NCBI GenBank assembly: GCA_020851465.1
Contig: JADZCR010000001.1
Coordinates: forward strand, 310,001-374,000
Direction of reading: 5' to 3'
Source of the DNA: Phycisphaeraceae bacterium
GTDB taxonomy: Bacteria; Planctomycetota; Phycisphaerae; Phycisphaerales; Phycisphaeraceae
DNA: 64,000 bases
The notes under the pieces are model-generated. The model saw nothing but the letters and a program-made list of their open reading frames with translations. It searched no databases and was not told where the DNA came from. Position 1 is the first letter of the stretch; every line of letters starts with the position of its first letter. This document shows, one piece after another, positions 1 to 64,000 of this stretch. The translations under genes and the position numbers were made by a program.

Positions 1-997
1 CGCGCATTGCCGTGCGGATTGCTCGCTTGATCGCCGCAACGGTGCCGCCTGCGCCGCCGGTTCCGTAAATTCCGCCGCTGACATTCCACGCCCCGATGTC
101 CAGCTCGCGCACGATGGCGCTTCGGACCTCCGGCGGGATGGGTGTGCGGCCGCCGGTACGATCGTAGGGATAAGCGATGCGCGATGAAAACACCCGTACA
201 TCGTTGGCGATATGCACAGCGCTGCGGAGCAGACCCTGAAGACGCAGCGGCGTGAGACGATCCACCAGGTCCGCCAGTTTCGAGGCATCGGGTGTCGAAA
301 CGAAAAAGGCAGAGAACGACTCCGGCCGCGGCATCAAGCCTACGGTCGCCCGCGTCACGATGCCGAAGTTCGACTGAGAAAACAATCCGTCGAGCACCGG
401 CCCCACGCCATAGGGATACGCATGAGTCGCCTGCGCACCGGCAAATGCGCCATAGCCGGTGCGCAGAATCCGACCGTCGGCCAGCACCGCTTCCAGCGCG
501 CCGGTCTGGTGGTAATGATCGCCCACAGGCGTGTGACCAAAGCCGCGATCCAGCGCATTTCCCAACACGCTCGACTCCGGGCCGGCACCGGTCGCATCCA
601 TCCAGAGGTTGGGAAAATTCTGGCGCAGGTATTGATAAAGCTGCGCCTGTGTGACACCAGGCTCGATGACGGCATAGCACAAGGTTTCATTGACTTCGTA
701 AATCTGATTCATCCGCGCCAGGTCCACGACGATTTGGCCGTCGCTCGGCGCGGTGCGGTCGCCATAGCCCCAGTTTCTTCCGCGCGAAATCGGATACAGC
801 GACAGACCGCATCGCTTCGCGATCCGCACGACCTGCTGTACCTGCGCCGTATCGAAGGGATACACGATGCTGCGGGGCGTCGTCGTCGCGGGCAGCGTGG
901 TTCGCGCATAGCGCGCGATTGTCTCGGCATCATCGCGCACATGCTCTGCGCCCAGAGCAGCAATCAACTCGGATTTTGCGGTTGCCCAGTCCAGCAT
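1..997 (-). CDS. FAD-linked oxidase, VAO/4-cresol dehydrogenase-like (C-terminus cut by window edge)
   Basis: Read from the reverse strand, starting at ATG 997 and running off the left edge (about 332 codons seen). The N-terminal half fits the FAD-binding PCMH fold of the vanillyl-alcohol oxidase family: a stretch PRSIVYPFDTAQVQQVV followed by SRGRNWGYGD, the pyrophosphate-binding loop typical of 4-cresol dehydrogenase-like enzymes, and later DATGAGPESSVLGNALDRG and GDHYHQTGALEAV. Such enzymes oxidise phenolic or other alcohol/amine substrates with covalently or tightly bound FAD; the substrate cannot be told here. It lies 50 bp downstream of, and in the same direction as, the amidohydrolase-aminotransferase fusion, so co-transcription is likely. 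No strong Shine-Dalgarno is seen before the ATG. The catalytic C-terminal cap domain is mostly outside the window. Confidence 0.8.
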   Translation of the reverse strand, partial: MLDWATAKSELIAALGAEHVRDDAETIARYARTTLPATTTPRSIVYPFDTAQVQQVVRIAKRCGLSLYPISRGRNWGYGDRTAPSDGQIVVDLARMNQIYEVNETLCYAVIEPGVTQAQLYQYLRQNFPNLWMDATGAGPESSVLGNALDRGFGHTPVGDHYHQTGALEAVLADGRILRTGYGAFAGAQATHAYPYGVGPVLDGLFSQSNFGIVTRATVGLMPRPESFSAFFVSTPDASKLADLVDRLTPLRLQGLLRSAVHIANDVRVFSSRIAYPYDRTGGRTPIPPEVRSAIVRELDIGAWNVSGGIYGTGGAGGTVAAIKRAIRTAMR

Positions 998-1047
998 GTG
1001 GGAAAGGATAAAGGATCGACCGCCTGATCGGATAGCCAGCCTCCCGA

Positions 1048-3450
1048 TCAGGTCAACCGTGCGAACCCGCTGTGCTTCACCGGCCCGCCGATCTGTTCTT
1101 TGACGCAGCCGTCCGCCAGTGCTTTGGCCAGCTCGCCAAACACCTCGTTAACAGCAGCCAGATACGCCTGAGCATGCCGCATCTCGTGCGCAAGCATGGG
1201 GTTGAAATAGGTGCTCGCCAGAAATCCCCGCCTGAGCATGCGGACGGTAAAAAACGTCGCGGCGGCGGCGGCGTCCGGTGCTGGCAGGTCAAAGGAAAAC
1301 GCCGTCAACTCACTGCGGGAGCCGACCTTCACCGGCAGGCGGTGCCGTTTCCCCGCCTCCTCCCAGCCGGCAAGAACCGCTCCGCCGATTTGTCGCAAGT
1401 GCGAGGGCACGTCGATTTGCATCATCTTCTTGATGGCCGCAACAGCAGCAGCCGGGCCGACACCTTCGGTCCAATAGGCGCTGGAGATAAATGACTCCTG
1501 CGCCGCCTGCATGGTTTCCCGTGTGCCGATGACCGCGCCCATCGCAAACCCGTTGCTGATCGTCTTGGCGTACACCGCCAGGTCGGGATTCACGCCGTAC
1601 TTCAGGTGCGCGCCGCCCAGACACAGACGCCAGCCGATCGAAATCTCATCAAACAGGAGTTTCGCACCGATGCGGTCTGCGCGTTGGCGCACGCCTTCAA
1701 GGAACCCCGGCTCCGGCTCCGCCTGCCGCGTAGTCTCCATGACGATGGCCGCGATCTCTTTGCCCTGCTTGGCGATGATCTGATCAAGCTCCGCCAACTG
1801 GTTGTAGCGGAAGGTAACCGCCGTGCCCGCCAGACTTCGCGGAACGCCGCGAGGCTCAAGCCCCGGCAGGAGGTGGCCGTCGAGCGTGCGCTTGCCCGCA
1901 TCATCCACTCCGCCGAGATTGGCGGACAGATACCAGTCGTGCCAGCCGTGGTAGCCGCAGATGGTGACCTTATCACGTCCGGTGGCTGCCCGCGCGATAC
2001 GCACCGCCACCGCCATCGCTTCACCTCCCGATCGCGTGAAGCGGGCCATGTGCGCCCAGGGATGAATCTGCGTTAACAATCGGGCGACCTCGATTTCGTC
2101 TGCGGTCTGAAGCGTGCTCATCGTGCCCAGGTTGACCCGGCGGATCACCGCGGCGTTCACGTCCGGGTCTGCGTAGCCGAGAATGCACGCGAGGATGCCG
2201 CCGCTGCTCATGTCGATGAATTTTCGCCCGTCGGTATCGACGACTTCGCAGCCGATCGCCTGCTCGTAATAGGCCGGCCACTGCTCCGGGGCGAACATTT
2301 CCGGCCGCTTGGAAAGAAGCTGCGTGCCGCCGGGGATCAACGTCTTAGCCTGGCGGTACTGTGCCTGAACCTTTGCGCCGGTGGGTGCGGGGGTAATGTT
2401 CAGAAGGCGGCGGGCGTTGGTCGAAAAAAGCCGCTCGAGATCACCGCTGGTCAGGTGCATCGTGCGCGAAGCCTGCCTCAATGCGAACAGCGACTCGATG
2501 CCGACGAGCGTGTGACCGCCGAGCGTCCAGCCGTCCCACTGAGTGTTGTGGTCGAAAAGCCAGAAGAACCCGTCGCCGGCACTGATCGATCTGCCTCGCA
2601 TGGCGGAAATTGGAAAATCGCTGCCGTACATCAACCGCGTGGTTCCAAACTCCCGAAGGATCGCCTCGAATGCACCAGCTTCACAGACTGCTGAGGTGTC
2701 GAAGAAAACATTGTCCAATCGTCGCAGACTCGAAATCCCCTCGATGGTGTGAGATGCGCTGAAGCCGCGCGCCGCGTGGGCCAGCACATATTTCGCGCCC
2801 GGATAGCGGAGACAGTGCTCACGGATGTAACGCTGATTCCGCGCGTCCGCCAGGGCACGGTTCAACACCAGGTGCATGGTGATCCATAGGCTGCGGCGGT
2901 CGGCTATTTCCCACGCCCACTCCGGGAGAAACTCTCCCTGTTCCGCGTTCATGGTGTCCGGCCGGTCTGCGTAAACGTGATAAACCTTCAGCCCGACTAT
3001 GCACGGATTGCGCTTGATGAAGTCCTCGACATATGCGGGATCATCCTTGGGTGAAACCATCATCAGCCCGCGCGAGTCGGGATGGTGCGCCAGCTCGTTG
3101 ACGAGAAAAGCATTGCTCTGCACGGAATCAATGAACTTGCCGGGAAACGGAAAAGCCAACCCCGCGCGAGGCGTCCGATCACCCATCCATTGCTCGGTGT
3201 GCGCGATCATCGCGTCGTAGCCGATATCCAGCCGGGGCTTTAACGCATCGGGTGGCGTACCCGGACTCAGATGCGAAAGGTTGAACCAGTGCAGGTGCGC
3301 ATCGAAGGTGTCAGGCGGGACAAAGCTGCGCAGCTCCCGATCAAACAACTCCCGATCCGCCGGTGTCACGCCATAGTTGAATGGATTGCACGCTTTGGCA
3401 AGGCTGGAAATCTCCTGCGCCGCAGTCGAGGCTGTGGAAGTGGTGGCCAT
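1048..3450 (-). CDS. Fusion protein: amidohydrolase-2 domain + class-III PLP aminotransferase domain
   Basis: 800 aa in two enzyme modules. Residues about 45-355 are an amidohydrolase-related (TIM-barrel, ACMSD/decarboxylase-like) domain: metal-ligand pair H52 and H54 in DAHLHW, a later TMHL, LAHAARG and the terminal YGSDFPI with the conserved Asp. Residues about 360-790 are a class-III aminotransferase resembling glutamate-1-semialdehyde aminomutase: an N-terminal LIPGGTQLLSKRP, SGGEAMAVAVRIARA, GYHGWHDWY, D601 in DEISIGWR (pairs with the PLP ring nitrogen) and K629 in YAKTISNG (Schiff base). Each module keeps its catalytic residues, so both are probably active. GSA-type domains are often fused to other modules in sugar-amine pathways, but I do not recognise this exact pairing. 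Its likely operon partner is the flavin oxidase downstream. Substrate unknown. Confidence 0.85.
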   Translation of the reverse strand: MATTSTASTAAQEISSLAKACNPFNYGVTPADRELFDRELRSFVPPDTFDAHLHWFNLSHLSPGTPPDALKPRLDIGYDAMIAHTEQWMGDRTPRAGLAFPFPGKFIDSVQSNAFLVNELAHHPDSRGLMMVSPKDDPAYVEDFIKRNPCIVGLKVYHVYADRPDTMNAEQGEFLPEWAWEIADRRSLWITMHLVLNRALADARNQRYIREHCLRYPGAKYVLAHAARGFSASHTIEGISSLRRLDNVFFDTSAVCEAGAFEAILREFGTTRLMYGSDFPISAMRGRSISAGDGFFWLFDHNTQWDGWTLGGHTLVGIESLFALRQASRTMHLTSGDLERLFSTNARRLLNITPAPTGAKVQAQYRQAKTLIPGGTQLLSKRPEMFAPEQWPAYYEQAIGCEVVDTDGRKFIDMSSGGILACILGYADPDVNAAVIRRVNLGTMSTLQTADEIEVARLLTQIHPWAHMARFTRSGGEAMAVAVRIARAATGRDKVTICGYHGWHDWYLSANLGGVDDAGKRTLDGHLLPGLEPRGVPRSLAGTAVTFRYNQLAELDQIIAKQGKEIAAIVMETTRQAEPEPGFLEGVRQRADRIGAKLLFDEISIGWRLCLGGAHLKYGVNPDLAVYAKTISNGFAMGAVIGTRETMQAAQESFISSAYWTEGVGPAAAVAAIKKMMQIDVPSHLRQIGGAVLAGWEEAGKRHRLPVKVGSRSELTAFSFDLPAPDAAAAATFFTVRMLRRGFLASTYFNPMLAHEMRHAQAYLAAVNEVFGELAKALADGCVKEQIGGPVKHSGFARLT

Positions 3451-3624
3451 TGCGACATTGTAGATGACTTGCCCCGGCCTACGGACATTCGCTGTGAATC
3501 GCTAGAATTCCCGCTGCAACGTCTCTGCCCGGGTGGTTCGTGTTCTGTTGTCAGCAAATGTCGATCTGGATGGCGGCTGAGCTGGTGACATTCATAGCTG
3601 TCGTCCAGAAAGGTGGTCACAAGA

Positions 3625-4416
3625 ATGAGCAAACGCGCAACAGCAGCCCGCGAAGGAATGGAGCTTCACGGCAAGGTGGCACTGGTTACCGGCGGCGCAA
3701 AGCGCGTCGGACGGGCAATCGCGCTGAAGTTGGCTGCTTCGGGGATGGACGTGGCTATTACCTATCACCGCAGCGATTGTGAAGCGCGCAACACGCTCAC
3801 GGAAATACGAGCAATGGGACGACAGGCTGCGGGAATTCGCGTGGACCTCGCCCACCCGCAGGCTGCGATGACTGTTCACCGCGCCTTCCGCAAGACCTTT
3901 AACCGGCTCGACGCCCTGGTGAACAACGCCAGCATCTTCGCGCCATCCCCGCTGGCGACCATCACGAGTAAAGATTTTTCGCGCAACATGGCTGTCAATG
4001 CGCTGGCACCGCTCCTGCTCATTCAGAAATTCGCGCCGATGCTGGCAGCACGCGCTGATGTGAATGATCCCGCATCGCTTGGCCGCGTCGTGAACTTCAT
4101 TGATATTCACGTCATGGGCCAGCCGCTCAAAGGATACGTCGCCTACAACGCCTCCAAGGCAGCGCTGGAGGAAATCACCATGACACTGGCGATGGAGTTG
4201 GCCCCGCATGTCACCGTCAATGCGCTGGCACCGGGCGTTGTCGCCTGGGCGGACTCCTACACGCCGCGCCAACGCGCTGCCTACCTGCGGCGCGTGCCGC
4301 TGGCGCGGCCGGGTACTCCTGATGATGCGGCGACGGCAGCACTCTTTCTCATCCGCGACGCCCACTACTGCACCGGACAGATCATCCGACTCGACGGCGG
4401 CCGATTCCTCACCTGA
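3625..4416 (+). CDS. SDR-family reductase, pteridine reductase/FolM-like
   Basis: 263 aa short-chain dehydrogenase. The Rossmann motif is TGGAKRVGRAIA (the TGxxxRxG form seen in NADPH-dependent pteridine reductases), followed by VNNASIFAPS and the catalytic YNASK. Where classical SDRs carry a catalytic Ser, this protein has FIDIHVMGQPLKGY, an Asp-containing variant as in PTR1/FolM, so reduction of a dihydropterin is the best guess; a generic FabG-like ketoreductase is the alternative. Start chosen at ATG 3625, 9 bases after AAAGGTGG (3608-3615); an in-frame GTG lies at 3613 and another ATG at 3658. It ends 39 bp from a convergent CbiX-like gene. Confidence 0.85.
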   Translation: MSKRATAAREGMELHGKVALVTGGAKRVGRAIALKLAASGMDVAITYHRSDCEARNTLTEIRAMGRQAAGIRVDLAHPQAAMTVHRAFRKTFNRLDALVNNASIFAPSPLATITSKDFSRNMAVNALAPLLLIQKFAPMLAARADVNDPASLGRVVNFIDIHVMGQPLKGYVAYNASKAALEEITMTLAMELAPHVTVNALAPGVVAWADSYTPRQRAAYLRRVPLARPGTPDDAATAALFLIRDAHYCTGQIIRLDGGRFLT

Positions 4417-4455
4417 AAATCCGAAATGCGGGACAGGCTCTTTTACGACAGCGAG

Positions 4456-4929
4456 TCAATCCTTTGTTCCCGATGATTGCCGCATGATGCACCGGCTGGT
4501 TCCTGCACACACATCGCATTCCTTCGCCTCGCCTGCCGCAAACGCCATGCAATGTTCCATCCGTGACTTGATGATCTCCGCGATCAACGGGTGCAGTCCC
4601 AGCGGCGCACCCACCAGGTAATCAATGCCGGGGTGCTTGGCGGCGGCTTCGGCGGTGAGACGGGGAATGTCCTCCTCCCAGTGTCGGCCGGGCAAAAGAA
4701 AATAAGGCATCACCACCACGCGCTGCGCACCGCGACTGACGCAGCGATCAAAAGCTGTCGCAATCGATGGCTCAGCCAGCTCCATGTGTGCCGGCTCGAC
4801 GATGCTGTGCTTATCCCTCACCCGGTTGCGGAACATCTCCACCAGCTCAAGCAGCATGTCGTTCGATGCCGCCTTGCGCGATCCATGATCGACGATGATG
4901 ATGCCGGTGATGTCGTTGGGCGATGACAT
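4456..4929 (-). CDS. CbiX/SirB-like sirohydrochlorin chelatase family protein with Cys-rich tail
   Basis: 157 aa, the length of a short single-domain CbiX. Motifs: IIIVDHGSRKAASN at residues about 10-23 (metal-binding His), VVMPYFLLPGRHWEEDIP, and GLHPLIAEII (second His). The family inserts Co2+ or Fe2+ into sirohydrochlorin-type tetrapyrroles. The last 30 residues hold four cysteines including CDVC, reminiscent of the metal or 4Fe-4S-binding tail of some CbiX proteins. No other cobalamin or siroheme genes are nearby, so the substrate is not fixed by context. Same strand as, and 47 bp upstream of, the dienelactone hydrolase gene. Confidence 0.8.
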   Translation of the reverse strand: MSSPNDITGIIIVDHGSRKAASNDMLLELVEMFRNRVRDKHSIVEPAHMELAEPSIATAFDRCVSRGAQRVVVMPYFLLPGRHWEEDIPRLTAEAAAKHPGIDYLVGAPLGLHPLIAEIIKSRMEHCMAFAAGEAKECDVCAGTSRCIMRQSSGTKD

Positions 4930-4975
4930 GCTGATTCAAACCCGCAGGTGATGCGGTTCCGGTGAAATCGCGAGT

Positions 4976-5812
4976 TTATTTTTTCTCCACGCTGGACCCT
5001 GCGTGCGGCGGGGTGCCGACGACCTCCGCGAGAAAATTCTGAAGATGCACCCAGGACCGATGGTCCGCTTTCTCGTTGTAAGCCACGCCCTTGATGCCGG
5101 CCTTATCCGCCGCGGGATTGGAAAAGCCGTGTACCGCACCGCCATAAGAGATCACCTGATAATCCGCCTTGCGCGTGCGCATTTCATTCTCAAACGCCGC
5201 GATTTGCGCGGGCGGCACCATGGGATCGTCAACCCCGGTGAGTACGAGCACCTTGGCGGAGATTTGGCCTTCCTCGGCGGGCTTGCGGATCTCAAGATCA
5301 CCGTGAATGCTCACGACGCCGACGATGGGCAAACCGCTCCGCGCCGCTTCGAGTGATGACGTACCGCCGAAGCAATACCCTATGACCACGATCTTGTCCG
5401 CGTCCACAAAGCTCTTTGCATGGGCCGCCGTAGTAACCGCCGCTTTGAGCCGTTCACGCAGCAGGTCGGGCTTGCTCTTGAACTGTCCCGCCAACTGACC
5501 GGCTTCCTCAGTGCTTTGTGTCACCCGGCCATTGCCGTAAATATCCGCAGCAAAGGCGACGTAGCCCAGCTCCGCAAGCTGGCGGGCGCGTTCCCTGGGG
5601 TAGTCGTTCAGCCCCCACCACTCATGCACCACGACGATGGCGGGACGCTTTTGATCCTTGCTCGCTTCCAGCTCCGCTGGATAGGCGAGATAGCCCACGA
5701 GCGTTGTGTCGCCGGATTTGTATTCGACGGCTTGTGTCTTGACTTCCGCACGGACACTCAACGTCAACAACAGAATCAGAACCGTCGAAACATACAGTGA
5801 TCGCCGCTTCAT
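4976..5812 (-). CDS. Secreted dienelactone hydrolase family protein
   Basis: 278 aa alpha/beta-hydrolase with an N-terminal signal peptide (MKRRSLYVSTVLILLLTLSV then a likely cleavage after RA). The DLH triad is visible: nucleophile C147 in GYCFGG, Asp195/196 in LTGVDDPMVP, His228 in GAVHGFSNP; VVHEWWGLNDYPRERA is the usual family signature around the oxyanion region. Cys nucleophile is the norm for this family. Periplasmic hydrolysis of an ester or lactone is inferred; the natural substrate is unknown. It lies between the CbiX-like gene and lpdA on the same strand. Confidence 0.85.
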   Translation of the reverse strand: MKRRSLYVSTVLILLLTLSVRAEVKTQAVEYKSGDTTLVGYLAYPAELEASKDQKRPAIVVVHEWWGLNDYPRERARQLAELGYVAFAADIYGNGRVTQSTEEAGQLAGQFKSKPDLLRERLKAAVTTAAHAKSFVDADKIVVIGYCFGGTSSLEAARSGLPIVGVVSIHGDLEIRKPAEEGQISAKVLVLTGVDDPMVPPAQIAAFENEMRTRKADYQVISYGGAVHGFSNPAADKAGIKGVAYNEKADHRSWVHLQNFLAEVVGTPPHAGSSVEKK

Positions 5813-5895
5813 GGGAGTCTCCTTGGCTGATGAGCTGTTTATTTTACGCAGCTCGCCGACAGAGACACAGCAACTCCGCGATGATCAGCGGCGCA

Positions 5896-7398
5896 TCAGA
5901 AGTGAATCATGCGCCCGCGAGTGCCCAGAGCTGCCTCATGCACCGCTTCGCTGAGGGTTGGATGCGCGTGCATCGCAGCGATGACCTCATCTACGGTCAG
6001 TTCGCTGGACTTGGCGAGCACCATCTCCGCGATGAGTTCGGTGACGTTGTCGCCGATCATGTGCACACCCAGGATTTCGCCGTGTTTGTCATCCGAGATG
6101 ATTTTGATGAATCCTTCCGTGTGGCCGAGTGCTTGTGCCTTGCCGCTGGCCATGAAGGGAAACTTGCCGACTTTGTACGCCAGGCCGAGTTCTTTGCACT
6201 TGGCTTCGGTGTGGCCGACGCTGGCGACCTGCGGCTGGCAGTAGGTGCAGCCGGGAATGGAGTCGTAATCAATGGGGTGCGGGTGCAGACCGGCCAATTG
6301 TTCGACACAGACGATCGCTTCGTCGCTGGCGACGTGCGCCAGCCACGGCGGGCCGTTCACGTCGCCGACCGCGTAGATGCCCTTGACGCTGGTCTGGTAG
6401 GCGGGGCGAGTTGCTTTGATGTGATCCTTGAAAATTTCGATGCCGAGCTTTGCGTCAAAGAGACCTTCGTAATTTCCCTTGACGCCGATGGCAACGAGAA
6501 CCTTATCCGCGGAAAGCGTTTCCCCCGCGGTTGCGGCTGAAGGCGCGGGTTGTCCCGGCTGCGTCGCCGGCGCGATGGCGACTTCGACACCGGTTGCCGA
6601 TTTTTTCACCGACATGGTTTTCATGCCGGTGCGCACTTCGATGCCCGCTGCCTTGTAGCTTTTTTCCAGAGCCTTGCTCACTTCAGCGTCTTCGATGGGT
6701 AGAAGTCGGTCGATCATCTCGATGATCGTGACCTTGGTGCCGAAGGCGTTGTAGAAGTACGCAAACTCCACGCCGATCGCGCCGCCGCCGATGATGATGA
6801 GACTGCGGGGTTGTTCTTTGAGTGACATGGCATCCCGGGCGTGCAGCACACGCTCGCCGTCATATTCGACGCCGGGGAGCGTACGCGCGATCGCGCCGGT
6901 GGCGATCATGATGTTTTTGCACAGCAGCGTCCGCTCAAGCCCTGCGCCCTTGGCTGCGGCGGAGGCGAGTTTGGGATCCCACGAGCTTTCGCTGCCGGGT
7001 ACGACCTTCAGCACCTCGACCTTACCCGGCGCAGCAATGCGGGCGCTGCCGGACACGTGCGTGATCTTGTGTTTTTTGAAAAGTCCTGCGATGCCGCGGT
7101 TGAGATTTCCCGCCACGCCGCGTGAACGGCTGATGATCCTGTCCCAGTTGTGTTTGACCTCGGATGTCTCGATACCCAGACCGGCTGCGTCGTGTTTGAG
7201 ACGGTGATAAAACTCCGCGCTGGCCAGCAGCGTCTTGGTCGGGATGCAGCCCCAGTTAAGGCAGACACCGCCGAGCTGACCGCGCTCGACGCAAGCGACC
7301 TTCATACCCAGTTGTGCAGCACGGATCGCGCCGACATAGCCGGCCGGCCCGCCGCCAATGACCACCAGATCAAATTGTTCGGATGATTGTTCCGCCAT
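5896..7398 (-). CDS. lpdA: Dihydrolipoyl dehydrogenase
   Basis: 500 aa flavoprotein disulfide reductase: FAD motif VVIGGGPAGYVGAIRAAQLG, redox pair C46/C51 in GGVCLNWGCIPTK, NAD motif IIIGGGAIGVEFAYFY, and the C-terminal HAHPTLSEAVHEA with the catalytic His-Glu. It re-oxidises dihydrolipoamide of 2-oxoacid dehydrogenase or glycine-cleavage complexes. No E1, E2 or GcvH gene is adjacent. It is longer than the usual ~460-475 aa because of two Ala/Pro/Ser-rich insertions, around residues 128-150 and 275-290 (the second holds APATQPGQP), and it has GVKGN where most homologues have GRxPN. Function is secure; the insertions are odd. Confidence 0.93.
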   Translation of the reverse strand: MAEQSSEQFDLVVIGGGPAGYVGAIRAAQLGMKVACVERGQLGGVCLNWGCIPTKTLLASAEFYHRLKHDAAGLGIETSEVKHNWDRIISRSRGVAGNLNRGIAGLFKKHKITHVSGSARIAAPGKVEVLKVVPGSESSWDPKLASAAAKGAGLERTLLCKNIMIATGAIARTLPGVEYDGERVLHARDAMSLKEQPRSLIIIGGGAIGVEFAYFYNAFGTKVTIIEMIDRLLPIEDAEVSKALEKSYKAAGIEVRTGMKTMSVKKSATGVEVAIAPATQPGQPAPSAATAGETLSADKVLVAIGVKGNYEGLFDAKLGIEIFKDHIKATRPAYQTSVKGIYAVGDVNGPPWLAHVASDEAIVCVEQLAGLHPHPIDYDSIPGCTYCQPQVASVGHTEAKCKELGLAYKVGKFPFMASGKAQALGHTEGFIKIISDDKHGEILGVHMIGDNVTELIAEMVLAKSSELTVDEVIAAMHAHPTLSEAVHEAALGTRGRMIHF

Positions 7399-7531
7399 GA
7401 TGCACGCCTTTCGCTCAAAACGTCGGACCGGCGATTGTAGCGAATGCCGTCCGTGATGACGCGAGACACACCGCGCAGCAGGTATGCGCCGCTTTTTCAG
7501 GAGATAAGAATCTCGACGCCATTGTGAACGG

Positions 7532-8749
7532 TCACGGCTGTTCCGCGTGCAGCGTTCGCAGTCGTGCCTCGTCAGCCGAGGTCAGCTCGCAACCGCGCCG
7601 TTTCATCACCGCCCAGGCGGACGCGAGAAACTTTTCTATCTCGTAGCGTTCGTCCGGTTTGCCTTCATCCGTGAGAAACGCGAATCGACGTGTGAACTTG
7701 GGAGAAAACCCCGAGCGTGCGAGCATTGTTCCCGTCGAAAAGCATGATCCGGTTTGCAACCGTGAGCTGATCGCGGTGCGCACGAAGTCGCCGACGATTG
7801 GCCCCAGCTTATTCTGCCGGCTGTCTTCCGTGGGTGATCCCGCCTCAAGCTGCACCCGCACCGAGCCGTAGGTGTTTTTCAGATTGCTGGCGTTGGTGTC
7901 GGCACCGAAGTTAACCCACTCGCCGACGAAACTGTTGCCGAGGTAGCCCGTGTGGGCTTTATTGCTGTAGCCCTGAAAAATCGAGTGGCTGATCTCGCCG
8001 GCCACCAGACACTCCGGTCCGATGCTCGTCGTAGCGCGGATGTGCGTGTGCGGCTGAACGATCGTGTGTCGTCCGATGTAACACGGCCCGGCAATGACGC
8101 AGAACGAACCAACGATCGCAGCCGAATCAATCGCGATCGGCCCCTTCTCCGCGTTGAGCACCACCATCGGATGAACACGGGCATCCGTCGCAACCTTGAT
8201 CGCGTAACGGCCAAGCGTGTGCACACGCGGATCGCCGCTCCACCCTGGAAGATGTGTCGCGTCGATGTCGGTTTGGAGAATATGGGCAAGACGCTCCAGA
8301 ATCTGCCATGGACGATCAATGAGAACCGACGATTGAAGCTGGTGAATCGAGGTAAATCGTTTACGCGGATCAAAGGATGGTAAAAGCAGTTCGGTAGCCG
8401 TTACTCCCTCGGAGAGATGAGCCGCGACGAGTTGACCGTCAGGATCAACCACTGCCGCTCCGGCAGGAAGCGTGAGGAACCGATCCGCGTGCGCGAGGTC
8501 CACGCAACGGCCGTTGATCGCCAACACATTACCCGATGACGTTTTATCATCGCGGCCGGTGCGCTGAGAAACCAATGCCGCCAGCGCAGGTGCTGCCAGC
8601 AGCGTCGTCGCCCGCGCGCCCAATGCGTGCTCGATGCGCTCCAGAGTTGTCATCGCGCCGGTGCGCAACTCGAACACGGCGCGGCGATCACACAGCGGAC
8701 CCCATCGTCCGCGTGCGTCATCAAACACCATCAGCTTTGGTGAAGCCAT
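7532..8749 (-). CDS. GlmU-like putative sugar nucleotidyltransferase with left-handed beta-helix
   Basis: 405 aa. The N-terminal part (KLMVFDDARGRWGPLCDRRAVF, then ELRTGAMTTLERIEHALG) matches the alternative GlmU-type family common in Planctomycetota and Bacteroidota. The C-terminal half has hexapeptide-like repeats (IVGSFCVIAGPCYIGRHTIV, later GYLGNSFVGEWVNFGADTNA) typical of a left-handed beta-helix acyltransferase domain. Expected role: UDP-GlcNAc or related nucleotide-sugar synthesis for envelope precursors. The classical LxxGxGTxM loop is not obvious, as in other members of this group. It is divergent from dnaA across a 314-bp gap. Confidence 0.75.
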   Translation of the reverse strand: MASPKLMVFDDARGRWGPLCDRRAVFELRTGAMTTLERIEHALGARATTLLAAPALAALVSQRTGRDDKTSSGNVLAINGRCVDLAHADRFLTLPAGAAVVDPDGQLVAAHLSEGVTATELLLPSFDPRKRFTSIHQLQSSVLIDRPWQILERLAHILQTDIDATHLPGWSGDPRVHTLGRYAIKVATDARVHPMVVLNAEKGPIAIDSAAIVGSFCVIAGPCYIGRHTIVQPHTHIRATTSIGPECLVAGEISHSIFQGYSNKAHTGYLGNSFVGEWVNFGADTNASNLKNTYGSVRVQLEAGSPTEDSRQNKLGPIVGDFVRTAISSRLQTGSCFSTGTMLARSGFSPKFTRRFAFLTDEGKPDERYEIEKFLASAWAVMKRRGCELTSADEARLRTLHAEQP

Positions 8750-9063
8750 GAATTCATTTATCGGTTATTGTTTCGCGTGAGATTGCAGTCGGCTTGCGTC
8801 GGGTGAGTTTCTTCGCACCGCGCGATAAAAAACGAATTCCTGATGCAGATCAATTGACAGTGCGGCAAGTGTGGTTTACTTTGCCTACGTCAATGCACGC
8901 CATGCGGGTGTGTTGATGAAAACAAAAGACGGTACGGTCGGAATGGTCTGAAGTCGTCCGCAAGCGAGGCACTGTGGTGAGTGTCCAGGGGCGGTGGCCC
9001 CAATCGCTGCGGACACGTTCTCTGCGAAGCAAACAACGAGCAAGCGAAGAAAGTTTTAGTTCG
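8750..9063. other. Intergenic region between glmU-like gene and dnaA
   Basis: 314 bp separating two divergent genes. It contains one good sigma-70-type promoter pointing to dnaA (annotated separately). I looked for clusters of TTATNCACA-type DnaA boxes and AT-rich unwinding repeats and saw neither, so there is no direct support for an origin here. An in-frame GTG at 8974 could extend DnaA by 30 residues, but that extension has no DnaA-like sequence. Confidence 0.6.
8854..8882 (+). promoter_or_regulatory. Putative sigma-70 promoter of dnaA
   Basis: A perfect -35 TTGACA (8854-8859), 17-bp spacer, then TACTTT (8877-8882) as a weak -10. It lies about 180 bp upstream of the chosen dnaA start, leaving a long untranslated leader. 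Sequence match only. Confidence 0.5.
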
Positions 9064-10578
9064 ATGGCCAAGATCGATCATGCGCTGTGGCGCGACATCA
9101 TGGACTACCTGCGCCGTCGCCACGCCCCGATATGTCGGCAGTGGTTTGAGGAACTGGCGCCGCTCGAAATGAATTCGGGCCTGCTTAAGGTTCATACCAG
9201 CAGCGCCGTTCAGCAGAATTACCTCCAGCGCAAGTGCATCGATCAATTCATCGAGGCGGCCCAGGCTGCCACCGGCGCGCTGGTCTCCGTCCGTTTTGTA
9301 ACCGAGCCGCTACCGACAACATCGACGCGGGACAACGCCGGCGGTAACGGTAACGGCAACGGACACGACACCATCACCGAAAACCACAGGGGTGGCGGCA
9401 GCGCGACCGCGACTTCAACCGCTGCACCCGGCACCCGGGCGATACCCGGCCAGCCGACCATTCCGCAGCGCCTGCCGATCATCCCGCCGCGCCAGACTGC
9501 AACCGCGACCGCGGCGATTGATTCGCAGTTCGACCAGATCGTCATCAGCCCCGACTATTCCTTTGAGAACTTCGTAACCGGTCCGGGTAATCAGCTCGCC
9601 TGCGCCGCCGCCGTCGCCGTCTCCAAACAACCCGGCACCGCGTACAACCCGCTTTTTATTCACGGCGGAGTAGGCTTGGGTAAGACGCACCTGCTTCAGG
9701 CGATCTGTCAGACCATCATGCAGCAGAACCCGCAAACGCGGATTCTCTACCTCTCCTGCGACTCGTTCAGTAACCAGTTTCTCCAGTGCGTGCAGGATGG
9801 AAACATGGCGGAGTTCCGCCATCGTTACCGTCACGTGGATGTTCTGGTCATCGACGACATTCACTTCCTGGCCAACAAGGAACGATCGCAGGAGGAGTTC
9901 TTTAACACGTTTAACGATCTTTATCTTTCCAACCGGCAGATCGTTCTGTCGAGTGATTCGCCGCCGAGCGAAATCCCGCAGCTTGAGGAACGATTGGTCA
10001 GCCGGTTCCAATGGGGGCTGGTGGCGCACGTGTCGAAACCCTGCTACGAAACGCGCGTCGCAATCATTCGTGCCAAGGCAAAGATCCGCGGCTTGGAAAT
10101 TCCTGACGAAGTCGTTTCCTACATCGCCACCAAGATCGACTCCAACGCGCGCGAGCTGGAAGGCGCGATCACCACGATTCAAGGCCACGCTGCGCTGCAG
10201 AACAAGCCGATTGATATGGCATTGGCACAGTCGGCGCTGGGTGAGTCGGTCCTTCATCCCGGCGGATCGCAGATTACGCTGCAGAACATCATCAACGCCG
10301 TGACGAGTTTCTACGCCGTCAAGCTCAGCGACCTCCAATCCAAACGCCGCCATAAATCCATCACCGGGCCGCGCCAGGTCTGCATGTGGCTGGCGCGCAA
10401 ACGAACACGCTTCAGCTTGGAGGAAATCGGCGGTTACTTCGGCGGACGCGATCACACCACGGTCATGCACTCGATTCGCACCGTCGATGATCGAATGAGC
10501 ATCGACCAGTCCTTCACCGCACAGATCGAAAAGATCGACGAACAGATCACTCGATCAAACAATCAGACGACATCCTGA
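9064..10578 (+). CDS. dnaA: Chromosomal replication initiator DnaA
   Basis: 504 aa from ATG 9064, where domain I begins (MAKIDHALWRDIMDYLRR). Domain II, residues about 85-155, is low-complexity with an Asn-Gly run and Ala/Thr/Pro stretches. Domain III is AAA+: Walker A GGVGLGKT at 201-208, Walker B VLVIDDIHFLANKERSQEE, and the sensor/box VII region. Domain IV carries the DNA-binding signature GGRDHTTVMHSIRTV near the C-terminus. DnaA-ATP binds DnaA boxes and opens the origin. Neither dnaN, recF nor gyrB is adjacent, unlike many bacteria but in line with planctomycete gene order. The open frame extends upstream to GTG 8974, but the added residues look non-coding. Confidence 0.97.
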   Translation: MAKIDHALWRDIMDYLRRRHAPICRQWFEELAPLEMNSGLLKVHTSSAVQQNYLQRKCIDQFIEAAQAATGALVSVRFVTEPLPTTSTRDNAGGNGNGNGHDTITENHRGGGSATATSTAAPGTRAIPGQPTIPQRLPIIPPRQTATATAAIDSQFDQIVISPDYSFENFVTGPGNQLACAAAVAVSKQPGTAYNPLFIHGGVGLGKTHLLQAICQTIMQQNPQTRILYLSCDSFSNQFLQCVQDGNMAEFRHRYRHVDVLVIDDIHFLANKERSQEEFFNTFNDLYLSNRQIVLSSDSPPSEIPQLEERLVSRFQWGLVAHVSKPCYETRVAIIRAKAKIRGLEIPDEVVSYIATKIDSNARELEGAITTIQGHAALQNKPIDMALAQSALGESVLHPGGSQITLQNIINAVTSFYAVKLSDLQSKRRHKSITGPRQVCMWLARKRTRFSLEEIGGYFGGRDHTTVMHSIRTVDDRMSIDQSFTAQIEKIDEQITRSNNQTTS

Positions 10579-10701
10579 ATCGCGGCGACTGCAAAGAGAT
10601 TGACCCGTTCATTTCAGACAACCTCGAAATGATGGCTATTACATCCGCGAAACTGCGGATGCCCTTGGCTGGTTTCCCGGCTTGACGATTATGATGAAGC
10701 A

Positions 10702-11283
10702 ATGAAATCACTGGCACGTCCGGTCGGGTTGAGACATTACCTGTTCCTGGTTCTGATTGTCATCACGATCACCGTACTGATTCTGGTTGTCATGGGTCGT
10801 CACTTCCTGTCGCGCAGCGGAACCATCCAGCTCTGGGTCGGACAGGCCAACGGCCCGGAAAACTCACAGCAGATCTCTGACTGGTACACCTTTTCACACA
10901 TTATCCACGGGTTTATTTTTTATGGCGTTTTCCGCCTGCTTGGTCGCGGCCGCTGGTCGCTGGGACTTTGTCTCTTGCTTTCCGTTTTTGTTGAGGCATC
11001 GTGGGAAATCGTGGAAAACACGCCGGCGATCATTGACCACTACCGAAACACCACCGCTTCTGTGACCTATTACGGCGACAGCATCCTCAACTCGGTGTGC
11101 GATATTCTTTTTTGCATCGGCGGCTTCTTCCTCGCAGCACGATTACCCGTATGGACTACCGTGACGCTGGCTCTGCTGATGGAAGTCGGCGTGGGACTGA
11201 TGATCCGTGATAACCTCACCCTCAACGTGCTGATGTTCCTCTGGCCGATTGAATGGATCAAACGATGGCAGATGGGAGCGTAA
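10702..11283 (+). CDS. DUF2585 (UPF0314) family integral membrane protein
   Basis: 193 aa with about four to five hydrophobic helices, the first at residues 12-31. The conserved core WYTFSHIIHGFIFYGVFR and EASWEIVENTP...YRNTTASVTYYGDSILNSVCD is characteristic of DUF2585/UPF0314, found mostly in alphaproteobacteria and scattered elsewhere. Conserved His, Glu and Asp residues within or near membrane segments suggest an enzyme or ion-handling role, but the function is not known. It starts 123 bp after dnaA and may be transcribed independently. Confidence 0.8.
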   Translation: MKSLARPVGLRHYLFLVLIVITITVLILVVMGRHFLSRSGTIQLWVGQANGPENSQQISDWYTFSHIIHGFIFYGVFRLLGRGRWSLGLCLLLSVFVEASWEIVENTPAIIDHYRNTTASVTYYGDSILNSVCDILFCIGGFFLAARLPVWTTVTLALLMEVGVGLMIRDNLTLNVLMFLWPIEWIKRWQMGA

Positions 11284-11738
11284 CGGGGTGAGCTGGGCAA
11301 CATCCAGGCCTTTGTTTTTCCAACTGTCTTCTCTCTTAAGAAAGAAATGAATTTAGATATTCATATCAGTATTCCGCTGACGGTTGGTGGAAACAGGCAG
11401 TCCAAACCAACTCAAAGACGGAAACAAACACGAGTTATGTTGTGCGCATTCGTCGTGAATAACATGTCAGAAGTGCGCCGGAGGCGAACAGCCGCCGCAG
11501 CGTTGTCGTCCATTCCGCGTGACAAAGCCGCCGCAGCCGACAATGAATGGCGATCAGGCGGTTGATGCGAGGCCTGATGCGACAGCAGATGAGAGTTTCT
11601 CCCCATCATCTCCACAGGGTTGGTGACAGTCGCGGGTCGGAGACGAGCAGGCGGCGAGTCGAAATGATTTGTTGCGATTGAAAAACAATTTTGGAATCAG
11701 GGCACATCGCAAAATCATTGCCGCTAAGATCGCGAGCT
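11284..11738. other. 455-bp gap without a recognisable gene
   Basis: Lies between the DUF2585 gene and the carbonic anhydrase. Short open frames of about 70 codons exist on both strands but lack a ribosome site, hydrophobic pattern or recognisable motif, and their composition is Arg/Ala-rich, as expected from chance. The last 80 bases are A/T-richer and probably hold the carbonic anhydrase promoter, though I cannot pick boxes with confidence. No terminator hairpin or tRNA-like fold was seen. Confidence 0.5.
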
Positions 11739-12383
11739 ATGTTAACTCTCCGACATCTTTTCGAAAAAAATCAGGCATGGGCACAGCGGGTGCGGGAGCA
11801 GGACCCGGAATTTTTCCTCAAGCTATCCCGCCAGCAGACGCCGCAGTTTCTTTGGATCGGCTGTTCCGACGCCCGGGTGCCTGCCAATCAGATCGTGGAT
11901 TTGCCGGCAGGCGAGATGTTTGTTCATCGCAACGTCGCCAATATCGTGGTTCATACCGACCTCAACTGTCTCTCCGTGATGCAGTTTGCAGTGGACGTGT
12001 TGAAGGTCGGTCACATCATCGTCTGCGGTCACTATGGTTGCAGCGGCGTACGCGCAGCTCTGCGACGTGATCGGATCGGCCTGAGTGATAACTGGCTTCG
12101 CCATGTGCAGGACGTGCGGCAAAAGCATGAAAAACGTCTGGCTGCGATGCGCGATGACAATGCAGCACACGACCGGCTGTGTGAACTCAACGTGATCGAG
12201 CAGGTCGCCAACGTCTGCCAGACCACGATTGCCCGCGAAGCCTGGGAACGAGGACAAAACCTGTCCGTCCACGGCTGGGTTTACGGCGTCAGCAACGGCT
12301 TGCTGCGCGATCTATCGGTAACCGTCACTCAACCGCCAACAGATCAACAGGTTTTCGAGACCGCGATTCAGGGTCTTAAGTGA
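11739..12383 (+). CDS. Beta-class carbonic anhydrase
   Basis: 214 aa from ATG 11739. Zinc ligands and active site are clear: C42 with D44 and R46 in GCSDARVPANQ, then H98 and C101 in CGHYGCSGV. NLSVHGWVYGVSNGLL closes the domain, as in the Can-type bacterial enzymes of about 210-220 aa. It interconverts CO2 and bicarbonate in the cytoplasm, supplying bicarbonate to carboxylases and buffering pH. An in-frame extension to 11691 adds 16 unconserved residues and is not preferred. It converges with mutM, with 75 bp between the stops. Confidence 0.95.
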   Translation: MLTLRHLFEKNQAWAQRVREQDPEFFLKLSRQQTPQFLWIGCSDARVPANQIVDLPAGEMFVHRNVANIVVHTDLNCLSVMQFAVDVLKVGHIIVCGHYGCSGVRAALRRDRIGLSDNWLRHVQDVRQKHEKRLAAMRDDNAAHDRLCELNVIEQVANVCQTTIAREAWERGQNLSVHGWVYGVSNGLLRDLSVTVTQPPTDQQVFETAIQGLK

Positions 12384-12458
12384 AAATCAACCGGTAATCC
12401 GCACGCCAGTCGAGTTTTTGATTACATGACGGCGAATCGACCAGAGGGCACAGGGCGT

Positions 12459-13352
12459 TCAAGCTCGGCGTCGTGATGATTGTCGCGCGTTGGTGGGCGG
12501 CGGCTGACATCGCGGGCAGTAAACGGTCATCCGCCCTGAGAGCCGGAGAGATTTCAAGACGGTCTGGCATTTTCGACATGGCTGGCCGCTCCTGCCGTAA
12601 ACCTGATGTTGCTTCTGATATCCGCCCGCTGCACCTTCCGCATCGACATAATCACGCAGCGTTGAGCCTCCAGCTTCGATGGCGCGAGCCAGAATCTCCC
12701 GTATCCGTGCGTGCAGTGTTTGCAGAGGCGCTGAAGCAATCTGTCGGCAATTTGTCAGCGGGTGGACACCCGCAGCAAAGAGGGCTTCATCCACGTAGAT
12801 ATTTCCCAGCCCCGCGACGAGCGTTTGATCGAGCAGCGCAGCCTTGATCGGTCGGTTTGTCTCAGCCAAAGCATCAGCCAGTTCCGCAGCCCGGATTTTC
12901 AGAGCATCGGGACCAAGAGTTTTCCAACGGACATTCCGCAAGGTATCCATGCGGGGAAACGTCCATACACCGCCGAATCGTCGCGGGTCGCGGAACTCGA
13001 TCCGCTTGCCGTTGTCCAGCGTCCACGAGAGATGGATGTGAAGTCGTTTAGCGGTTGGTGTTGCTGTGCCGCTGGGAGAGCGATGCTTTTCCTCGCGGCT
13101 TTTGTCTGGTGTCACGCAACACAGCGATCCCGTCATACCCAGATGTACGCAGACGCAGGTACCCGCGCGGATGGCCAGTTGTTTGCCGTGTCGGGTGATC
13201 TCGACGATCCTCTGACCCTGGAGAAGCGCATGGAGTGATCGATCACCCTCGACCATATCCGGCCGGTGAACTGCGACTGCGACCACCTTCCGTCCAAGCG
13301 CATGCCGGGCCAGTGTTCGGCGTACGGTTTCGACCTCAGGCAATTCCGGCAT
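12459..13352 (-). CDS. mutM: Formamidopyrimidine-DNA glycosylase (Fpg/MutM)
   Basis: 297 aa. The mature N-terminus PELPEVETVRRTL gives catalytic Pro2 and Glu3. LGMTGSL, FRDPRRFGG, LLDQTLVAGLGNIYVDEALF (helix-two-turn-helix) and the C-terminal zinc finger CRKCQTVLKSLRLSGRMTVYCPRCQ region are all present. It excises 8-oxoguanine and formamidopyrimidines and nicks the abasic site. A short insertion, TPDKSREEKHRSPSGTATPT at about residue 80-100, makes it slightly longer than the E. coli enzyme. Single gene; no operon partner. Confidence 0.96.
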   Translation of the reverse strand: MPELPEVETVRRTLARHALGRKVVAVAVHRPDMVEGDRSLHALLQGQRIVEITRHGKQLAIRAGTCVCVHLGMTGSLCCVTPDKSREEKHRSPSGTATPTAKRLHIHLSWTLDNGKRIEFRDPRRFGGVWTFPRMDTLRNVRWKTLGPDALKIRAAELADALAETNRPIKAALLDQTLVAGLGNIYVDEALFAAGVHPLTNCRQIASAPLQTLHARIREILARAIEAGGSTLRDYVDAEGAAGGYQKQHQVYGRSGQPCRKCQTVLKSLRLSGRMTVYCPRCQPPPTNARQSSRRRA

Positions 13353-13722
13353 GACTTGTCAGCACACCTTTCCGAAGCGATTGCGGGCGGGCATTTGTCG
13401 GCACCAAACGCCTTGCCATCTACGCATAAAAAAGTTGGTCGAAAAATTGGATTTCGCGGTTGACCAAGCCTATAATACGTGAACATTTCTCGCAGGGTGC
13501 CCGGCCGTTTTGCAGGGGTGCCGCCCGCCGGGACTCCTAACGGGTCCATTCTGAAAAAGGCGTGGATTCAGGAAACTATACTTGCAGATCGTGCTGGAAT
13601 GGAGTTGCTGCGTAATCACGGAGCTGCCTGCACGAAACCCTGCGGTTGTCCGCGTCGTCTAAGAGTCAGAGGCTGGCGAACCCGCCCGCCGTTCCCCTTG
13701 AACCAAGCCTTGGAGAATCCTG
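13353..13722. other. 370-bp leader region upstream of the MoxR operon
   Basis: Divergent intergenic space between mutM and moxR. It has a plausible promoter (13447-13476) that would give a roughly 240-base untranslated leader. A 98-codon open frame from 13479 overlaps the moxR start and has no protein-like pattern; I regard it as chance. No riboswitch class was recognised. Confidence 0.5.
13447..13476 (+). promoter_or_regulatory. Putative sigma-70 promoter of the MoxR operon
   Basis: Perfect TATAAT (13471-13476) with TTGGAT (13447-13452) 18 bp upstream. Nearest downstream gene is moxR, then the whole 13.7-27.4 kb operon. TTGACC at 13459 is too close to serve as -35. Confidence 0.5.
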
Positions 13723-14799
13723 ATGTCGGAAGCAAACCCAAGCATCCCTGCGCCGCAACCGGAAGCCTCCCGTGAATTGATTGCCAAGGTCCAGACGACC
13801 TCGCGCAAGCTCCATGATGAGGTGGGCAAGATCGTCGTCGGCCAGCAGGAGGTGATCGACCAGCTCTTTGTCTCACTCTTCTGCAAAGGTCACGGCCTGC
13901 TGGTCGGCGTGCCGGGTCTGGCCAAGACGCTGCTGATCTCGACGATCGCCCGGACGCTGAGTCTGGCGTTTAATCGCATTCAGTTCACACCCGACCTCAT
14001 GCCCAGCGATATCACCGGCACAGAGGTGATCGAGGAGGACCGCACGACGGGTAAGCGCGTGATGCGCTTCGTGAAAGGGCCGGTGTTCGCCAACGTGATC
14101 CTCGCTGACGAGATCAACCGCACGCCTCCCAAGACACAGGCGGCGCTGCTCGAAGCAATGCAGGAACATCACGTGACAGCCGGCGGAATGCGTCACGCGC
14201 TGCCGCAGCCGTTCTTCGTCCTGGCAACCCAGAATCCCATCGAGCAGGAAGGCACCTATCCGCTGCCCGAAGCGCAGCTCGATCGGTTCATGTTCATGAT
14301 CCAGGTCGGCTATCCAAACGAAGCGGACGAGCTGGAGATCGTCAAGCGCACGACGGCAAGACATGAAGTGAACGTCGAGCACGTCATGAGCGCGGAGGAT
14401 GTGCTCCAGATTCAGGCACTGGTGCGTGATGTGCCGGTGGCGGACAACGTGATCAAGTTCGCGCTGAAGATCGTGCGCGCGACGCGCAAACCCGGCCGCG
14501 GCGAGGCGGATTATCGACCGGATTTCATTCAGCGTTACCTGGCGTGGGGAGCAGGTCCGCGCGCGAGCCAGTATCTGATTCTGGCCGGTAAAGCCCGCGC
14601 GATCTTGCAGGGCAGGACACACGTAACGCCTGACGACATCCGCTCAGTGGCACATCCCGTGCTGCGCCATCGCTTGATCACCAACTACAACGCGGAAGCT
14701 GACGGCATCACCAGCGATGACCTGGTGGATCGGCTGCTCCGCGCCGTGGCCGAAGGCGCGGGTCAGTCAGACGCACGGATGGCTGCAGTGCTGCGGTAA
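13723..14799 (+). CDS. MoxR-family AAA+ ATPase
   Basis: 358 aa. Walker A GVPGLAKT (residues about 64-71), Walker [25 protein letters not shown], sensor 1 [25 protein letters not shown], and the C-terminal lid with [20 protein letters not shown]. MoxR proteins act as chaperone-like ATPases for maturation of metalloenzymes or envelope complexes and nearly always pair with DUF58/VWA proteins, as here. It is the first gene of a long same-strand operon and probably the energy source of that system. Start ATG 13723 follows GGAG 10 bases upstream. Confidence 0.95.
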
Positions 14800-14858
14800 T
14801 CCAAACAGGTCCGTGTCCGATCAAGGGCAAACCCAAACCACTCCCCGCACGAGAGATC

Positions 14859-15893
14859 ATGAGTCAACCGGCGATCAACTACCTCTCTCCGCAGACCCTT
14901 GCCGCAATCGGCCCGCTGGAGCTGCGCGCCCGCATGATCGTCGAGGGACTGATGACGGGCATGCACCGCTCGCCTTATCAGGGCATCAGTGTCGAGTTCG
15001 CCCAGCATCGTCCCTACACGTCAGGCGATGACCTGCGTTATCTCGACTGGAAAGTCTTTGGCCGCACGGACAAGCTCTACCTCAAGCAATATCAGAAGGA
15101 GACAAACCTCGACCTGGTGGTGATGGTGGATGCGTCGGGTTCGATGGCATACGGGAGTTCTTCAACATCACAGCAAAAGGCAGCGAGCGATAAACCGTGG
15201 CGCAAGTATGACCATGCTGCGAGCCTCGCTGCGGCGATGTGCTATCTCGCGCTGCGGCAACAGGACCGCGCGGGAGTCGTTCTCTTTTCAGGCAAGGTGC
15301 TCCAGGCCACGCGCATGTCCAACGCACACGATCACTGGCGGAGCATCGTTGAATTACTGGCGACGACGACACCGGAAACCCCCAGGGCGGAAGACCGCGA
15401 GCTGGCGCACGAAAAAAAGCTGGCGGGGTCCGAACGCAGCACCGCGACGCTGACCCAGCCGGCCGCGCCCGCAGGCACGGATCTCGCCCGCGTCTTTGAC
15501 CAGATGCTCGCCCGTCTGACGCAGCGCAGCTTGATCGTTCTCATCAGCGATCTCTTTGATGCAGCCGAATCACTCGATCGTGCACTGGCGCGTCTGCATC
15601 ATCGTCGGCATGATCTGATCGTCCTTCAGACTCTTGACCACGCGGAACTGGAGTTTCCGTTTCGGACGCCGGCGGATTTTGAGGGACTTGAAAACGATGG
15701 ACGACTCGGCCTGGACCCCGCTGCGTTACGCAAGGCTTATCTGGAAGCACTGGGTAACCACCAGCGTCACATCGAGGAAACGACGCGACGATTCCGCTTT
15801 GATTATCTGATGCTTGATACCAGCGAGCCTCTGGGTGCGCCGCTGGCGCACTTCCTTGCGCGGCGAGCGAGTGTTGCAGGCAAACGCGGCTGA
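14859..15893 (+). CDS. DUF58 protein with VWA-type fold
   Basis: 344 aa soluble protein. DUF58 signature HRPYTSGDDLRYLDWKVFGR (about 48-67) precedes a von Willebrand A-like domain with MIDAS start DASGS (about 88-92) and a later LIVLISDLFD. DUF58 proteins are standard partners of MoxR and are thought to present substrates or adaptors to it. It follows moxR by 59 bp. An unusual Ser/Gln/Lys-rich insertion sits right after the MIDAS strand (about residues 93-110). Cytoplasmic, as no signal or TM segment is seen. Confidence 0.9.
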   Translation: MSQPAINYLSPQTLAAIGPLELRARMIVEGLMTGMHRSPYQGISVEFAQHRPYTSGDDLRYLDWKVFGRTDKLYLKQYQKETNLDLVVMVDASGSMAYGSSSTSQQKAASDKPWRKYDHAASLAAAMCYLALRQQDRAGVVLFSGKVLQATRMSNAHDHWRSIVELLATTTPETPRAEDRELAHEKKLAGSERSTATLTQPAAPAGTDLARVFDQMLARLTQRSLIVLISDLFDAAESLDRALARLHHRRHDLIVLQTLDHAELEFPFRTPADFEGLENDGRLGLDPAALRKAYLEALGNHQRHIEETTRRFRFDYLMLDTSEPLGAPLAHFLARRASVAGKRG

Positions 15894-15917
15894 TTCACGC
15901 CAGCGGCCAGGGATTGA

Positions 15918-18149
15918 ATGATGATTCTGATCGCGCAAATCACGTCGCTCTTTACGGTCAGCGGTCTCGCCGCTGCGGGCGCGATGACTGTGGCGATTCC
16001 AATAGCCATCCATCTGCTGACGCGCCTTCGTCGCCGTCCGCAGCCGTGGGCAGCGATGCGATTTCTTTTTGAGGCGTACAAAAAACAGCGACAGCGGATG
16101 CAGATCGAACAATGGCTGCTCCTGCTGGTGCGCTGCCTGATACTGTTGGTGCTGGGGCTGGCGCTGTCGGGTCCGCTGTTAAACGGATGTGCCCGCGCGT
16201 TCGGTGCCGACACGACAGGCAGAACCGTATGCATCGTCATTGATGACGCGCTGAGCACACGCGCGGCATTCAGCTCGACGGGTACTCGGTTTGAGGAATT
16301 GCGCAGTCAGGCCCTGCGGCTGATCGAACATCTGCGTCCCACTGACCGCATCGCTCTTTTTCGCGCTGCACGACCGGTGCGGGCGGAGATCGCCCCGCCT
16401 ACGCTCGACCACGATCAAGCCCGGCAAACACTGGCCGCGATGGAGCCTCGTTTCAGTGCCGCCGACTGGCCGGCAGCGTTGGCGTCAGTGGGTGATCTGC
16501 TGTCGAAACAGAACGTGACGCAGGACCGCGGATTAGTCGTGATGCTCAGCGACTTTGCCGCAGGCACGATTGATCTGGACCACACGCCGGAAGGTGCTGC
16601 GCTGAGCGATCGGGCGCGGATTCTCGTCACCCGGCCAATGAGTGAAGCCAGCAACATGCAGATTGCGTCGCTGGTGCCTCGTCGGCAGATGGTGGTGACC
16701 GGAGGCGGTGCTGCGTCGATTCCCGTGGAGTTGAAGCTTCGTCGATTCGCTCCGCAGACCGTCACGGAACTGACCGTGGTGGATGTGGCACTGCTGGCGG
16801 ATGACGCGGAGAAGCCCATCACGTCACTTCAACGCGAGCACCGCTGGTCCAGCGGGCAGACGGAGGCGACTCTGAGCTTTGATGTACCCGTGCCGCGAAT
16901 CGACAAGCCCCTGACAGGCGGGACGCAGATGATCCTGCGCGCCCGGATCGCAGCAGGTCAGCAACGTGACGCCATTGACGCAGACGATCAGCGACAGGCT
17001 GTTGTGGAGTTGCGATCACAGTTGCATGTCGGAGTGGTGGGTAATGGCCGGTCAGACGTGCGCTCCACAGGCGAATTGGCGCCGGAGGAGTGGCTGGCTC
17101 TTGCACTCCAGCCGGGAGGAAAAAAGAATTCCGCTGGCCCCATCGAAACGCAGCAAATCCTCAACGCAAACCTTGATGAGCAAACATTGGCATCGCTGGA
17201 CGCCGTTTTCGTGCTCAGCCCGGACGCTCTCGACGACCGTGGCTGGACAGCTCTGCACCGCTTTGCGAATGGCGGCGGCCTGGTCTGGATATGTCTGCCG
17301 ACCAATCAATCACTCACCTGGAGCGGAGAGCTTAAGAAAAACTTTGGCCTTGAGTGGATGCTGGGTGTCGAAGTCACGGAAGCTCCCGAAGCGATGCCAT
17401 GGACTCTCCGTCTCGATACTCCTGCGCCCGAACCGCTGAGCCTGCTCGCAGCGGACTGGTCCGCACTGCTCAAGCCGGTGCGCATCAAGCGGCGGGTGGA
17501 CATCAATGGTGTCACGGGCGATTCGAGCTGGGCACAAATCGCCTCGTCAGCCGACGGCAAGACGCCCGCTTCACCGTGGCTGGTGTCAGCTCCCGTGGGT
17601 GACGGCCGCGTCATTCTGATTACCACGGCTGTTGATACCGCATGGAGCAACCTGCCCACGCAGCCGATTTTTGTTCCGCTCCTTCACGAAACCTTGCGTG
17701 GTGTGCTCGGCTCGTCAGGTGACGCGGTGCGGCTGACGAAACTTACCGCCGGTGATCGACCGCTGTTAGGCAGACGATGGGATGGGGCACAACAACTGGT
17801 CGCGGCGGAATCGACGGTGATCGTATTGCGGCGCAACGATGCGGGTCTCGAACCCGCTGAGGTGCTGGAAAAACCCGCCGTTTACACCGCGCAGCCGGGG
17901 ATCGGATTAAAGCTGGCGGTAAATCCTGCAGCCGAGGCGGGCAACACGCAGGCGCTCGACAGTGATGCGCTGGCGCGGTGGCTTGGCCGTCTGGGATCCT
18001 GGTCATGGCTCGAATCCAGCCGTCCGGAAGCCGCCCTGCTCGCTGAAGCGCCGCGCACGGATCTGGGTTGGCCGTTGCTCTGGGCGACGCTGGCTCTGCT
18101 GCTCTTTGAAACCGCGTTGGCGAAACGATTCAGCCACGCCGCCGCATGA
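15918..18149 (+). CDS. Membrane BatA-like / aerotolerance-type protein
   Basis: 743 aa. The N-terminus has the BatA-type layout: a TM helix (about 12-32), a basic HLLTRLRRRP loop, then a second TM (LLLLVRCLILLVLGLALSG, about 76-95). A VWA-like domain follows, but its MIDAS is degenerate (VIDDALSTRAA instead of DxSxS). The centre holds beta-rich domains and a glutamine-amidotransferase-like segment (AVFVLSPDALDDRGWTALHR). A C-terminal TM (LLWATLALLLFETAL) anchors the end. It likely exposes a large extracytoplasmic part that works with MoxR and DUF58. 24 bp after the DUF58 gene. Confidence 0.8.
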   Translation: MMILIAQITSLFTVSGLAAAGAMTVAIPIAIHLLTRLRRRPQPWAAMRFLFEAYKKQRQRMQIEQWLLLLVRCLILLVLGLALSGPLLNGCARAFGADTTGRTVCIVIDDALSTRAAFSSTGTRFEELRSQALRLIEHLRPTDRIALFRAARPVRAEIAPPTLDHDQARQTLAAMEPRFSAADWPAALASVGDLLSKQNVTQDRGLVVMLSDFAAGTIDLDHTPEGAALSDRARILVTRPMSEASNMQIASLVPRRQMVVTGGGAASIPVELKLRRFAPQTVTELTVVDVALLADDAEKPITSLQREHRWSSGQTEATLSFDVPVPRIDKPLTGGTQMILRARIAAGQQRDAIDADDQRQAVVELRSQLHVGVVGNGRSDVRSTGELAPEEWLALALQPGGKKNSAGPIETQQILNANLDEQTLASLDAVFVLSPDALDDRGWTALHRFANGGGLVWICLPTNQSLTWSGELKKNFGLEWMLGVEVTEAPEAMPWTLRLDTPAPEPLSLLAADWSALLKPVRIKRRVDINGVTGDSSWAQIASSADGKTPASPWLVSAPVGDGRVILITTAVDTAWSNLPTQPIFVPLLHETLRGVLGSSGDAVRLTKLTAGDRPLLGRRWDGAQQLVAAESTVIVLRRNDAGLEPAEVLEKPAVYTAQPGIGLKLAVNPAAEAGNTQALDSDALARWLGRLGSWSWLESSRPEAALLAEAPRTDLGWPLLWATLALLLFETALAKRFSHAAA

Positions 18150-18223
18150 AAGGACAACAAGGTTCTGACGACAGGTTGTGTGGCTGAATCATCCGAATGG
18201 TGTTTTGCCGTTGATAGGATTCC

Positions 18224-20713
18224 ATGCTTTTGACCGTTTCCATCCTTGACTGGCTGCTGGGGCTTCACCGCGTGAGCTGGTCGGACCCGCGCGCGGCCAT
18301 TGGCTGGCGATATGCGATGCCGCTCTGGGGTTGGCTGCTGATACTGGCGGTCTCAGCACTGATCGCCGGATGGAGCTATCGGCGATTGCTTGGCCCCCGG
18401 TGGGCGCGGATCGCGCTGGGAGTCCTCCGTACTGCGTTGATTGTTCTGCTCGTCGCGTTTCTGCTGGGACCGATGCTCGTGGTGAATCAGGAGCTGGTCG
18501 AGCAGGACTCGCTGCTGGTGTTGGTGGATGAAAGCGCATCCATGCGGATACGCGACATGGAAGGGACAGCGGGTGACCGCGAAAGTTCGGACGCCAGCTC
18601 CCTCATCAGCCGCGAGGAAGCGTTGCGACAAGCCTTGACGCGACACGCGGATCTCTTTGGCGATCAAAAACTCGGCAAGGACCGGCGCATCGTCTGGCTG
18701 GGGTTTAACAGCAACACCTTTGAGATCAATCCTCTGGCAGCCCCCACCACTCAGCCGGACGATCAGCGGCAGACTACCGCCTTGCGCACCGCCATCGAGC
18801 AGGCACTCCAGCGGGCGGCCGGTCAGCCGGTCAGCGGGTTGATTGTGATGAGCGATGGACGTTCGCCGCAGTCCACGGGCGGCACGCTGGTTCGCCGGCT
18901 GCAGCAGCAGGCGGTCAACGTTTTTGCCGTCCCTCTCGGCGCCAATCAGACTCCGCTCGATCTGGCGGTGGGTCAGGTCGATGCGCCGCGAAAAGCATTC
19001 ATCAACGATCCCGTGCCGGTCACGGTCTATCTCGATCATTACCCGACGGAAGTTCGAGTCGATCCCGCGCGGGTGCGTGTGCGCCTGATTGATGAAGTGA
19101 CGAACAAGACGCTTGATGAGCAACAGCTGGTTGATGATCTCCTGCGCGAGCCGGTGCGCCTCAGCGCGGTCTCGGCGGTTGTCGGCCCGGTGAAGTGGAA
19201 GGTGGAAGTCAGCTACGACGGCCGTACCGCAACGACGGCACCGGTCAACCGCGCGGCATCCGCTTCAAGTCAAATGGAGCCGGCGGCTGGTGTGCGCGAC
19301 ATCTCGCGCGGCGAGTTGATCCTCGAAAACAATCATCGCGAGCTGGCACTGGAGCTGGTCGATCAGCCGCTGGGCGTGCTTTACGTCGAGGGCTACCCGC
19401 GCTGGGAATACCGCTATCTCAAGAACATGCTGGTGCGGGAAAAAAGCGTGCGCAGCAGCATGATGCTCATCAGTGCCGACCGCGATTTCGCCCAGGAAGG
19501 CCAACTGCCGATCACGAGGCTGCCGGCCACGATGGAGGAGATCAAACCCTATGACGTCATCGTGATCGGCGACGTACCGAGTACCTATTTCAGCCCGGAA
19601 CAACTGCGGCTCATCGCGGATCACGTTTCCGCCCGTGGCGCGGGGCTGCTGTGGATCGGCGGAGAATACGACACACCGCGCAGCTACGAAGGCACGCCCC
19701 TGGCTGCCCTGCTGCCGATGTGCAGTCCGGGATCGGTCTCACGGATCGATCCGAGCCTTGGCCCGATTTCGATGTGCCCGACCAAACTCGCCGAAGCGCT
19801 GCAGGTGCTGCGACTCCGATCAAACACAACGGAGCTGTCAGGTCCGACTCCGCCGCAGACCTGGCCCGCCGGTCTGCCGCCGCATTTCTGGGCGCAGAAT
19901 CTCGGCGAGCTTAAGACCAGTGCGGAAGTGCTGGCGACTTCCAACCCGTTGGCCGGCCGATCATTTCCGCTGGTGACGCGGCTGCGTTACGGTGCGGGTC
20001 AGGTGGTGTATGTCGCCACGGATGAATCGTGGCGCTGGCGTGCCGGCCGGGGAGAGCTTTATTTCGAGCAGTTCTGGATGCAGCTTGTGCGGATGCTGGG
20101 GCGCGGGCGGCTGCAGCAGGGCGCGGGTCGTGCGGTGCTGACCGCCTCTGACCGCCGCGCGGAACTCGATCAACCAGTGGTCGTGACCGTCCGGTTGCAG
20201 GATGAGTTGCTCAGCCAGCGCGAGATGTCGCGCATCCGTGTCGCGGTCATCCGCCAGGAAGACGCAGCCCAACCCGGCGGCGGACGCGACCGCGCTGTCG
20301 AGCAATTGGAACTGCTTCCCCTGCCGACATCATCCGAATCGCCGGCAACAGGAGGCAAGGTATTTCAAGCGGTCTGGCACCCTGCTTCCGCGGGGGCGAT
20401 GATGCTGCGCGTCGTCGAGCCGACGCTTGATGACTTGAATCTCACGCAGGAGGTCGAGGTCATCCGTGCGGATGATGAGCTGCGCCAACCCGCGCCGGAT
20501 CGTGAGCGGCTGGCGATGCTGGCCGCAGCGACCGGAGGCAAGGTGGTCCCGCTTGATCGGCTGGACGAACTGGAAAACCTCATTCCCAATCGAGCACGCC
20601 GCACTCCCAACGATATTCGTGAGCCGTTGTGGAACTCATACCTGGCACTGTTTGCCATCGTGACTCTTATTTCCGCGGAGTGGATCGGACGAAAAATGAT
20701 CCGGCTGGTGTAA
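18224..20713 (+). CDS. Large membrane VWA protein with glutamine-amidotransferase-like region
   Basis: 829 aa. Two N-terminal TM helices (about 28-46 and 64-88), then a VWA domain with an intact MIDAS start DESAS (about 104-108) and GLIVMSDGRSP. After a beta-rich middle come GVLYVEGYPRWEYRYLKNML and GAGLLWIGGEYDTPRSYEGT, the class-I-amidotransferase-like fold often found in these planctomycete proteins without a catalytic Cys. A last TM near the C-terminus (YLALFAIVTLISAEWIG). It contains an APTTQPDD linker. Third VWA-type protein in the operon; the tandem suggests a membrane assembly of several VWA subunits. Function inferred from context only. Confidence 0.8.
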   Translation: MLLTVSILDWLLGLHRVSWSDPRAAIGWRYAMPLWGWLLILAVSALIAGWSYRRLLGPRWARIALGVLRTALIVLLVAFLLGPMLVVNQELVEQDSLLVLVDESASMRIRDMEGTAGDRESSDASSLISREEALRQALTRHADLFGDQKLGKDRRIVWLGFNSNTFEINPLAAPTTQPDDQRQTTALRTAIEQALQRAAGQPVSGLIVMSDGRSPQSTGGTLVRRLQQQAVNVFAVPLGANQTPLDLAVGQVDAPRKAFINDPVPVTVYLDHYPTEVRVDPARVRVRLIDEVTNKTLDEQQLVDDLLREPVRLSAVSAVVGPVKWKVEVSYDGRTATTAPVNRAASASSQMEPAAGVRDISRGELILENNHRELALELVDQPLGVLYVEGYPRWEYRYLKNMLVREKSVRSSMMLISADRDFAQEGQLPITRLPATMEEIKPYDVIVIGDVPSTYFSPEQLRLIADHVSARGAGLLWIGGEYDTPRSYEGTPLAALLPMCSPGSVSRIDPSLGPISMCPTKLAEALQVLRLRSNTTELSGPTPPQTWPAGLPPHFWAQNLGELKTSAEVLATSNPLAGRSFPLVTRLRYGAGQVVYVATDESWRWRAGRGELYFEQFWMQLVRMLGRGRLQQGAGRAVLTASDRRAELDQPVVVTVRLQDELLSQREMSRIRVAVIRQEDAAQPGGGRDRAVEQLELLPLPTSSESPATGGKVFQAVWHPASAGAMMLRVVEPTLDDLNLTQEVEVIRADDELRQPAPDRERLAMLAAATGGKVVPLDRLDELENLIPNRARRTPNDIREPLWNSYLALFAIVTLISAEWIGRKMIRLV

Positions 20714-20765
20714 CCGCAGGCTGCACCCCGGCGCACCCTATGATCGATTGCTCGACGGACGGTTT

Positions 20766-23700
20766 ATGCAGGATGTGAAGCAACAACTCGAATCAGTACA
20801 GCACACAGCACGACGGCTGCTGGTTGCGCAGGTCGTGGCGCGCTGGCTCGCGGTTGTGCTGCTGGTCGCGCTGACGCTGGGTGTAGTTGACTACGTGCTG
20901 CGACTGCCTGCGTGGTTTCGCGTCGTGACGGCACTAGTGCTGCTGGCGACGGCGGGCTATTGGCTGTGGACACGACTGATGCAGGCGTTGGATTTTCACC
21001 CCGACCTGAGCACACTGGCATTACGCGCGGAAGGGCTGTATCCGCAGCTGGACGGCCTGCTGGCTACGGGAGTCGAGTTCAGCGCGCAGCGTGCAACCTA
21101 TTCCGACAACCCGCGTGCTGCATCCTTGGTCGATGCGAGCATCTCATCGCTGCGGCCCAGACTTTCCGGCGTGGCGATCAATCGTCTCATCAATCCCAAG
21201 CGATCGCTGATTCACGCAGGAACGCTGGCAGCGGTGATTGTCGGATTGAGTGTGGTCATCGTGCTCGCGCCGTGGTCGAGTGCGCTGGCAGCCCGCCGAT
21301 GGCTTATGCCGTGGAGCGGAGCGGAGTGGCCGCGGCGGACGAATCTCACCAGCATGACACGTCAGGCGGTCTGGCCGAGCGACACGCCTGTCCGCCTGCA
21401 GGTCCGCGCGGATGGCGTGATCTGGCCGGGTATGCGGGCGTGGGCGTATTACCGATTACGAGACAGCCGTGGAATCGGTGCGTGGCAGCAGGTGCTGCTC
21501 AACGAGCAGGCGACGGAGACAGGTACCGCCGGCCGGATGTTCGAGGGCATCGTCGATCCAACCATCCGTGCGGGCGAGAAGGCGAAGCTCGAATTTTATT
21601 TCCAGGCTGGTGATGGAGAAACGCCGGCACAGGAGTTGGCGATCGTCGAGCGACCGGCGGTCATCGCGGCGCGGCTGAACATCGAGCCGCCCGTTTACGC
21701 CAGAGGAGTCGTGGCGGAGCAGGCCGTCACGCTTGACGAACTGGCTGGACCACTGGGCACAGCATCAGCACTGGAAGGCTCAACCGTCCGATGGCGGTTC
21801 GAGCTTAACAAGCCGATCCCCACCACGCGCAACTTCACGGAAGTTCTGCCCGGTCTCGCGGGAGAGGAGGGCGTGACGTTTTCAACCGTGGAGGCAAATC
21901 ACGCAGGCGGAGTGCCGGCGATCGAGGCGAGTTTCAAGCTCAAACGCAGCGTGCAGACGCGCGTGCAACTGGTGGACGAGTACGGTCTGGGCAACGTCTC
22001 GGAGCGAAACTACCGCATCGAGATGACCGTCGATCAGCCGCCGGTCGCAACGGTTTCTCAGCCGGCTTCAGACGAAGCGGTGCTGGCGACGGCGGTGCTT
22101 CAGGCGGAAGGTTTAGCACAGGACGATCTGGCGGTTCAGCGCGTCACTCTCACCGGGCAACGCATCGCCGCAGGTACGCCGTCGGTCACCGCAGTTACGG
22201 GTAGCGCAGCTGCTCCGGGAACGGTCGTGTTGCGGGAGGTGACCGGACGCGCCAATCGCCTCACCGCGGGTCGCTCGCTGGAGATCGCTTCACTGGGTGC
22301 CAAGCCCAACGACGAAGTGGTGCTGCTCGTGACGGCACAGGATATTTTTGACCTGGACGGAAAACGTCATCAACCCGTCACTTCAACCCCCCGCCGCCTG
22401 CGCATCATCGACCCAGCCACACTTTCCGCACAGATCCGCACGGAGCTCGACGCCATCCGCGATCAGGCAATTCATATCAACCAACAACAGCGCGATCTTC
22501 TCAACAGCCGGCTGGACCACGCATTGGCAGGTCAGGAGGAAATATCGCGGCGAGTGGAAAACCAGTCGGGCGTGCTCCAGTCGCTTCAGAACCGCATGAC
22601 ACGCAACAGGCTCGGCGATGCGCAGCTCAGCGATCTGATGCAGAAGGCGGAATCGCTTCTGAACAAAGCAAAAACTTTATCTGAAACAGCGAAGGCAAAG
22701 CTGGACGACGACCGGAAAGCAACCAAAGACGCCGCGACAGCGAGCAAAAGCGACGAGGCGACAAAGACGCAGGCCCAGGTTGCCGACACGTTGACGGATC
22801 TGGTGAGCCTGCTTGACCGCGGTCGTGACACCGCGGGCTTGTTGGCGCAGCTTCAGGCGCTGATGTCCACACAGAGCGCGATCGCAGCGGATACACGCGG
22901 CGAGTTACCCAAGACTCTGGGCAAAACTCCCGAACAGCTCACGCCGGCGGAAAAGAAAATGCTCGACGACCTGGCCGGCCGTGAAGCAGCCTTGTCGGCA
23001 AAGATTGATGCGCTGTCTCGGCAACTCCATTCAACAGCGGATTCGCTCGCGGAAAATCCGAAAGATCCTGCCGACAAAGAGACAGCCCAGACACTCAAGG
23101 ATGCAGCGGAGATCGCGGAAAAACAGGGCCTGCTGGATGCGACGAATCGTGCCGGCGACGCACTGAAGGAAAACAAGCTTTCCGAAGCGGGCAACGCCCA
23201 GCAACAGGCCCTCACAACCATGCAGGCAATGCTCGACCAGATGAGCAAACCTTCCGCGGACGAGCAGGAAATGTTGCGGCGGAAAATGATGGCTCTGGTC
23301 GAATCGATCGAGAAACTCATTGCGCAACAAAAAGCACAGATGAGCCAGTTGGCAGCCGCCCAGGATTTTGGTGCGCTCGAATCGTCGCTGGGAATCCTGC
23401 GGCGAAATACGCTTTCGGTGGAAGATGAGGCCCGCCAGTCCAAAGCGACCGGCGTGGCGAAACATCTCGCTGACGCTGCGGGTCATCAGGGCGATGCCGC
23501 CGCAGCACTGCGCGAAAGGAAGCGTCAGCCTGCTGCCGAGATCGAAAAACTCGCGCTGGTGAGTCTGGAGGCCGCCCTGGCGGAGGCGAAAAATCTCCGC
23601 GACGAGGCCCAGTCAAAAGCCAACCAGAAAGAACGCACACGACTCAAGGAGGAATACGCCAAGCTCGCCAAGGTGCAGGAAGCGATTAACAACAAAACCA

Positions 23701-24269
23701 CCCCGCTGGCGTCGGGACAACTCAATCGCAGACAACGCGCCGAGTTGATCGCTCTGGGCGATCAGCAGGCCGATTTCAAAGAAGCGGCGCGAAAGCTCGG
23801 CGAGGAAGTCGAGGACACGCTCCTTTTCAAACACCTGCATGACCAGATCGACAAGGCTGCACAGCGCGTGACGACGCGACTCCGTGGAGCACAGGCGGAC
23901 GAGGAGGTATTGGACGATCAGGAGGCCATTGTTTCTTCGCTCCAGACGATGATTGCAGCATTGGATCAGGCGCAGAAGGATGATCCGTTTGCCAAACCGC
24001 AGGACAACAATGCCGGTAATGGCGGAGGCGGAGGAGGCGGTGAGCCGCCGCTGGTTCCGCCGATTGCCCAGCTCAAAGCCCTGCGCGGGATGCAGGCGAC
24101 GGTTTATCAGCGAACCAAGCGCGTGTCAGAAGCGTCGAACCTTGATGCTGCGGCCCGGAAACGGCGGGTGCTTCAGATTTCCGCGGAGCAGCGGGCGTTG
24201 TCAGGCTTAGGTGAAGACCTGATCGAATCGATGAAATCCCAACCGCCTGTTCGAGGAGGACAGCCATGA
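20766..24269 (+). CDS. Giant DUF4175-like membrane/coiled-coil protein
   Basis: 1167 aa from ATG 20766 (a TTG at 20748 is an alternative). It has three N-terminal hydrophobic segments (about residues 22-44, 52-70 and 150-175), a beta-rich central part with repeated Ig-like character (VRLQVRADGVIWPGMRAWAY, ASFKLKRSVQTRVQLVDEYG), then from about residue 540 a long Ala/Gln/Glu/Lys-rich alpha-helical coiled coil to near the end, closing with a Gly-rich hinge (NAGNGGGGGGGEPPL). This resembles DUF4175 proteins found in envelope operons. Likely a periplasm-spanning scaffold. Its stop overlaps the next start by 4 bp (ATGA), so translation is coupled. Confidence 0.8.
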   Translation: MQDVKQQLESVQHTARRLLVAQVVARWLAVVLLVALTLGVVDYVLRLPAWFRVVTALVLLATAGYWLWTRLMQALDFHPDLSTLALRAEGLYPQLDGLLATGVEFSAQRATYSDNPRAASLVDASISSLRPRLSGVAINRLINPKRSLIHAGTLAAVIVGLSVVIVLAPWSSALAARRWLMPWSGAEWPRRTNLTSMTRQAVWPSDTPVRLQVRADGVIWPGMRAWAYYRLRDSRGIGAWQQVLLNEQATETGTAGRMFEGIVDPTIRAGEKAKLEFYFQAGDGETPAQELAIVERPAVIAARLNIEPPVYARGVVAEQAVTLDELAGPLGTASALEGSTVRWRFELNKPIPTTRNFTEVLPGLAGEEGVTFSTVEANHAGGVPAIEASFKLKRSVQTRVQLVDEYGLGNVSERNYRIEMTVDQPPVATVSQPASDEAVLATAVLQAEGLAQDDLAVQRVTLTGQRIAAGTPSVTAVTGSAAAPGTVVLREVTGRANRLTAGRSLEIASLGAKPNDEVVLLVTAQDIFDLDGKRHQPVTSTPRRLRIIDPATLSAQIRTELDAIRDQAIHINQQQRDLLNSRLDHALAGQEEISRRVENQSGVLQSLQNRMTRNRLGDAQLSDLMQKAESLLNKAKTLSETAKAKLDDDRKATKDAATASKSDEATKTQAQVADTLTDLVSLLDRGRDTAGLLAQLQALMSTQSAIAADTRGELPKTLGKTPEQLTPAEKKMLDDLAGREAALSAKIDALSRQLHSTADSLAENPKDPADKETAQTLKDAAEIAEKQGLLDATNRAGDALKENKLSEAGNAQQQALTTMQAMLDQMSKPSADEQEMLRRKMMALVESIEKLIAQQKAQMSQLAAAQDFGALESSLGILRRNTLSVEDEARQSKATGVAKHLADAAGHQGDAAAALRERKRQPAAEIEKLALVSLEAALAEAKNLRDEAQSKANQKERTRLKEEYAKLAKVQEAINNKTTPLASGQLNRRQRAELIALGDQQADFKEAARKLGEEVEDTLLFKHLHDQIDKAAQRVTTRLRGAQADEEVLDDQEAIVSSLQTMIAALDQAQKDDPFAKPQDNNAGNGGGGGGGEPPLVPPIAQLKALRGMQATVYQRTKRVSEASNLDAAARKRRVLQISAEQRALSGLGEDLIESMKSQPPVRGGQP

Positions 24270-25003
24270 AACGATTGCCACAATCCTCAACCCTCATCAC
24301 AGCAAGCGCGGGGCGGTCGAGTGTTCGAGTCACGCTGAGCCGCAGCGGTCTTTTCTTCACGACGTTTGCGTGGATGCTGACGCTGATGTTCTCGGCGAAT
24401 GTCCGGGCGGAGTCACAACCGACCATTGATGAGCTGCTCAACCTCAAGCCGCCGACCACGCAGCCCGCTCCGAACAAGCATCGACCTGACGATGCAGGCG
24501 TTCCGGTTGATCCTGAAGTGGCGCAGCGGTTGTCGCTTACCGAGGCAGCAGACCTTTTTCATGAAGCCATCGGACAGATGAGCGAAGCCTCAGATCGGCT
24601 TGGGCAGGTTGATCCCGGCCTCGATACTCAGCGGATTCAACTGGCGGTGCTTTCCAAACTCGATCAGGTGATCGCCTCCGTTGAGCAAAACAGCAGCCCG
24701 CCGCCCTCCTCTTCGTCGAGTCAGCGTCCGCCGGATAACGGGAGTGATCAAAACCAACAAGCGCAGTCGCAATCACCGAGCCAGCAACAGGCGAATCAGC
24801 AATCCACCAGCAGCGGCAAGGCGCCGATGGGACAGCGCGACGCCAACCCTGACAAACCAATAGACTCGACTCGTACCGAATGGGGCAACCTTCCGCCTCG
24901 TCTGCGCGAGGAGCTTCAGCAGGGACTTGGTGAGCGGTTCAGTCCGGTGTATCAGGAACTGACGGAACAGTATTACAAACGGCTTGCGGAAGAAGAGAGA
25001 TGA
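24266..25003 (+). CDS. Secreted or anchored Ser/Gln/Pro-rich protein of the MoxR operon
   Basis: 245 aa. N-terminal hydrophobic segment LFFTTFAWMLTLMFSANVRA (about 29-49) looks like a long signal peptide cleaved after NVRA. After a PPTTQPAPN linker comes a short helical region (LSLTEAADLFHEAIGQMSEA), a low-complexity Ser/Gln/Pro tract, and a C-terminal block NLPPRLREELQQGLGERFSP followed by YQELTEQYYKRLAEEE. That block recurs as the C-terminus of small proteins in planctomycete MoxR operons and may bind one of the VWA partners. Overlaps both neighbours by 4 bp. No enzymatic motif. Confidence 0.75.
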   Translation: MKRLPQSSTLITASAGRSSVRVTLSRSGLFFTTFAWMLTLMFSANVRAESQPTIDELLNLKPPTTQPAPNKHRPDDAGVPVDPEVAQRLSLTEAADLFHEAIGQMSEASDRLGQVDPGLDTQRIQLAVLSKLDQVIASVEQNSSPPPSSSSSQRPPDNGSDQNQQAQSQSPSQQQANQQSTSSGKAPMGQRDANPDKPIDSTRTEWGNLPPRLREELQQGLGERFSPVYQELTEQYYKRLAEEER

Positions 25004-26097
25004 CAAAGCAACGATTTCAGACCAGCAGCGAGCAAGCGCAGAAGTCCGCACGGCGGCGGCGAATACTTTGGCTGCGATCAGCCCATTGGTCGCCGGTCGT
25101 CGTGTGTGTGTTGATGATTTTGACGGCATTGCAGCCGTCTCCTGTTTTTGCCGCCGACGCCCCGGTCTTCGTCGAGATCACCACCCAGTCGCGTGCCGCG
25201 ATTGATCGCGGTCTGGCGCGGCTCGCAGCGCTGCAGTCGGCTGACGGCAGCTTCGGCGAGGCGCGGTCCGGGCAGGCGATGGGTGTTACTTCGCTGGCGA
25301 TGCTGGCGTTTTTAGCGGAGGGGCACTTGCCCAGCCGGGGTAAGTACGGCGCACAGGTGCAGAAGGGGCTTGATTACATCCTCAAAAATGCGCAACCAAC
25401 CGGTCTGATCGCCGGCGAGGTATCACAGGGACCGATGTACGGCCACGGCTATGCGATGCTTTTTCTGGGTGAGGTGTACGGCATGACCGGCGACAAGCGA
25501 GTCCGCGAGGCGCTGATGAAAGCGGTCAAGCTCACGGTCGGCACACAGAATGCTGAGGGCGGGTGGCGCTATCACCCCGTCCCCTTCGATGCGGACATCT
25601 CCGTCACCATCACCCAGATCATGGGCCTGCGCTCAGCACGAAACGCGGGCCTGTCCGTACCCAAGGCCACCATCGACCGAGCAATCGTGTATGTCCGCCA
25701 TTGTCAGAATCCCACGGACGGCGGCTTTCGCTACATGCTCAACTCCGGCGGCTCGGCGTTTCCCCGCTCGGCGGCAGGAGTGGCCAGCCTCTACTATGCC
25801 GGCGTGTATGAAGATCAGGCATTGAAGAACGGTCTGGACTACCTGCTGCGACAGAAAAACGAGGCGACGCCGGGCAATGGTCACTACTTCTACGGCCAAT
25901 ACTACGCGGTACAGGCGATGTTCCTGGCCGGCGGGAAATACTGGTCAGAGTGGTACCCGCGCGTGCGCGATGAGATGGTCCGACAGCAACAGGACAGCGG
26001 CGGCTGGGCCTCGGAAAACGGTGAGGAATACGGCACCGCGATGGCGCTGATCGTGCTCGAAGCTCCCAATCGTCTCCTGCCGATCTTCCAGCGGTGA
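25000..26097 (+). CDS. Secreted prenyltransferase/squalene-cyclase-type repeat protein (alpha-alpha toroid)
   Basis: 365 aa with an N-terminal membrane segment (about 28-50, cleavage likely after VFAA). It contains terpenoid-cyclase-like repeats: LAALQSADGSFGEARSGQAM, NAEGGWRYHPVPFDADISVT, NPTDGGFRYMLNSGGSAFPR, QQQDSGGWASENGEEYGTAM. Cyclase DxDD catalysis is not evident, so a binding or lytic toroid is more likely than a squalene cyclase. Such proteins are common in planctomycete envelope operons. Its ATG overlaps the preceding stop by 4 bp. Confidence 0.82.
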   Translation: MTKQRFQTSSEQAQKSARRRRILWLRSAHWSPVVVCVLMILTALQPSPVFAADAPVFVEITTQSRAAIDRGLARLAALQSADGSFGEARSGQAMGVTSLAMLAFLAEGHLPSRGKYGAQVQKGLDYILKNAQPTGLIAGEVSQGPMYGHGYAMLFLGEVYGMTGDKRVREALMKAVKLTVGTQNAEGGWRYHPVPFDADISVTITQIMGLRSARNAGLSVPKATIDRAIVYVRHCQNPTDGGFRYMLNSGGSAFPRSAAGVASLYYAGVYEDQALKNGLDYLLRQKNEATPGNGHYFYGQYYAVQAMFLAGGKYWSEWYPRVRDEMVRQQQDSGGWASENGEEYGTAMALIVLEAPNRLLPIFQR

Positions 26098-26112
26098 ACA
26101 GGAACAGCGATC

Positions 26113-27357
26113 TTGATTGATCCACACGTCCGACATCCAAACACAGACACGGGCCGGCACCCGTTACCCGTGCTGTTGTCCGGCAAGTTACTCATCACGA
26201 TTTCGTGGATGCTCGTGATAGCGATGTTGGCGGGAGATTGCCGGGGCGCGACACCGGTGGTGGTTGTGGATTCATCGTTGAAAGCGCGGCCGGTGCAATT
26301 GCAGACGTTTGGAGAGGCGGGAGCCAGTTTCACGGATGAAGAGCGCAAGCTGGCGACGATGCCCGCGGATAAGGTGGTGCAGATCCGTGTGGCTGAGCGT
26401 GCGCGTGCCGGGACGGAAGTTGCTGTCTCGCCTTCGATGATCGAACTGACCGACGGCCAGTGTCTGCCGGGTCAGTGGATCGGTGCTGGCGAGGATGGCC
26501 AGAGTGTGATCTGGGACAGCACGCGACTGGGGCGGCTGACGCTGAGCCTCGACAGGATTGCGGAAATCGTCTGGAAAAGCGACACCCTCGCGGACAAGGC
26601 TGCGAAATTAAACGGTGCAAGCGATCAATTGCTGCTCGTCAATGGCGATACGCTGGACGGATTCATCGTCGGCTTTCAGGTTGACAGCGTGGAGATCAAG
26701 CCCGCAGGCGGGGGCGAGGCCATCAAGTTGCCGCTTGAACGGCTGCGCAGCGCGCGTTTTGCAAATCCTGTGACGGCGGCAAAGGGGCAATCGCTGATTT
26801 GTCTGGCCGATGGCACGCGGCTGCGTGTGACAAAGCTGGCCATCGCCGACGACTTCATCAAGGCGGATTTGGAGTTGAAGGCTAAGGGCGATGGCGGAGA
26901 GAAGGTTCCCGCGATGGCACTGGCGGAGGCTGTGCGGATCGATCTGGCGACCGGCGCGGGTGTGCTGGTGGACCTGGCCTCGCTGCCGCCGGTGATTGTC
27001 AGCGGCGGAGAAGTGTTCGGGCTGGCGATTCCGCCACGCAGTACGGGAAGCGATGTCATCCTGCACGCGCCGCTGGTGGTGCGGTACGAGTTGCCCGCCG
27101 GCGCGAAGCGATTCTCCGCATTGGCGCAGTGTCCATCCGAAAGCGCCGACGCAGCATGGGTTGACTTCGAGGTGACAGCCAAAGTGGACGGCAAGCCGGT
27201 CGGTTCGTGGCACTTCAATGTGTCAAGCCCGCAGGCTGTGATGAACTTTGCGCTTAACGGGAAAGAGATGACGTTTGAGCTGACTTCCGGGCGGAACGGG
27301 CCGGTACTCGACCGGCTGCGGCTGCGCGACGCGGTGTTGCTGGCGGAGTCGCAATAG
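26113..27357 (+). CDS. Exported beta-rich protein, possible NPCBM-like C-terminal domain
   Basis: 414 aa if TTG 26113 is used; GTG 26170 or ATG 26209 are alternatives that leave a normal signal peptide around LLITISWMLVIAMLAGDCRG. The middle has repeats of the type LTDGQCLPGQWIG / LVNGDTLDGFIVG / LADGTRLRVTKLA, suggesting small beta-barrel units. The C-terminus (ADAAWVDFEVTAKVDGKPVG, then GPVLDRLRLRDAVL) resembles the NPCBM carbohydrate-binding-like fold. Last gene of the MoxR operon, 15 bp after the toroid protein. Probably an extracytoplasmic binding protein; identity not known. Confidence 0.65.
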   Translation: MIDPHVRHPNTDTGRHPLPVLLSGKLLITISWMLVIAMLAGDCRGATPVVVVDSSLKARPVQLQTFGEAGASFTDEERKLATMPADKVVQIRVAERARAGTEVAVSPSMIELTDGQCLPGQWIGAGEDGQSVIWDSTRLGRLTLSLDRIAEIVWKSDTLADKAAKLNGASDQLLLVNGDTLDGFIVGFQVDSVEIKPAGGGEAIKLPLERLRSARFANPVTAAKGQSLICLADGTRLRVTKLAIADDFIKADLELKAKGDGGEKVPAMALAEAVRIDLATGAGVLVDLASLPPVIVSGGEVFGLAIPPRSTGSDVILHAPLVVRYELPAGAKRFSALAQCPSESADAAWVDFEVTAKVDGKPVGSWHFNVSSPQAVMNFALNGKEMTFELTSGRNGPVLDRLRLRDAVLLAESQ

Positions 27358-27409
27358 GCGGTTTCCCCAGCGTTGTTTCAACCGAAAAATCATACGTTGA
27401 TCCGCATCT

Positions 27410-28201
27410 ATGAAGGTTCCGCACAAACTCGATCTTTACCGGCTGGCGGTGCAGCACCCTTGTGCGGAGGTGGCCTTCGTTCACAAGGTATTCACGCATT
27501 ACCACCCGCGCTGTCGGCCGACGCGCCTGCGGGAGGATTTTGCCGGGACCTGCGCACTGGCGACACAGTGGGTCGCAGAGCACACGGACCACCGCGCGAT
27601 GGCGATTGATCTGCACGCGCCGGCGTTGCGCTGGGCGTGGGCTCGTGCGAAAAAAGTGCTGGCCACGCGAGCGGATGATCTGCACCTGGTAAACGATGAT
27701 GTGATGAACATCACGGCTCCGCGCGTGGATGCGGTGATTGCTACGAACTTCAGCACCTATGTCTGGCGTGACCGCGACGCCCTGCGCGCCTACTTTTCGG
27801 TTGCCCGCCGATCACTCGACGGGCGGGGTGTTCTGGTCATCGACGCCTACGGCGGCCCGAGCGCGATGCGGATCGGCGTGCAATGCCGCTCCGTGGTGCC
27901 GCCCCGCACAGAGAGCATCGCTCCCTTTGAGTATCAATGGGAGCAGCGGAGTTATGACGCGGTTACAGGGAGGATTGATTGCAGAATACACTTCAAGATT
28001 CGAGGGAAATTGCTACGTAATGCCTTTGTGTACGACTGGCGACTGTGGACGCTGCCGGAGTTGGTCGAAGTCATGCGGGAGGCGGGTTTCACAGATGCGG
28101 AGGTCTGGTGTGACGACGAAAAACGTCCGGGTCACTACCGCTGCATGAGCAGGCTCCCCAATCGCAGCGAATGGGTTGCCTATGTCGTAGGCGTCAAATA
28201 G
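27410..28201 (+). CDS. Class I SAM-dependent methyltransferase
   Basis: 263 aa. The SAM-binding motif is LREDFAGTCALATQW (about 40-54), followed by AMAIDLHAPALRWA (acidic residue binding ribose), VDAVIATNFSTYVWRDRDAL and GRGVLVIDAYGGPSAM. It has the typical seven-strand methyltransferase order, with a C-terminal part that could shape substrate binding. Substrate unknown. It lies 52 bp after the MoxR operon on the same strand, so it may be a distal member, but nothing in its sequence ties it to that system. Confidence 0.85.
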   Translation: MKVPHKLDLYRLAVQHPCAEVAFVHKVFTHYHPRCRPTRLREDFAGTCALATQWVAEHTDHRAMAIDLHAPALRWAWARAKKVLATRADDLHLVNDDVMNITAPRVDAVIATNFSTYVWRDRDALRAYFSVARRSLDGRGVLVIDAYGGPSAMRIGVQCRSVVPPRTESIAPFEYQWEQRSYDAVTGRIDCRIHFKIRGKLLRNAFVYDWRLWTLPELVEVMREAGFTDAEVWCDDEKRPGHYRCMSRLPNRSEWVAYVVGVK

Positions 28202-28391
28202 AGCGGTCGTAATTGATGCGGTTGTCTGGCCGGCTCAGTCCAGCCGGGTACTGATGCAGCCGATACGTTGAGTGGGATCCATCTCTGATTAGTTGCCCCA
28301 GCGGGTGGGTTTCGCTAGCGTGACTCGTTGGTCCGTTGTTGGGAGGGATCGTTGTGGTGGATTGTCCGGCAGCTACATCAATACACTGCGT

Positions 28392-30578
28392 ATGACCCGA
28401 AATCGCGCCTCCATGTCTTTCGCCCCCGGCGAGGAGCCTTCTGCCGGCGAGTTTTTCAACCGCGAGCTGTCGTGGCTGGAGTTTAATCGTCGCGTGCTTC
28501 ATGAGGCCCTCGATGAGCGCACCCCGCTGCTGGAGAGGGTGGGATTTCTTTCGATCTTCAACTCAAACCTCGATGAGTTTTTCCAGAAACGTGTCGGAGG
28601 ACTCAAGCGGCAGATCGCGGCAGGCGTCACGACGCGGACACCCGACGGCATGCTGCCTCGTGAGCAACTCATCGCCATCCGGCAATGCGTGCTGGACATG
28701 ATCCATCAGCAGGCCGATTGCTATCTTCACACGCTCCGGCCTGCGCTGGCGAAGCAAGGCATTTACCTGCTCGAATTCGACCAGCTCACCGAGGAGGAGA
28801 GTCGCTTCTGTCAACAATACTTCCGCAGCAACCTGTTCCCGGTGCTCACGCCGCTGACCGTCGATCCGGGGCATCCGTTTCCTTTCATCAGCAATCTGAG
28901 CACGTCGCTGGGTGTGACGCTGTGTTCGTCGGCGAGCGAGGACCCCGGCGGGGTCGAGCCGCTGCCGCAGTTCGCGCGGGTTAAGGTGCCGCGTGTGCTG
29001 CCGCGTTGGGTGCGGCTGCCGCATCCGGGCGGTGCTGTCACCAACGGGGGGCCGCACCGATTTGTTCTGCTCGACCAGATCATTCGTCAGCACCTGTCGG
29101 ACTTGTTTGAGGGGATGACGATCACAGAGGTTGAGCCGTTCCGCGTGACGCGCAACGCAGATGTCGAACAGGACGAGGAAGACGCGGAGGATCTGCTGGA
29201 GCTTATTGAGCAGCAGCTACGGGAGCGGCGGTTTGGTCAGACGGTGCGGCTGGAGGTGGACGCCCAGCCCAGTCCCGCGATGACGCAGTTTCTCATGGAG
29301 GAGCTGGAGCTTGATGAAAGCGACACCTACCTCATGCCGGCCCTTCTGGACTACACGGACCTGCGTCCGATCACGGACTTGCCGCTGCCGGCGTTGAAAT
29401 ATGAGCCATGGACGCCCGTGGTGCCGCCCCGCCTTGCCGATGAGGAAGCGGACATCTTCAGCATCATCCGCAGCGGTGATGTGTTGGTGCACCATCCGTA
29501 TGAATCCTTCAGTGCGAGCGTGGAGAAGTTCATTCGAGCCGCCGCCCGCGATCCGAAGGTGATCGCAATCAAGCAGACGCTCTATCGCACCAGTGCGGAC
29601 TCGCCCTTTATCCCTGAACTGATCCGCGCAGCGGAAAGCGGAAAGCAGGTGGTCTGCCTCGTTGAGCTTAAAGCCCGATTTGATGAGGAACGAAACATCC
29701 ACGTCGCGCAGGCCCTGGAAAAGGCGGGCATTCACGTGGTGTACGGGCTGATCGGCCTCAAGACGCACACCAAGACCTCGCTGGTCGTCCGCCACGAAGC
29801 GGACACGATGCGCGTTTACGCGCACATCGGCACGGGTAATTACAACTCAAAAACCGCCAACCTTTACACCGATCTGGGGCTTTTCACCTGTAACCAGGAA
29901 ATCACCAGCGACCTGGTGGAGATGTTTCACTTTCTCACCGGGCGCAGCCAGATCAAGGACTTCCGAAAACTGCTGATCGCACCGATCAACATGAAGCGGC
30001 GGTTTGTCGAATTGATCGACCGCGAAATCGCGCAGACGCAGGCGTGGAAAGCCCGCGGCGGCGAGGCGGATGATCCAGCCCGGCCGCGCATCATCGCCAA
30101 GATGAACAGCCTCGAAGACCGCGGCGTCTGCCGGAAACTCTACGACGCCAGCCGCGCAGGGGTGCGCATCCAGCTCATCGTGCGCGGATTCTGCTGCCTG
30201 ATCCCCGGCGTCCGAGGCATGAGTGAAAACATCACCGTGCAGAGCGTGATCGGACGCTTCCTGGAACACTCACGGATTTACTACTTTCACAACTCCGGCA
30301 ACGGCGAGTACTACATCGGCAGCGCGGACTGGATGTATCGCAATCTGAACGATCGAGTCGAATGCATCACGCCGATCCTGGAGCCTGCTCTGCAACAGCG
30401 GCTGAGGCAGATTCTGGAGGTCATGCTCGAAGATCGCAGACAGGCGTGGGATCTGGGAAGCAACGGCGTTTACGTGCAGCGAAAACCCGACCCCGCCCGT
30501 CCGGAGACGCTGCAGGGCACGCATCAGCGATTGATGGAAATAGCGCGAAAAGACGCACAGCCCGCAGCAAAGCAGTGA
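28392..30578 (+). CDS. ppk1: Polyphosphate kinase 1
   Basis: 728 aa from ATG 28392. PPK1 domains follow in order: N-domain FFNRELSWLEFNRRVLHEA, head domain (PFPFISNLSTSLGV), and the catalytic C1/C2 domains with VIAIKQTLYRTSADSPFI, LKTHTKTSLVVRHE, IGTGNYNSKTANLYTDLGL (region of the autophosphorylated His) and YFHNSGNGEYYIGSADWMYR. It makes inorganic polyphosphate from ATP reversibly, usually at the membrane. Length matches the family. The open frame continues upstream to 28293, but those residues lack conservation. No ppx or pho genes adjacent. Confidence 0.95.
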   Translation: MTRNRASMSFAPGEEPSAGEFFNRELSWLEFNRRVLHEALDERTPLLERVGFLSIFNSNLDEFFQKRVGGLKRQIAAGVTTRTPDGMLPREQLIAIRQCVLDMIHQQADCYLHTLRPALAKQGIYLLEFDQLTEEESRFCQQYFRSNLFPVLTPLTVDPGHPFPFISNLSTSLGVTLCSSASEDPGGVEPLPQFARVKVPRVLPRWVRLPHPGGAVTNGGPHRFVLLDQIIRQHLSDLFEGMTITEVEPFRVTRNADVEQDEEDAEDLLELIEQQLRERRFGQTVRLEVDAQPSPAMTQFLMEELELDESDTYLMPALLDYTDLRPITDLPLPALKYEPWTPVVPPRLADEEADIFSIIRSGDVLVHHPYESFSASVEKFIRAAARDPKVIAIKQTLYRTSADSPFIPELIRAAESGKQVVCLVELKARFDEERNIHVAQALEKAGIHVVYGLIGLKTHTKTSLVVRHEADTMRVYAHIGTGNYNSKTANLYTDLGLFTCNQEITSDLVEMFHFLTGRSQIKDFRKLLIAPINMKRRFVELIDREIAQTQAWKARGGEADDPARPRIIAKMNSLEDRGVCRKLYDASRAGVRIQLIVRGFCCLIPGVRGMSENITVQSVIGRFLEHSRIYYFHNSGNGEYYIGSADWMYRNLNDRVECITPILEPALQQRLRQILEVMLEDRRQAWDLGSNGVYVQRKPDPARPETLQGTHQRLMEIARKDAQPAAKQ

Positions 30579-30625
30579 GAATCAACTCCTCTTTGGTGTC
30601 GTTACCTGCGGCGATGGCGGAACAG

Positions 30626-31270
30626 TCAGGCGGCGGGACGGCGTGAGGTGGGATCGGCGGGATCAACGACGCCCGTTGCCTCGAAAGCGGCGCGCCGGCG
30701 ACGACAGGCTTCACAGAGGCGGCACGGTTTCTCGCCGTTGAGCATACAGGACCACGCCATCGACCACGGAACATCAAGCTGGCTGCCAAGCTCGATGACT
30801 TGTGTATCCGAAAGTTCCAGCAGAGGGGTTTCGATTGTCGGCAGGGCGGCGTGATCAAGCTGGGCCAGATGCTGCACCAGAATCATCTGCTCGGTGACGC
30901 GGGCGATGGTGTCATAGTCCGCGTCCACCTGTGCCGGCCAGAGGATCCTTCCGGCATCAAGCTCGACAGCCTGCGCCAGCGCGGTCAGGAGAACCTGGGG
31001 CCGGACCAGCGGGGCGGCGTGTTTCACATCGCGTTCACTGGCGAACTCGGCACAGCGAAGGTGCGGTAACTCCAATTCAATCACATCAGCGATATGGAAG
31101 TGCTCAGCCTGTCGGCGGAGGTGTTCGAGACGCACCGTGGCGTTGGCGCGGCCGTCTTTGAGGTGCAGAAAAATCATCCGCGCTCGCTCCTGCGCGGAAG
31201 CTGCTGCTGCGGTTGCGACCAGACTGCGCAACCCGCCGCTGGCGAGGATGATGACCGGCTTGGCAAGCAT
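30626..31270 (-). CDS. QueC-like PP-loop protein with altered SGGxxS motif
   Basis: 214 aa from ATG 31270. The C-terminal zinc site GEKPCRLCEACRRRRAAF and the preceding WSMAWSC closely follow 7-cyano-7-deazaguanine synthase (QueC), and TPLLELSDTQVIELGSQL also fits. The P-loop however reads LASGGLRSLVAT: the Asp of SGGxDS, which coordinates Mg/ATP in PP-loop ATPases, is Arg. Either the fold has been repurposed, or ATP is bound differently. No queD, queE or queF is nearby. The open frame continues upstream to 32890 through the antisense of the next gene, but that part is not protein-like. Divergent from a glutamine amidotransferase gene. Confidence 0.75.
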   Translation of the reverse strand: MLAKPVIILASGGLRSLVATAAAASAQERARMIFLHLKDGRANATVRLEHLRRQAEHFHIADVIELELPHLRCAEFASERDVKHAAPLVRPQVLLTALAQAVELDAGRILWPAQVDADYDTIARVTEQMILVQHLAQLDHAALPTIETPLLELSDTQVIELGSQLDVPWSMAWSCMLNGEKPCRLCEACRRRRAAFEATGVVDPADPTSRRPAA

Positions 31271-31392
31271 CAGGGGATTTATCGGCAGAGTGACGAAGCG
31301 AGGATGAGAGCTGTGGTCGAGACCACTCCGATCATTCCGGGAGTTGCTGTCCCGCCCCGACATTTCACACGGTCGGATCATTTTGCGTATTC

Positions 31393-31420
31393 TTGACACG
31401 TTGCGACTTGGCCCGAAAAT
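31393..31420 (+). promoter_or_regulatory. Putative promoter of the glutamine amidotransferase gene
   Basis: TTGACA (31393-31398), 16-bp spacer, GAAAAT (31415-31420), ending 30 bases before the ATG at 31451. Sequence match only. Confidence 0.4.
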
Positions 31421-31450
31421 GCGAAGTCTGCCCCGGATCAAGGAATTTCC

Positions 31451-32167
31451 ATGAGCATTCTGGTATTTCAACATCAAGCCACTGAGCCGGCCGCGGTTCT
31501 GGGTGCGGTTCTGCGCGATCATGGCCATCGGCTGCGCGTGATCGAGCTGTTCGCCGGCCAGCCGATTCCGCCGGACCTCGATGATGTGCATGGGATCGTG
31601 AGTATGGGCGGCTCGCCGAACGTGGACGAGACAGCCAAGTATCCCTGGCTGGAAGCGGAGATGACTTACATTAAGACGGCCCACGGGCGCGGCGTGCCGA
31701 TTGTCGGCATCTGTCTCGGCGCGCAAATCATCGCCTCGGCACTGGGCGGCAAGGTTGCGGCGATGGCGTCGCCTGAAGTTGGCTGGGGCAACATCAAGAT
31801 GGCGTTTCCAGGCACCATCGATCCGATCTATGTCGGCCTCCACTGGGACAGCATGCAGGTTCATCTGCACGGCCAGGAGGTCACCGCGCTGCCCCCCGGC
31901 GCGACCCCGCTGTCGGGATCGAAGGCCTGCAAAACACAGGCGTTCAAGGTCGGGTCCACGACGTATGGTTTTCAATACCACTTTGAGTGGACTGATGCGG
32001 ACATTCGCAATGCGGCCCACGATGAACTGGTTAAGAAGGCAGGCGTCAACCCGGAGACCATCATTCAGGGAATCGCCCAGCACTACGACGGCTATCGCAG
32101 GCTGGGGAACCGCCTGTGCGAAACGATCGCACTGATGCTGTTTCCGATTGACATGCGCAGGGATTAG
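31451..32167 (+). CDS. Class I glutamine amidotransferase-like protein (GMP synthase GATase-like)
   Basis: 238 aa. Nucleophile Cys in GICLGAQ (about residues 85-91) and catalytic His in FQYHFEW (about 178) with a following Glu are present, so glutaminase activity is possible. It resembles the stand-alone YfeJ/GuaA-like amidotransferases of about 230-240 aa, whose ammonia acceptor is generally unknown. It is divergent from the QueC-like gene. SD AAGGAA lies about 5 bases before the ATG. Confidence 0.87.
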   Translation: MSILVFQHQATEPAAVLGAVLRDHGHRLRVIELFAGQPIPPDLDDVHGIVSMGGSPNVDETAKYPWLEAEMTYIKTAHGRGVPIVGICLGAQIIASALGGKVAAMASPEVGWGNIKMAFPGTIDPIYVGLHWDSMQVHLHGQEVTALPPGATPLSGSKACKTQAFKVGSTTYGFQYHFEWTDADIRNAAHDELVKKAGVNPETIIQGIAQHYDGYRRLGNRLCETIALMLFPIDMRRD

Positions 32168-32284
32168 AGATTCGAGATGCTGCACATCACTTGCAGCGAG
32201 CAAACGCTGGGGTGAGGTTTTCAAAACGCGAAGAGATGTTGCTGTCTTTGGATAATTTTCCCCTGACTTCTTCAGGAGTATCTC

Positions 32285-33259
32285 ATGCAATTTACCAATC
32301 TTGGCCGCACCGGACTTTCCGTCAGCCGCTTTTGTCTGGGCACGATGAACTTCGGGCCGACAACCAGTGAGCCTGACAGCTTCGCCATCATGGACCGTGC
32401 GCTGGAGCTGGGGATCAACTTTTTTGACACGGCGGACATCTATGGCTGGAAAATCGGCGAAGGCTGGACGGAGCAGATCATCGGTCGGTGGCTCGCCCAT
32501 GCTGCGGGTCGCCGGGAAAAGATCGTGCTGGCCACCAAGTGCTACAACAAAATGGGCGAGTGGCCCAACGAGCGCGGGTTGTCGGCGTATCACATCAAGC
32601 GCGCCTGCGAGGGCAGCCTGAAGCGCATGCAGACCGACCACATCGACCTGTACCAGATGCACCACATCGAGCGTACAACGCCTTGGGAGGAAATCTGGCA
32701 GGCGATGGAACAACTCATGCGTGAGGGCAAGATCACCTATGTCGGCTCGTCCAACTTTGCCGGCTGGGACATCGCCAATGCACAGGGTCACGCACGCCAG
32801 CGTCACTTCCTCGGCCTTGTCAGCGAACAGAGCATCTATCACCTCGACAACCGCTGGATCGAGCTGGAAGTGATTCCCGCCTGCCGGCATTTCGGGTTGG
32901 GACTCATTCCATGGAGCCCGCTCGGCGGCGGATTGCTCGGCGGCGTACTCGACAAAATCGAGGGCGGTCGTCGCATGAGCGACGGACTCAAAGCTCAGAT
33001 TGAAAAGAAGCGCAGCTCCCTTGAAAAATGGGAAAAACTTTGCAAAAACCTGGGCGAAAAACCTGCGGATGTCGCGCTGGCGTGGCTCTTGAACAACCCC
33101 GTGGTCACCGCGCCGATTATCGGGCCGCGCACGGTGGATCAGCTCAACGGCTCGTTGCGGGCGTTGGAAATCAAGCTCGCCCCGGAGACGCTCAAGGAGC
33201 TCGATGAGATTTTCCCCGATCGCCCGCAGGGAGAGGCCCCCAAAGCCTACGCCTGGTGA
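32285..33259 (+). CDS. Aldo/keto reductase
   Basis: 324 aa (alpha/beta)8-barrel. Catalytic tetrad elements: Asp and Tyr in NFFDTADIYG, Lys in IVLATKCYNKMG, His in YQMHHIERTTPWEE; NADPH-binding C-terminal NPVVTAPIIGPRTVDQLNGS. It resembles the YajO/Tas-type subgroup that reduces aldehydes and ketones. Start ATG follows CAGGAG 7 bases upstream. Not part of an evident operon. Confidence 0.93.
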   Translation: MQFTNLGRTGLSVSRFCLGTMNFGPTTSEPDSFAIMDRALELGINFFDTADIYGWKIGEGWTEQIIGRWLAHAAGRREKIVLATKCYNKMGEWPNERGLSAYHIKRACEGSLKRMQTDHIDLYQMHHIERTTPWEEIWQAMEQLMREGKITYVGSSNFAGWDIANAQGHARQRHFLGLVSEQSIYHLDNRWIELEVIPACRHFGLGLIPWSPLGGGLLGGVLDKIEGGRRMSDGLKAQIEKKRSSLEKWEKLCKNLGEKPADVALAWLLNNPVVTAPIIGPRTVDQLNGSLRALEIKLAPETLKELDEIFPDRPQGEAPKAYAW

Positions 33260-33424
33260 GGCTGGGGACGACGGTGATTATTTAGAACCCCCACGAAATC
33301 ACTCGCGGGCGGAGGCGGCGTAACGGATCGTTTTTTGACGATATCGCAATAACCCGCGCGGCTTGATCGTTGATCGCTCAGTGCCCGTGGTCGATTAGAT
33401 CCTTTTCTTTTCGAGCGAAATCGT

Positions 33425-34906
33425 ATGGCTACCACATCGCTCAAACCGATTCCCGCAGCATCCTTTGATGAAAATAAGGCCCGGCATCTGCTCTCGCGTG
33501 CCGGATTCGGCGGCCCGCCGCGACAGGTGGCTTTTCTCGCGGGGCTTGGTCTTAAAAAGGCGGTGGACTTCCTCGTCGATTATGAGTCGATCGACATCTC
33601 CGCACTGCCCAAACCGCAATACGACTCCGAGATCGTTCGGCCGCTCCGCGGCGACGTGATGAAGATGCTCGGCGACGGCAAATCCGGCGACGCCAAGGCC
33701 ATCCGCGAAAAACTCCGCATGGAGTTTCTGCAAAGGCAGGCGGAGGACCGATTGCAGATGGCGGGGATCGAGCAATGGTGGCTCACGCGGATGATCGCCA
33801 CTCCCCGCCCGCTCGAAGAAAAACTGGTTCTACTCTGGCACGGCCATTTCGCCTCGAATAACCGCACCGTTGACGACAGTTTCCTGATGCTTCAACAGAA
33901 CGTGCTTTTCCGAAAGCACGCCAACGGAAACTTCGGCGAACTGGTGATGGGTGTGATTCGTGATCCGGCGATACTGAAGTTCCTCAACAATAATTCCAAC
34001 CGCAAAGGCCACCCCAACGAAAACCTCGCCCGCGAGCTGATGGAGCTTTTTACGCTTGGCGTCGGGGCCTACGGTGAAAATGACATCAAACAAGGCGCGC
34101 GCGCATTGACCGGCTACGGTGTCGAAGACAACGATTTTGCTTTTCACCGCAATGCCCACGATGAAGGGCAAAAGGAAATCCTCGGCCGCAAAGGACTATT
34201 CGACGGCGAAGACTTCGTTCGCATTCTTCTGGGCAGGCCGCAGTGTCCGCTGTTTATTTCCTACAAGCTCTACCGTCATTTCGTCGGCGACATCGACGAA
34301 AAACCCACAGACACGCAGGAAGCCGTCATTCGCGCGATGGCCAAAGTGCTCAGTGACAACAGATATGAACTCAAGCCCGTGCTCAAAACACTCTTTATGA
34401 GTGAACACTTTTACGACCCGCAGATCGTCGGCGGAATGGTCAAGAGTCCCGCTCAACTCCTTGTGGGTACGGCACGCATGCTTAACACACCGGCGCGTAA
34501 CTCCGGCACGCTGGCTGCGGCGATGTCGATGATGGGTCAGCAGCTCTTCGAGCCGCCTTCGGTCGCCGGCTGGGACGGCGGACGCGGCTGGATCAACACA
34601 TCAACACTCTTCGTGCGGCAAAACATGGCGACTTATCTGATCACCGGAAAGGTTCCGGGTGATCAAAACTGGTCGCAGGACACAGTCGGGTACGACCCGT
34701 TGTTTTTACTTGCGGATCTTGCGGACCGGTCGCCCGGAAGCACCGTGAATCTGCTCTCCAATCTATTACTGGGCGAGCACGCCGCTGCCGGCCGGCGTGA
34801 GGAACTGACGAAATACCTCGCTGCACGACGGGGCGGCATCACGCAAGGCTCCGTGCTGGCGATGCTGATGCTGGTCACCGCGATGCCTGAATATCAACTG
34901 TGCTGA
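33425..34906 (+). CDS. DUF1800 family protein
   Basis: 493 aa. The N-terminal HLLSRAGFGGPPRQVAFLAG, central WWLTRMIATPRPLEEKLVLLWHGHFASN, and ARELMELFTLGVGAYGENDIKQGARALTGYG are hallmarks of DUF1800 proteins. Function is unproven; the family nearly always sits before a DUF1501 gene, as here, and the pair is expanded in Planctomycetota. No classical signal peptide is visible, which is common for the family. C-terminal part includes EPPSVAGWDGGRGWINTSTL. Probably acts with the downstream exported protein. Confidence 0.92.
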   Translation: MATTSLKPIPAASFDENKARHLLSRAGFGGPPRQVAFLAGLGLKKAVDFLVDYESIDISALPKPQYDSEIVRPLRGDVMKMLGDGKSGDAKAIREKLRMEFLQRQAEDRLQMAGIEQWWLTRMIATPRPLEEKLVLLWHGHFASNNRTVDDSFLMLQQNVLFRKHANGNFGELVMGVIRDPAILKFLNNNSNRKGHPNENLARELMELFTLGVGAYGENDIKQGARALTGYGVEDNDFAFHRNAHDEGQKEILGRKGLFDGEDFVRILLGRPQCPLFISYKLYRHFVGDIDEKPTDTQEAVIRAMAKVLSDNRYELKPVLKTLFMSEHFYDPQIVGGMVKSPAQLLVGTARMLNTPARNSGTLAAAMSMMGQQLFEPPSVAGWDGGRGWINTSTLFVRQNMATYLITGKVPGDQNWSQDTVGYDPLFLLADLADRSPGSTVNLLSNLLLGEHAAAGRREELTKYLAARRGGITQGSVLAMLMLVTAMPEYQLC

Positions 34907-34972
34907 TTAGTCAACGATCACCGCGCAGGCGGATGCGATGACGCGCGGAAACGGTATGCGAAAGGATTTTCC

Positions 34973-36277
34973 ATGACGGACAAGCCCGCCTTTACTCGCC
35001 GCGAGTTTATCGGCAACGGCGCAATGATCGTCTCGACGATGGCGACCGTACCACTGTTTCTGGAACGCTCCGCCTGGGCACTGACGCCAGCAACGGGAAG
35101 CGCTGTCAAAGACCGGCCGGGAGTGCCGGGCGAGCGCATTCTGGTTGTCGTTCAAATGACCGGCGGCAACGATGGGATCAACACCGTAGTGCCTTTCGGC
35201 TGGCGTGAGTATTACAAGGCTCGACCGGGCATCGGTATCGCGGAGAAGGACGTGCTCAAGCTCGACAGTAACGCAGGGCTGGGGCTGAATCCGGAAATGG
35301 GTGACCTCAAAGCCATGATGGATGCCGGTCTGGCGCTGGGGGTGCTGGGTGTCGGCTATCCGAATCCCAACCGCTCACACTTTTCGAGCATGGATATCTG
35401 GCATACAGCGGACCCCACCGGCCGGTCGGGCAAGGGGTTTGGCTGGATCGGTCGCACGCTCGATGAAATGCGCAGCCAGTCCAAGGGAAAGATCGACGCC
35501 ACCGCCTGCGTGTGTGTGGGAAACGAGTCACCTCTTGCGGCGAATGGTCGGCAGGTCAAGCCGGTTACTTTTCAGGATGCGAATCTTTTCCGCTGGTCGG
35601 GCGGTGATCTCCACGCATCGCTGGCGAAAGAGTATGAGGCGATCAACCGGGCGGGCGTGGTCGGCGATGTCGATCCCAACAGCCCGATGGCGTTTGTCAT
35701 GCGCACAGCGCTGGATGCGCAGATCGCCAGTCAAAAAATTCGTGCTGCGGTGAATAAAGAGCCGGTGACAAAGTTCGGCGAGGGAAAACTGGCCAGCCAG
35801 CTCCGCATGGTGGCAGCCATGATCCGCGCGGAGTTGCCAACGCGGGTGTATTACGTCTCCCTAGGCGGGTTCGACACTCACGCCGGCCAACCCAACACCC
35901 ATGCTCGCAATTTGCGCGAGTTTTCCTCGGCGATCCGCTCTTTCTATGCCGAGCTTAAAGCCATCGGCGCCCAATCCCGCGTGCTGACTCTCGCGTTCAG
36001 CGAGTTTGGCAGGCGCGTTGAGCAGAACGCATCCAATGGCACAGACCACGGCACCGCGGGGCCTCTTTTCCTCTTTGGTGAAAAAGTGCGCGCCACGAAA
36101 ACTGGACTCCTGGGCGAACAGCCTTCACTGGCGGCTGATCGGCTTGATCAAGGAGACCTGATTTACAACACGGACTTCCGCTCGATTTATGCTGCGGTGC
36201 TTCAGGACTGGATGAAGGTGGACGTGAAAGAGGTTCTAGGCGCGCCGTTCCGTGCCGCGTCGGTGATTAAGACGTAA
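34973..36277 (+). CDS. DUF1501 family protein with Tat signal
   Basis: 434 aa. The N-terminus TRREFIGNGAMIVSTMATVP is a twin-arginine signal, so folded export is likely. The body carries VVVQMTGGNDGINTVVPFGW, PNPNRSHFSSMDIWHTADP, and YYVSLGGFDTHAGQPNTHAR with FSEFGRRVEQNASNGTDHGT, matching DUF1501 (sulfatase/alkaline-phosphatase-like fold). Biochemical role unknown. It is 66 bp after the DUF1800 gene in the same direction; the two form an operon. Confidence 0.92.
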   Translation: MTDKPAFTRREFIGNGAMIVSTMATVPLFLERSAWALTPATGSAVKDRPGVPGERILVVVQMTGGNDGINTVVPFGWREYYKARPGIGIAEKDVLKLDSNAGLGLNPEMGDLKAMMDAGLALGVLGVGYPNPNRSHFSSMDIWHTADPTGRSGKGFGWIGRTLDEMRSQSKGKIDATACVCVGNESPLAANGRQVKPVTFQDANLFRWSGGDLHASLAKEYEAINRAGVVGDVDPNSPMAFVMRTALDAQIASQKIRAAVNKEPVTKFGEGKLASQLRMVAAMIRAELPTRVYYVSLGGFDTHAGQPNTHARNLREFSSAIRSFYAELKAIGAQSRVLTLAFSEFGRRVEQNASNGTDHGTAGPLFLFGEKVRATKTGLLGEQPSLAADRLDQGDLIYNTDFRSIYAAVLQDWMKVDVKEVLGAPFRAASVIKT

Positions 36278-36359
36278 ATGACGGACGGCAAAGCATTCTC
36301 TGCGGGATTTGAGGCAGGGGGGTTTTTAAGTTTGCCATTCCCTTCGTAAACTCCACCGC

Positions 36360-37637
36360 ATGCACGCCCCGCCGTTGTGGCTTTTAATTCTCTGGTCGCT
36401 GTTTGTTCTTCAGGCATGGTTGTCCGCAGCCCAGGCGCGGAAGTTTCTGCGCTCCTTTCGTGAATCGCGCCATACGAACAGCCTCTATACCCCCGAGGTC
36501 ACGGTGATTGTGCCCTTCAAGGGTGTGGATCACGAGATGGAGTCGGGCGTCCGTCGTCTCTGTGAGCAGAACTATCCAACCTATTCGCTGCGAATGGTGG
36601 TTCAGAGTGAGGATGACGCAGCCTATCCGATTCTGTTGCGTGAGCTGGCGCGCTATCCGCAGCGGCAAGCCCAGGTGCTGGTGGCGGGCGAGGCATCGCC
36701 CACCGAGGGACAGAAAGTTCACAATCAGCTTTTCGCGCTGCGGGACATCTATGACAACACTCCCGATCAGGATGTCTGGGTTTTTGCGGACAGCGATGCG
36801 ATCCCCGGCCCGGAATGGCTTCGTCACCTGGTCGGCCCGCTGGCACAGTCGAAAAAAACCGGTCTGACCACGGGATACCGCTGGCTGATTCCTTCGCCAG
36901 CTTCGTCGGGGCAGGTCGCGGAATCTCCCGCTATTAACGAAAGCAAGCCGACGATCTGGTCTCATCTGGCGAGCCTGATGAATGGCTCGGTGGCGATGAT
37001 GCTGGGGCGGGACGAATGGAACCACGCATGGGGCGGGTCGATGGCCATTCGTGCGGACATCGCACGACAGGGACGGCTGCGCGATCGGCTGGTGGGAGCG
37101 CTTTGCGATGATTATCAATTCACGCGCCTCAGCCGCGACCTGGGTTTACGGGTTTACTTTGTGCCGCAGTGTTTGGTGGCCACGCCTGTGAGTTTTGATT
37201 GTCGGGGGATGTTTAATTTCGGGCATCGTCAATATCTGCTCACGCGCGTGTATGCGCCTCGCGTGTTTCTCACCGGCCTGCTGCTCACGAGTCTGTACGT
37301 CACAGGCTTCGCCTCGCTGGCAGCCTATCTGCTGTGGTGTGTGGCGCACGGCTGGACGAGCATGCCGTGGATCTGGCCGGCGGCAGCCCTGGTGCTCGCA
37401 GCGGTCGGCGATCAATTCCGCGCTCTCTTTCGTCGTCGTGCGGTGCGACTCGCGTTTGGGGAGAAAATATTTCAGCAATTGCGTCCGACTCTGCGGCTCG
37501 ATCAGTGGGCAACGCCTTGGTGGATGTTGATGCACTGGATGACGATTGTCCGATCCGCGTTTGGGCGGACGATGCGATGGCGGGGAATCCTCTACCGGCT
37601 GGACGGCCCGCAGCAGTGTGAACGGCTTACGCCTTAA
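36360..37637 (+). CDS. Membrane glycosyltransferase family 2 (ceramide-glucosyltransferase/HpnI-like)
   Basis: 425 aa. N-terminal TM (about 5-24), then a GT-A domain: VTVIVPFKGVDHEME, QSEDDAAYP, FADSDAIPGPEWL (DxD-like), GGSMAIRADI, CDDYQFTRL and HRQYLLTR (in place of Q/RxxRW). Two to three C-terminal TM helices (about 303-335 and 340-360). The arrangement fits GT21-like enzymes that glycosylate lipid acceptors such as ceramides or diglycerides. First gene of a surface-glycan cluster extending to 42.1 kb. Confidence 0.85.
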   Translation: MHAPPLWLLILWSLFVLQAWLSAAQARKFLRSFRESRHTNSLYTPEVTVIVPFKGVDHEMESGVRRLCEQNYPTYSLRMVVQSEDDAAYPILLRELARYPQRQAQVLVAGEASPTEGQKVHNQLFALRDIYDNTPDQDVWVFADSDAIPGPEWLRHLVGPLAQSKKTGLTTGYRWLIPSPASSGQVAESPAINESKPTIWSHLASLMNGSVAMMLGRDEWNHAWGGSMAIRADIARQGRLRDRLVGALCDDYQFTRLSRDLGLRVYFVPQCLVATPVSFDCRGMFNFGHRQYLLTRVYAPRVFLTGLLLTSLYVTGFASLAAYLLWCVAHGWTSMPWIWPAAALVLAAVGDQFRALFRRRAVRLAFGEKIFQQLRPTLRLDQWATPWWMLMHWMTIVRSAFGRTMRWRGILYRLDGPQQCERLTP

Positions 37638-37711
37638 ACGGCCCTCTTAGCAGTAAGGTTTTCGAGAAAGACACGCCCCGATTGACAGCTCTATAGGCGT
37701 CTCTGCTGCAA

Positions 37712-38701
37712 TCACATCTTTGTGTTGTGCCACACGGCTGCCAGTTTTTCGGTCAGGGCAGCGCGATCGTGGTGCTCCGCTGCATATGCACGCCCAGCAT
37801 GTCCCAGGCTCAAGCGCAGTTTCGAGTCGTCAAGCAACTGGCTGATGGTGCGGGACCACTCTGCGGAAGTACCTGCGCAGAACCCGCGCGTTCCATGGCC
37901 CGCGCTGGCGATGTTTTCCCCTACGGCTGATCCGACCCATGGCAGGCCATGTGCCAGGTATTGAATCACCTTGTAGGGACACTTGCCGCGTGTCCAGAGA
38001 GTGTCGGGCATGGGACACAAGCCGACATGACACTCGCGTAATGCGGAGGCTTCTTCGTCAGGGGACCATTTACGGAAATCGACACGCAGCTTGCCGAAAG
38101 ACATCGGTTGATGCGCCACCAGCCGTAATCGAGTGTGCGGATGCGTCGTCGGCAGTAATTCGAGTACGGGTCGAATCTCTTCCAGATACGGCTGGGTTGC
38201 TGCGGAGCCTACCCAGAGGAGGTCAAGCGACCCGTCTTGTGCCGGCTGCCGCTCCCCTGCGGCGGGCGGCGGGTCGATGGCCATGCGAAGTACCGTCACG
38301 CGCGGACAATACGGCCGCGCAAGCGAGGCAAGATATTCGCTTCCCGCCAGAGCCGAATCACAGCGGCTCAACATCCGTGCGAAGCGAAACCTGCGGCTGG
38401 CGCTGGGTCTTCCGCCTTCTGCGCTGGACGAGGTCAACGGATCGTCGAAGTCGAACACGATCCGCCTTGCATGTCGTCGCAGGCGGGGTAGCCACCAGGG
38501 CGCGAGCAGATGGCGATGCCACCAGATCCCATCAAATCCGCGTGTGCGGCCGAGTAACCGCCACTGCCCCGCCGCCGAGCTGGGCAGCGTAGCGCATTCC
38601 ACTTCGATGTTTCGTGCCTGCAAGGGCAGGACATAGCCCGCCACCCGCTGGAGAAAGCTGGCGGATTCCGGCTTGCGCGTGATGGCGAGAATTCGGATCA
38701 C
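37712..38701 (-). CDS. Glycosyltransferase family 1/4-like protein
   Basis: 329 aa from GTG 38701 (VIRILAITRKPESASF). A longer frame to 38851 would run over the start of the divergent gene, so the GTG is preferred. GT-B features: WWLPRLRRHARRIVFDFDDP, LDLLWVGSAATQPYLEEI at the C-domain start, and GLCPMPDTLWTRGKCPYKVI followed by QYLAHGLPWVGSAVGEN, the donor-binding region where GT4 enzymes carry the E-x7-E motif (here weak). It probably adds a sugar to a cell-surface glycan. No clear SD. Convergent with the preceding GT2 gene. Confidence 0.8.
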   Translation of the reverse strand: MIRILAITRKPESASFLQRVAGYVLPLQARNIEVECATLPSSAAGQWRLLGRTRGFDGIWWHRHLLAPWWLPRLRRHARRIVFDFDDPLTSSSAEGGRPSASRRFRFARMLSRCDSALAGSEYLASLARPYCPRVTVLRMAIDPPPAAGERQPAQDGSLDLLWVGSAATQPYLEEIRPVLELLPTTHPHTRLRLVAHQPMSFGKLRVDFRKWSPDEEASALRECHVGLCPMPDTLWTRGKCPYKVIQYLAHGLPWVGSAVGENIASAGHGTRGFCAGTSAEWSRTISQLLDDSKLRLSLGHAGRAYAAEHHDRAALTEKLAAVWHNTKM

Positions 38702-38715
38702 GGAGGGTTCGCCAG

Positions 38716-38746
38716 TTGCGTGGCCCGTAGGCGCAGCGACTATACT
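38716..38746 (+). promoter_or_regulatory. Possible promoter of the FkbM methyltransferase gene
   Basis: TATACT (38741-38746) preceded by TTGCGT (38716-38721) at a wide 19-bp spacing, 70 bases before the ATG at 38817. Weak evidence. Confidence 0.3.
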
Positions 38747-38816
38747 CGAACCGTCCGCAACGCGCTGGCGCGTTGCAGGAGCACTCGCGGTCCAACCCAA
38801 CACCACAAAGGTTCCC

Positions 38817-39548
38817 ATGGGAAAACCTCTCCGCTCACTCATCCGCAACACGCTGTTTCGTGATCAGGGCAATCTCGTGGCTCTGGATGATGCCTTTGTC
38901 ACGATGAAGCGACTTCTCAACGGGCATGAAGTCAGCGATATCCTCGATGCGGGTGCCAGCGACGGCCGAATATCACGAAAAATGCTGCGACATTTTCCCA
39001 ATGCGCGAAGCTGGCTGTTCGAGCCGCATCCAGCTTATCGGGAGCGACTGGAGCAACTCCACCGGGAGAATCCCCGTTACAACCCGCAATTTCTCGCGCT
39101 GTCTGATAGTCCGGGGACGATTGACTTTTTTGACATGCCCCGGCTGGGGGAAACATCTCGGTTCGCACCCAGCGAAAGACTCATTCAGTATCTCTCACAT
39201 ACCAGCAGCCCGTCCACAAAAACCACGGTGCCGGCTGTCCGGCTCGACGACTGGCATGAGGAGAACGGCCGGCCGCCGATTCAGGTGATGAAGTACGACA
39301 TTCAGGCTGGCGAACTGCTCGCGATGCGCGGGGCGACACGGGTGCTCGAATCCAGCGTGCTGCTGGTGTACACCGAGGTTTACTTTAATCCCATGTATGA
39401 AGGCGGCGCCCTGTTTGGAGAGGTGGACCAGTTTTTGCGCGAACGAGGATTTGTCCTCTATAACCTTTACGGTTTGCGCAGCGATAAAAACGACATGCTG
39501 GCCTGGGGTAATGCCATCTTCGTTCACGCGCAACGAATGAAGTTGTAA
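38817..39548 (+). CDS. FkbM family methyltransferase
   Basis: 243 aa from ATG 38817 (MGKPLRSLIRN); upstream in-frame residues from 38673 overlap the divergent glycosyltransferase and are rejected. SAM motif ILDAGASDGRISRKML, then WLFEPHPAYRERLEQL, LALSDSPGTIDFF and MKYDIQAGELLAMRGA, the FkbM signature. FkbM enzymes O-methylate sugars or other surface molecules. Its place between glycosyltransferases supports glycan methylation. Confidence 0.87.
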   Translation: MGKPLRSLIRNTLFRDQGNLVALDDAFVTMKRLLNGHEVSDILDAGASDGRISRKMLRHFPNARSWLFEPHPAYRERLEQLHRENPRYNPQFLALSDSPGTIDFFDMPRLGETSRFAPSERLIQYLSHTSSPSTKTTVPAVRLDDWHEENGRPPIQVMKYDIQAGELLAMRGATRVLESSVLLVYTEVYFNPMYEGGALFGEVDQFLRERGFVLYNLYGLRSDKNDMLAWGNAIFVHAQRMKL

Positions 39549-39602
39549 GTTGGCCGCTTACGGAGCGGAAACTCGACGGACTCGCAGTGGTTGCATTGTT
39601 AG

Positions 39603-40508
39603 TCAGGCGCGAGCGGTACGCCGCAACATCGCTTCGACTCGATGACCCAGTTTCAGACAAGACGCTGCGTGGGAAAGCAGCTTTTCTCCGAATTTGCTGC
39701 TGCGCGATCGTTCAGCAGAATCGCGCCGCAACCCCGTGCGATAGCCGTGAGTCTTGAGAAACAGCGGCTCCAGTCCGCAAGCGCGGAGGTAGTGCCGCAT
39801 GCTCACAAGAGTAGGGATGAATATGTGGCCGTCGCCGAAATAGTGCCAAGTGCACGGTTGCTTCCAGACGCTGAGACTTTGTGCGTTCAGCGTGTGAAGG
39901 TAAATCATCCCACCTTCGCGCAGGGAGGCGGTGAGTTTTTTCAGTACAGCCATCGGTTGTGACAGGTGCTCGAAGACGTTGTCGCAGATCACCAGATCAA
40001 AATAGTTCTCCGGGATCGAAACTTCTTCGATCGGGCCAGTGTGAATCGGCACGCCTGTCGAGCGGGTCAGCGAGTCAGCAGCAAAGGCGGAAATCTCATT
40101 CCCCTGGGCCTGCCAACCAAGCTCCAGCGCAGCGCGGAGCAACACACCTTGGCCGGAACCTACTTCCAACAGCCGTCCTCCGGGACGCGCGGTTGCCAGT
40201 CGTTGTAACCAGAGGCGTCGTTTGGCGATGGCGGCTCGCGCCTCCTGCTCGCGCAACTGATGTGCCGCCCACCAGCGATCATAAAGCTCCACCGGCGGCG
40301 GGCCTTGTGAATCGCTGGATAATTGCCCCGTCTGTGCGCAGATCCAGTAATCCCCGCCGCTCGTCTTGAGCCGTTGATGCTCCGTCTCCACACCCAGCGC
40401 ATCACAAAGACGAGAGCATCGTGTAGCAGGATCGCTGGCTTTCCATGCTGGCCGCAAAGTGCGCGGAAGACTCACGGGATATTTTTGTGAATGCGGAACG
40501 TCAGCCAT
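39603..40508 (-). CDS. Class I SAM-dependent methyltransferase (Methyltransf_23-type)
   Basis: 301 aa from ATG 40508 (MADVPHSQKYP). The N-terminal part has ETEHQRLKTSGGDYWICAQT and a YDRWWAAHQLREQEAR helix, then the SAM domain: GGRLLEVGSGQGVLLRAALE, VICDNVFEHLSQPMAVLKKL, GGMIYLHTLNAQSL. This domain order is common in methyltransferases of O-antigen and capsule clusters. The extra residues upstream to 40676 are Arg/Ser-rich and unlikely to be translated. Convergent with the FkbM gene. Confidence 0.85.
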   Translation of the reverse strand: MADVPHSQKYPVSLPRTLRPAWKASDPATRCSRLCDALGVETEHQRLKTSGGDYWICAQTGQLSSDSQGPPPVELYDRWWAAHQLREQEARAAIAKRRLWLQRLATARPGGRLLEVGSGQGVLLRAALELGWQAQGNEISAFAADSLTRSTGVPIHTGPIEEVSIPENYFDLVICDNVFEHLSQPMAVLKKLTASLREGGMIYLHTLNAQSLSVWKQPCTWHYFGDGHIFIPTLVSMRHYLRACGLEPLFLKTHGYRTGLRRDSAERSRSSKFGEKLLSHAASCLKLGHRVEAMLRRTARA

Positions 40509-40582
40509 CAAGTCATCATAAGGCGAGCATCTCCTTCGAGAAATATTCGAGCTGCTGGAGGTCGGTGCTATGATGCGCGGCG

Positions 40583-41230
40583 ATGCTGAAATGGGACCGA
40601 TGTGAATCGCCGCCGCCGTTGCTGGACCAGCGAATTCTCGCCGCCGCGCGGGTGGAAACCTATAAATCCGACGCACGCAGCACCGTCTGGCGCACGGAGA
40701 CGCCTGAAGGGGCGTGGGTCGTCAAGCGTTTCGAATATTCACCACTGCGGCAACGGGTTTCGCTGATTTTGGGAATCCATCCGGGCCAGCGTGAACGACG
40801 CGCCAACGCGGAACTGGTCCGCCAGGAGATGCCTGCCGTGCCGCTCGTTGGTTGGGTCGAGCAGCGTGTCGGGCTGGGCTGCAAGATTCATCTGGTGACA
40901 CCTTACGCGGGTGAATCCTTGCAGCGGTTGCTTCGGAGCGGACTGGTGCATGATGCGGAATGGTTGCGACGCACGTTACCAAGAGTCGGTGAGTTAGCGA
41001 GCCGGTTGGTTGAAGGCAGATGGTTTCTGGCTGATCTGAAGACTGCAAATATTGTGATCGACAAAGATGGCCAGCCTCGTGTGATCGACGTGGGCCGTGC
41101 GCGTCGCTGTCGCAGCCGCGCCAAGACAACGCAGATGCTCGCGGTTTTGGAAGACACGCTGAAAAAGGACGGTTTGGCGGAGGAAGTATGTCGGCAATGT
41201 GTTGCCCCCGCAGCCGCCGCAGCGCATTAG
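40583..41230 (+). CDS. Lipopolysaccharide-kinase-like protein (WaaP/Kdo kinase fold)
   Basis: 215 aa small eukaryotic-like kinase fold. The ATP-site Lys is in WVVKRFEYS (about 47-55), the catalytic loop reads LADLKTANIVID (Asp and Asn), and the metal-binding motif is VIDVGRARR, the IDxxRAR form typical of WaaP/KdkA-type lipopolysaccharide kinases rather than DFG. It would phosphorylate a sugar in LPS core or a similar lipid glycan. It lies within the glycosyltransferase/methyltransferase cluster. It is somewhat short for the family, so the C-lobe is minimal. Confidence 0.75.
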   Translation: MLKWDRCESPPPLLDQRILAAARVETYKSDARSTVWRTETPEGAWVVKRFEYSPLRQRVSLILGIHPGQRERRANAELVRQEMPAVPLVGWVEQRVGLGCKIHLVTPYAGESLQRLLRSGLVHDAEWLRRTLPRVGELASRLVEGRWFLADLKTANIVIDKDGQPRVIDVGRARRCRSRAKTTQMLAVLEDTLKKDGLAEEVCRQCVAPAAAAAH

Positions 41231-41275
41231 TTTTCGGGTGACCTCTTGATCAACCGCCGTGATCGCGCGGATGGG

Positions 41276-42145
41276 TTAAAGCTTCAGGCCGTGATTGAGG
41301 CATTCCCAGTAGAACCGCGGGCTGAACCAGCGATTGCGGCGAGGATCAATCTGGGGGTGTGCTGCGATGCGGGCGGCCATGGTAGCCGGATGTGTGTCCC
41401 GGTAATTTTTCAGCGCGTAGTACTTGCTGGTGAATGCGGGACCAAACCGCCGCTTGAGATTGCTTTCCTGTTGTTGTTTATTTTGCTGGCCCCAATAAAG
41501 CTCCTTGATCCACTCAAATTTAGTAGCCAATTCTTCGGGGCTTTTGACCCAGCCATAGTGAAAGAGCCGGGTATTGGCCCACCGGACGTAGTTACCAAGC
41601 TGCTCTTTGTTGAAATAATCGTGCTTGGGGTGGCCGCCCTTCAGGCCGGGACCGCAGCCGTCGCCGTAAAACTCAACCGTTCCGTCGAGTTTCATCGGTC
41701 GGCAAACCTTGCGAAACATCCAGGTGTCGATGGACTGGTAATCGAACGAGAATTGCAGCACGCGGTGCATCAATGCCTTGACGCCGGGCGTCGAGGCGTA
41801 TTCATCCATGGTCGCCCGCAGGGTTGGTAATTCTTTCTCGTGGATGACCTCGTCAGCAAAGAGGAACATTCCCCAGTCGCACTTGGTTTTTTCTGCCAAC
41901 TGAAGTGATTTGTTGCCTTCGATGCGAAAGACCTCGCCGCCCGCCGTGATGGGTACCCATTCGCTGTCGTGGATTTGGATGCGCGGATCAATCGACTGGA
42001 TCAGGTCGCGCGTTCCGTCCTCTGACTTTCCGCAGAGGAAGACAAACTCATCGCAGATCGGCAGGATCGAGCGGATCGACTCAACAATCGGATAGTTGAG
42101 CCGTACGAGATTTTTGCCGTAGGTAAAACCGCAAACTGATGGCAT
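41276..42145 (-). CDS. Glycosyltransferase family 2-like protein
   Basis: 289 aa. Begins GFTYGKNLVRLNYPIVESIR, then CDEFVFLCGKSEDGTRDLIQ, and FLFADEVIHEKELPTL, the GT-A pattern where ADE replaces the usual DxD. A LPHA-like lectin motif is absent; the C-terminal part (DYFNKEQLGNYVRWANTRLF) is shared by uncharacterised planctomycete GT2-like proteins. Probably adds a sugar in the same glycan pathway. Divergent from lepA. Confidence 0.78.
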   Translation of the reverse strand: MPSVCGFTYGKNLVRLNYPIVESIRSILPICDEFVFLCGKSEDGTRDLIQSIDPRIQIHDSEWVPITAGGEVFRIEGNKSLQLAEKTKCDWGMFLFADEVIHEKELPTLRATMDEYASTPGVKALMHRVLQFSFDYQSIDTWMFRKVCRPMKLDGTVEFYGDGCGPGLKGGHPKHDYFNKEQLGNYVRWANTRLFHYGWVKSPEELATKFEWIKELYWGQQNKQQQESNLKRRFGPAFTSKYYALKNYRDTHPATMAARIAAHPQIDPRRNRWFSPRFYWECLNHGLKL

Positions 42146-42323
42146 AGGGTGGCTGAAGTTGGGGAAAAAGAACAGAGTCGTGGCTCGACCACGCGGTTCG
42201 AGCAGTTTTCGGATCGGCTAGTCCTGTCCCTGCCGCGTCGGCCGGACTGGCGGGCGGCACCCGCGATTTAGTCAGCCCAGTCGCAACAGAATGAGGACAT
42301 CATGCTACGATAATCGTTCCCCC

Positions 42324-44129
42324 ATGAATATCCGCAACTTCTGCATCATAGCTCACATTGACCACGGCAAGAGCACCCTTGCCGACCGGATGCTCCAAAA
42401 GACCGGCGCGATCTCCGAGCGCGACATGACGAACCAGGTGCTTGACGGCATGGATCTGGAGCGCGAACGCGGCATCACGATCAAGGCCAGCGCGGTGAGC
42501 GTGAAATACACGCCTCGAAGCGGCAAGTTTGCCGGGCAGGAGTTCCTGCTTAATTTCATTGATACCCCCGGCCACGTGGACTTCCACTATGAGGTCAGCC
42601 GAGCGTTGACCGCCTGCGAAGGGGCGATTCTTGTCGTTGATGCGACCCAGGGTGTCGAGGCACAGACCGTCGCCAATGCCTACATGGCGATCAATCAGAA
42701 CCTCGAAATCATTCCACTGGTGAACAAGATCGACCTGCCATCCGCCCGGCCGGAAGATGTGGCTATCGAGGTCGAACACGTTTTAGGTATTCCGTCGGAC
42801 GACGTGATCTTCGCGTCAGCGAAAACGGGACAAGGTGTTGAAGAGTTACTCGACGCCATCTGCAACCGTCTGCCCGGCCCTAAGGGTGACGTAAACCAGA
42901 AGACACAGGCTTTGATCTTCGACAGCGAATACGACGACTATCGCGGCGTGATTGTCTATTTTCGACTGTTCAACGGTCGTCTCGCCCCGGGTGACAAGAT
43001 CCGCATGATGGGCACCGGCCGAAGCTACGCGATCACAGAAATGGGTAAGTTCACGCCGAAAATGGCGGTGAGCAAGGCGCCATTTACTGCGGGGGAAGTA
43101 GGCTATTTTGTGGCGGCAATCAAGGCGCTCGATGAGGTCAATATCGGCGATACCGTGACGCTGGAAAACAACCCCGCGGACACCCCGCTTCCGGGATACC
43201 GCGAACCGCAGCGGATGGTGTTCTGCGATTTTTATCCGATCGGGGATACACAGTTCGATGAGCTGCGCGATGCCATCGACCGGCTGCACCTCAATGATGC
43301 GAGTTTCAGCTATGCGCCAACCTCCAGCGAAGCTCTGGGCTTTGGTTTTCGGTGCGGATTCCTCGGGATGCTCCACATGGACATCATTCAGGAGCGACTC
43401 GAGCGCGAAGGCAAGGTGGAAATCGTTCAGACCGCGCCGACGGTGACTTACGAGATTCTCAAAACTGAAGGCGCGGTGATCCAGATCACTAATCCCGCGG
43501 ATTTACCCGATCTGTCACAGGTGCAGGAGATCCGTGAGCCGATCGTCAAGATCGAGATCATCACACCCAAGGAATACATCGGCGACCTGATGACGCTGTG
43601 CGAATCACGCCGCGGCCGCTATGTAAAACAGCAATTTCTCAGCGATACGAGGCAAATTCTGGAATACGATCTGCCGCTGGCGGAGATCATTTTCGACTTT
43701 TACGACAAGCTTAAAAGTATCACGCGCGGTTACGGAACGATGGACTACAACCTTGCCGGCTTCCGTGCGGATGACCTGGTGAAAATGGACATCCTCGTTA
43801 ATGGCGACAAGGTTGATGCGCTGAGCCTGATCGTCCATCGAGAGAAAGCGGAGCTGCGAGGCCGAGCACTGCTGACTCGCCTGAAGAAAGAGATCGAACG
43901 CCACCTCTTTGAAATTCCGCTCCAGGCGGCCATCGGCGGAAAGATCATCGCCCGCGAAACCATCAAGAGCGTAGGTAAAAACGTGACAGCGAAGTGTTAC
44001 GGCGGCGACGTCAGCCGAAAACGCAAACTGCTGGAAAAACAAAAAGAAGGTAAGAAACGAATGAAGCGCGTAGGGACGGTGGACATCCCTCAGGAAGCGT
44101 TTATGGCGGTGCTGGATTCGGGTGAGTGA
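42324..44129 (+). CDS. lepA: Elongation factor 4 (LepA) GTPase
   Basis: 601 aa from ATG 42324 (MNIRNFCIIAHIDHGKSTLADRML is the N-terminus of canonical LepA). G motifs: AHIDHGKS, DTPGHVDF, NKIDLP; LepA-specific C-terminal domain with RGTGTMDY-like ITRGYGTMDYNLAGFRADD and AIGGKIIARETIKS. It remodels stalled or mispaired ribosomes (back-translocase). An upstream in-frame ATG at 42291 adds 11 unconserved residues. Length and domain order are normal. Confidence 0.97.
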   Translation: MNIRNFCIIAHIDHGKSTLADRMLQKTGAISERDMTNQVLDGMDLERERGITIKASAVSVKYTPRSGKFAGQEFLLNFIDTPGHVDFHYEVSRALTACEGAILVVDATQGVEAQTVANAYMAINQNLEIIPLVNKIDLPSARPEDVAIEVEHVLGIPSDDVIFASAKTGQGVEELLDAICNRLPGPKGDVNQKTQALIFDSEYDDYRGVIVYFRLFNGRLAPGDKIRMMGTGRSYAITEMGKFTPKMAVSKAPFTAGEVGYFVAAIKALDEVNIGDTVTLENNPADTPLPGYREPQRMVFCDFYPIGDTQFDELRDAIDRLHLNDASFSYAPTSSEALGFGFRCGFLGMLHMDIIQERLEREGKVEIVQTAPTVTYEILKTEGAVIQITNPADLPDLSQVQEIREPIVKIEIITPKEYIGDLMTLCESRRGRYVKQQFLSDTRQILEYDLPLAEIIFDFYDKLKSITRGYGTMDYNLAGFRADDLVKMDILVNGDKVDALSLIVHREKAELRGRALLTRLKKEIERHLFEIPLQAAIGGKIIARETIKSVGKNVTAKCYGGDVSRKRKLLEKQKEGKKRMKRVGTVDIPQEAFMAVLDSGE

Positions 44130-44613
44130 ATTATCAGACCGCAGTCCGAACAATATGTACGTCCGCCTCTTGCGCAAAAACAGTCCCAAGCCTGCTCATT
44201 TGCTGAATCCACCTGTCGCGACATGGCAAGATGATTTGTTGAGAGGTTGGTGTGTCTTGTCGTGGCCGTGTGTGACGATCAGGCAAGATTACTGACCGGG
44301 AAAAGTAGGGCAAATTCATTTCGGCGGCTGGTTCTTTCTTTAATCCAATTGTTTGGTTATCGACGTCCTCGCCGGATCGTGATTCGGTCGGCGGCGGCTT
44401 ATCGAAGTTTTGTGGGGAATGATTAAGTCACCCCCGCAACTCGACGATGACTAGTGCGAACGGAAGGTTCCTAGCCGACTCCGCCAAAGTGGCGCCCGCG
44501 GAGGGGAGACGGCACCGTGAACCGAAGTTTGAACAGGCTTGGAGTGAAGAAAAACTTCGGGTTCGCGTGGACCCGAGCAATGAGTCAGTCGGAGCACTTT
44601 TAGGAGAAAGTCC
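44130..44613. other. 484-bp intergenic region upstream of the major pilin
   Basis: Separates lepA from the pilin gene. The first 300 bases show no gene or clear promoter boxes; the last 170 bases fold into several hairpins (annotated next). Long leaders are common for highly expressed pilin mRNAs. Confidence 0.6.
44449..44613 (+). promoter_or_regulatory. Structured leader RNA candidate before the pilin gene
   Basis: Perfect inverted repeats lie in series: CTCCGC 44479-44484 with GCGGAG 44498-44503; nested alternative CGCCA 44482-44486 with TGGCG 44490-44494; CGAAGTTT 44523-44530 with AAACTTCG 44552-44559; TCGGGT 44557-44562 with ACCCGA 44571-44576. The last two share bases 44557-44559, so they are mutually exclusive. 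A strong SD (AGGAG at 44601-44605) precedes the ATG. It could be a riboswitch, a stability element or a translational control; it does not match the c-di-GMP, cobalamin, TPP or SAM consensus I know. Confidence 0.45.
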
Positions 44614-45090
44614 ATGAACCGCTACCGCAATGCTTCTGGTTTTACGCTTGTTGAAATTCTGATCGTCGTTGTGATCCTCGGCATTCTCGCCGCGATCGTC
44701 ATCCCGCAGTTCACCAGCGCCAGCGAAGCCGCCAAAGGCTCAAGCGTGGTGAGCCAGCTCCAGACGGTCCGCAGCCAGCTTGAGCTGTACAACGTGCAGC
44801 ACAACGGCACGTACCCAACGGTTGCTCAGCTCTGGGGCAACATGACCAGCATGACCAACGCTGCTGGTACGTCGGTGACTTCAGGCGGCGTCGGCCCCTA
44901 CCTTCAGCAGGCCCCGGGCAACGCCCTTGAAGGCGGCAGCTCCTCAGTCGTCAACTCGACCACGGGCACCGCAGCGGCGGGTGTGGGTTGGTTCTATAAC
45001 CCCACTACCGGCGCGATCAGGGCAGTCTGCTCGTCCGCCAAGGCTACTGAGCTGAGCCTCGACACGACCAACGACGTGGCGACGTACTAA
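44614..45090 (+). CDS. Major type IV pilin / pseudopilin
   Basis: 158 aa. A classic class III signal: MNRYRNASG cleaved before FTLVEILIVVVILGILAAIV (Gly-1, Phe+1, Glu+5), then a hydrophobic helix and a small C-terminal domain starting around QTVRSQLELYNVQHNGTYPT, which resembles GspG-type pseudopilins. The C-terminal part is Gly/Ala/Thr-rich. Substrate of a prepilin peptidase that is not in the window. First gene of the locus, followed by its own terminator, so it is probably made in excess over the downstream genes. Confidence 0.93.
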   Translation: MNRYRNASGFTLVEILIVVVILGILAAIVIPQFTSASEAAKGSSVVSQLQTVRSQLELYNVQHNGTYPTVAQLWGNMTSMTNAAGTSVTSGGVGPYLQQAPGNALEGGSSSVVNSTTGTAAAGVGWFYNPTTGAIRAVCSSAKATELSLDTTNDVATY

Positions 45091-45108
45091 GCTCTATCGG
45101 ACTACTAC

Positions 45109-45143
45109 GGTCGCCCCGGCTTGACGGTCGGGGCGACCTTTTT
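45109..45143 (+). terminator. Rho-independent terminator after the pilin gene
   Basis: Perfect 10-bp stem: GGTCGCCCCG (45109-45118) and CGGGGCGACC (45129-45138) around a 10-base loop, followed by TTTTT (45139-45143). It starts 18 bases after the pilin stop. Confidence 0.92.
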
Positions 45144-45210
45144 CTTTTCAGTCGCGTGGTGAAGTAACAACCGCTTGTTTAACGCGACGCGCCAGCCGGC
45201 TGAGGTGAAC

Positions 45211-45738
45211 ATGGAAACTCCAACACCATCGACACAGCGCCGCCGCGCCTCTCGTCTTCTGGAAGCGCTGATCGTTCTGATGATTCTTGGCGGCCTGAGC
45301 AGCCTGGTGTTGCCTCAGTTTTCAAGCGCAGCCCGCGTTTCGCAGGAGACCTCGCTGCGCGACGATCTGCGATATATCCGCACACAGATTCTTGTCTATC
45401 GAGCGCAACACGGCGGAACAGCGCCGGGCTATCCCGACGGTGATGCCACCCGTCCGCCAACGACCACAGACTTTGCCGCACAGATGACGCTCTTTACCGA
45501 CGCTCAGGGGCGGACATCCATCCAGAAAAGCGAGCAATTTTGCTTTGGTCCTTATCTGGAGCAATTGCCGGCAAATCCTGTGAATCACAGTGCCGCGATT
45601 CGTTTCATCGCATCCGAGGTTCCGTTCCCGATGGTTCCGGGCGGGAGTGAAGGCTGGTTTTATCAGCCCGCCACCGGCACATTTGCGCCGAATATTGAAG
45701 GCCGGGACGCAGTGGGTGAGCCGTACTTTCAATATTGA
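45211..45738 (+). CDS. Pilin-like protein with degenerate prepilin signal
   Basis: 175 aa from ATG 45211, which follows a strong GAGGTGA; an in-frame TTG at 45175 is not preferred. The N-terminus reads RRRASRLLEALIVLMILGGL: the hydrophobic helix and Glu+5 are kept, but Gly-1 is Ala and Phe+1 is Ser. The rest parallels the major pilin (RDDLRYIRTQILVYRAQHGG, FGPYLEQLPANPVN, GWFYQPATGTFAPN), so it is a paralogue. It may be processed poorly, or may stay uncleaved as a membrane protein. Lies after the terminator. Confidence 0.85.
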   Translation: METPTPSTQRRRASRLLEALIVLMILGGLSSLVLPQFSSAARVSQETSLRDDLRYIRTQILVYRAQHGGTAPGYPDGDATRPPTTTDFAAQMTLFTDAQGRTSIQKSEQFCFGPYLEQLPANPVNHSAAIRFIASEVPFPMVPGGSEGWFYQPATGTFAPNIEGRDAVGEPYFQY

Positions 45739-45854
45739 TCCTCACCACAGACTGCACAAGTCCTTTACGGCGGCAATCCTCAGCGTATTTCGGCGTGATT
45801 GAACTTATTTGCCTCCTGATTTTCACCGATGAGGGGAGAGAAAGGAGATTCCGC

Positions 45855-46154
45855 ATGCGATCTCTGCGCTATCTCAACACGATTCTGACCATTCTCGCGG
45901 TGCTGCTGGGTCTGGAAATCTGGACCACCTGGATGCGTCCCGGTGACAGCGGCCTGGCTTCACCAGCCGTTGCCGGAGCCGATACCCGCTCGACGGACCG
46001 TTCCACAGGCGGCATTCCCGATGCGGGAGCACAGCGCAAGGAAATGATCGATCTGCTCAAGCAACTCAACGTCCAGCAAGCGGACGTGGTGAAGGTGCTC
46101 AAGTCCGGCGAAGTGCGCGTGAAGCTCGAAGACGCGCCGAACGATAACAAGTAA
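45855..46154 (+). CDS. Small membrane-anchored protein of the pilus locus, unknown function
   Basis: 99 aa from ATG 45855 after a good AAGGAG site. One TM helix (about 7-26), then a polar stretch and a C-terminal helix GIPDAGAQRKEMIDLLKQLN followed by ADVVKVLKSGEVRVKLED. Orientation is most likely C-terminus outside. I do not recognise a named family, but the position between pilin-like genes suggests a locus-specific component. The frame extends upstream to 45735 without supporting features. Confidence 0.7.
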   Translation: MRSLRYLNTILTILAVLLGLEIWTTWMRPGDSGLASPAVAGADTRSTDRSTGGIPDAGAQRKEMIDLLKQLNVQQADVVKVLKSGEVRVKLEDAPNDNK

Positions 46155-46231
46155 GCGTTTCGACTTGCTTGAGATCGCGCTGGACGGAGGCGACGTTCCC
46201 TGGTCATCAACAATCCGGGGAAGGGGATGAA

Positions 46232-46804
46232 ATGCGACACGTTCAAGACAACCCGACGCCCAATCAGCATTCAGAGATGAATGGGATGCTGCGTCTGTCG
46301 GCGGGATACCGCCGTGCATTTACGCTCATCGAAGTGTTGTCGGTCGTGGTGATTCTCGGCATAGCCGGCGCGGTTGTGGTTCCGCAGATGCTCAGCCGAG
46401 GAAACCTCCAAATCCAGGCTGCCAGCCGGATCATCATCGCAGACCTGCTCTATGCGCAGAACGAAGCCATCACGCGCCAATCTGTCCGCCGTGTCGTCTT
46501 TGACACCGCAGCAAACAGCTACAAGTTGACGGACGGCAACGGTAACGTGCTGGCGGTGTCGTGGAAAAACGGAAGTGCCGCCAATTATGTCGTCAACTTT
46601 TCGGCAGATTCGCGCTTTGATGCGGTCACGCTGAAAACCGCCAGCTTCGGCGGTACGCAAACCATCGAGTTTGATCCGCTGGGAGCTCCCAATAACGGGG
46701 GCACGGTGGATTTGGTGACGGGATCCATAACTTACCGCATCTCAGTTGCCGCGTTTACAGGGCGGGTGACTGTCGCGCCGGTGACGGCGACCAATCAGCC
46801 GTGA
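46232..46804 (+). CDS. GspH-type pseudopilin
   Basis: 190 aa from ATG 46232 (GGGGATGA SD-like sequence just before); ATG 46277 would give a shorter leader. Prepilin motif YRRA|FTLIEVLSVVVILGIAG has Ala at -1 instead of Gly, a variant seen in planctomycete pilins. The C-terminal part (LLYAQNEAITRQSVRRVVFD) matches the GspH/FimT minor pseudopilins. It probably belongs to the tip or initiation complex. 16 bp upstream of pilM. Confidence 0.87.
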   Translation: MRHVQDNPTPNQHSEMNGMLRLSAGYRRAFTLIEVLSVVVILGIAGAVVVPQMLSRGNLQIQAASRIIIADLLYAQNEAITRQSVRRVVFDTAANSYKLTDGNGNVLAVSWKNGSAANYVVNFSADSRFDAVTLKTASFGGTQTIEFDPLGAPNNGGTVDLVTGSITYRISVAAFTGRVTVAPVTATNQP

Positions 46805-46820
46805 CAGGAGGCTAACGAAA

Positions 46821-47960
46821 GTGCGTTTACCTTTTATTCAGAGTGGTGTCTGCCCCATCGGACTTGATACCGGCACACACAGCATCAAGATGATGCAGCT
46901 CGAGCGTCGCGGCAGCTCCTTTGCCGTTCGTGCAGCCGGTTCACGCGCGCTGCCTTGCGATTTACCCAGCACCGCCTCGGAACGCTCGACGCTCTATGCG
47001 AATCTAATCAAGCAGATTCTCGCAGAAGGCGATTTCCAGGGCCGCCGGGTCGTGAGTTGTCTTCCGGCAACGTCGATTCAATACAAAAACCTACGGCTGC
47101 CACGCATGCCCTACGACGAGCTTCGTTCCGCTGTCGAGTGGGAGGCCGCGGATCGTTTGAAGATTGTCCCAGAATCGATGCAGGTGCAGTTTTTCGCAGC
47201 AGGCGAGGTGCGTCAGGGAGAGGAACAGCGAGAAGAAATCATAATGCTCGCTGCCACCCGTGATGCGATCAACGAACACGTGGACACTCTGGTCAAGAGC
47301 GATCTCAAACCAGTAGCGATTGACGCGGTGCCCGGAGCACTGGCCAGAACACTGGTGTTTCATAGCGATAACAACACAGATCAAGATGCGCCGCAGATGG
47401 CGCTGGACATCGGATCATCTTCCAGCAAGGTGCTGGTGGTGCGCCAGGGGCGCGTGGTGTTCTTCAAACTCATTGATATCGGCGGACGCAAACTCGACCA
47501 GACGGTGGCGCAAAATCTCAGCCTGCCCCTGGCGGATGCGGCAGATTTGCGGCGGCGTCTTCAGCGGAGCCCGAAGCCAGAGGACGGGAGCACCGCAGGC
47601 GAACAACTTTTTGGCTCCACAAGACGCGAGAGTCTCGAACGCGCGGTTTATGAATCACTCCGCGCCACAGCGAGTGAACTGGCTAAAGAAGTGTCACTTT
47701 GCCTCCGCTATTACAGCGTGACTTTCCGCGGCAAGAGGCCGGAGAAAGTGTTGCTGGTTGGCGGGGAAACCTATGAACCACAACTGGCGCGGGCACTGGC
47801 GGAAGGCATTGACCTGCCCGTCGAAGCGATCCGCCCCTTTGCGGGCGTGGACATATCGAAGGCGACCGAGCTGGACGCTGATGGGACCAATAGCGAGTGG
47901 GCCGTGGCTGTGGGGCTGTCGATGCGGCGCGAGGCCGCGGCTAAGCGGGGTGCCGCATGA
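46821..47960 (+). CDS. pilM: PilM-like actin-fold assembly ATPase
   Basis: 379 aa starting at GTG 46821 after AGGAGG. Actin-like nucleotide motifs CPIGLDTGTHSIKMMQLE near the N-terminus and ALDIGSSSSKVLVVRQG (about 195-211), with EKVLLVGGETYEPQLARALA near the end. PilM is the cytoplasmic clamp that binds the PilN tail and links the motor to the alignment complex. Its stop overlaps the next ATG by 4 bp. Confidence 0.93.
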   Translation: MRLPFIQSGVCPIGLDTGTHSIKMMQLERRGSSFAVRAAGSRALPCDLPSTASERSTLYANLIKQILAEGDFQGRRVVSCLPATSIQYKNLRLPRMPYDELRSAVEWEAADRLKIVPESMQVQFFAAGEVRQGEEQREEIIMLAATRDAINEHVDTLVKSDLKPVAIDAVPGALARTLVFHSDNNTDQDAPQMALDIGSSSSKVLVVRQGRVVFFKLIDIGGRKLDQTVAQNLSLPLADAADLRRRLQRSPKPEDGSTAGEQLFGSTRRESLERAVYESLRATASELAKEVSLCLRYYSVTFRGKRPEKVLLVGGETYEPQLARALAEGIDLPVEAIRPFAGVDISKATELDADGTNSEWAVAVGLSMRREAAAKRGAA

Positions 47961-48622
47961 ACGAGATTAACTTTTTACCTCAGGTGTTTATCGAACAGCA
48001 GACCCGCCACCACCGCGTACATCGCGAGCTGGTATGGGTAGCTGTGACCTTGCTTGCGATCGTGGGTTGGTACGCCAGCTCGCGAGGCAGCCTCGATAGT
48101 CTCGAAAGCTACGCCAACGCATTACGTGATGAAGCGGACGCGGTGCGAGATCAGGTGAGCGAGATGGAGAAGCTCAGGATTCAGCAGAAATCTCTGCTGC
48201 ATCAGGTCAAGATTCAACGCGAGCTGACTCAGCCGATCAACACTACGTCGGTTCTGGCCACGGTGGCGAAACTGATGTCGCCGTCGATGGCGTTAACCAG
48301 TCTGGAGCTTCAAGGCACACGACCGGTTCCAGCTCCCGCGCCGCCGAAGCTCAAGGAGGGAGAGGTTGCGCCGCCACCCAAGCCGGCCCAGCGGCAGATT
48401 CTCCGGCTTGAGTTCATCGGGCTTGCGCCGTCAGACGTTGAAATTGCCAATTTCGTAGGTCGGCTCAGCGATCATCAGCTTTTCAGCAACGTCAAGATGA
48501 TCTACAGCCGCGCTACGGTTGTTACCGAACTCCAGGCACGCGAGTTCCGCATTGAGCTCGAGGTGCCGCTGGACCGCGACTACAAGGTCGCTGAGAGCAA
48601 GGAGGTGGCTCTTGCGGATTGA
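47957..48622 (+). CDS. pilN: PilN-like inner-membrane assembly protein
   Basis: 221 aa. The short cytoplasmic N-terminus MNEINFLPQVFIEQQ is the PilM-binding INLLP-type motif; a TM helix follows (about 29-46), then a coiled coil (ALRDEADAVRDQVSEMEKLR) and a ferredoxin-like periplasmic domain. A Pro-rich insertion PVPAPAPPKLKEGEVAPPP interrupts that domain. Overlaps pilM by 4 bp and pilO by 11 bp. Confidence 0.9.
   Translation: MNEINFLPQVFIEQQTRHHRVHRELVWVAVTLLAIVGWYASSRGSLDSLESYANALRDEADAVRDQVSEMEKLRIQQKSLLHQVKIQRELTQPINTTSVLATVAKLMSPSMALTSLELQGTRPVPAPAPPKLKEGEVAPPPKPAQRQILRLEFIGLAPSDVEIANFVGRLSDHQLFSNVKMIYSRATVVTELQAREFRIELEVPLDRDYKVAESKEVALAD
48599..48605 (+). promoter_or_regulatory. Shine-Dalgarno deciding the pilO TTG start
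   Basis: AAGGAGG inside the end of pilN, 6 bases before TTG 48612. No ATG or GTG in the right frame is better placed. Confidence 0.75.
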
Positions 48623-49163
48623 GAAAGACCAGAAGCGCACGCTCGCCACGGTGGGCATCCTTGTCGCAGCATTTGTCGTGGGTCTGTGGCTGCCCCACCG
48701 ACTTCAGGAACGAAGGCTGCATCAGCAGATCAAAGCGGCGCAGAAACAGCTTGGCTTTGATCGCGCCAGCTCTCAGGGCCTGGGAAAGCTTGCCCGTGAC
48801 GTGATCGCATTGCGCGAAGTCACCGATCAATCGCAAAAGTATGTTCCGCAGGAGACAGAGCTGGCGCCGTTGCTGCGGCAATTGAGCACCAACCTGCAGA
48901 CGCTGGATACGTCGGATCAGGTTATGGAAACCGAGACGAGCACCACCGGGCAGGACTACTCGGTGATTCCGGTGACTCTGAAATTCAAGGGGTCCTTTCC
49001 CAGTGCTTTCGGATTTATCAAAAACATCGAGTCCATGCGTCGTCTGGTGCGCATCACGCGCCTGTACGCACGGACAGATGCTTCAAAGCCGGGGGAACCC
49101 CTGACGGTGGAGATCCAGATTTGCGCGTTTTCGTCTTCGTCTGAGGAGGCACCTACGCCATGA
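48612..49163 (+). CDS. pilO: PilO-like inner-membrane assembly protein
   Basis: 183 aa from TTG 48612. A cytoplasmic stub RIEKDQKRTL, one TM (about 13-29), a coiled coil (RRLHQQIKAAQKQLGFDRAS) and the PilO core YVPQETELAPLLRQLSTNLQ with YSVIPVTLKFKGSFPSAFGF. It pairs with PilN as the alignment complex. A frame extending upstream to 48519 would lie wholly within pilN and lacks an SD. Confidence 0.9.
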   Translation: MRIEKDQKRTLATVGILVAAFVVGLWLPHRLQERRLHQQIKAAQKQLGFDRASSQGLGKLARDVIALREVTDQSQKYVPQETELAPLLRQLSTNLQTLDTSDQVMETETSTTGQDYSVIPVTLKFKGSFPSAFGFIKNIESMRRLVRITRLYARTDASKPGEPLTVEIQICAFSSSSEEAPTP

Positions 49164-49708
49164 GTCCTGTGATCAAGAAGCTCGTCAATCAATTGACGGC
49201 AGACAAGAAAAAATTATCGATCATGCTCGCGCTGGTGATGGTGGGCATGCTGCTGTGGGGCCGACTGCTGCTCAAGCAGGTACCTCGGACAGCCGTGGCT
49301 AATCCGAGCGAATCGCTCAGCGCTCAGACCGATAAGGTGATCGAAGAAGCCCGAGAAATAGCCCGTAAAACCATCAACATCGACCTGCCATCAGCCCTTT
49401 CGCGCGATGTATTCACCTTGAATCCCGCGGGTTATGCCCGAATTGAGAAAGTTGAAGCAACGGTCACGCAGGTAGGAAAGTCGGACCCTAAACCGGCCGA
49501 TGAATCCGAGCAGGTCAGCGTCACGGTGCTCCGTGCCGCCAAAGGCCTGGTGCTCCAGACCACGATGCTTGGTGAAAATCCACGGGCCATGATTAACGGT
49601 CAGGTGTTAAAGCCGGGTGAAAAAATACGTGGTTTTGAGCTTAAACAAGTGAATTCGCGTGACGTGATCCTCGAAATGGAGGGGATCGAAGTTCGGTTGG
49701 AAATGTAA
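49160..49708 (+). CDS. PilP/GspC-like protein
   Basis: 182 aa. TM at about 20-36, then a periplasmic linker and a C-terminal beta domain (GENPRAMINGQVLKPGEKIR, then LKQVNSRDVILEMEGIEVRL) that looks like the homology region of PilP/GspC, which contacts the secretin N0 domain. No lipobox, unlike classical PilP, so a membrane anchor like GspC. ATG overlaps the pilO stop by 4 bp. Confidence 0.78.
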   Translation: MSPVIKKLVNQLTADKKKLSIMLALVMVGMLLWGRLLLKQVPRTAVANPSESLSAQTDKVIEEAREIARKTINIDLPSALSRDVFTLNPAGYARIEKVEATVTQVGKSDPKPADESEQVSVTVLRAAKGLVLQTTMLGENPRAMINGQVLKPGEKIRGFELKQVNSRDVILEMEGIEVRLEM

Positions 49709-49743
49709 ACCGTGAGGCCGGGCCAATGCCCAAGGAGACCGCT

Positions 49744-51789
49744 ATGGGTTTTTCAACGAAGCAGATTTTGTCGGCCGTTTTTTTTTGCTCGGTAGGGTTG
49801 GTTTATAGCAGCCCGGCAATTGGGGATGACCGTCCCGCAGCCAAGGAAGGCAGCAGCGCGGTTCAGCAGGACGCTACTCCTGCCCCTGCCGCGGACGCCG
49901 CCGAACAAACCAAACAGCCGCCTACGACCCAGCCATTGAGCCTTTTCGGCTCGGATTCGGACGCCAAATCCGCCGACCCGCAGAAGCTCCCAGAGGGGCA
50001 GACCGTCGCGGTCAGCTCGATCGGCCAGATTGATTTACACGTCAAAGACCTGGAATTGACGCAGGTGCTTCAGCTCCTCTCAATCCAGTCGCAGCGGAAC
50101 ATCGTCGCGACCAAAGGCGTGAGCGGATCGATCTCCGCCGATCTCTACGGTGTGGATTTTTATGAAGCACTGGACGCCATTCTGCACACCAACGGATTCG
50201 GCTACCGCGAGAAAGGCAACTTCATTTATGTGTACACCGCAGCCGAGATCAAGGCCATGCAGGACGCGGAGCGGAAGCTCACCAAGCGTCTGGTTCGGCT
50301 GAACTATCTGACTGCCGGTGACGCAGCGAAGTTTGTTACCCCCCTGCTTTCAGGTGCTGGCTCCATCACGGTCAGCGCGGAGTCAACGACAGGCTTTCAA
50401 GCGAGTGTCGCCGACGGCGGCGCCAACACCAATGCGCACGGCGACATGATGATTATTCGTGACTACGCGGAAAACGTGGACGACATCGCCAGCGTGATTA
50501 AGGAACTCGACGTCAAGCCCAAACAGGTCGAGGTCGAAGCGACCATTCTGCAAGCACGGCTTAATGAGGATAACGCCTTCGGCGTCGATCTAACCATCCT
50601 GGCCGATTTTGCTGCCAGCGAGTTCACTTCGCCGCTGACCGCGATTGATCAGTTGATCTCCGGCACCGGCCCCAGCGGCAGCGGTCAAGCGATCCAGACC
50701 ACCGTGGGTCAGACGGGTACGGGTGAGAGTGGTGCCCGCGTCGGCATTATCTCCAAGAACATCGCAGCGTTTGTGAAGGCTTTGGATTCGGTGACTGACA
50801 CCACCGTCCTGGCTACACCCAAGATTCTCGTGCTCAACCGCCAAAAAGCGGACATGCTCGTCGGTGAAAAACTGGGCTACCTCAGCACGACCACAACGGA
50901 TACCTCCGCGACGCAGACCGTCGAGTTTCTCGAAGTCGGTACTCAACTGACGCTGCGTCCGTTTATCAGTGACGACGGCTATGTGCGCCTGGAGCTGCGG
51001 CCGTCGATCTCTGACGGCGAGACCCGCACCGTGGGGTCTTCAGTCATTCCCAACGAAACGACCCAGGAGCTGACGACCAACGTGATGGTTCGCAGCGGTC
51101 AAACGGTCGTGCTCGGCGGACTCTTTAAGGAAGACACGACGGTTTCACGCCGCCAGGTTCCATACGTTGGTGATATCCCGATTCTCGGTGCGGCGTTCAA
51201 GGGTCAGGAAGACACGGTCACCCGTTCGGAAGTGATCTTCCTGGTGACGCCGACGATTGTGAAGGATGAGACGCTGGCGGAGGTTGGTGATCGCACCGCG
51301 GAGACGGTCGAGACACTGCGTCAAGGCTCGCGTTCGGGTCTTCTCCCCTTCTCGCGTACCAAGCTGACCGCAGCACACGTTCGCGATGCCCTCAAGTATC
51401 AGCAGGAAGGCAAACGTGACAAGGCATTGTGGGAAGCGGAGGTCGCGCTTTCTCTGGATGCGACCTGCATCGAAGCGATCCGCCTCAAGGAAGAATTGAC
51501 CGGCAAGCGCATCTACTGGCCGGACACCGGCATCATGCGTGAAACGGTTGAGGGTGTAATCAACAAACAGATCGAGAACAACCCCGCGCCTCACAGTGCA
51601 GCCCCGGCGACTCAGCCGGCGGACACCAGTGCGGTTCAGGCTCCCGCGACTCCCGCAGCAGTTCAGGCTGCGGCGATCCCCGCGGCGACTCCGGCTATCG
51701 ATCAGGCGCAACCGGAAGCGCCATCCAGCAATGCAACGGCTGTCGTAGATGAGAGAGCTGCCCTCGAAGCAGGCTCACCTACGGAATAA
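49744..51789 (+). CDS. pilQ: Secretin (PilQ/GspD family) with unusual C-terminus
   Basis: 681 aa from ATG 49744, placed 7 bases after AAGGAG. Signal peptide up to about SSPAIG; a low-complexity linker with PPTTQPLS; an STN/N0 domain (DLELTQVLQLLSIQSQRNIV); an N1-type domain; then the secretin domain with VLATPKILVLNRQKADMLVG, VRSGQTVVLGGLFKEDTTVS and VPYVGDIPILGAAFKG. Past the barrel is a TPR-like helical pair (VRDALKYQQEGKRDKALWEA) and an Ala/Pro-rich tail with PATQPAD in place of an S-domain. It forms the outer-membrane gate of the apparatus. Confidence 0.93.
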   Translation: MGFSTKQILSAVFFCSVGLVYSSPAIGDDRPAAKEGSSAVQQDATPAPAADAAEQTKQPPTTQPLSLFGSDSDAKSADPQKLPEGQTVAVSSIGQIDLHVKDLELTQVLQLLSIQSQRNIVATKGVSGSISADLYGVDFYEALDAILHTNGFGYREKGNFIYVYTAAEIKAMQDAERKLTKRLVRLNYLTAGDAAKFVTPLLSGAGSITVSAESTTGFQASVADGGANTNAHGDMMIIRDYAENVDDIASVIKELDVKPKQVEVEATILQARLNEDNAFGVDLTILADFAASEFTSPLTAIDQLISGTGPSGSGQAIQTTVGQTGTGESGARVGIISKNIAAFVKALDSVTDTTVLATPKILVLNRQKADMLVGEKLGYLSTTTTDTSATQTVEFLEVGTQLTLRPFISDDGYVRLELRPSISDGETRTVGSSVIPNETTQELTTNVMVRSGQTVVLGGLFKEDTTVSRRQVPYVGDIPILGAAFKGQEDTVTRSEVIFLVTPTIVKDETLAEVGDRTAETVETLRQGSRSGLLPFSRTKLTAAHVRDALKYQQEGKRDKALWEAEVALSLDATCIEAIRLKEELTGKRIYWPDTGIMRETVEGVINKQIENNPAPHSAAPATQPADTSAVQAPATPAAVQAAAIPAATPAIDQAQPEAPSSNATAVVDERAALEAGSPTE

Positions 51790-51868
51790 GCACTTTGCGA
51801 ATTAGTGGATTACGACTACTGGCATCGCGAGTTCCCGGGAGGGGATGAAGGACCAGGAGACGCAAGCG

Positions 51869-53083
51869 ATGAAGCTTACGACAAAAATGATTTTGAGCGG
51901 TCTCACGGCAGGCGTGGTGCTGCTGGGTACCGCTGGCTGCAACAGCAATCAGACCAAGAGCCACAAGGCCAAAGTCAATGCAGCAAACGCGCGCTGGATG
52001 AACCTACGCTCGACTCTGATGCTCCAGATGGCGCAGCAGCAGTTCGACACCGGTGATCTTGAACAAGCAGAACGGACAACGGCCGATGCGATCAGCATCG
52101 ATCCGAAAAATGGCCGCCTGCATGTATTGGCCGGCAGGATCGCCTTGGAGCGAAGCCAGCTTGAGCGCGCTTATCAGCGGTTACAGACTGCCAGCGAGTT
52201 GGATCCAAAGCTGGCGGAAGCACACTACTACCAAGGCATCGTGCTTCAGCGCTGGCAGCGTTTTGATGATGCGCTAGCTGCGTATCGTCAAGCCTATGAA
52301 CTTCAGGCGGATAATCCCGGCTACCTGCTGGCAATCAGCGAAATGCTTATTTCAACCGATAAGGTTGAGGAAGCTCGAGCTTTACTGACCGAAAAGGTTG
52401 CCTACTTCGACCAAAGCGCAGCCATTCGTGGTGCGCTGGGGCAGGTTTACCTCATACAAAATAAACCTGCTGAAGCGGCGGATTACTTCCGTCAGGCCTC
52501 ATTGCTGCGGCCGGATGATATGCAGTTGATTGAATCGCTGGCGCTGGCTCAGGTCGAAGCGGGTCAGAACCAGGCTGCGATCGCGAGCTTTGGCCGGCTG
52601 GCCAAAGACGAAAAGCGCGCGAATTCGAGACACGTGCTGTTCGCGCTTGCCGCCGCATATGAGCGAAACGATCAACCCGCCCAGGCGAAGGACATCTATC
52701 TCAAGCTCACCCGCCAGGACTCTGCTGACGCCGAGCCGTGGATCAAGCTGGGAGAAATCGCGTGGGCGCAGCAGGATACTGCGGGCACATTGCTGGCAGC
52801 GAATCGTGTAATCAACATCGCGCCTAAGCGATCCGAAGGTTATTTGCTGGCGGGATTGGTTTGGCAGAAGCGCGGCAATGTCGATGAGGCTCTGCGCAAT
52901 TTCGACCGAGCTGCAGAGCTGGCTCCGCAGAGCAACGATGCTGTGATTCTTCGCGGCATTACGCTTCAGCAGGCCGGCCGGACATCAGCCGCAGCGCAGG
53001 CCTACGCCGAAGCGCTCCGCCGCCGTCCGGACGATAGCCGCGCGCAGGAACTGCTTGCGAGCGTGCCTGAAGCGGATCGGTAA
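51869..53083 (+). CDS. TPR lipoprotein (PilF/PilW-like role)
   Basis: 404 aa from ATG 51869 (AGGAG 10 bases before); ATG 51845 is an alternative. Lipoprotein-like signal MKLTTKMILSGLTAGVVLLG then TAGC, an imperfect lipobox with T at -3. The mature part is ten or so tetratricopeptide repeats (e.g. AQQQFDTGDLEQAERTTADA, EAHYYQGIVLQRWQRFDDAL). TPR lipoproteins in pilus loci pilot the secretin to the outer membrane and help it assemble. It directly follows the secretin gene. Confidence 0.85.
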   Translation: MKLTTKMILSGLTAGVVLLGTAGCNSNQTKSHKAKVNAANARWMNLRSTLMLQMAQQQFDTGDLEQAERTTADAISIDPKNGRLHVLAGRIALERSQLERAYQRLQTASELDPKLAEAHYYQGIVLQRWQRFDDALAAYRQAYELQADNPGYLLAISEMLISTDKVEEARALLTEKVAYFDQSAAIRGALGQVYLIQNKPAEAADYFRQASLLRPDDMQLIESLALAQVEAGQNQAAIASFGRLAKDEKRANSRHVLFALAAAYERNDQPAQAKDIYLKLTRQDSADAEPWIKLGEIAWAQQDTAGTLLAANRVINIAPKRSEGYLLAGLVWQKRGNVDEALRNFDRAAELAPQSNDAVILRGITLQQAGRTSAAAQAYAEALRRRPDDSRAQELLASVPEADR

Positions 53084-53170
53084 ATCGAACAACAAGCAGT
53101 GCTCCTTTGCGCCGGAAACAGGGCCGACGCACGGATCGAGTGTGGTGGGCGGCTTGGAGTGGAGGCAGGA

Positions 53171-54622
53171 TTGTCGGTAACACGTTGGTCCAGTGCGATT
53201 GTCGGAACAGGCGCTGCCGGCTTGGTGGCGTCCTCCGGGTTCTATTTTCAGCCCATCCGATATAACGACACCTTTGCGGTTGCCCTGCTGGCAGGCATTG
53301 CCGTTGTGTCGGGATTGATCCTGGCACTGATTCACTGGCTCATGATCAGCAGGCTGGGGAGCGATCTCTCGCGCCTGACGACCCACGTGGAGGCGATCGG
53401 CAAACTTGATTCCCGTCCGCCGGCATATAAATCCAGCACCGATCTGAGTGAACTCGAAAAATCGATCGAACAGACGCTCGGAGGTCTGCGCAAGCGGATC
53501 GAGGCGCTCGTAAATCAGCGGCGCGAGCTTGAGGTACAGACGCGGATCGCGGAGGCGGAACGCCGACACGCGGAAGCGGTCCTTAACTCGATCACTGATG
53601 CGGTGGTTGTGACCGACGCCTTTAACGAAATCGCGCTGGCTAACGAATCTGCGGCACGGGTACTCAATTTCGATCTCGAGGGAGCGATACGCAAACCCAT
53701 TGATCGCATTGTGCACGATCCTCTGCTGGTCAATCTGATCAAGGACACCCGCGAAGGCGGCAACGCTGCCCTTCGCCGCCACGTCGAGCACCGTCTGGGT
53801 CGGAATGGTCATTCGGCGACGTATGACGTCACGCTTGCGTGTGTTACCGACAACAGCCGCACGGGGCCGGAAACAGCAGGCGTTGTTGCCATTCTCCGCG
53901 ATATCACCAGAGAGAAAGAAATCGCGGAAATGAAAAGCGACTTCGTTTCCAATGTTTCACACGAGCTGCGCACGCCGCTTTCATCCATCAAAGCCTATGT
54001 GGAGATGCTGGTGGATGGTGAAGCTCACGACGAAGCGACACGCGCGGAGTTTTACAACATCATCCAGGGCGAAGCGAATCGTCTTGGCCGCCTGATTGAC
54101 AACATCCTCAACATCAGCCGAATCGAATCCGGCGTGATCAAGGTCCAGCGCGAGCACGTTTCTTTGCCGGGCGTCATCAAGGATGTCATCGACGTGCTGC
54201 TGCCGCAAGCTCGTGCCAAGCAGATCGAACTGTTGGAGATTCCAACGCCGATCTTCTTCCAGGTCTTTGCGGATAAAGACATGATCTACCAGGCGGTGTT
54301 AAACCTGATCAGTAACTCGATCAAGTACACACCCAACGGCGGCAAGGTCAGCGTGTCAATCGTCGTGGATGAGCATAGCCGCACGGTCAACGTATCGGTG
54401 GCGGATAACGGCGTGGGTATCCCCGCCACTGACCTCCCGCATTTATTTGAAAAGTTCTACCGCGTGGCGGACCACAAAAAGATGGCCAAGGGAACCGGGC
54501 TGGGCCTGAACCTGGTCAAGCACATTATCGAGACCGTCCACGGCGGCAAAGTCAGCGTCACAAGTGAACTTGGTAAGGGCAGTACGTTCACGTTCAGCCT
54601 TCCAATGGCCGACAACGGATAA
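53171..54622 (+). CDS. Membrane sensor histidine kinase with PAS domain
   Basis: 483 aa from TTG 53171, which sits 5 bases after GGAGG; the frame extends to GTG 53099 with an unlikely Cys/Arg-rich lead. Two TM helices (about 6-27 and 36-60) frame a very small outside loop, then a HAMP-like/coiled-coil linker, a PAS domain (LNSITDAVVVTDAFNEIALA, about 138-250), HisKA with H264 in SNVSHELRTPLSS, and HATPase_c (N-box NLISNSIKYTP, DNGVGIP, GTGLGLNL). A PhoR-like layout. It is placed between the TPR lipoprotein and a receiver gene, hence likely part of pilus/secretion control. Confidence 0.93.
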   Translation: MSVTRWSSAIVGTGAAGLVASSGFYFQPIRYNDTFAVALLAGIAVVSGLILALIHWLMISRLGSDLSRLTTHVEAIGKLDSRPPAYKSSTDLSELEKSIEQTLGGLRKRIEALVNQRRELEVQTRIAEAERRHAEAVLNSITDAVVVTDAFNEIALANESAARVLNFDLEGAIRKPIDRIVHDPLLVNLIKDTREGGNAALRRHVEHRLGRNGHSATYDVTLACVTDNSRTGPETAGVVAILRDITREKEIAEMKSDFVSNVSHELRTPLSSIKAYVEMLVDGEAHDEATRAEFYNIIQGEANRLGRLIDNILNISRIESGVIKVQREHVSLPGVIKDVIDVLLPQARAKQIELLEIPTPIFFQVFADKDMIYQAVLNLISNSIKYTPNGGKVSVSIVVDEHSRTVNVSVADNGVGIPATDLPHLFEKFYRVADHKKMAKGTGLGLNLVKHIIETVHGGKVSVTSELGKGSTFTFSLPMADNG

Positions 54623-54672
54623 GGGGAAGTGCTTATCCCGGTTTGTATTCAGGCTCCGGTAAATTGCCGGAG
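54617..54672 (+). repeat. Two tandem stem-loops between kinase and receiver genes
   Basis: GGATAAG (54617-54623) pairs with CTTATCC (54632-54638) and contains the kinase stop codon; CTCCGG (54654-54659) pairs with CCGGAG (54667-54672). No T tract follows either, so they are not classical terminators; they could set relative mRNA levels within the operon. Confidence 0.6.
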
Positions 54673-54718
54673 ACGAACATTCAGACACGGATCAGTCACG
54701 GATCGGGGAGTGTGACTT

Positions 54719-55123
54719 ATGAGCGACAAAATCAAAATTCTCGTGGTGGATGATGAAGCTCACATCCTGCACGTGGTCAGCCTCAAGCTGCGCAATGCGG
54801 GCTACGACATCATCACGGCAGAAGACGGTGAGGAAGGCCTTGAATCTGCGATACAGAACAAGCCCGATCTGATCATCACGGATTATCAGATGCCGTTCAT
54901 GACCGGGTTGGAATTGTGTACCGCCTTGAAGGAAAACGAGGTGACCTGCGCGACACCCGCAATCATGCTCACCGCTAGAGGATTCAGTCTGGCACAGGAG
55001 CTTTTGGATAAGACCAACATTGCTGCGGTGTTGAGCAAGCCGTTCAGTCCTCGCGAAGTGTTGTCCAAGGTGGTGGAGCTTATCGGTGGAGATGTGCCCC
55101 AGGAGGCAAGTAATCCCTCGTGA
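54719..55123 (+). CDS. Single-domain response regulator
   Basis: 134 aa receiver domain only. ILVVDDEAHILHVVSLKL gives the acidic pocket, phospho-acceptor Asp is in LIITDYQMPFMTG (about residue 55), Thr in MLTARGF, and Lys in VLSKPFSPREV. No output domain. It is most likely the partner of the upstream kinase and may act on the HD-GYP or STAS protein or on the motor. The stop overlaps the next start (GTGA). Confidence 0.95.
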   Translation: MSDKIKILVVDDEAHILHVVSLKLRNAGYDIITAEDGEEGLESAIQNKPDLIITDYQMPFMTGLELCTALKENEVTCATPAIMLTARGFSLAQELLDKTNIAAVLSKPFSPREVLSKVVELIGGDVPQEASNPS

Positions 55124-56772
55124 CCCAGACAGCCGTACCCATCTCGCGTCCCGGATTATCCGACCGCTTGCGTGAGCGGTTTGATGGATTAGGGGTTGCG
55201 CTCGTCTCCTTCGAGGCTTCGGGCCGCGCTGTCTTTGCTGACAGGATGACCAGTCTTGAAAAGCTGGTGATTGAGGCCCCCGCCTTCGCCGCCGCTGTGC
55301 GGTTGAACTGGCCTGCGCTTTCCGAGACACAAGGCGGTGCGATTTCGATCTGGCCGGGCGTCTGGCTTGCCCCCCTGCCTGGACAGCGTCGCCGCCGGAT
55401 TGCCGCGGAGAAGTATCAATCACAGATTATCGCCGCGATTCTAATTGGAGGAGAGTTCCTCGAAACCGATCAGCTCCGTCTGGCTTGTGATAACGCGCGC
55501 CAGGATGTGCAGGCGACCCTCGCCCGTGTGGATCCGACACGACTTGTCAGTGCGTCGGAGGCTAATCGCCTGGCACTGACGCTTTCGTGGATGCAGAAAG
55601 ACTCACTCGAAATTGATCGTCGCTGCGGTGAGATTCAGTCCATGAGCACACAGCTCGGAGAAAGCTACGAGGAGCTCAGCCTTCTCTACAAACTTTCAAC
55701 GAGCATGACGGTCAACCAGGAGCCGCCGCAGTTTCTCACTGACTCTTGCGCTGAGCTTCAAGAAGTTCTGCGGCTGCGCTGGATGGCGCTGCTGCTGACG
55801 GATGATGATCCCCGGCTAAATGAGCTTTCGGGACAGGTGTTTACCGCGGGCCCCATTAAACTCTCGGCGGAGCAATGGTCCCCCGTTCGCCGCGAACTCC
55901 TCAAACTCAACGCTCACGACGGTGCCGCGATCATCATTGACGATACTGCGACGACTCAAATTCCTGAGCTGTCACAGATTGCCAGCCAGCTTCTGGTTGT
56001 CTTCATGCAGCGTGAAGACAAGACTTTTGGCGTGCTGATTGGCGGCGATAAGCTCGGCGGCGAGCACATCTCCAGCGTGGATTCGAAACTCTGTAGCTCG
56101 CTGGCGAACAGTCTCTCGATCTTCATCGAAAACCGGATGCTGTTTCAGGACATGGCGGCTATGTTCATGGGCACGCTGCACGCGCTGACCAGCTCAATCG
56201 ATGCCAAGGACCGATACACACGCGGTCACTCCGAGCGAGTCGCGCTGATGTCGCGTCAGCTTGCCTCAGCGGCAGGCCTCGACCATAACACGGTCGAGCG
56301 CGTTTACATCTCCGGCCTGGTTCATGACGTGGGCAAGATCGGCGTACCCGAGGCAGTGCTGACCAAGCCGGGCAAACTCACCGACGAGGAATTCGCCCTC
56401 ATCAAACTCCACCCCGAAATCGGCGCGCGCATCCTGCGCGACATACGCCAGATGCAGGACTTGATCCCGGGGGTACTGGCGCACCACGAACGGTGGGATG
56501 GTCGGGGATATCCAGCAAATCTCAAGGGCAACGATATTCCGTTATTTGGTCGGTTGATCTGCCTGGCCGACTCGTTCGACGCGATGAGCAGCAACCGTAC
56601 TTACCGGCAAGCATTGTCTCTCCAACAGGTGCTCGCCGAAATCAGTCGATGTGCCGGAGCGCAGTTTGATCCCGATCTTGCGCAGGTCTTTGTCAAACTC
56701 GATTTCACGGAGTTTCAGCAGATGCTTCGTGAACATCAGCGGCAGATTACTGGTCAGGAGATCGCAGCATGA
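55120..56772 (+). CDS. HD-GYP domain c-di-GMP phosphodiesterase with GAF-like domain
   Basis: 550 aa from GTG 55120. A poorly conserved N-terminal third, a GAF-like sensory domain (about 190-345, LLYKLSTSMTVNQEPPQFLT onward), then HD-GYP: GHSERVALMSRQLA, VHDVGKIGVPEAVLTKPGKL, HHERWDGRGYPANLKG and LADSFDAMSSNRTYR. All metal-binding residues and the GYP loop are there, so it should hydrolyse c-di-GMP. It is translationally coupled to the receiver gene and to the STAS gene (4-bp overlaps), suggesting one signalling unit in the pilus operon. Confidence 0.93.
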   Translation: MTQTAVPISRPGLSDRLRERFDGLGVALVSFEASGRAVFADRMTSLEKLVIEAPAFAAAVRLNWPALSETQGGAISIWPGVWLAPLPGQRRRRIAAEKYQSQIIAAILIGGEFLETDQLRLACDNARQDVQATLARVDPTRLVSASEANRLALTLSWMQKDSLEIDRRCGEIQSMSTQLGESYEELSLLYKLSTSMTVNQEPPQFLTDSCAELQEVLRLRWMALLLTDDDPRLNELSGQVFTAGPIKLSAEQWSPVRRELLKLNAHDGAAIIIDDTATTQIPELSQIASQLLVVFMQREDKTFGVLIGGDKLGGEHISSVDSKLCSSLANSLSIFIENRMLFQDMAAMFMGTLHALTSSIDAKDRYTRGHSERVALMSRQLASAAGLDHNTVERVYISGLVHDVGKIGVPEAVLTKPGKLTDEEFALIKLHPEIGARILRDIRQMQDLIPGVLAHHERWDGRGYPANLKGNDIPLFGRLICLADSFDAMSSNRTYRQALSLQQVLAEISRCAGAQFDPDLAQVFVKLDFTEFQQMLREHQRQITGQEIAA

Positions 56773-57104
56773 AACTCAGCCATGAAGACTATGACCAGCT
56801 CACGGTGATGCAGATCAAGGGCGATCTGAACGCGGACGCAACGGATGAGTTTCGGAAAGCGATCAACGCCCGCATCGACGCAAAAATCAGGGATTTTGTG
56901 TTTGATGTGGCGGAGATGGAGTTCGTCGATTCCAAGGGGCTCGAAGCACTTCTGTGGGCACAGGAGGTCTGCGGGGAAAAACTAGGCCAGGTCCGACTGG
57001 CGGCACCACGGGAAAACGTCGCCAAGATCCTGGAGATCACCCGCCTCAGCCCCCGATTCGACTGTCACGCGGACGTGGATGCAGCAATCAAGAGTCTCAG
57101 ATAA
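56769..57104 (+). CDS. STAS domain protein (anti-sigma factor antagonist-like)
   Basis: 111 aa single STAS domain. LTVMQIKGDLNADATDEFRK at the N-terminus and VAEMEFVDSKGLEALLWAQE with the phosphorylatable Ser (VDSKGLE) are typical of SpoIIAA/RsbV-like proteins, which switch by Ser phosphorylation from an HPK-like kinase. No RsbW-type kinase is next to it. It may couple to the HD-GYP protein or a distant anti-sigma factor. 16 bp before the ATPase gene. Confidence 0.9.
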   Translation: MKLSHEDYDQLTVMQIKGDLNADATDEFRKAINARIDAKIRDFVFDVAEMEFVDSKGLEALLWAQEVCGEKLGQVRLAAPRENVAKILEITRLSPRFDCHADVDAAIKSLR

Positions 57105-57120
57105 ACGATCCAGGTGAGAC

Positions 57121-58932
57121 ATGTTCAACCGAGGCACATCAATCAAGGCTCCTGACGACGGAACATCCGCCAGTGCGGGCGGGGCGTCCACGTCTGTGCG
57201 TTCCCGCAACGGGCACGCCGGCGAGGCCAAACCTGTTCGCGTAGGTGATCTGCTCGTGGAGCGAAAGGTCATCACCCCGGAGCAGCTTGCACAGGCGTTG
57301 GCGTCTCAGAAAGAACGCGGACACAAGAAACTGCTGGGCGAAGTCATCTGTGAGATGAAGTTCGCCACCGAGGAGCAGGTGTTGGAGGTACTCGCCGGTG
57401 CGTATGGCGTGCCATTCGCCCGCGTGTCTCCTAAGATCGCCGATCCAAAAGTTATCGAAATACTTCCTCGTGAAATGCTGGAAAAGCAGTGTGCGCTACC
57501 GCTGTTTGTTGTTAACGGCAAGCTCACGGTTGCGGTAAACGAACCAGCAAACGTCTTTCTTCTTGAGGAGATGGAGCGGGTATCGGGCTGTACGATCCAA
57601 GTCGTTGCCGCCACCGCTCGTGACATCCTGGCCACGCTTCAGTCCTACCTGCCGAACGCCAACGTCTTTGTTATTGATGAGATTGTTGACGATATTCAGT
57701 CACAGGACTTGACGCTTGTTGAGAAGGAAGTCACCGATCTAACAAACCTTGCTGACTCCGCGAGTCACTCGCCGGTTATCAAGCTGGTGAACTTTTTGAT
57801 TCACGGTGCGGTGCAGGACGGCGCCAGCGATATTCACATTGAGCCTGGTGATGGCGTGCTGCGGGTGCGGTTTCGAGTGGACGGGTCGATGTTTGAAAAA
57901 ATGAAACCGCCGCATCAAATGCAGCCCGCAGTGGTCAGCCGCATCAAAATCATGGCAGGATTGGATATATCCGAACGTCGTGTGCCGCAGGATGGCGGTA
58001 TCACGGTCATGCTCAACAAGCGGCCGGTGGATCTGCGCGTCTCGACCATGCCGGGAAAATTCGGCGAAAAAGTCGTGATGCGCATCATTGATAACCGCAA
58101 CACGCTGACGAGTCTGGAAAAAATCGGGTTTTCCTACACCATGCTCGAAAACTTCCGCCAAGTGCTGCACCAACCAAACGGTGTTGTGCTGGTGACGGGG
58201 CCGACAGGCAGCGGTAAGTCCACCACGCTGTACGGCATGCTCAATGAAATACTCGACGACTCACTCAACATTTGCACAGTTGAGGATCCTGTCGAATACA
58301 ACCTGCCGGGTGTCAACCAGTTCCAGGTGAACGAGAAGGCGGGCTTTACTTTTTCCGGTGCGCTGCGGGCACTGTTGCGTCAGGATCCCGACGTGATCAT
58401 GGTCGGTGAAATCCGCGACCAGGAAACGGCGAAGATTGCCACACAGGCGGCTCTGACGGGGCACCTTGTGCTCTCCACATTGCATACCAACGATGCCCCT
58501 AGTGCGATTACCCGACTCTTTAACATCGGCGTGGAACCCTATCTCGTTGCCGCATCGATTCGAGGGGTGCTGGCGCAACGGCTCCTCCGAAAAGTATGTT
58601 CCTCCTGCAAGGAAGCGATGGAAATTACGCCGCAGGTCCGTCGAACTCTCGACAAGATCACGGATGGGGCTGCTCCGATAGAGACGCTTTACAAAGGCGC
58701 GGGCTGCTCGAAGTGCAGAAATACGGGCTATGCGGGGCGCATTGGTGTGTTTGAGCTATTTACACCGGACGATGAAGTGCTGGACGCAGTCAGTCGCGGA
58801 GCGAGTCTTCAGGAAATACGCCGCCTCGCCCGCGCGGGGGGTTATGTCACGCTTCAACAGGACGGCATCGAAAAGCTCCGTGCGGGAATCACGACGGTCG
58901 AAGAACTTTTCAGCGCCACCTCAGTGGGGTGA
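57121..58932 (+). CDS. pilB: PilB/GspE-type assembly ATPase with MshEN-like N-domain
   Basis: 603 aa. N-terminal GspEII/MshEN-like domain (about 38-175): RVGDLLVERKVITPEQLAQA then LLGEVICEMKFATEEQVLEV, the paired pattern that binds c-di-GMP in MshE. Then the AAA core: Walker A GPTGSGKST (360-368), Asp box CTVEDPVEYNLPG, Walker B DPDVIMVGEIRDQETA, His box TGHLVLSTLHTNDAPSA, and a four-Cys zinc site (CSSC and CSKC). It powers pilus or pseudopilus extension. No PilT retraction ATPase follows. Confidence 0.95.
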   Translation: MFNRGTSIKAPDDGTSASAGGASTSVRSRNGHAGEAKPVRVGDLLVERKVITPEQLAQALASQKERGHKKLLGEVICEMKFATEEQVLEVLAGAYGVPFARVSPKIADPKVIEILPREMLEKQCALPLFVVNGKLTVAVNEPANVFLLEEMERVSGCTIQVVAATARDILATLQSYLPNANVFVIDEIVDDIQSQDLTLVEKEVTDLTNLADSASHSPVIKLVNFLIHGAVQDGASDIHIEPGDGVLRVRFRVDGSMFEKMKPPHQMQPAVVSRIKIMAGLDISERRVPQDGGITVMLNKRPVDLRVSTMPGKFGEKVVMRIIDNRNTLTSLEKIGFSYTMLENFRQVLHQPNGVVLVTGPTGSGKSTTLYGMLNEILDDSLNICTVEDPVEYNLPGVNQFQVNEKAGFTFSGALRALLRQDPDVIMVGEIRDQETAKIATQAALTGHLVLSTLHTNDAPSAITRLFNIGVEPYLVAASIRGVLAQRLLRKVCSSCKEAMEITPQVRRTLDKITDGAAPIETLYKGAGCSKCRNTGYAGRIGVFELFTPDDEVLDAVSRGASLQEIRRLARAGGYVTLQQDGIEKLRAGITTVEELFSATSVG

Positions 58933-58990
58933 GGTTACTTGCAAATAGGTTGGCGATTTCCCGTAGAGCCGACGCTCGGAAAGTAGAACC

Positions 58991-60223
58991 ATGGCACGAT
59001 ATACCTATCAAGCCCGTACGAATCACGGCGAACTGACCACCGGTTCGGTACAGGCGGCCTCTCTTGACGAGGCGGGACGCATCGTGCGCGGCGAGGGCAA
59101 GTTCATCGTCAAGCTCACCCTAGCTCCCGCCGACTCGTCTGCAAACGAGAACAGTACGACGAATACGTCGAAAGCCAAAGGAAAGATCAAGCGGGCAGAG
59201 GTGATTTTTTTCACCCACCAGATGTCGGTCATGATTCAGACGGGAGTACCTCTGTCTGAAGCACTCGACTGCGCGGCGCAGCAGGCTAACAACCCTGCGT
59301 TCCGGGCGGTACTTGATGATGTTGCCAAGCACGTACAGGGCGGCGGCGAGTTTTCTGCGGCTCTCCGAAAACACCCCAAGATATTTCCCAACGTCATGAT
59401 CAGCCTGATTCGCGCTAGCGAAATATCCGGCACGATGGGCACTATGCTCGAACGCATCTCCGGCTACCTGACCAAGGAGCAGGCCACCGCCAAACACATC
59501 AAGAGCGCACTGATGTATCCGTGCTTCATGATGACGATGGCAGTAGGCGTCACCATATTTCTGCTCGCTTTTGTGTTGCCGAAGTTTGCCAAGATTTACG
59601 AGTCACGAGGTGCGGCACTCCCGGCTCCGACACGGTTTCTGCTCGCCCTGAGCCACGGACTGGTCGCTTACTGGTGGATGTGGCTGGGCGGAGCGATTAT
59701 CCTCGGCGTCGGCGGTTACTTGTTCGTTAAAAGTTCCAAGGGGCGGCGGGTATTCGACTACCTCAAGCTCAATGCGCCGATTTTCAAACACCTTTTTACA
59801 GGTCTTTATGTAAGCCGTGCCTGTCGCACCATGGGCACGATGACGGCTGCGGGCGTTTCCATGCTCGACATGATCGGCATCGTCAAAGAAGTGACCAACA
59901 ACGTCTATTACCACGACCTGTGGGATAAGGTGGATGAACGGCTGCGCCAAGGCGCTCAACTATCCGAAACGCTGTTTTCCTCAACGCTGATTCCGCGCAG
60001 TGTCGCCCAGATGATTTTCAGCGGTGAGAAATCGGGTCGCCTCGGCGTCGTGTTGTCAAAGGTGGCGGAGTTTACGGAGGAAGAGTTTGATCGCGCGGTG
60101 AAGACGACGACACAATTCATCGAGCCGGTCATGGTGGGAGCGATGGGCCTGATCATCGGCTTCGTGGCCATCTCTCTGCTTTTGCCGATCTTCAGTGTTG
60201 GAAAAGTCGTCGCGGGCAAGTAA
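58991..60223 (+). CDS. pilC: PilC/GspF-type inner-membrane platform protein
   Basis: 410 aa. N-terminal YTYQARTNHGELTTGSVQAA, then two repeated T2SSF domains: FFTHQMSVMIQTGVPLSEAL / ... and YVSRACRTMGTMTAAGVSML / FSSTLIPRSVAQMIFSGEKSG. Three TM helices near residues 180-200, 218-240 and 378-400. It couples the ATPase to pilin insertion. Last gene of the pilus/secretion locus. Confidence 0.95.
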   Translation: MARYTYQARTNHGELTTGSVQAASLDEAGRIVRGEGKFIVKLTLAPADSSANENSTTNTSKAKGKIKRAEVIFFTHQMSVMIQTGVPLSEALDCAAQQANNPAFRAVLDDVAKHVQGGGEFSAALRKHPKIFPNVMISLIRASEISGTMGTMLERISGYLTKEQATAKHIKSALMYPCFMMTMAVGVTIFLLAFVLPKFAKIYESRGAALPAPTRFLLALSHGLVAYWWMWLGGAIILGVGGYLFVKSSKGRRVFDYLKLNAPIFKHLFTGLYVSRACRTMGTMTAAGVSMLDMIGIVKEVTNNVYYHDLWDKVDERLRQGAQLSETLFSSTLIPRSVAQMIFSGEKSGRLGVVLSKVAEFTEEEFDRAVKTTTQFIEPVMVGAMGLIIGFVAISLLLPIFSVGKVVAGK

Positions 60224-60286
60224 TTCACCTCGGTGATCCGCGAACCCTGTCGTCGTGTCGTTTGGCGACCGTGCTAACATCCTGCC

Positions 60287-61579
60287 ATGCACGCGCTTCT
60301 GATTCCTGTGGGCAGCAGTGGTGATGTTCACCCTTTCGTCGGCCTGGGTATTGCGCTCAAAGCTCGCGGACATCGTGTATCCATCCTGACCAACGGCTAC
60401 TTCGGCGATCTGGTTCGTCGTGTCGGGCTTGATTTCATCGAGTTAGGTACAGCGGAAGAATTTCTCGCCGTAACACAGAATGCAGATCTTTGGCACCCTA
60501 CGCGGGGATTCAAAACGGTGGTTGGCACATTCGCCAAAGGCCTGCCACCGATGTATGACGCGATCAAACAACACAGCGTGCCGGGCGAGACCGTGCTGGT
60601 CGGCGGCTCGCTGGCCTTAGGTGCGCGGATTGCCCAGGAATCGCTCGGCCTGCCGTTGGCGACGATTCATCTTCAACCGTCAATCATCCGCAGTGTGTAT
60701 CAGACGCCGCGTATGCCGATGTTTGTCCTGCCGGACTGGATGCCCAAGACGTTGAAGCGTGGCGCATACTGGCTGGTGGATAATTTCGTCGTTGATCCCG
60801 CGGTCGGCCCCGCAGTTAATAAGCTGCGAAAAGACGTCGGCCTTGCCCCGGTTCGAGGCATCATGAAGGACTGGTGGCATTCACCGCAGATGTCGATCGG
60901 TCTGTTCCCTGCATGGTTTGCCCCACCACAACCAGATTGGCCCCCGTCGTTGAGGCTTACCGGATTTCCGCTGTATGACGAACGCGGTGCGGTCGAAGTA
61001 CCCGCCAGCCTTGAAGAATTTATTCGCAGCGGCGAGCCTCCTATTGTGTTTACTCCCGGCTCAGCGATGCGGCATGGGCGCACTTTTTTTGAGGCGGCAA
61101 TCGAGGCGTGTCAACATCTGGGCAGACGCGGCATACTTCTGACGCGCTTTGCGGAACAACTCCCCTCGACTCTGCCTGATAGTGTCCGCTATTACGACTT
61201 TGTACCGTTGACCCAACTCCTGCCTCGCGCCGGGGCGCTGGTTTGTCACGGCGGTATCGGCACCATCGCACAGGGACTGGCAGCCGGAATTCCTCAACTC
61301 ATCATGCCTCTGTCGCACGACCAGCCGGATAATGCGTGGCGGATTAAAAATCTCGGCGTCGGCGATTCAATCAAGCCATCGAAATTTCATGGTCCTGCGG
61401 TTGCGGCAAAACTCCGTGTGCTGCTCGAATCGGAAACCATTCGACAAAAATGCCGTTCGGTCGCAGCGCAATTTCAGGGGAGTGATCCGCTTTCACAGAC
61501 ATGTCATCTGATCGAATCACTCCAGTCTGGAATAAAATGCGCAGCAGATACGGCAAATCCAAAACTGCGGAACGCCTGA
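60287..61579 (+). CDS. UGT-like glycosyltransferase (GT1/GT28)
   Basis: 430 aa GT-B protein. N-domain start HALLIPVGSSGDVHPFVGLG is the acceptor-site motif of vancomycin/rhamnolipid-type glycosyltransferases; the C-terminal donor site is AGALVCHGGIGTIAQGLAAG with IMPLSHDQPDNAWRIKNLGV. It would transfer a sugar from a nucleotide donor to a lipid or small molecule. No neighbouring biosynthetic genes reveal the acceptor. It follows pilC by 63 bp, but there is no functional link. Confidence 0.9.
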   Translation: MHALLIPVGSSGDVHPFVGLGIALKARGHRVSILTNGYFGDLVRRVGLDFIELGTAEEFLAVTQNADLWHPTRGFKTVVGTFAKGLPPMYDAIKQHSVPGETVLVGGSLALGARIAQESLGLPLATIHLQPSIIRSVYQTPRMPMFVLPDWMPKTLKRGAYWLVDNFVVDPAVGPAVNKLRKDVGLAPVRGIMKDWWHSPQMSIGLFPAWFAPPQPDWPPSLRLTGFPLYDERGAVEVPASLEEFIRSGEPPIVFTPGSAMRHGRTFFEAAIEACQHLGRRGILLTRFAEQLPSTLPDSVRYYDFVPLTQLLPRAGALVCHGGIGTIAQGLAAGIPQLIMPLSHDQPDNAWRIKNLGVGDSIKPSKFHGPAVAAKLRVLLESETIRQKCRSVAAQFQGSDPLSQTCHLIESLQSGIKCAADTANPKLRNA

Positions 61580-61589
61580 ATTTCACGGA

Positions 61590-61595
61590 TATAAT
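61590..61595 (+). promoter_or_regulatory. Putative -10 element for the glycine-zipper gene
   Basis: Perfect TATAAT 27 bases before the GTG start at 61622; no convincing -35 at 16-18 bp. Confidence 0.4.
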
Positions 61596-61621
61596 GTGAT
61601 ATTGGACTAAGGAGAACTGCC

Positions 61622-61915
61622 GTGAAGGCGCTCGTATTGCTATTTACGAACACCCTGCTTGCGGGACTGTTATTGACGCAGAACGGTTGTGAGTCAAAGG
61701 CTGTGCAGGGGGGCTTGATCGGTTCAGCGGGTGGTGCTGGGATTGGTGCAATCGTTGGCAACAATGTTCACGGCCAGACCGCCGAGGGCGCCGCGATCGG
61801 TGCGGGTATTGGCGCCATCAGCGGCTACATGATCGGCAACGAGATCGATAAAAACCAGACGCGCCAGCGACTCGACCGTCTTGAAGGGCGCAAGACGTTC
61901 TCCAATACATATTGA
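61622..61915 (+). CDS. Glycine-zipper outer-membrane lipoprotein
   Basis: 97 aa from GTG 61622, with AAGGAG 7 bases upstream. Lipoprotein signal with cysteine in LLTQNGCESK, then a YMGG-type glycine zipper (GGLIGSAGGAGIGAIVGNNV, GAAIGAGIGAISGYMIGNEI) and a charged C-terminal helix (KNQTRQRLDRLEGRK). Such proteins (17-kDa antigen/SlyB-like) sit in the outer membrane and associate with envelope stress or stability. Convergent with the YcfL-like gene. Confidence 0.85.
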   Translation: MKALVLLFTNTLLAGLLLTQNGCESKAVQGGLIGSAGGAGIGAIVGNNVHGQTAEGAAIGAGIGAISGYMIGNEIDKNQTRQRLDRLEGRKTFSNTY

Positions 61916-61991
61916 ACACGACGGTACCGCCGCCTCAGCACCCAAACGAAAGCAAACGCAACACACGCAAACTCTGTCTGTGTTTTCTCGT

Positions 61992-62414
61992 TCAGTGCGC
62001 CGGTCGCACCACGAGTCGCCAATCCACCGCATTGGTGTCCAGGGCCGCACCTTCCAAAAAGTGTTCGTCGCGAACTGCCAGGTTCAGGAACTTCCATCCC
62101 TGATTGGTTTTGAGTGGTCGTCCCTGTGCGTCGAAGAACTGGAATTGATATTGAATGTTAAGCACGCGCTTGCTGATGTTGCGCACAGCTTGTGCCACCC
62201 GCATGGGCCGGTCCTCGGTTGTCGGATCAACAATGGTTTTTCCAAAAACCAGCTCCTCATCAAACCCTTCGAGCACGACGCCTCTTGGGTATTGGTCCGC
62301 AGAGAGTTTGTCCATGCGCCCCGAAGGCGGTGCTTTAACCGTGTCACAACCGACCGAAGCGATGGTGATCGTTACCAAAAGCAATACAAACATCGATGAT
62401 AAGTTTCGGTTCAC
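61992..62414 (-). CDS. YcfL-like (DUF1425) lipoprotein
   Basis: 140 aa from GTG 62414, with GAGG 9 bases before; ATG 62474, overlapping the upstream stop as ATGA, would add 20 residues before the signal. Lipobox-type signal FVLLLVTITIASVGC. The mature part NISKRVLNIQYQFQFFDAQG and GWKFLNLAVRDEHFLEGAA fits DUF1425/YcfL. In gammaproteobacteria YcfL sits with LpoB, the activator of penicillin-binding protein 1b. Same strand and immediately downstream of the COG3014-like gene. Confidence 0.75.
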   Translation of the reverse strand: MNRNLSSMFVLLLVTITIASVGCDTVKAPPSGRMDKLSADQYPRGVVLEGFDEELVFGKTIVDPTTEDRPMRVAQAVRNISKRVLNIQYQFQFFDAQGRPLKTNQGWKFLNLAVRDEHFLEGAALDTNAVDWRLVVRPAH

Positions 62415-62470
62415 GGCTGGTCCTCGTGAGGTTTGCGGGAAATTGTTAGCGCCACTTCGGCGCATTGTCT

Positions 62471-64000
62471 TCATTGTCCTATGGTTTTGGGCGACAAAGC
62501 GCTTCGCTGGTTGTCGATCTGTTGCCGCAGCGCGATGACGCGCGGACTTTTTGGCTGATAGACGCCGTGATCCATATCAAAGAGTCGCGCATAACCTGTG
62601 GTGCCGGAGTAAGGCGATACGAGTGAGTGACCACCTTCAAGAATATGCAGGCCGGGTGTGCCGTATTCGTCCTGTGTCGTCCAGGTGATGCCCTCATCAC
62701 GGTACAGGCTTTCCAACTCGCCGGGGGTCATGCCGAGGAGAAACCCAGCTCGTTGATAGTCATCGAGTGCTTTGGCGGAGGGGATGCGCACACTGTCGCC
62801 GCCAAGAATCCAGGGAAGCTGCACCCCCACGGAAGGTGCGGCGTCATTTCCATAGAAGATGCGGCCGGAGGTCGCCCAGATCGGCGCTACGCCGCCGGAC
62901 TGGCGGCCCGCCCACGGGTTATAAAGCAGGCGTACGTAGCGGAGTTGCGCAGCTTTACCCGTCGGCGGGGACAGCCCGGTCAGCACGAGTCTCGAAGCGG
63001 GCTCCCCTTCCACTTGCACCGTCACCGCCGTAGTTTCTCGGGTGATCATCACGGGTACGACGTACACGCGCTGCGGCAATAACTCGATGTGGCGTGTGTC
63101 GGCGTGGGCTCCCGCCTTAAGTAAAGCACCTGCTGCCATGGCTCCGAGTCCGGCAAGCGCAAGCTCCGGACTGCGCTGATCCGCGCCGATCATTGTTGCC
63201 CCCGCTCCGCCGACAAGCAGACCGGTTCCCACTACAGCCTTGCCCCGGCGCATGTCTTCGAGGTTGTTCCACCGATGGTCGGTGGCCATTTCATTGAGAT
63301 CAGCCGCGAGCGGGTATGTGGCGCGTGACAATTCTGTACTCACCCACAACCGTGCCGAGCTGCTTGGGGTAATTGGCTCGAAGGTGGAAATCGAGTTATC
63401 CAGACCCGATGCAACTTTCTGCGGCCCCCTGCCGTAATCGACAACAAGGATCGTGTTGTATTGCTCCGACCGGATGACATCGATGACTTGACGCAGGTCT
63501 GGTCGAATAGCGATTGCACTGCGGAAATTTTCTTCAGCCTCCTGGATACGGTCCGGATCGCCCGTTTCTTTACCAATCTCATGGGCAGCGATTCCTGTCA
63601 TGAGAAAACCAAGCGCGAAATTAGTACGAACCTCTTCCGGGTGGTTAAACGCCACCTCGCCATCGGGAGTTTTCTGGATCACTTCAACATTGCTTATCCG
63701 GCGGTTATCCGGTGTTTTGATGACTGCCTTAAGCGGAAACAGAGAGTTCAACTCAGCCGCACGGGCGTTATCCCAGCTCCCCTGCATGGCGTAGTGCAGA
63801 CCGATGTAGTGGAACGCCAGCGCCTGCTCGAAAGGTTCACCTTTCCAGACCTTGAGGTCCTCGTTTATTACGACAGATGCCAGGCCGGCATCTTTATTGA
63901 TACCCGCCCGACGGAGGATCTGATAGAGATCGTCCCAGGCGCTGCCTATTTGCGGTGCATAGCCGTCGGCAAGCGTCAGGAGTCCCAGCCGCATGCGGTC
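62471..64000 (-). CDS. COG3014-like exported protein (N-terminus beyond window edge)
   Basis: At least 509 codons; the frame is still open at the right edge and an in-frame ATG at 63994 is unlikely to be the true start. YQILRRAGINKDAGLASVVI and WKGEPFEQALAFHYIGLHYA with GSWDNARAAELN match the helical N-terminal part of COG3014 proteins. The middle has a Gly/Ala-rich hydrophobic stretch (AVVGTGLLVGGAGATMIGAD, about 255-300) that could be membrane-associated. C-terminal half is beta-rich without known motif. COG3014 proteins neighbour YcfL and LpoB in Vibrio and Shewanella, which supports the identification. Confidence 0.65.
   Translation of the reverse strand, partial: DRMRLGLLTLADGYAPQIGSAWDDLYQILRRAGINKDAGLASVVINEDLKVWKGEPFEQALAFHYIGLHYAMQGSWDNARAAELNSLFPLKAVIKTPDNRRISNVEVIQKTPDGEVAFNHPEEVRTNFALGFLMTGIAAHEIGKETGDPDRIQEAEENFRSAIAIRPDLRQVIDVIRSEQYNTILVVDYGRGPQKVASGLDNSISTFEPITPSSSARLWVSTELSRATYPLAADLNEMATDHRWNNLEDMRRGKAVVGTGLLVGGAGATMIGADQRSPELALAGLGAMAAGALLKAGAHADTRHIELLPQRVYVVPVMITRETTAVTVQVEGEPASRLVLTGLSPPTGKAAQLRYVRLLYNPWAGRQSGGVAPIWATSGRIFYGNDAAPSVGVQLPWILGGDSVRIPSAKALDDYQRAGFLLGMTPGELESLYRDEGITWTTQDEYGTPGLHILEGGHSLVSPYSGTTGYARLFDMDHGVYQPKSPRVIALRQQIDNQRSALSPKTIGQ

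Follow-up and report, generated by a model that had tools for sequence, protein, structure and literature searches.

A whole bacterial phylum, the Planctomycetota, appears to couple a STAS protein with the motor of its pili, and many of its members add a histidine kinase (HK), a receiver (RR) and a c-di-GMP phosphodiesterase (HD-GYP) beside the STAS-motor pair. Judging from gene order, the STAS protein, nearly always adjoining the motor gene, probably tells the motor, together with the other control genes, when to build pili. The parts resemble known pilus control; what is new is the phylum-wide pairing of STAS and PilB with recurrent c-di-GMP and phosphorelay genes, and not a secretion machine specific to one lineage. 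Control of type IV pilus (T4P) extension is known chiefly from Proteobacteria (PilZ, FimX, MshEN, RpfG). In the open-licence PMC papers searched for STAS with type IV pili and PilB or HD-GYP, and for planctomycete T4P with HD-GYP, no description of this arrangement was found, nor of a STAS protein as a PilB partner.

Gene content of the locus and type of machine

The window is the whole stretch of DNA analysed, 64,000 nucleotides from a Phycisphaeraceae genome of 3.4 Mb (95.5% complete). At positions 44614-60223 it holds 16 genes, all on the + strand, recognised with Pfam and NCBIfam and ordered as pilin, pseudopilins, PilMNOPQ, TPR lipoprotein, HK, receiver, HD-GYP, STAS, PilB and PilC, which bears out the sequence-only reading of a one-direction pilus run with control genes ahead of PilB and PilC:

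44614..45090, +, pilA, major pilin/GspG-like, class III signal SGFTLVE (PF07963, 34.5 bits)
45109..45138, +, terminator-like hairpin, T-tailed, immediately 3' of pilA (13-bp stem)
45175..45738, +, psp2, pilin-like, degenerate cleavage motif ASRLLE (from the sequence)
45735..46154, +, orf139, small locus-conserved protein, one apparent transmembrane stretch
46169..46804, +, GspH-type pseudopilin (PF12019, PF07963)
46821..47960, +, PilM (TIGR01175, 134.7 bits, cut-off 133)
47957..48622, +, PilN (PF05137, over cut-off)
48519..49163, +, PilO (PF04350), a mechanical ORF whose real start is uncertain and further downstream
49160..49708, +, PilP-like, C-terminal T2SSB-like domain (PF16537, 26.2 bits, under cut-off)
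49726..51789, +, PilQ/GspD secretin (PF00263, 145 bits)
51845..53083, +, TPR lipoprotein, PilW/Tgl-like, lipobox TAGC (profile matches and sequence)
53099..54622, +, PAS-HisKA-HATPase histidine kinase, phospho-acceptor His288
54719..55123, +, single-domain receiver, Asp55, Thr85, Lys107 (PF00072)
55120..56772, +, GAF-HD-GYP phosphodiesterase, catalytic motifs all intact
56769..57104, +, STAS protein, proposed PilB partner (PF01740, 53.9 bits)
57121..58932, +, PilB extension ATPase with MshEN domain (PF00437, 445.7 bits; PF05157, 60 bits)
58991..60223, +, PilC/GspF platform protein (PF00482, 197.8 bits)

Matches over cut-off to PF00437, PF00482 and PF07963 place the machine in the type IV filament superfamily (T4P/T2SS), and, regarding the T4aP alignment complex, PilM, PilN, PilO and the secretin are over cut-off, the PilP-like protein being sub-threshold only. 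The curated T4aP scores are not reached by PilB (TIGR02538, 593.9 against 675.7) or PilQ (TIGR02515, 225.9 against 284), PilC has its best score at GspF (327, under the cut-off of 424), and pilA stays under the cut-off of TIGR01710 (59 bits). As PilM passes and PilB, PilQ and PilC fall under the T4aP or T2SS cut-offs, the machine is assigned to the T4P superfamily, its profile matches combining T4P-type PilMNO with GspG/GspH-type pilins. Among the pseudopilins claimed for the run, the GspH-type protein stood; orf139, matching no Pfam family, is not recognisable as one. Also psp2 has no Pfam match, and its relatives are present in other loci. The lack of pilT and of a prepilin peptidase, already pointed out from the sequence, is right for the locus; in the same genome, a PilT (TIGR01420, 449.8 bits, cut-off 319) lies on contig C3, which also carries two further PilB, and could serve the pilus in trans, and Peptidase_A24 matches occur on contigs C2 and C6.

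The same type of hairpin follows pilA in 17/39 loci, compared to 8/3120 random segments, and no terminator-like hairpin was seen after HK, RR, HDGYP, STAS or pilB in the 39 loci scanned. Owing to this strong hairpin, one long transcript is probably too simple a picture for pilA, which would probably be over-expressed through partial termination, while the stretch from HK through pilC looks like one transcript. The promoter scan of the locus was uninformative, its sites being rarer than in shuffles. The overlaps reported for the receiver, HD-GYP and STAS genes are exact, with 4 bp shared at each junction, and recur in relatives (22/34 for RR/HDGYP and 22/36 for HDGYP/STAS).

Conservation of the control genes and their pairing with the motor

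The conservation survey was anchored, without bias, on the window PilB in 61 genomes, from which the flanks were then fetched. HK-RR-HDGYP-STAS stands between TPR and pilB in about 25 of the 35 loci having both pilQ and pilB (26 by the script; the kinase of L055 lies on the opposite strand at the locus edge), which, along with the absence of terminator-like signals from RR to pilB, supports control genes being built into the locus as a unit. From the remaining loci one or more of HK, RR and HD-GYP have been lost, and STAS is found in 34/34 orthologous pilQ and pilB loci, with L081, rearranged and distant, set aside. The order TPR-HK-RR-HDGYP-STAS-pilB-pilC is common across the family and the order, and, within the class, five genomes from a different family (G197, G212, G261, G309 and G333) also have HDGYP-STAS-pilB, three of them with the receiver too within the fetched stretch. 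The signalling genes being absent or elsewhere in close relatives had been named as what would count against the proposal, and by gene order they are neither; that the machine is particular to this lineage, as had been suggested, does not hold, the arrangement being order-wide, present in another family of the class and having a related version in a second T4P type.

Several variants depart from the full order. In L050, HK-RR-HDGYP is kept with the motor and the secretin half is absent upstream, L220 and L225 have HK-RR-STAS-pilB without HD-GYP, and the half-loci L102 and L103 (similarly L075 and L077) lack secretin and STAS. Divergent to its half-locus, L102 possesses a true RpfC-like hybrid kinase and a REC-HD-GYP fusion, an independent link between HD-GYP and this pilus family. 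The complete signalling module proposed earlier is present with its four genes, but these are not equally fixed: by gene content, any of HK, RR and HD-GYP can be missing, only STAS is bound to the motor, and the STAS-pilB pair is the core of the arrangement.

When the STAS profile was run over 294 Planctomycetota genomes, 28 of 30 best matches (one per genome) were directly upstream of pilB on the same strand. In a public genome collection with 72 scored pilB loci, STAS adjoins pilB in 16/23 Planctomycetota loci versus 0/49 others, these 49 including some without a named phylum. A second planctomycete T4P type, whose PilB is about 42% identical to the window PilB, has its own STAS and the order STAS-pilB-pilC-pilMNOP, preceded in L144, L148, L156 and L163 by HK-RR-HDGYP-GGDEF and in other loci by HK only; an active GGDEF there was rejected, as its motif is degenerate. 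The tree of STAS and that of PilB show the same division into two types, two label changes being needed in each, and the distances correlate at 0.77-0.83, with L105, which has two STAS-pilB pairs, scored by its weaker pair.

The STAS sequence is of the STAS_2/SpoIIAA type, with D54-S55 invariant (38/38 type-1 rows and 15/15 in a mixed alignment) and thus the phosphorylatable Ser/Thr after Asp of SpoIIAA-type proteins. A lost phosphosite at the residue after D-S was considered and rejected, the site being the invariant Ser itself (SpoIIAA Ser58, TM1442 Ser59, MlaB Thr52). Likewise discarded, as open-frame artefacts, were reading frames in which STAS seemed fused to RR or HD-GYP.

Five loci (L090, L091, L093, L094 and L099) lack pilMNO, STAS, pilB and pilC and keep pilin, secretin, TPR and HD-GYP, often with RR alongside the secretin and pilins. 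The PilQ tree counts five independent changes for them, four or more of which are forced by well-supported branches, and one motor-less genome (G005) has a same-genus relative with the full locus (G034). Since STAS is lost every time and HD-GYP in none of the five, STAS goes together with the motor, an argument drawing on the repeated HD-GYP/STAS breakpoint and on the phylum-wide pairing. STAS adjoins pilB, so one deletion could take both. The catalytic motifs of HD-GYP are intact in all five motor-less loci, so PilB cannot be its sole target; the idea that HD-GYP serves only the adjoining PilB is weakened, and presumably the enzyme is useful through another motor in the genome or other targets.

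Signalling residues and the proposed route to PilB

The window HD-GYP protein presents the whole catalytic pattern H..HD..KIG..H..HHExxDGxGYP..D at residues 370-487 (H370, H402-D403, H431, H455-H456, GYP, D484 and D487), which is intact in nearly all of 45 proteins. Its closest solved structure in fold and sequence is 4MCW, an active tri-metal GAF-HD-GYP enzyme; its AlphaFold model comes from a shallow alignment (9 sequences), with residues 1-110 not resolved. REC and HD-GYP are not joined in one polypeptide of RpfG type, being two overlapping genes in the window. Asp55, Thr85 and Lys107 of the receiver are conserved in nearly all relatives. No diguanylate cyclase lies within the locus, and GGDEF proteins occur in 61/61 genomes, five of them in the host genome.

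PilB, with its MshEN domain, also matches NF053729 (55.5 bits, cut-off 38). The consensus of MshEN c-di-GMP-receptor ATPases has two 24-residue motifs (RLGxx..Q) with a 5-residue spacer. In the window protein, motif I, from residue 40, reads RVGDLLVERKVITPEQLAQALASQ, near consensus, with the Q kept and position 10 occupied by K where G is usual; motif II, from residue 71, reads LLGEVI...A, with an L-L-G start and its last Gln replaced by A; and the spacer has 7 residues, as in Geobacter PilB structures. Given these changes, PilB may bind c-di-GMP weakly or no longer; Leu also heads motif II in PilF GSPII-B, a 6 nM c-di-GMP binder (PMC11731258).

The reading preferred here, given about an even chance, is that an operon-encoded phosphorelay and c-di-GMP switch controls PilB, the extension ATPase, and that STAS is its docking cofactor, in a machine that would either resemble a type IVa pilus or, within the same superfamily, be a T2SS-like short-pilus machine. 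The membrane kinase probably phosphorylates the free receiver, which would act on the GAF-HD-GYP protein, so that the REC-HD-GYP fusion RpfG would appear here in split form; HD-GYP would then lower c-di-GMP locally. The nucleotide would be supplied by GGDEF proteins from other parts of the genome, and the MshEN domain would probably read it. STAS would dock on PilB, passing on or gating the receiver/HD-GYP state in whichever direction it affects extension, as MlaB does for MlaF. In favour are the conserved order, the STAS-pilB pairing, co-divergence and motor co-loss, the intact HD-GYP motifs and 4MCW fold, the motif I Gln and motif II Leu of MshEN, the GGDEF proteins of the genomes, the second-type loci repeating the series with a degenerate GGDEF, and the RpfC/RpfG precedent. 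Against it stand the changes in the MshEN motifs and spacer, the intact HD-GYP of the motor-less loci and the lack of a diguanylate cyclase in the locus; moreover, HK, RR and HD-GYP are absent from several loci in which STAS and PilB remain. For STAS itself, the chances are similarly balanced that it is a dedicated PilB regulatory subunit in Planctomycetota, a cofactor class beside PilZ and FimX, switched by the receiver and/or by phosphorylation of Ser55.

Those same loci, where pilB-STAS is retained and the other control genes are dispensed with, would also suit a division of labour, in which STAS alone acts on PilB and HK-RR-HDGYP senses the secretin or pilus state, reporting elsewhere via global c-di-GMP in a form of surface sensing. 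The motor losses point the same way, as HD-GYP, often with RR, stays catalytically intact with secretin and pilins while STAS disappears with the motor. However, the 4-bp HD-GYP/STAS overlap in 22 loci, the return of HD-GYP and degenerate GGDEF before STAS-pilB in the second type, and L050, where HK-RR-HDGYP accompanies the motor with the secretin half missing, count against this division and make it rather unlikely. Less probable still is a relay by protein contact, without c-di-GMP chemistry, from HK-RR-HDGYP-STAS onto PilB. In Xanthomonas, RpfC/RpfG does steer pili by contacts between proteins, running via GGDEF and PilZ to PilT/PilU (PMC3749722), and the degenerate motif II of PilB, the degenerate GGDEF of second-type loci and the HD-GYP-free L220 and L225 would fit such a relay, but catalytic residues kept in nearly all HD-GYP proteins would be needless for a mere scaffold.

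Hitch-hiking in the operon, where STAS would be a regulator of the usual anti-sigma-antagonist or stressosome type and the locus order irrelevant to the motor, seems very improbable: the SpoIIAA-type similarity and the canonical phospho-Ser would be explained, but not why STAS pairs with pilB across the phylum, and in two types of machine, nor the co-divergence and co-loss with the motor, and the Pfam search of the locus genes found neither a SpoIIAB-like kinase nor a sigma factor. Compared to these alternatives, the switch acting on PilB remains the preferred reading, and STAS-PilB offers a concrete, testable partner pair, while the motor half, lost independently five times, provides a natural experiment.

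Comparison with known systems

Like the T2SS, the locus has GspG/GspH-like pseudopilins, a secretin and GspE/F homologues; however, PilM, PilN and PilO are separate, and no GspC, GspK or GspL was found by Pfam among its genes. With MshE of the Vibrio cholerae MSHA pilus, Myxococcus PilB and Thermus PilF it shares an extension ATPase with MshEN and a near-consensus motif I, differing in motif II without the final Gln, in the spacer of 7 and in having a phosphodiesterase gene in the same gene run.

SpoIIAA and RsbV have the STAS fold and D-S phosphosite found here (Ser55), whereas this STAS is paired with pilB in a locus without anti-sigma kinase or sigma factor. The STAS protein MlaB acts on the ABC ATPase MlaF (PMC7367683), being likewise a single-domain STAS and ATPase pair with a conserved S/T after Asp, but PilB is a hexameric secretion-superfamily ATPase and not an ABC protein, and its contact with STAS is a proposed one. 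In the Xanthomonas RpfC/RpfG-GGDEF-PilZ-PilT/PilU system, HK, REC and HD-GYP are also linked to a pilus motor; in the window, in contrast, the receiver has a gene of its own apart from HD-GYP, STAS takes the PilZ position and the adjoining motor is PilB, not PilT. The locus is a member of neither the Xanthomonas RpfC/RpfG nor the MlaB-MlaF system.

A conserved protein among the pilin genes

The orf139 product is conserved, and in most loci its gene lies amid those for the pilins; no Pfam family was assigned to it.

Window 45735-46154, +, orf139, small protein, a single apparent transmembrane segment

Possible remnants in motor-less loci

Among the loci without pilMNO, STAS, pilB and pilC, L090, L091, L093 and L099 retain a PilP-like stub (86-98 aa) between gspH and pilQ, accompanied in L090 by a PilM fragment of 160 aa. 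This looks like decay of the inner-membrane half, or like its replacement by a platform encoded elsewhere. The paralogous PilMNOP-PilB loci L084 (G000:C6:783749) and L098, where neither pilC nor STAS adjoins PilB, are possible platform donors for motor-less systems.

Control genes beside the motor

In the locus L050, the control genes remained with the motor, as HK-RR-HDGYP-STAS-pilB-pilC is present, while the pilA-to-TPR part is missing upstream. The half-locus variant L102 has a pilA-pilMNOP-pilB-pilC run lacking secretin and STAS, from which a gene pair resembling Xanthomonas RpfC/RpfG diverges.

L102 2146-5930, -, RpfC-like hybrid kinase and RpfG-like REC-HD-GYP fusion
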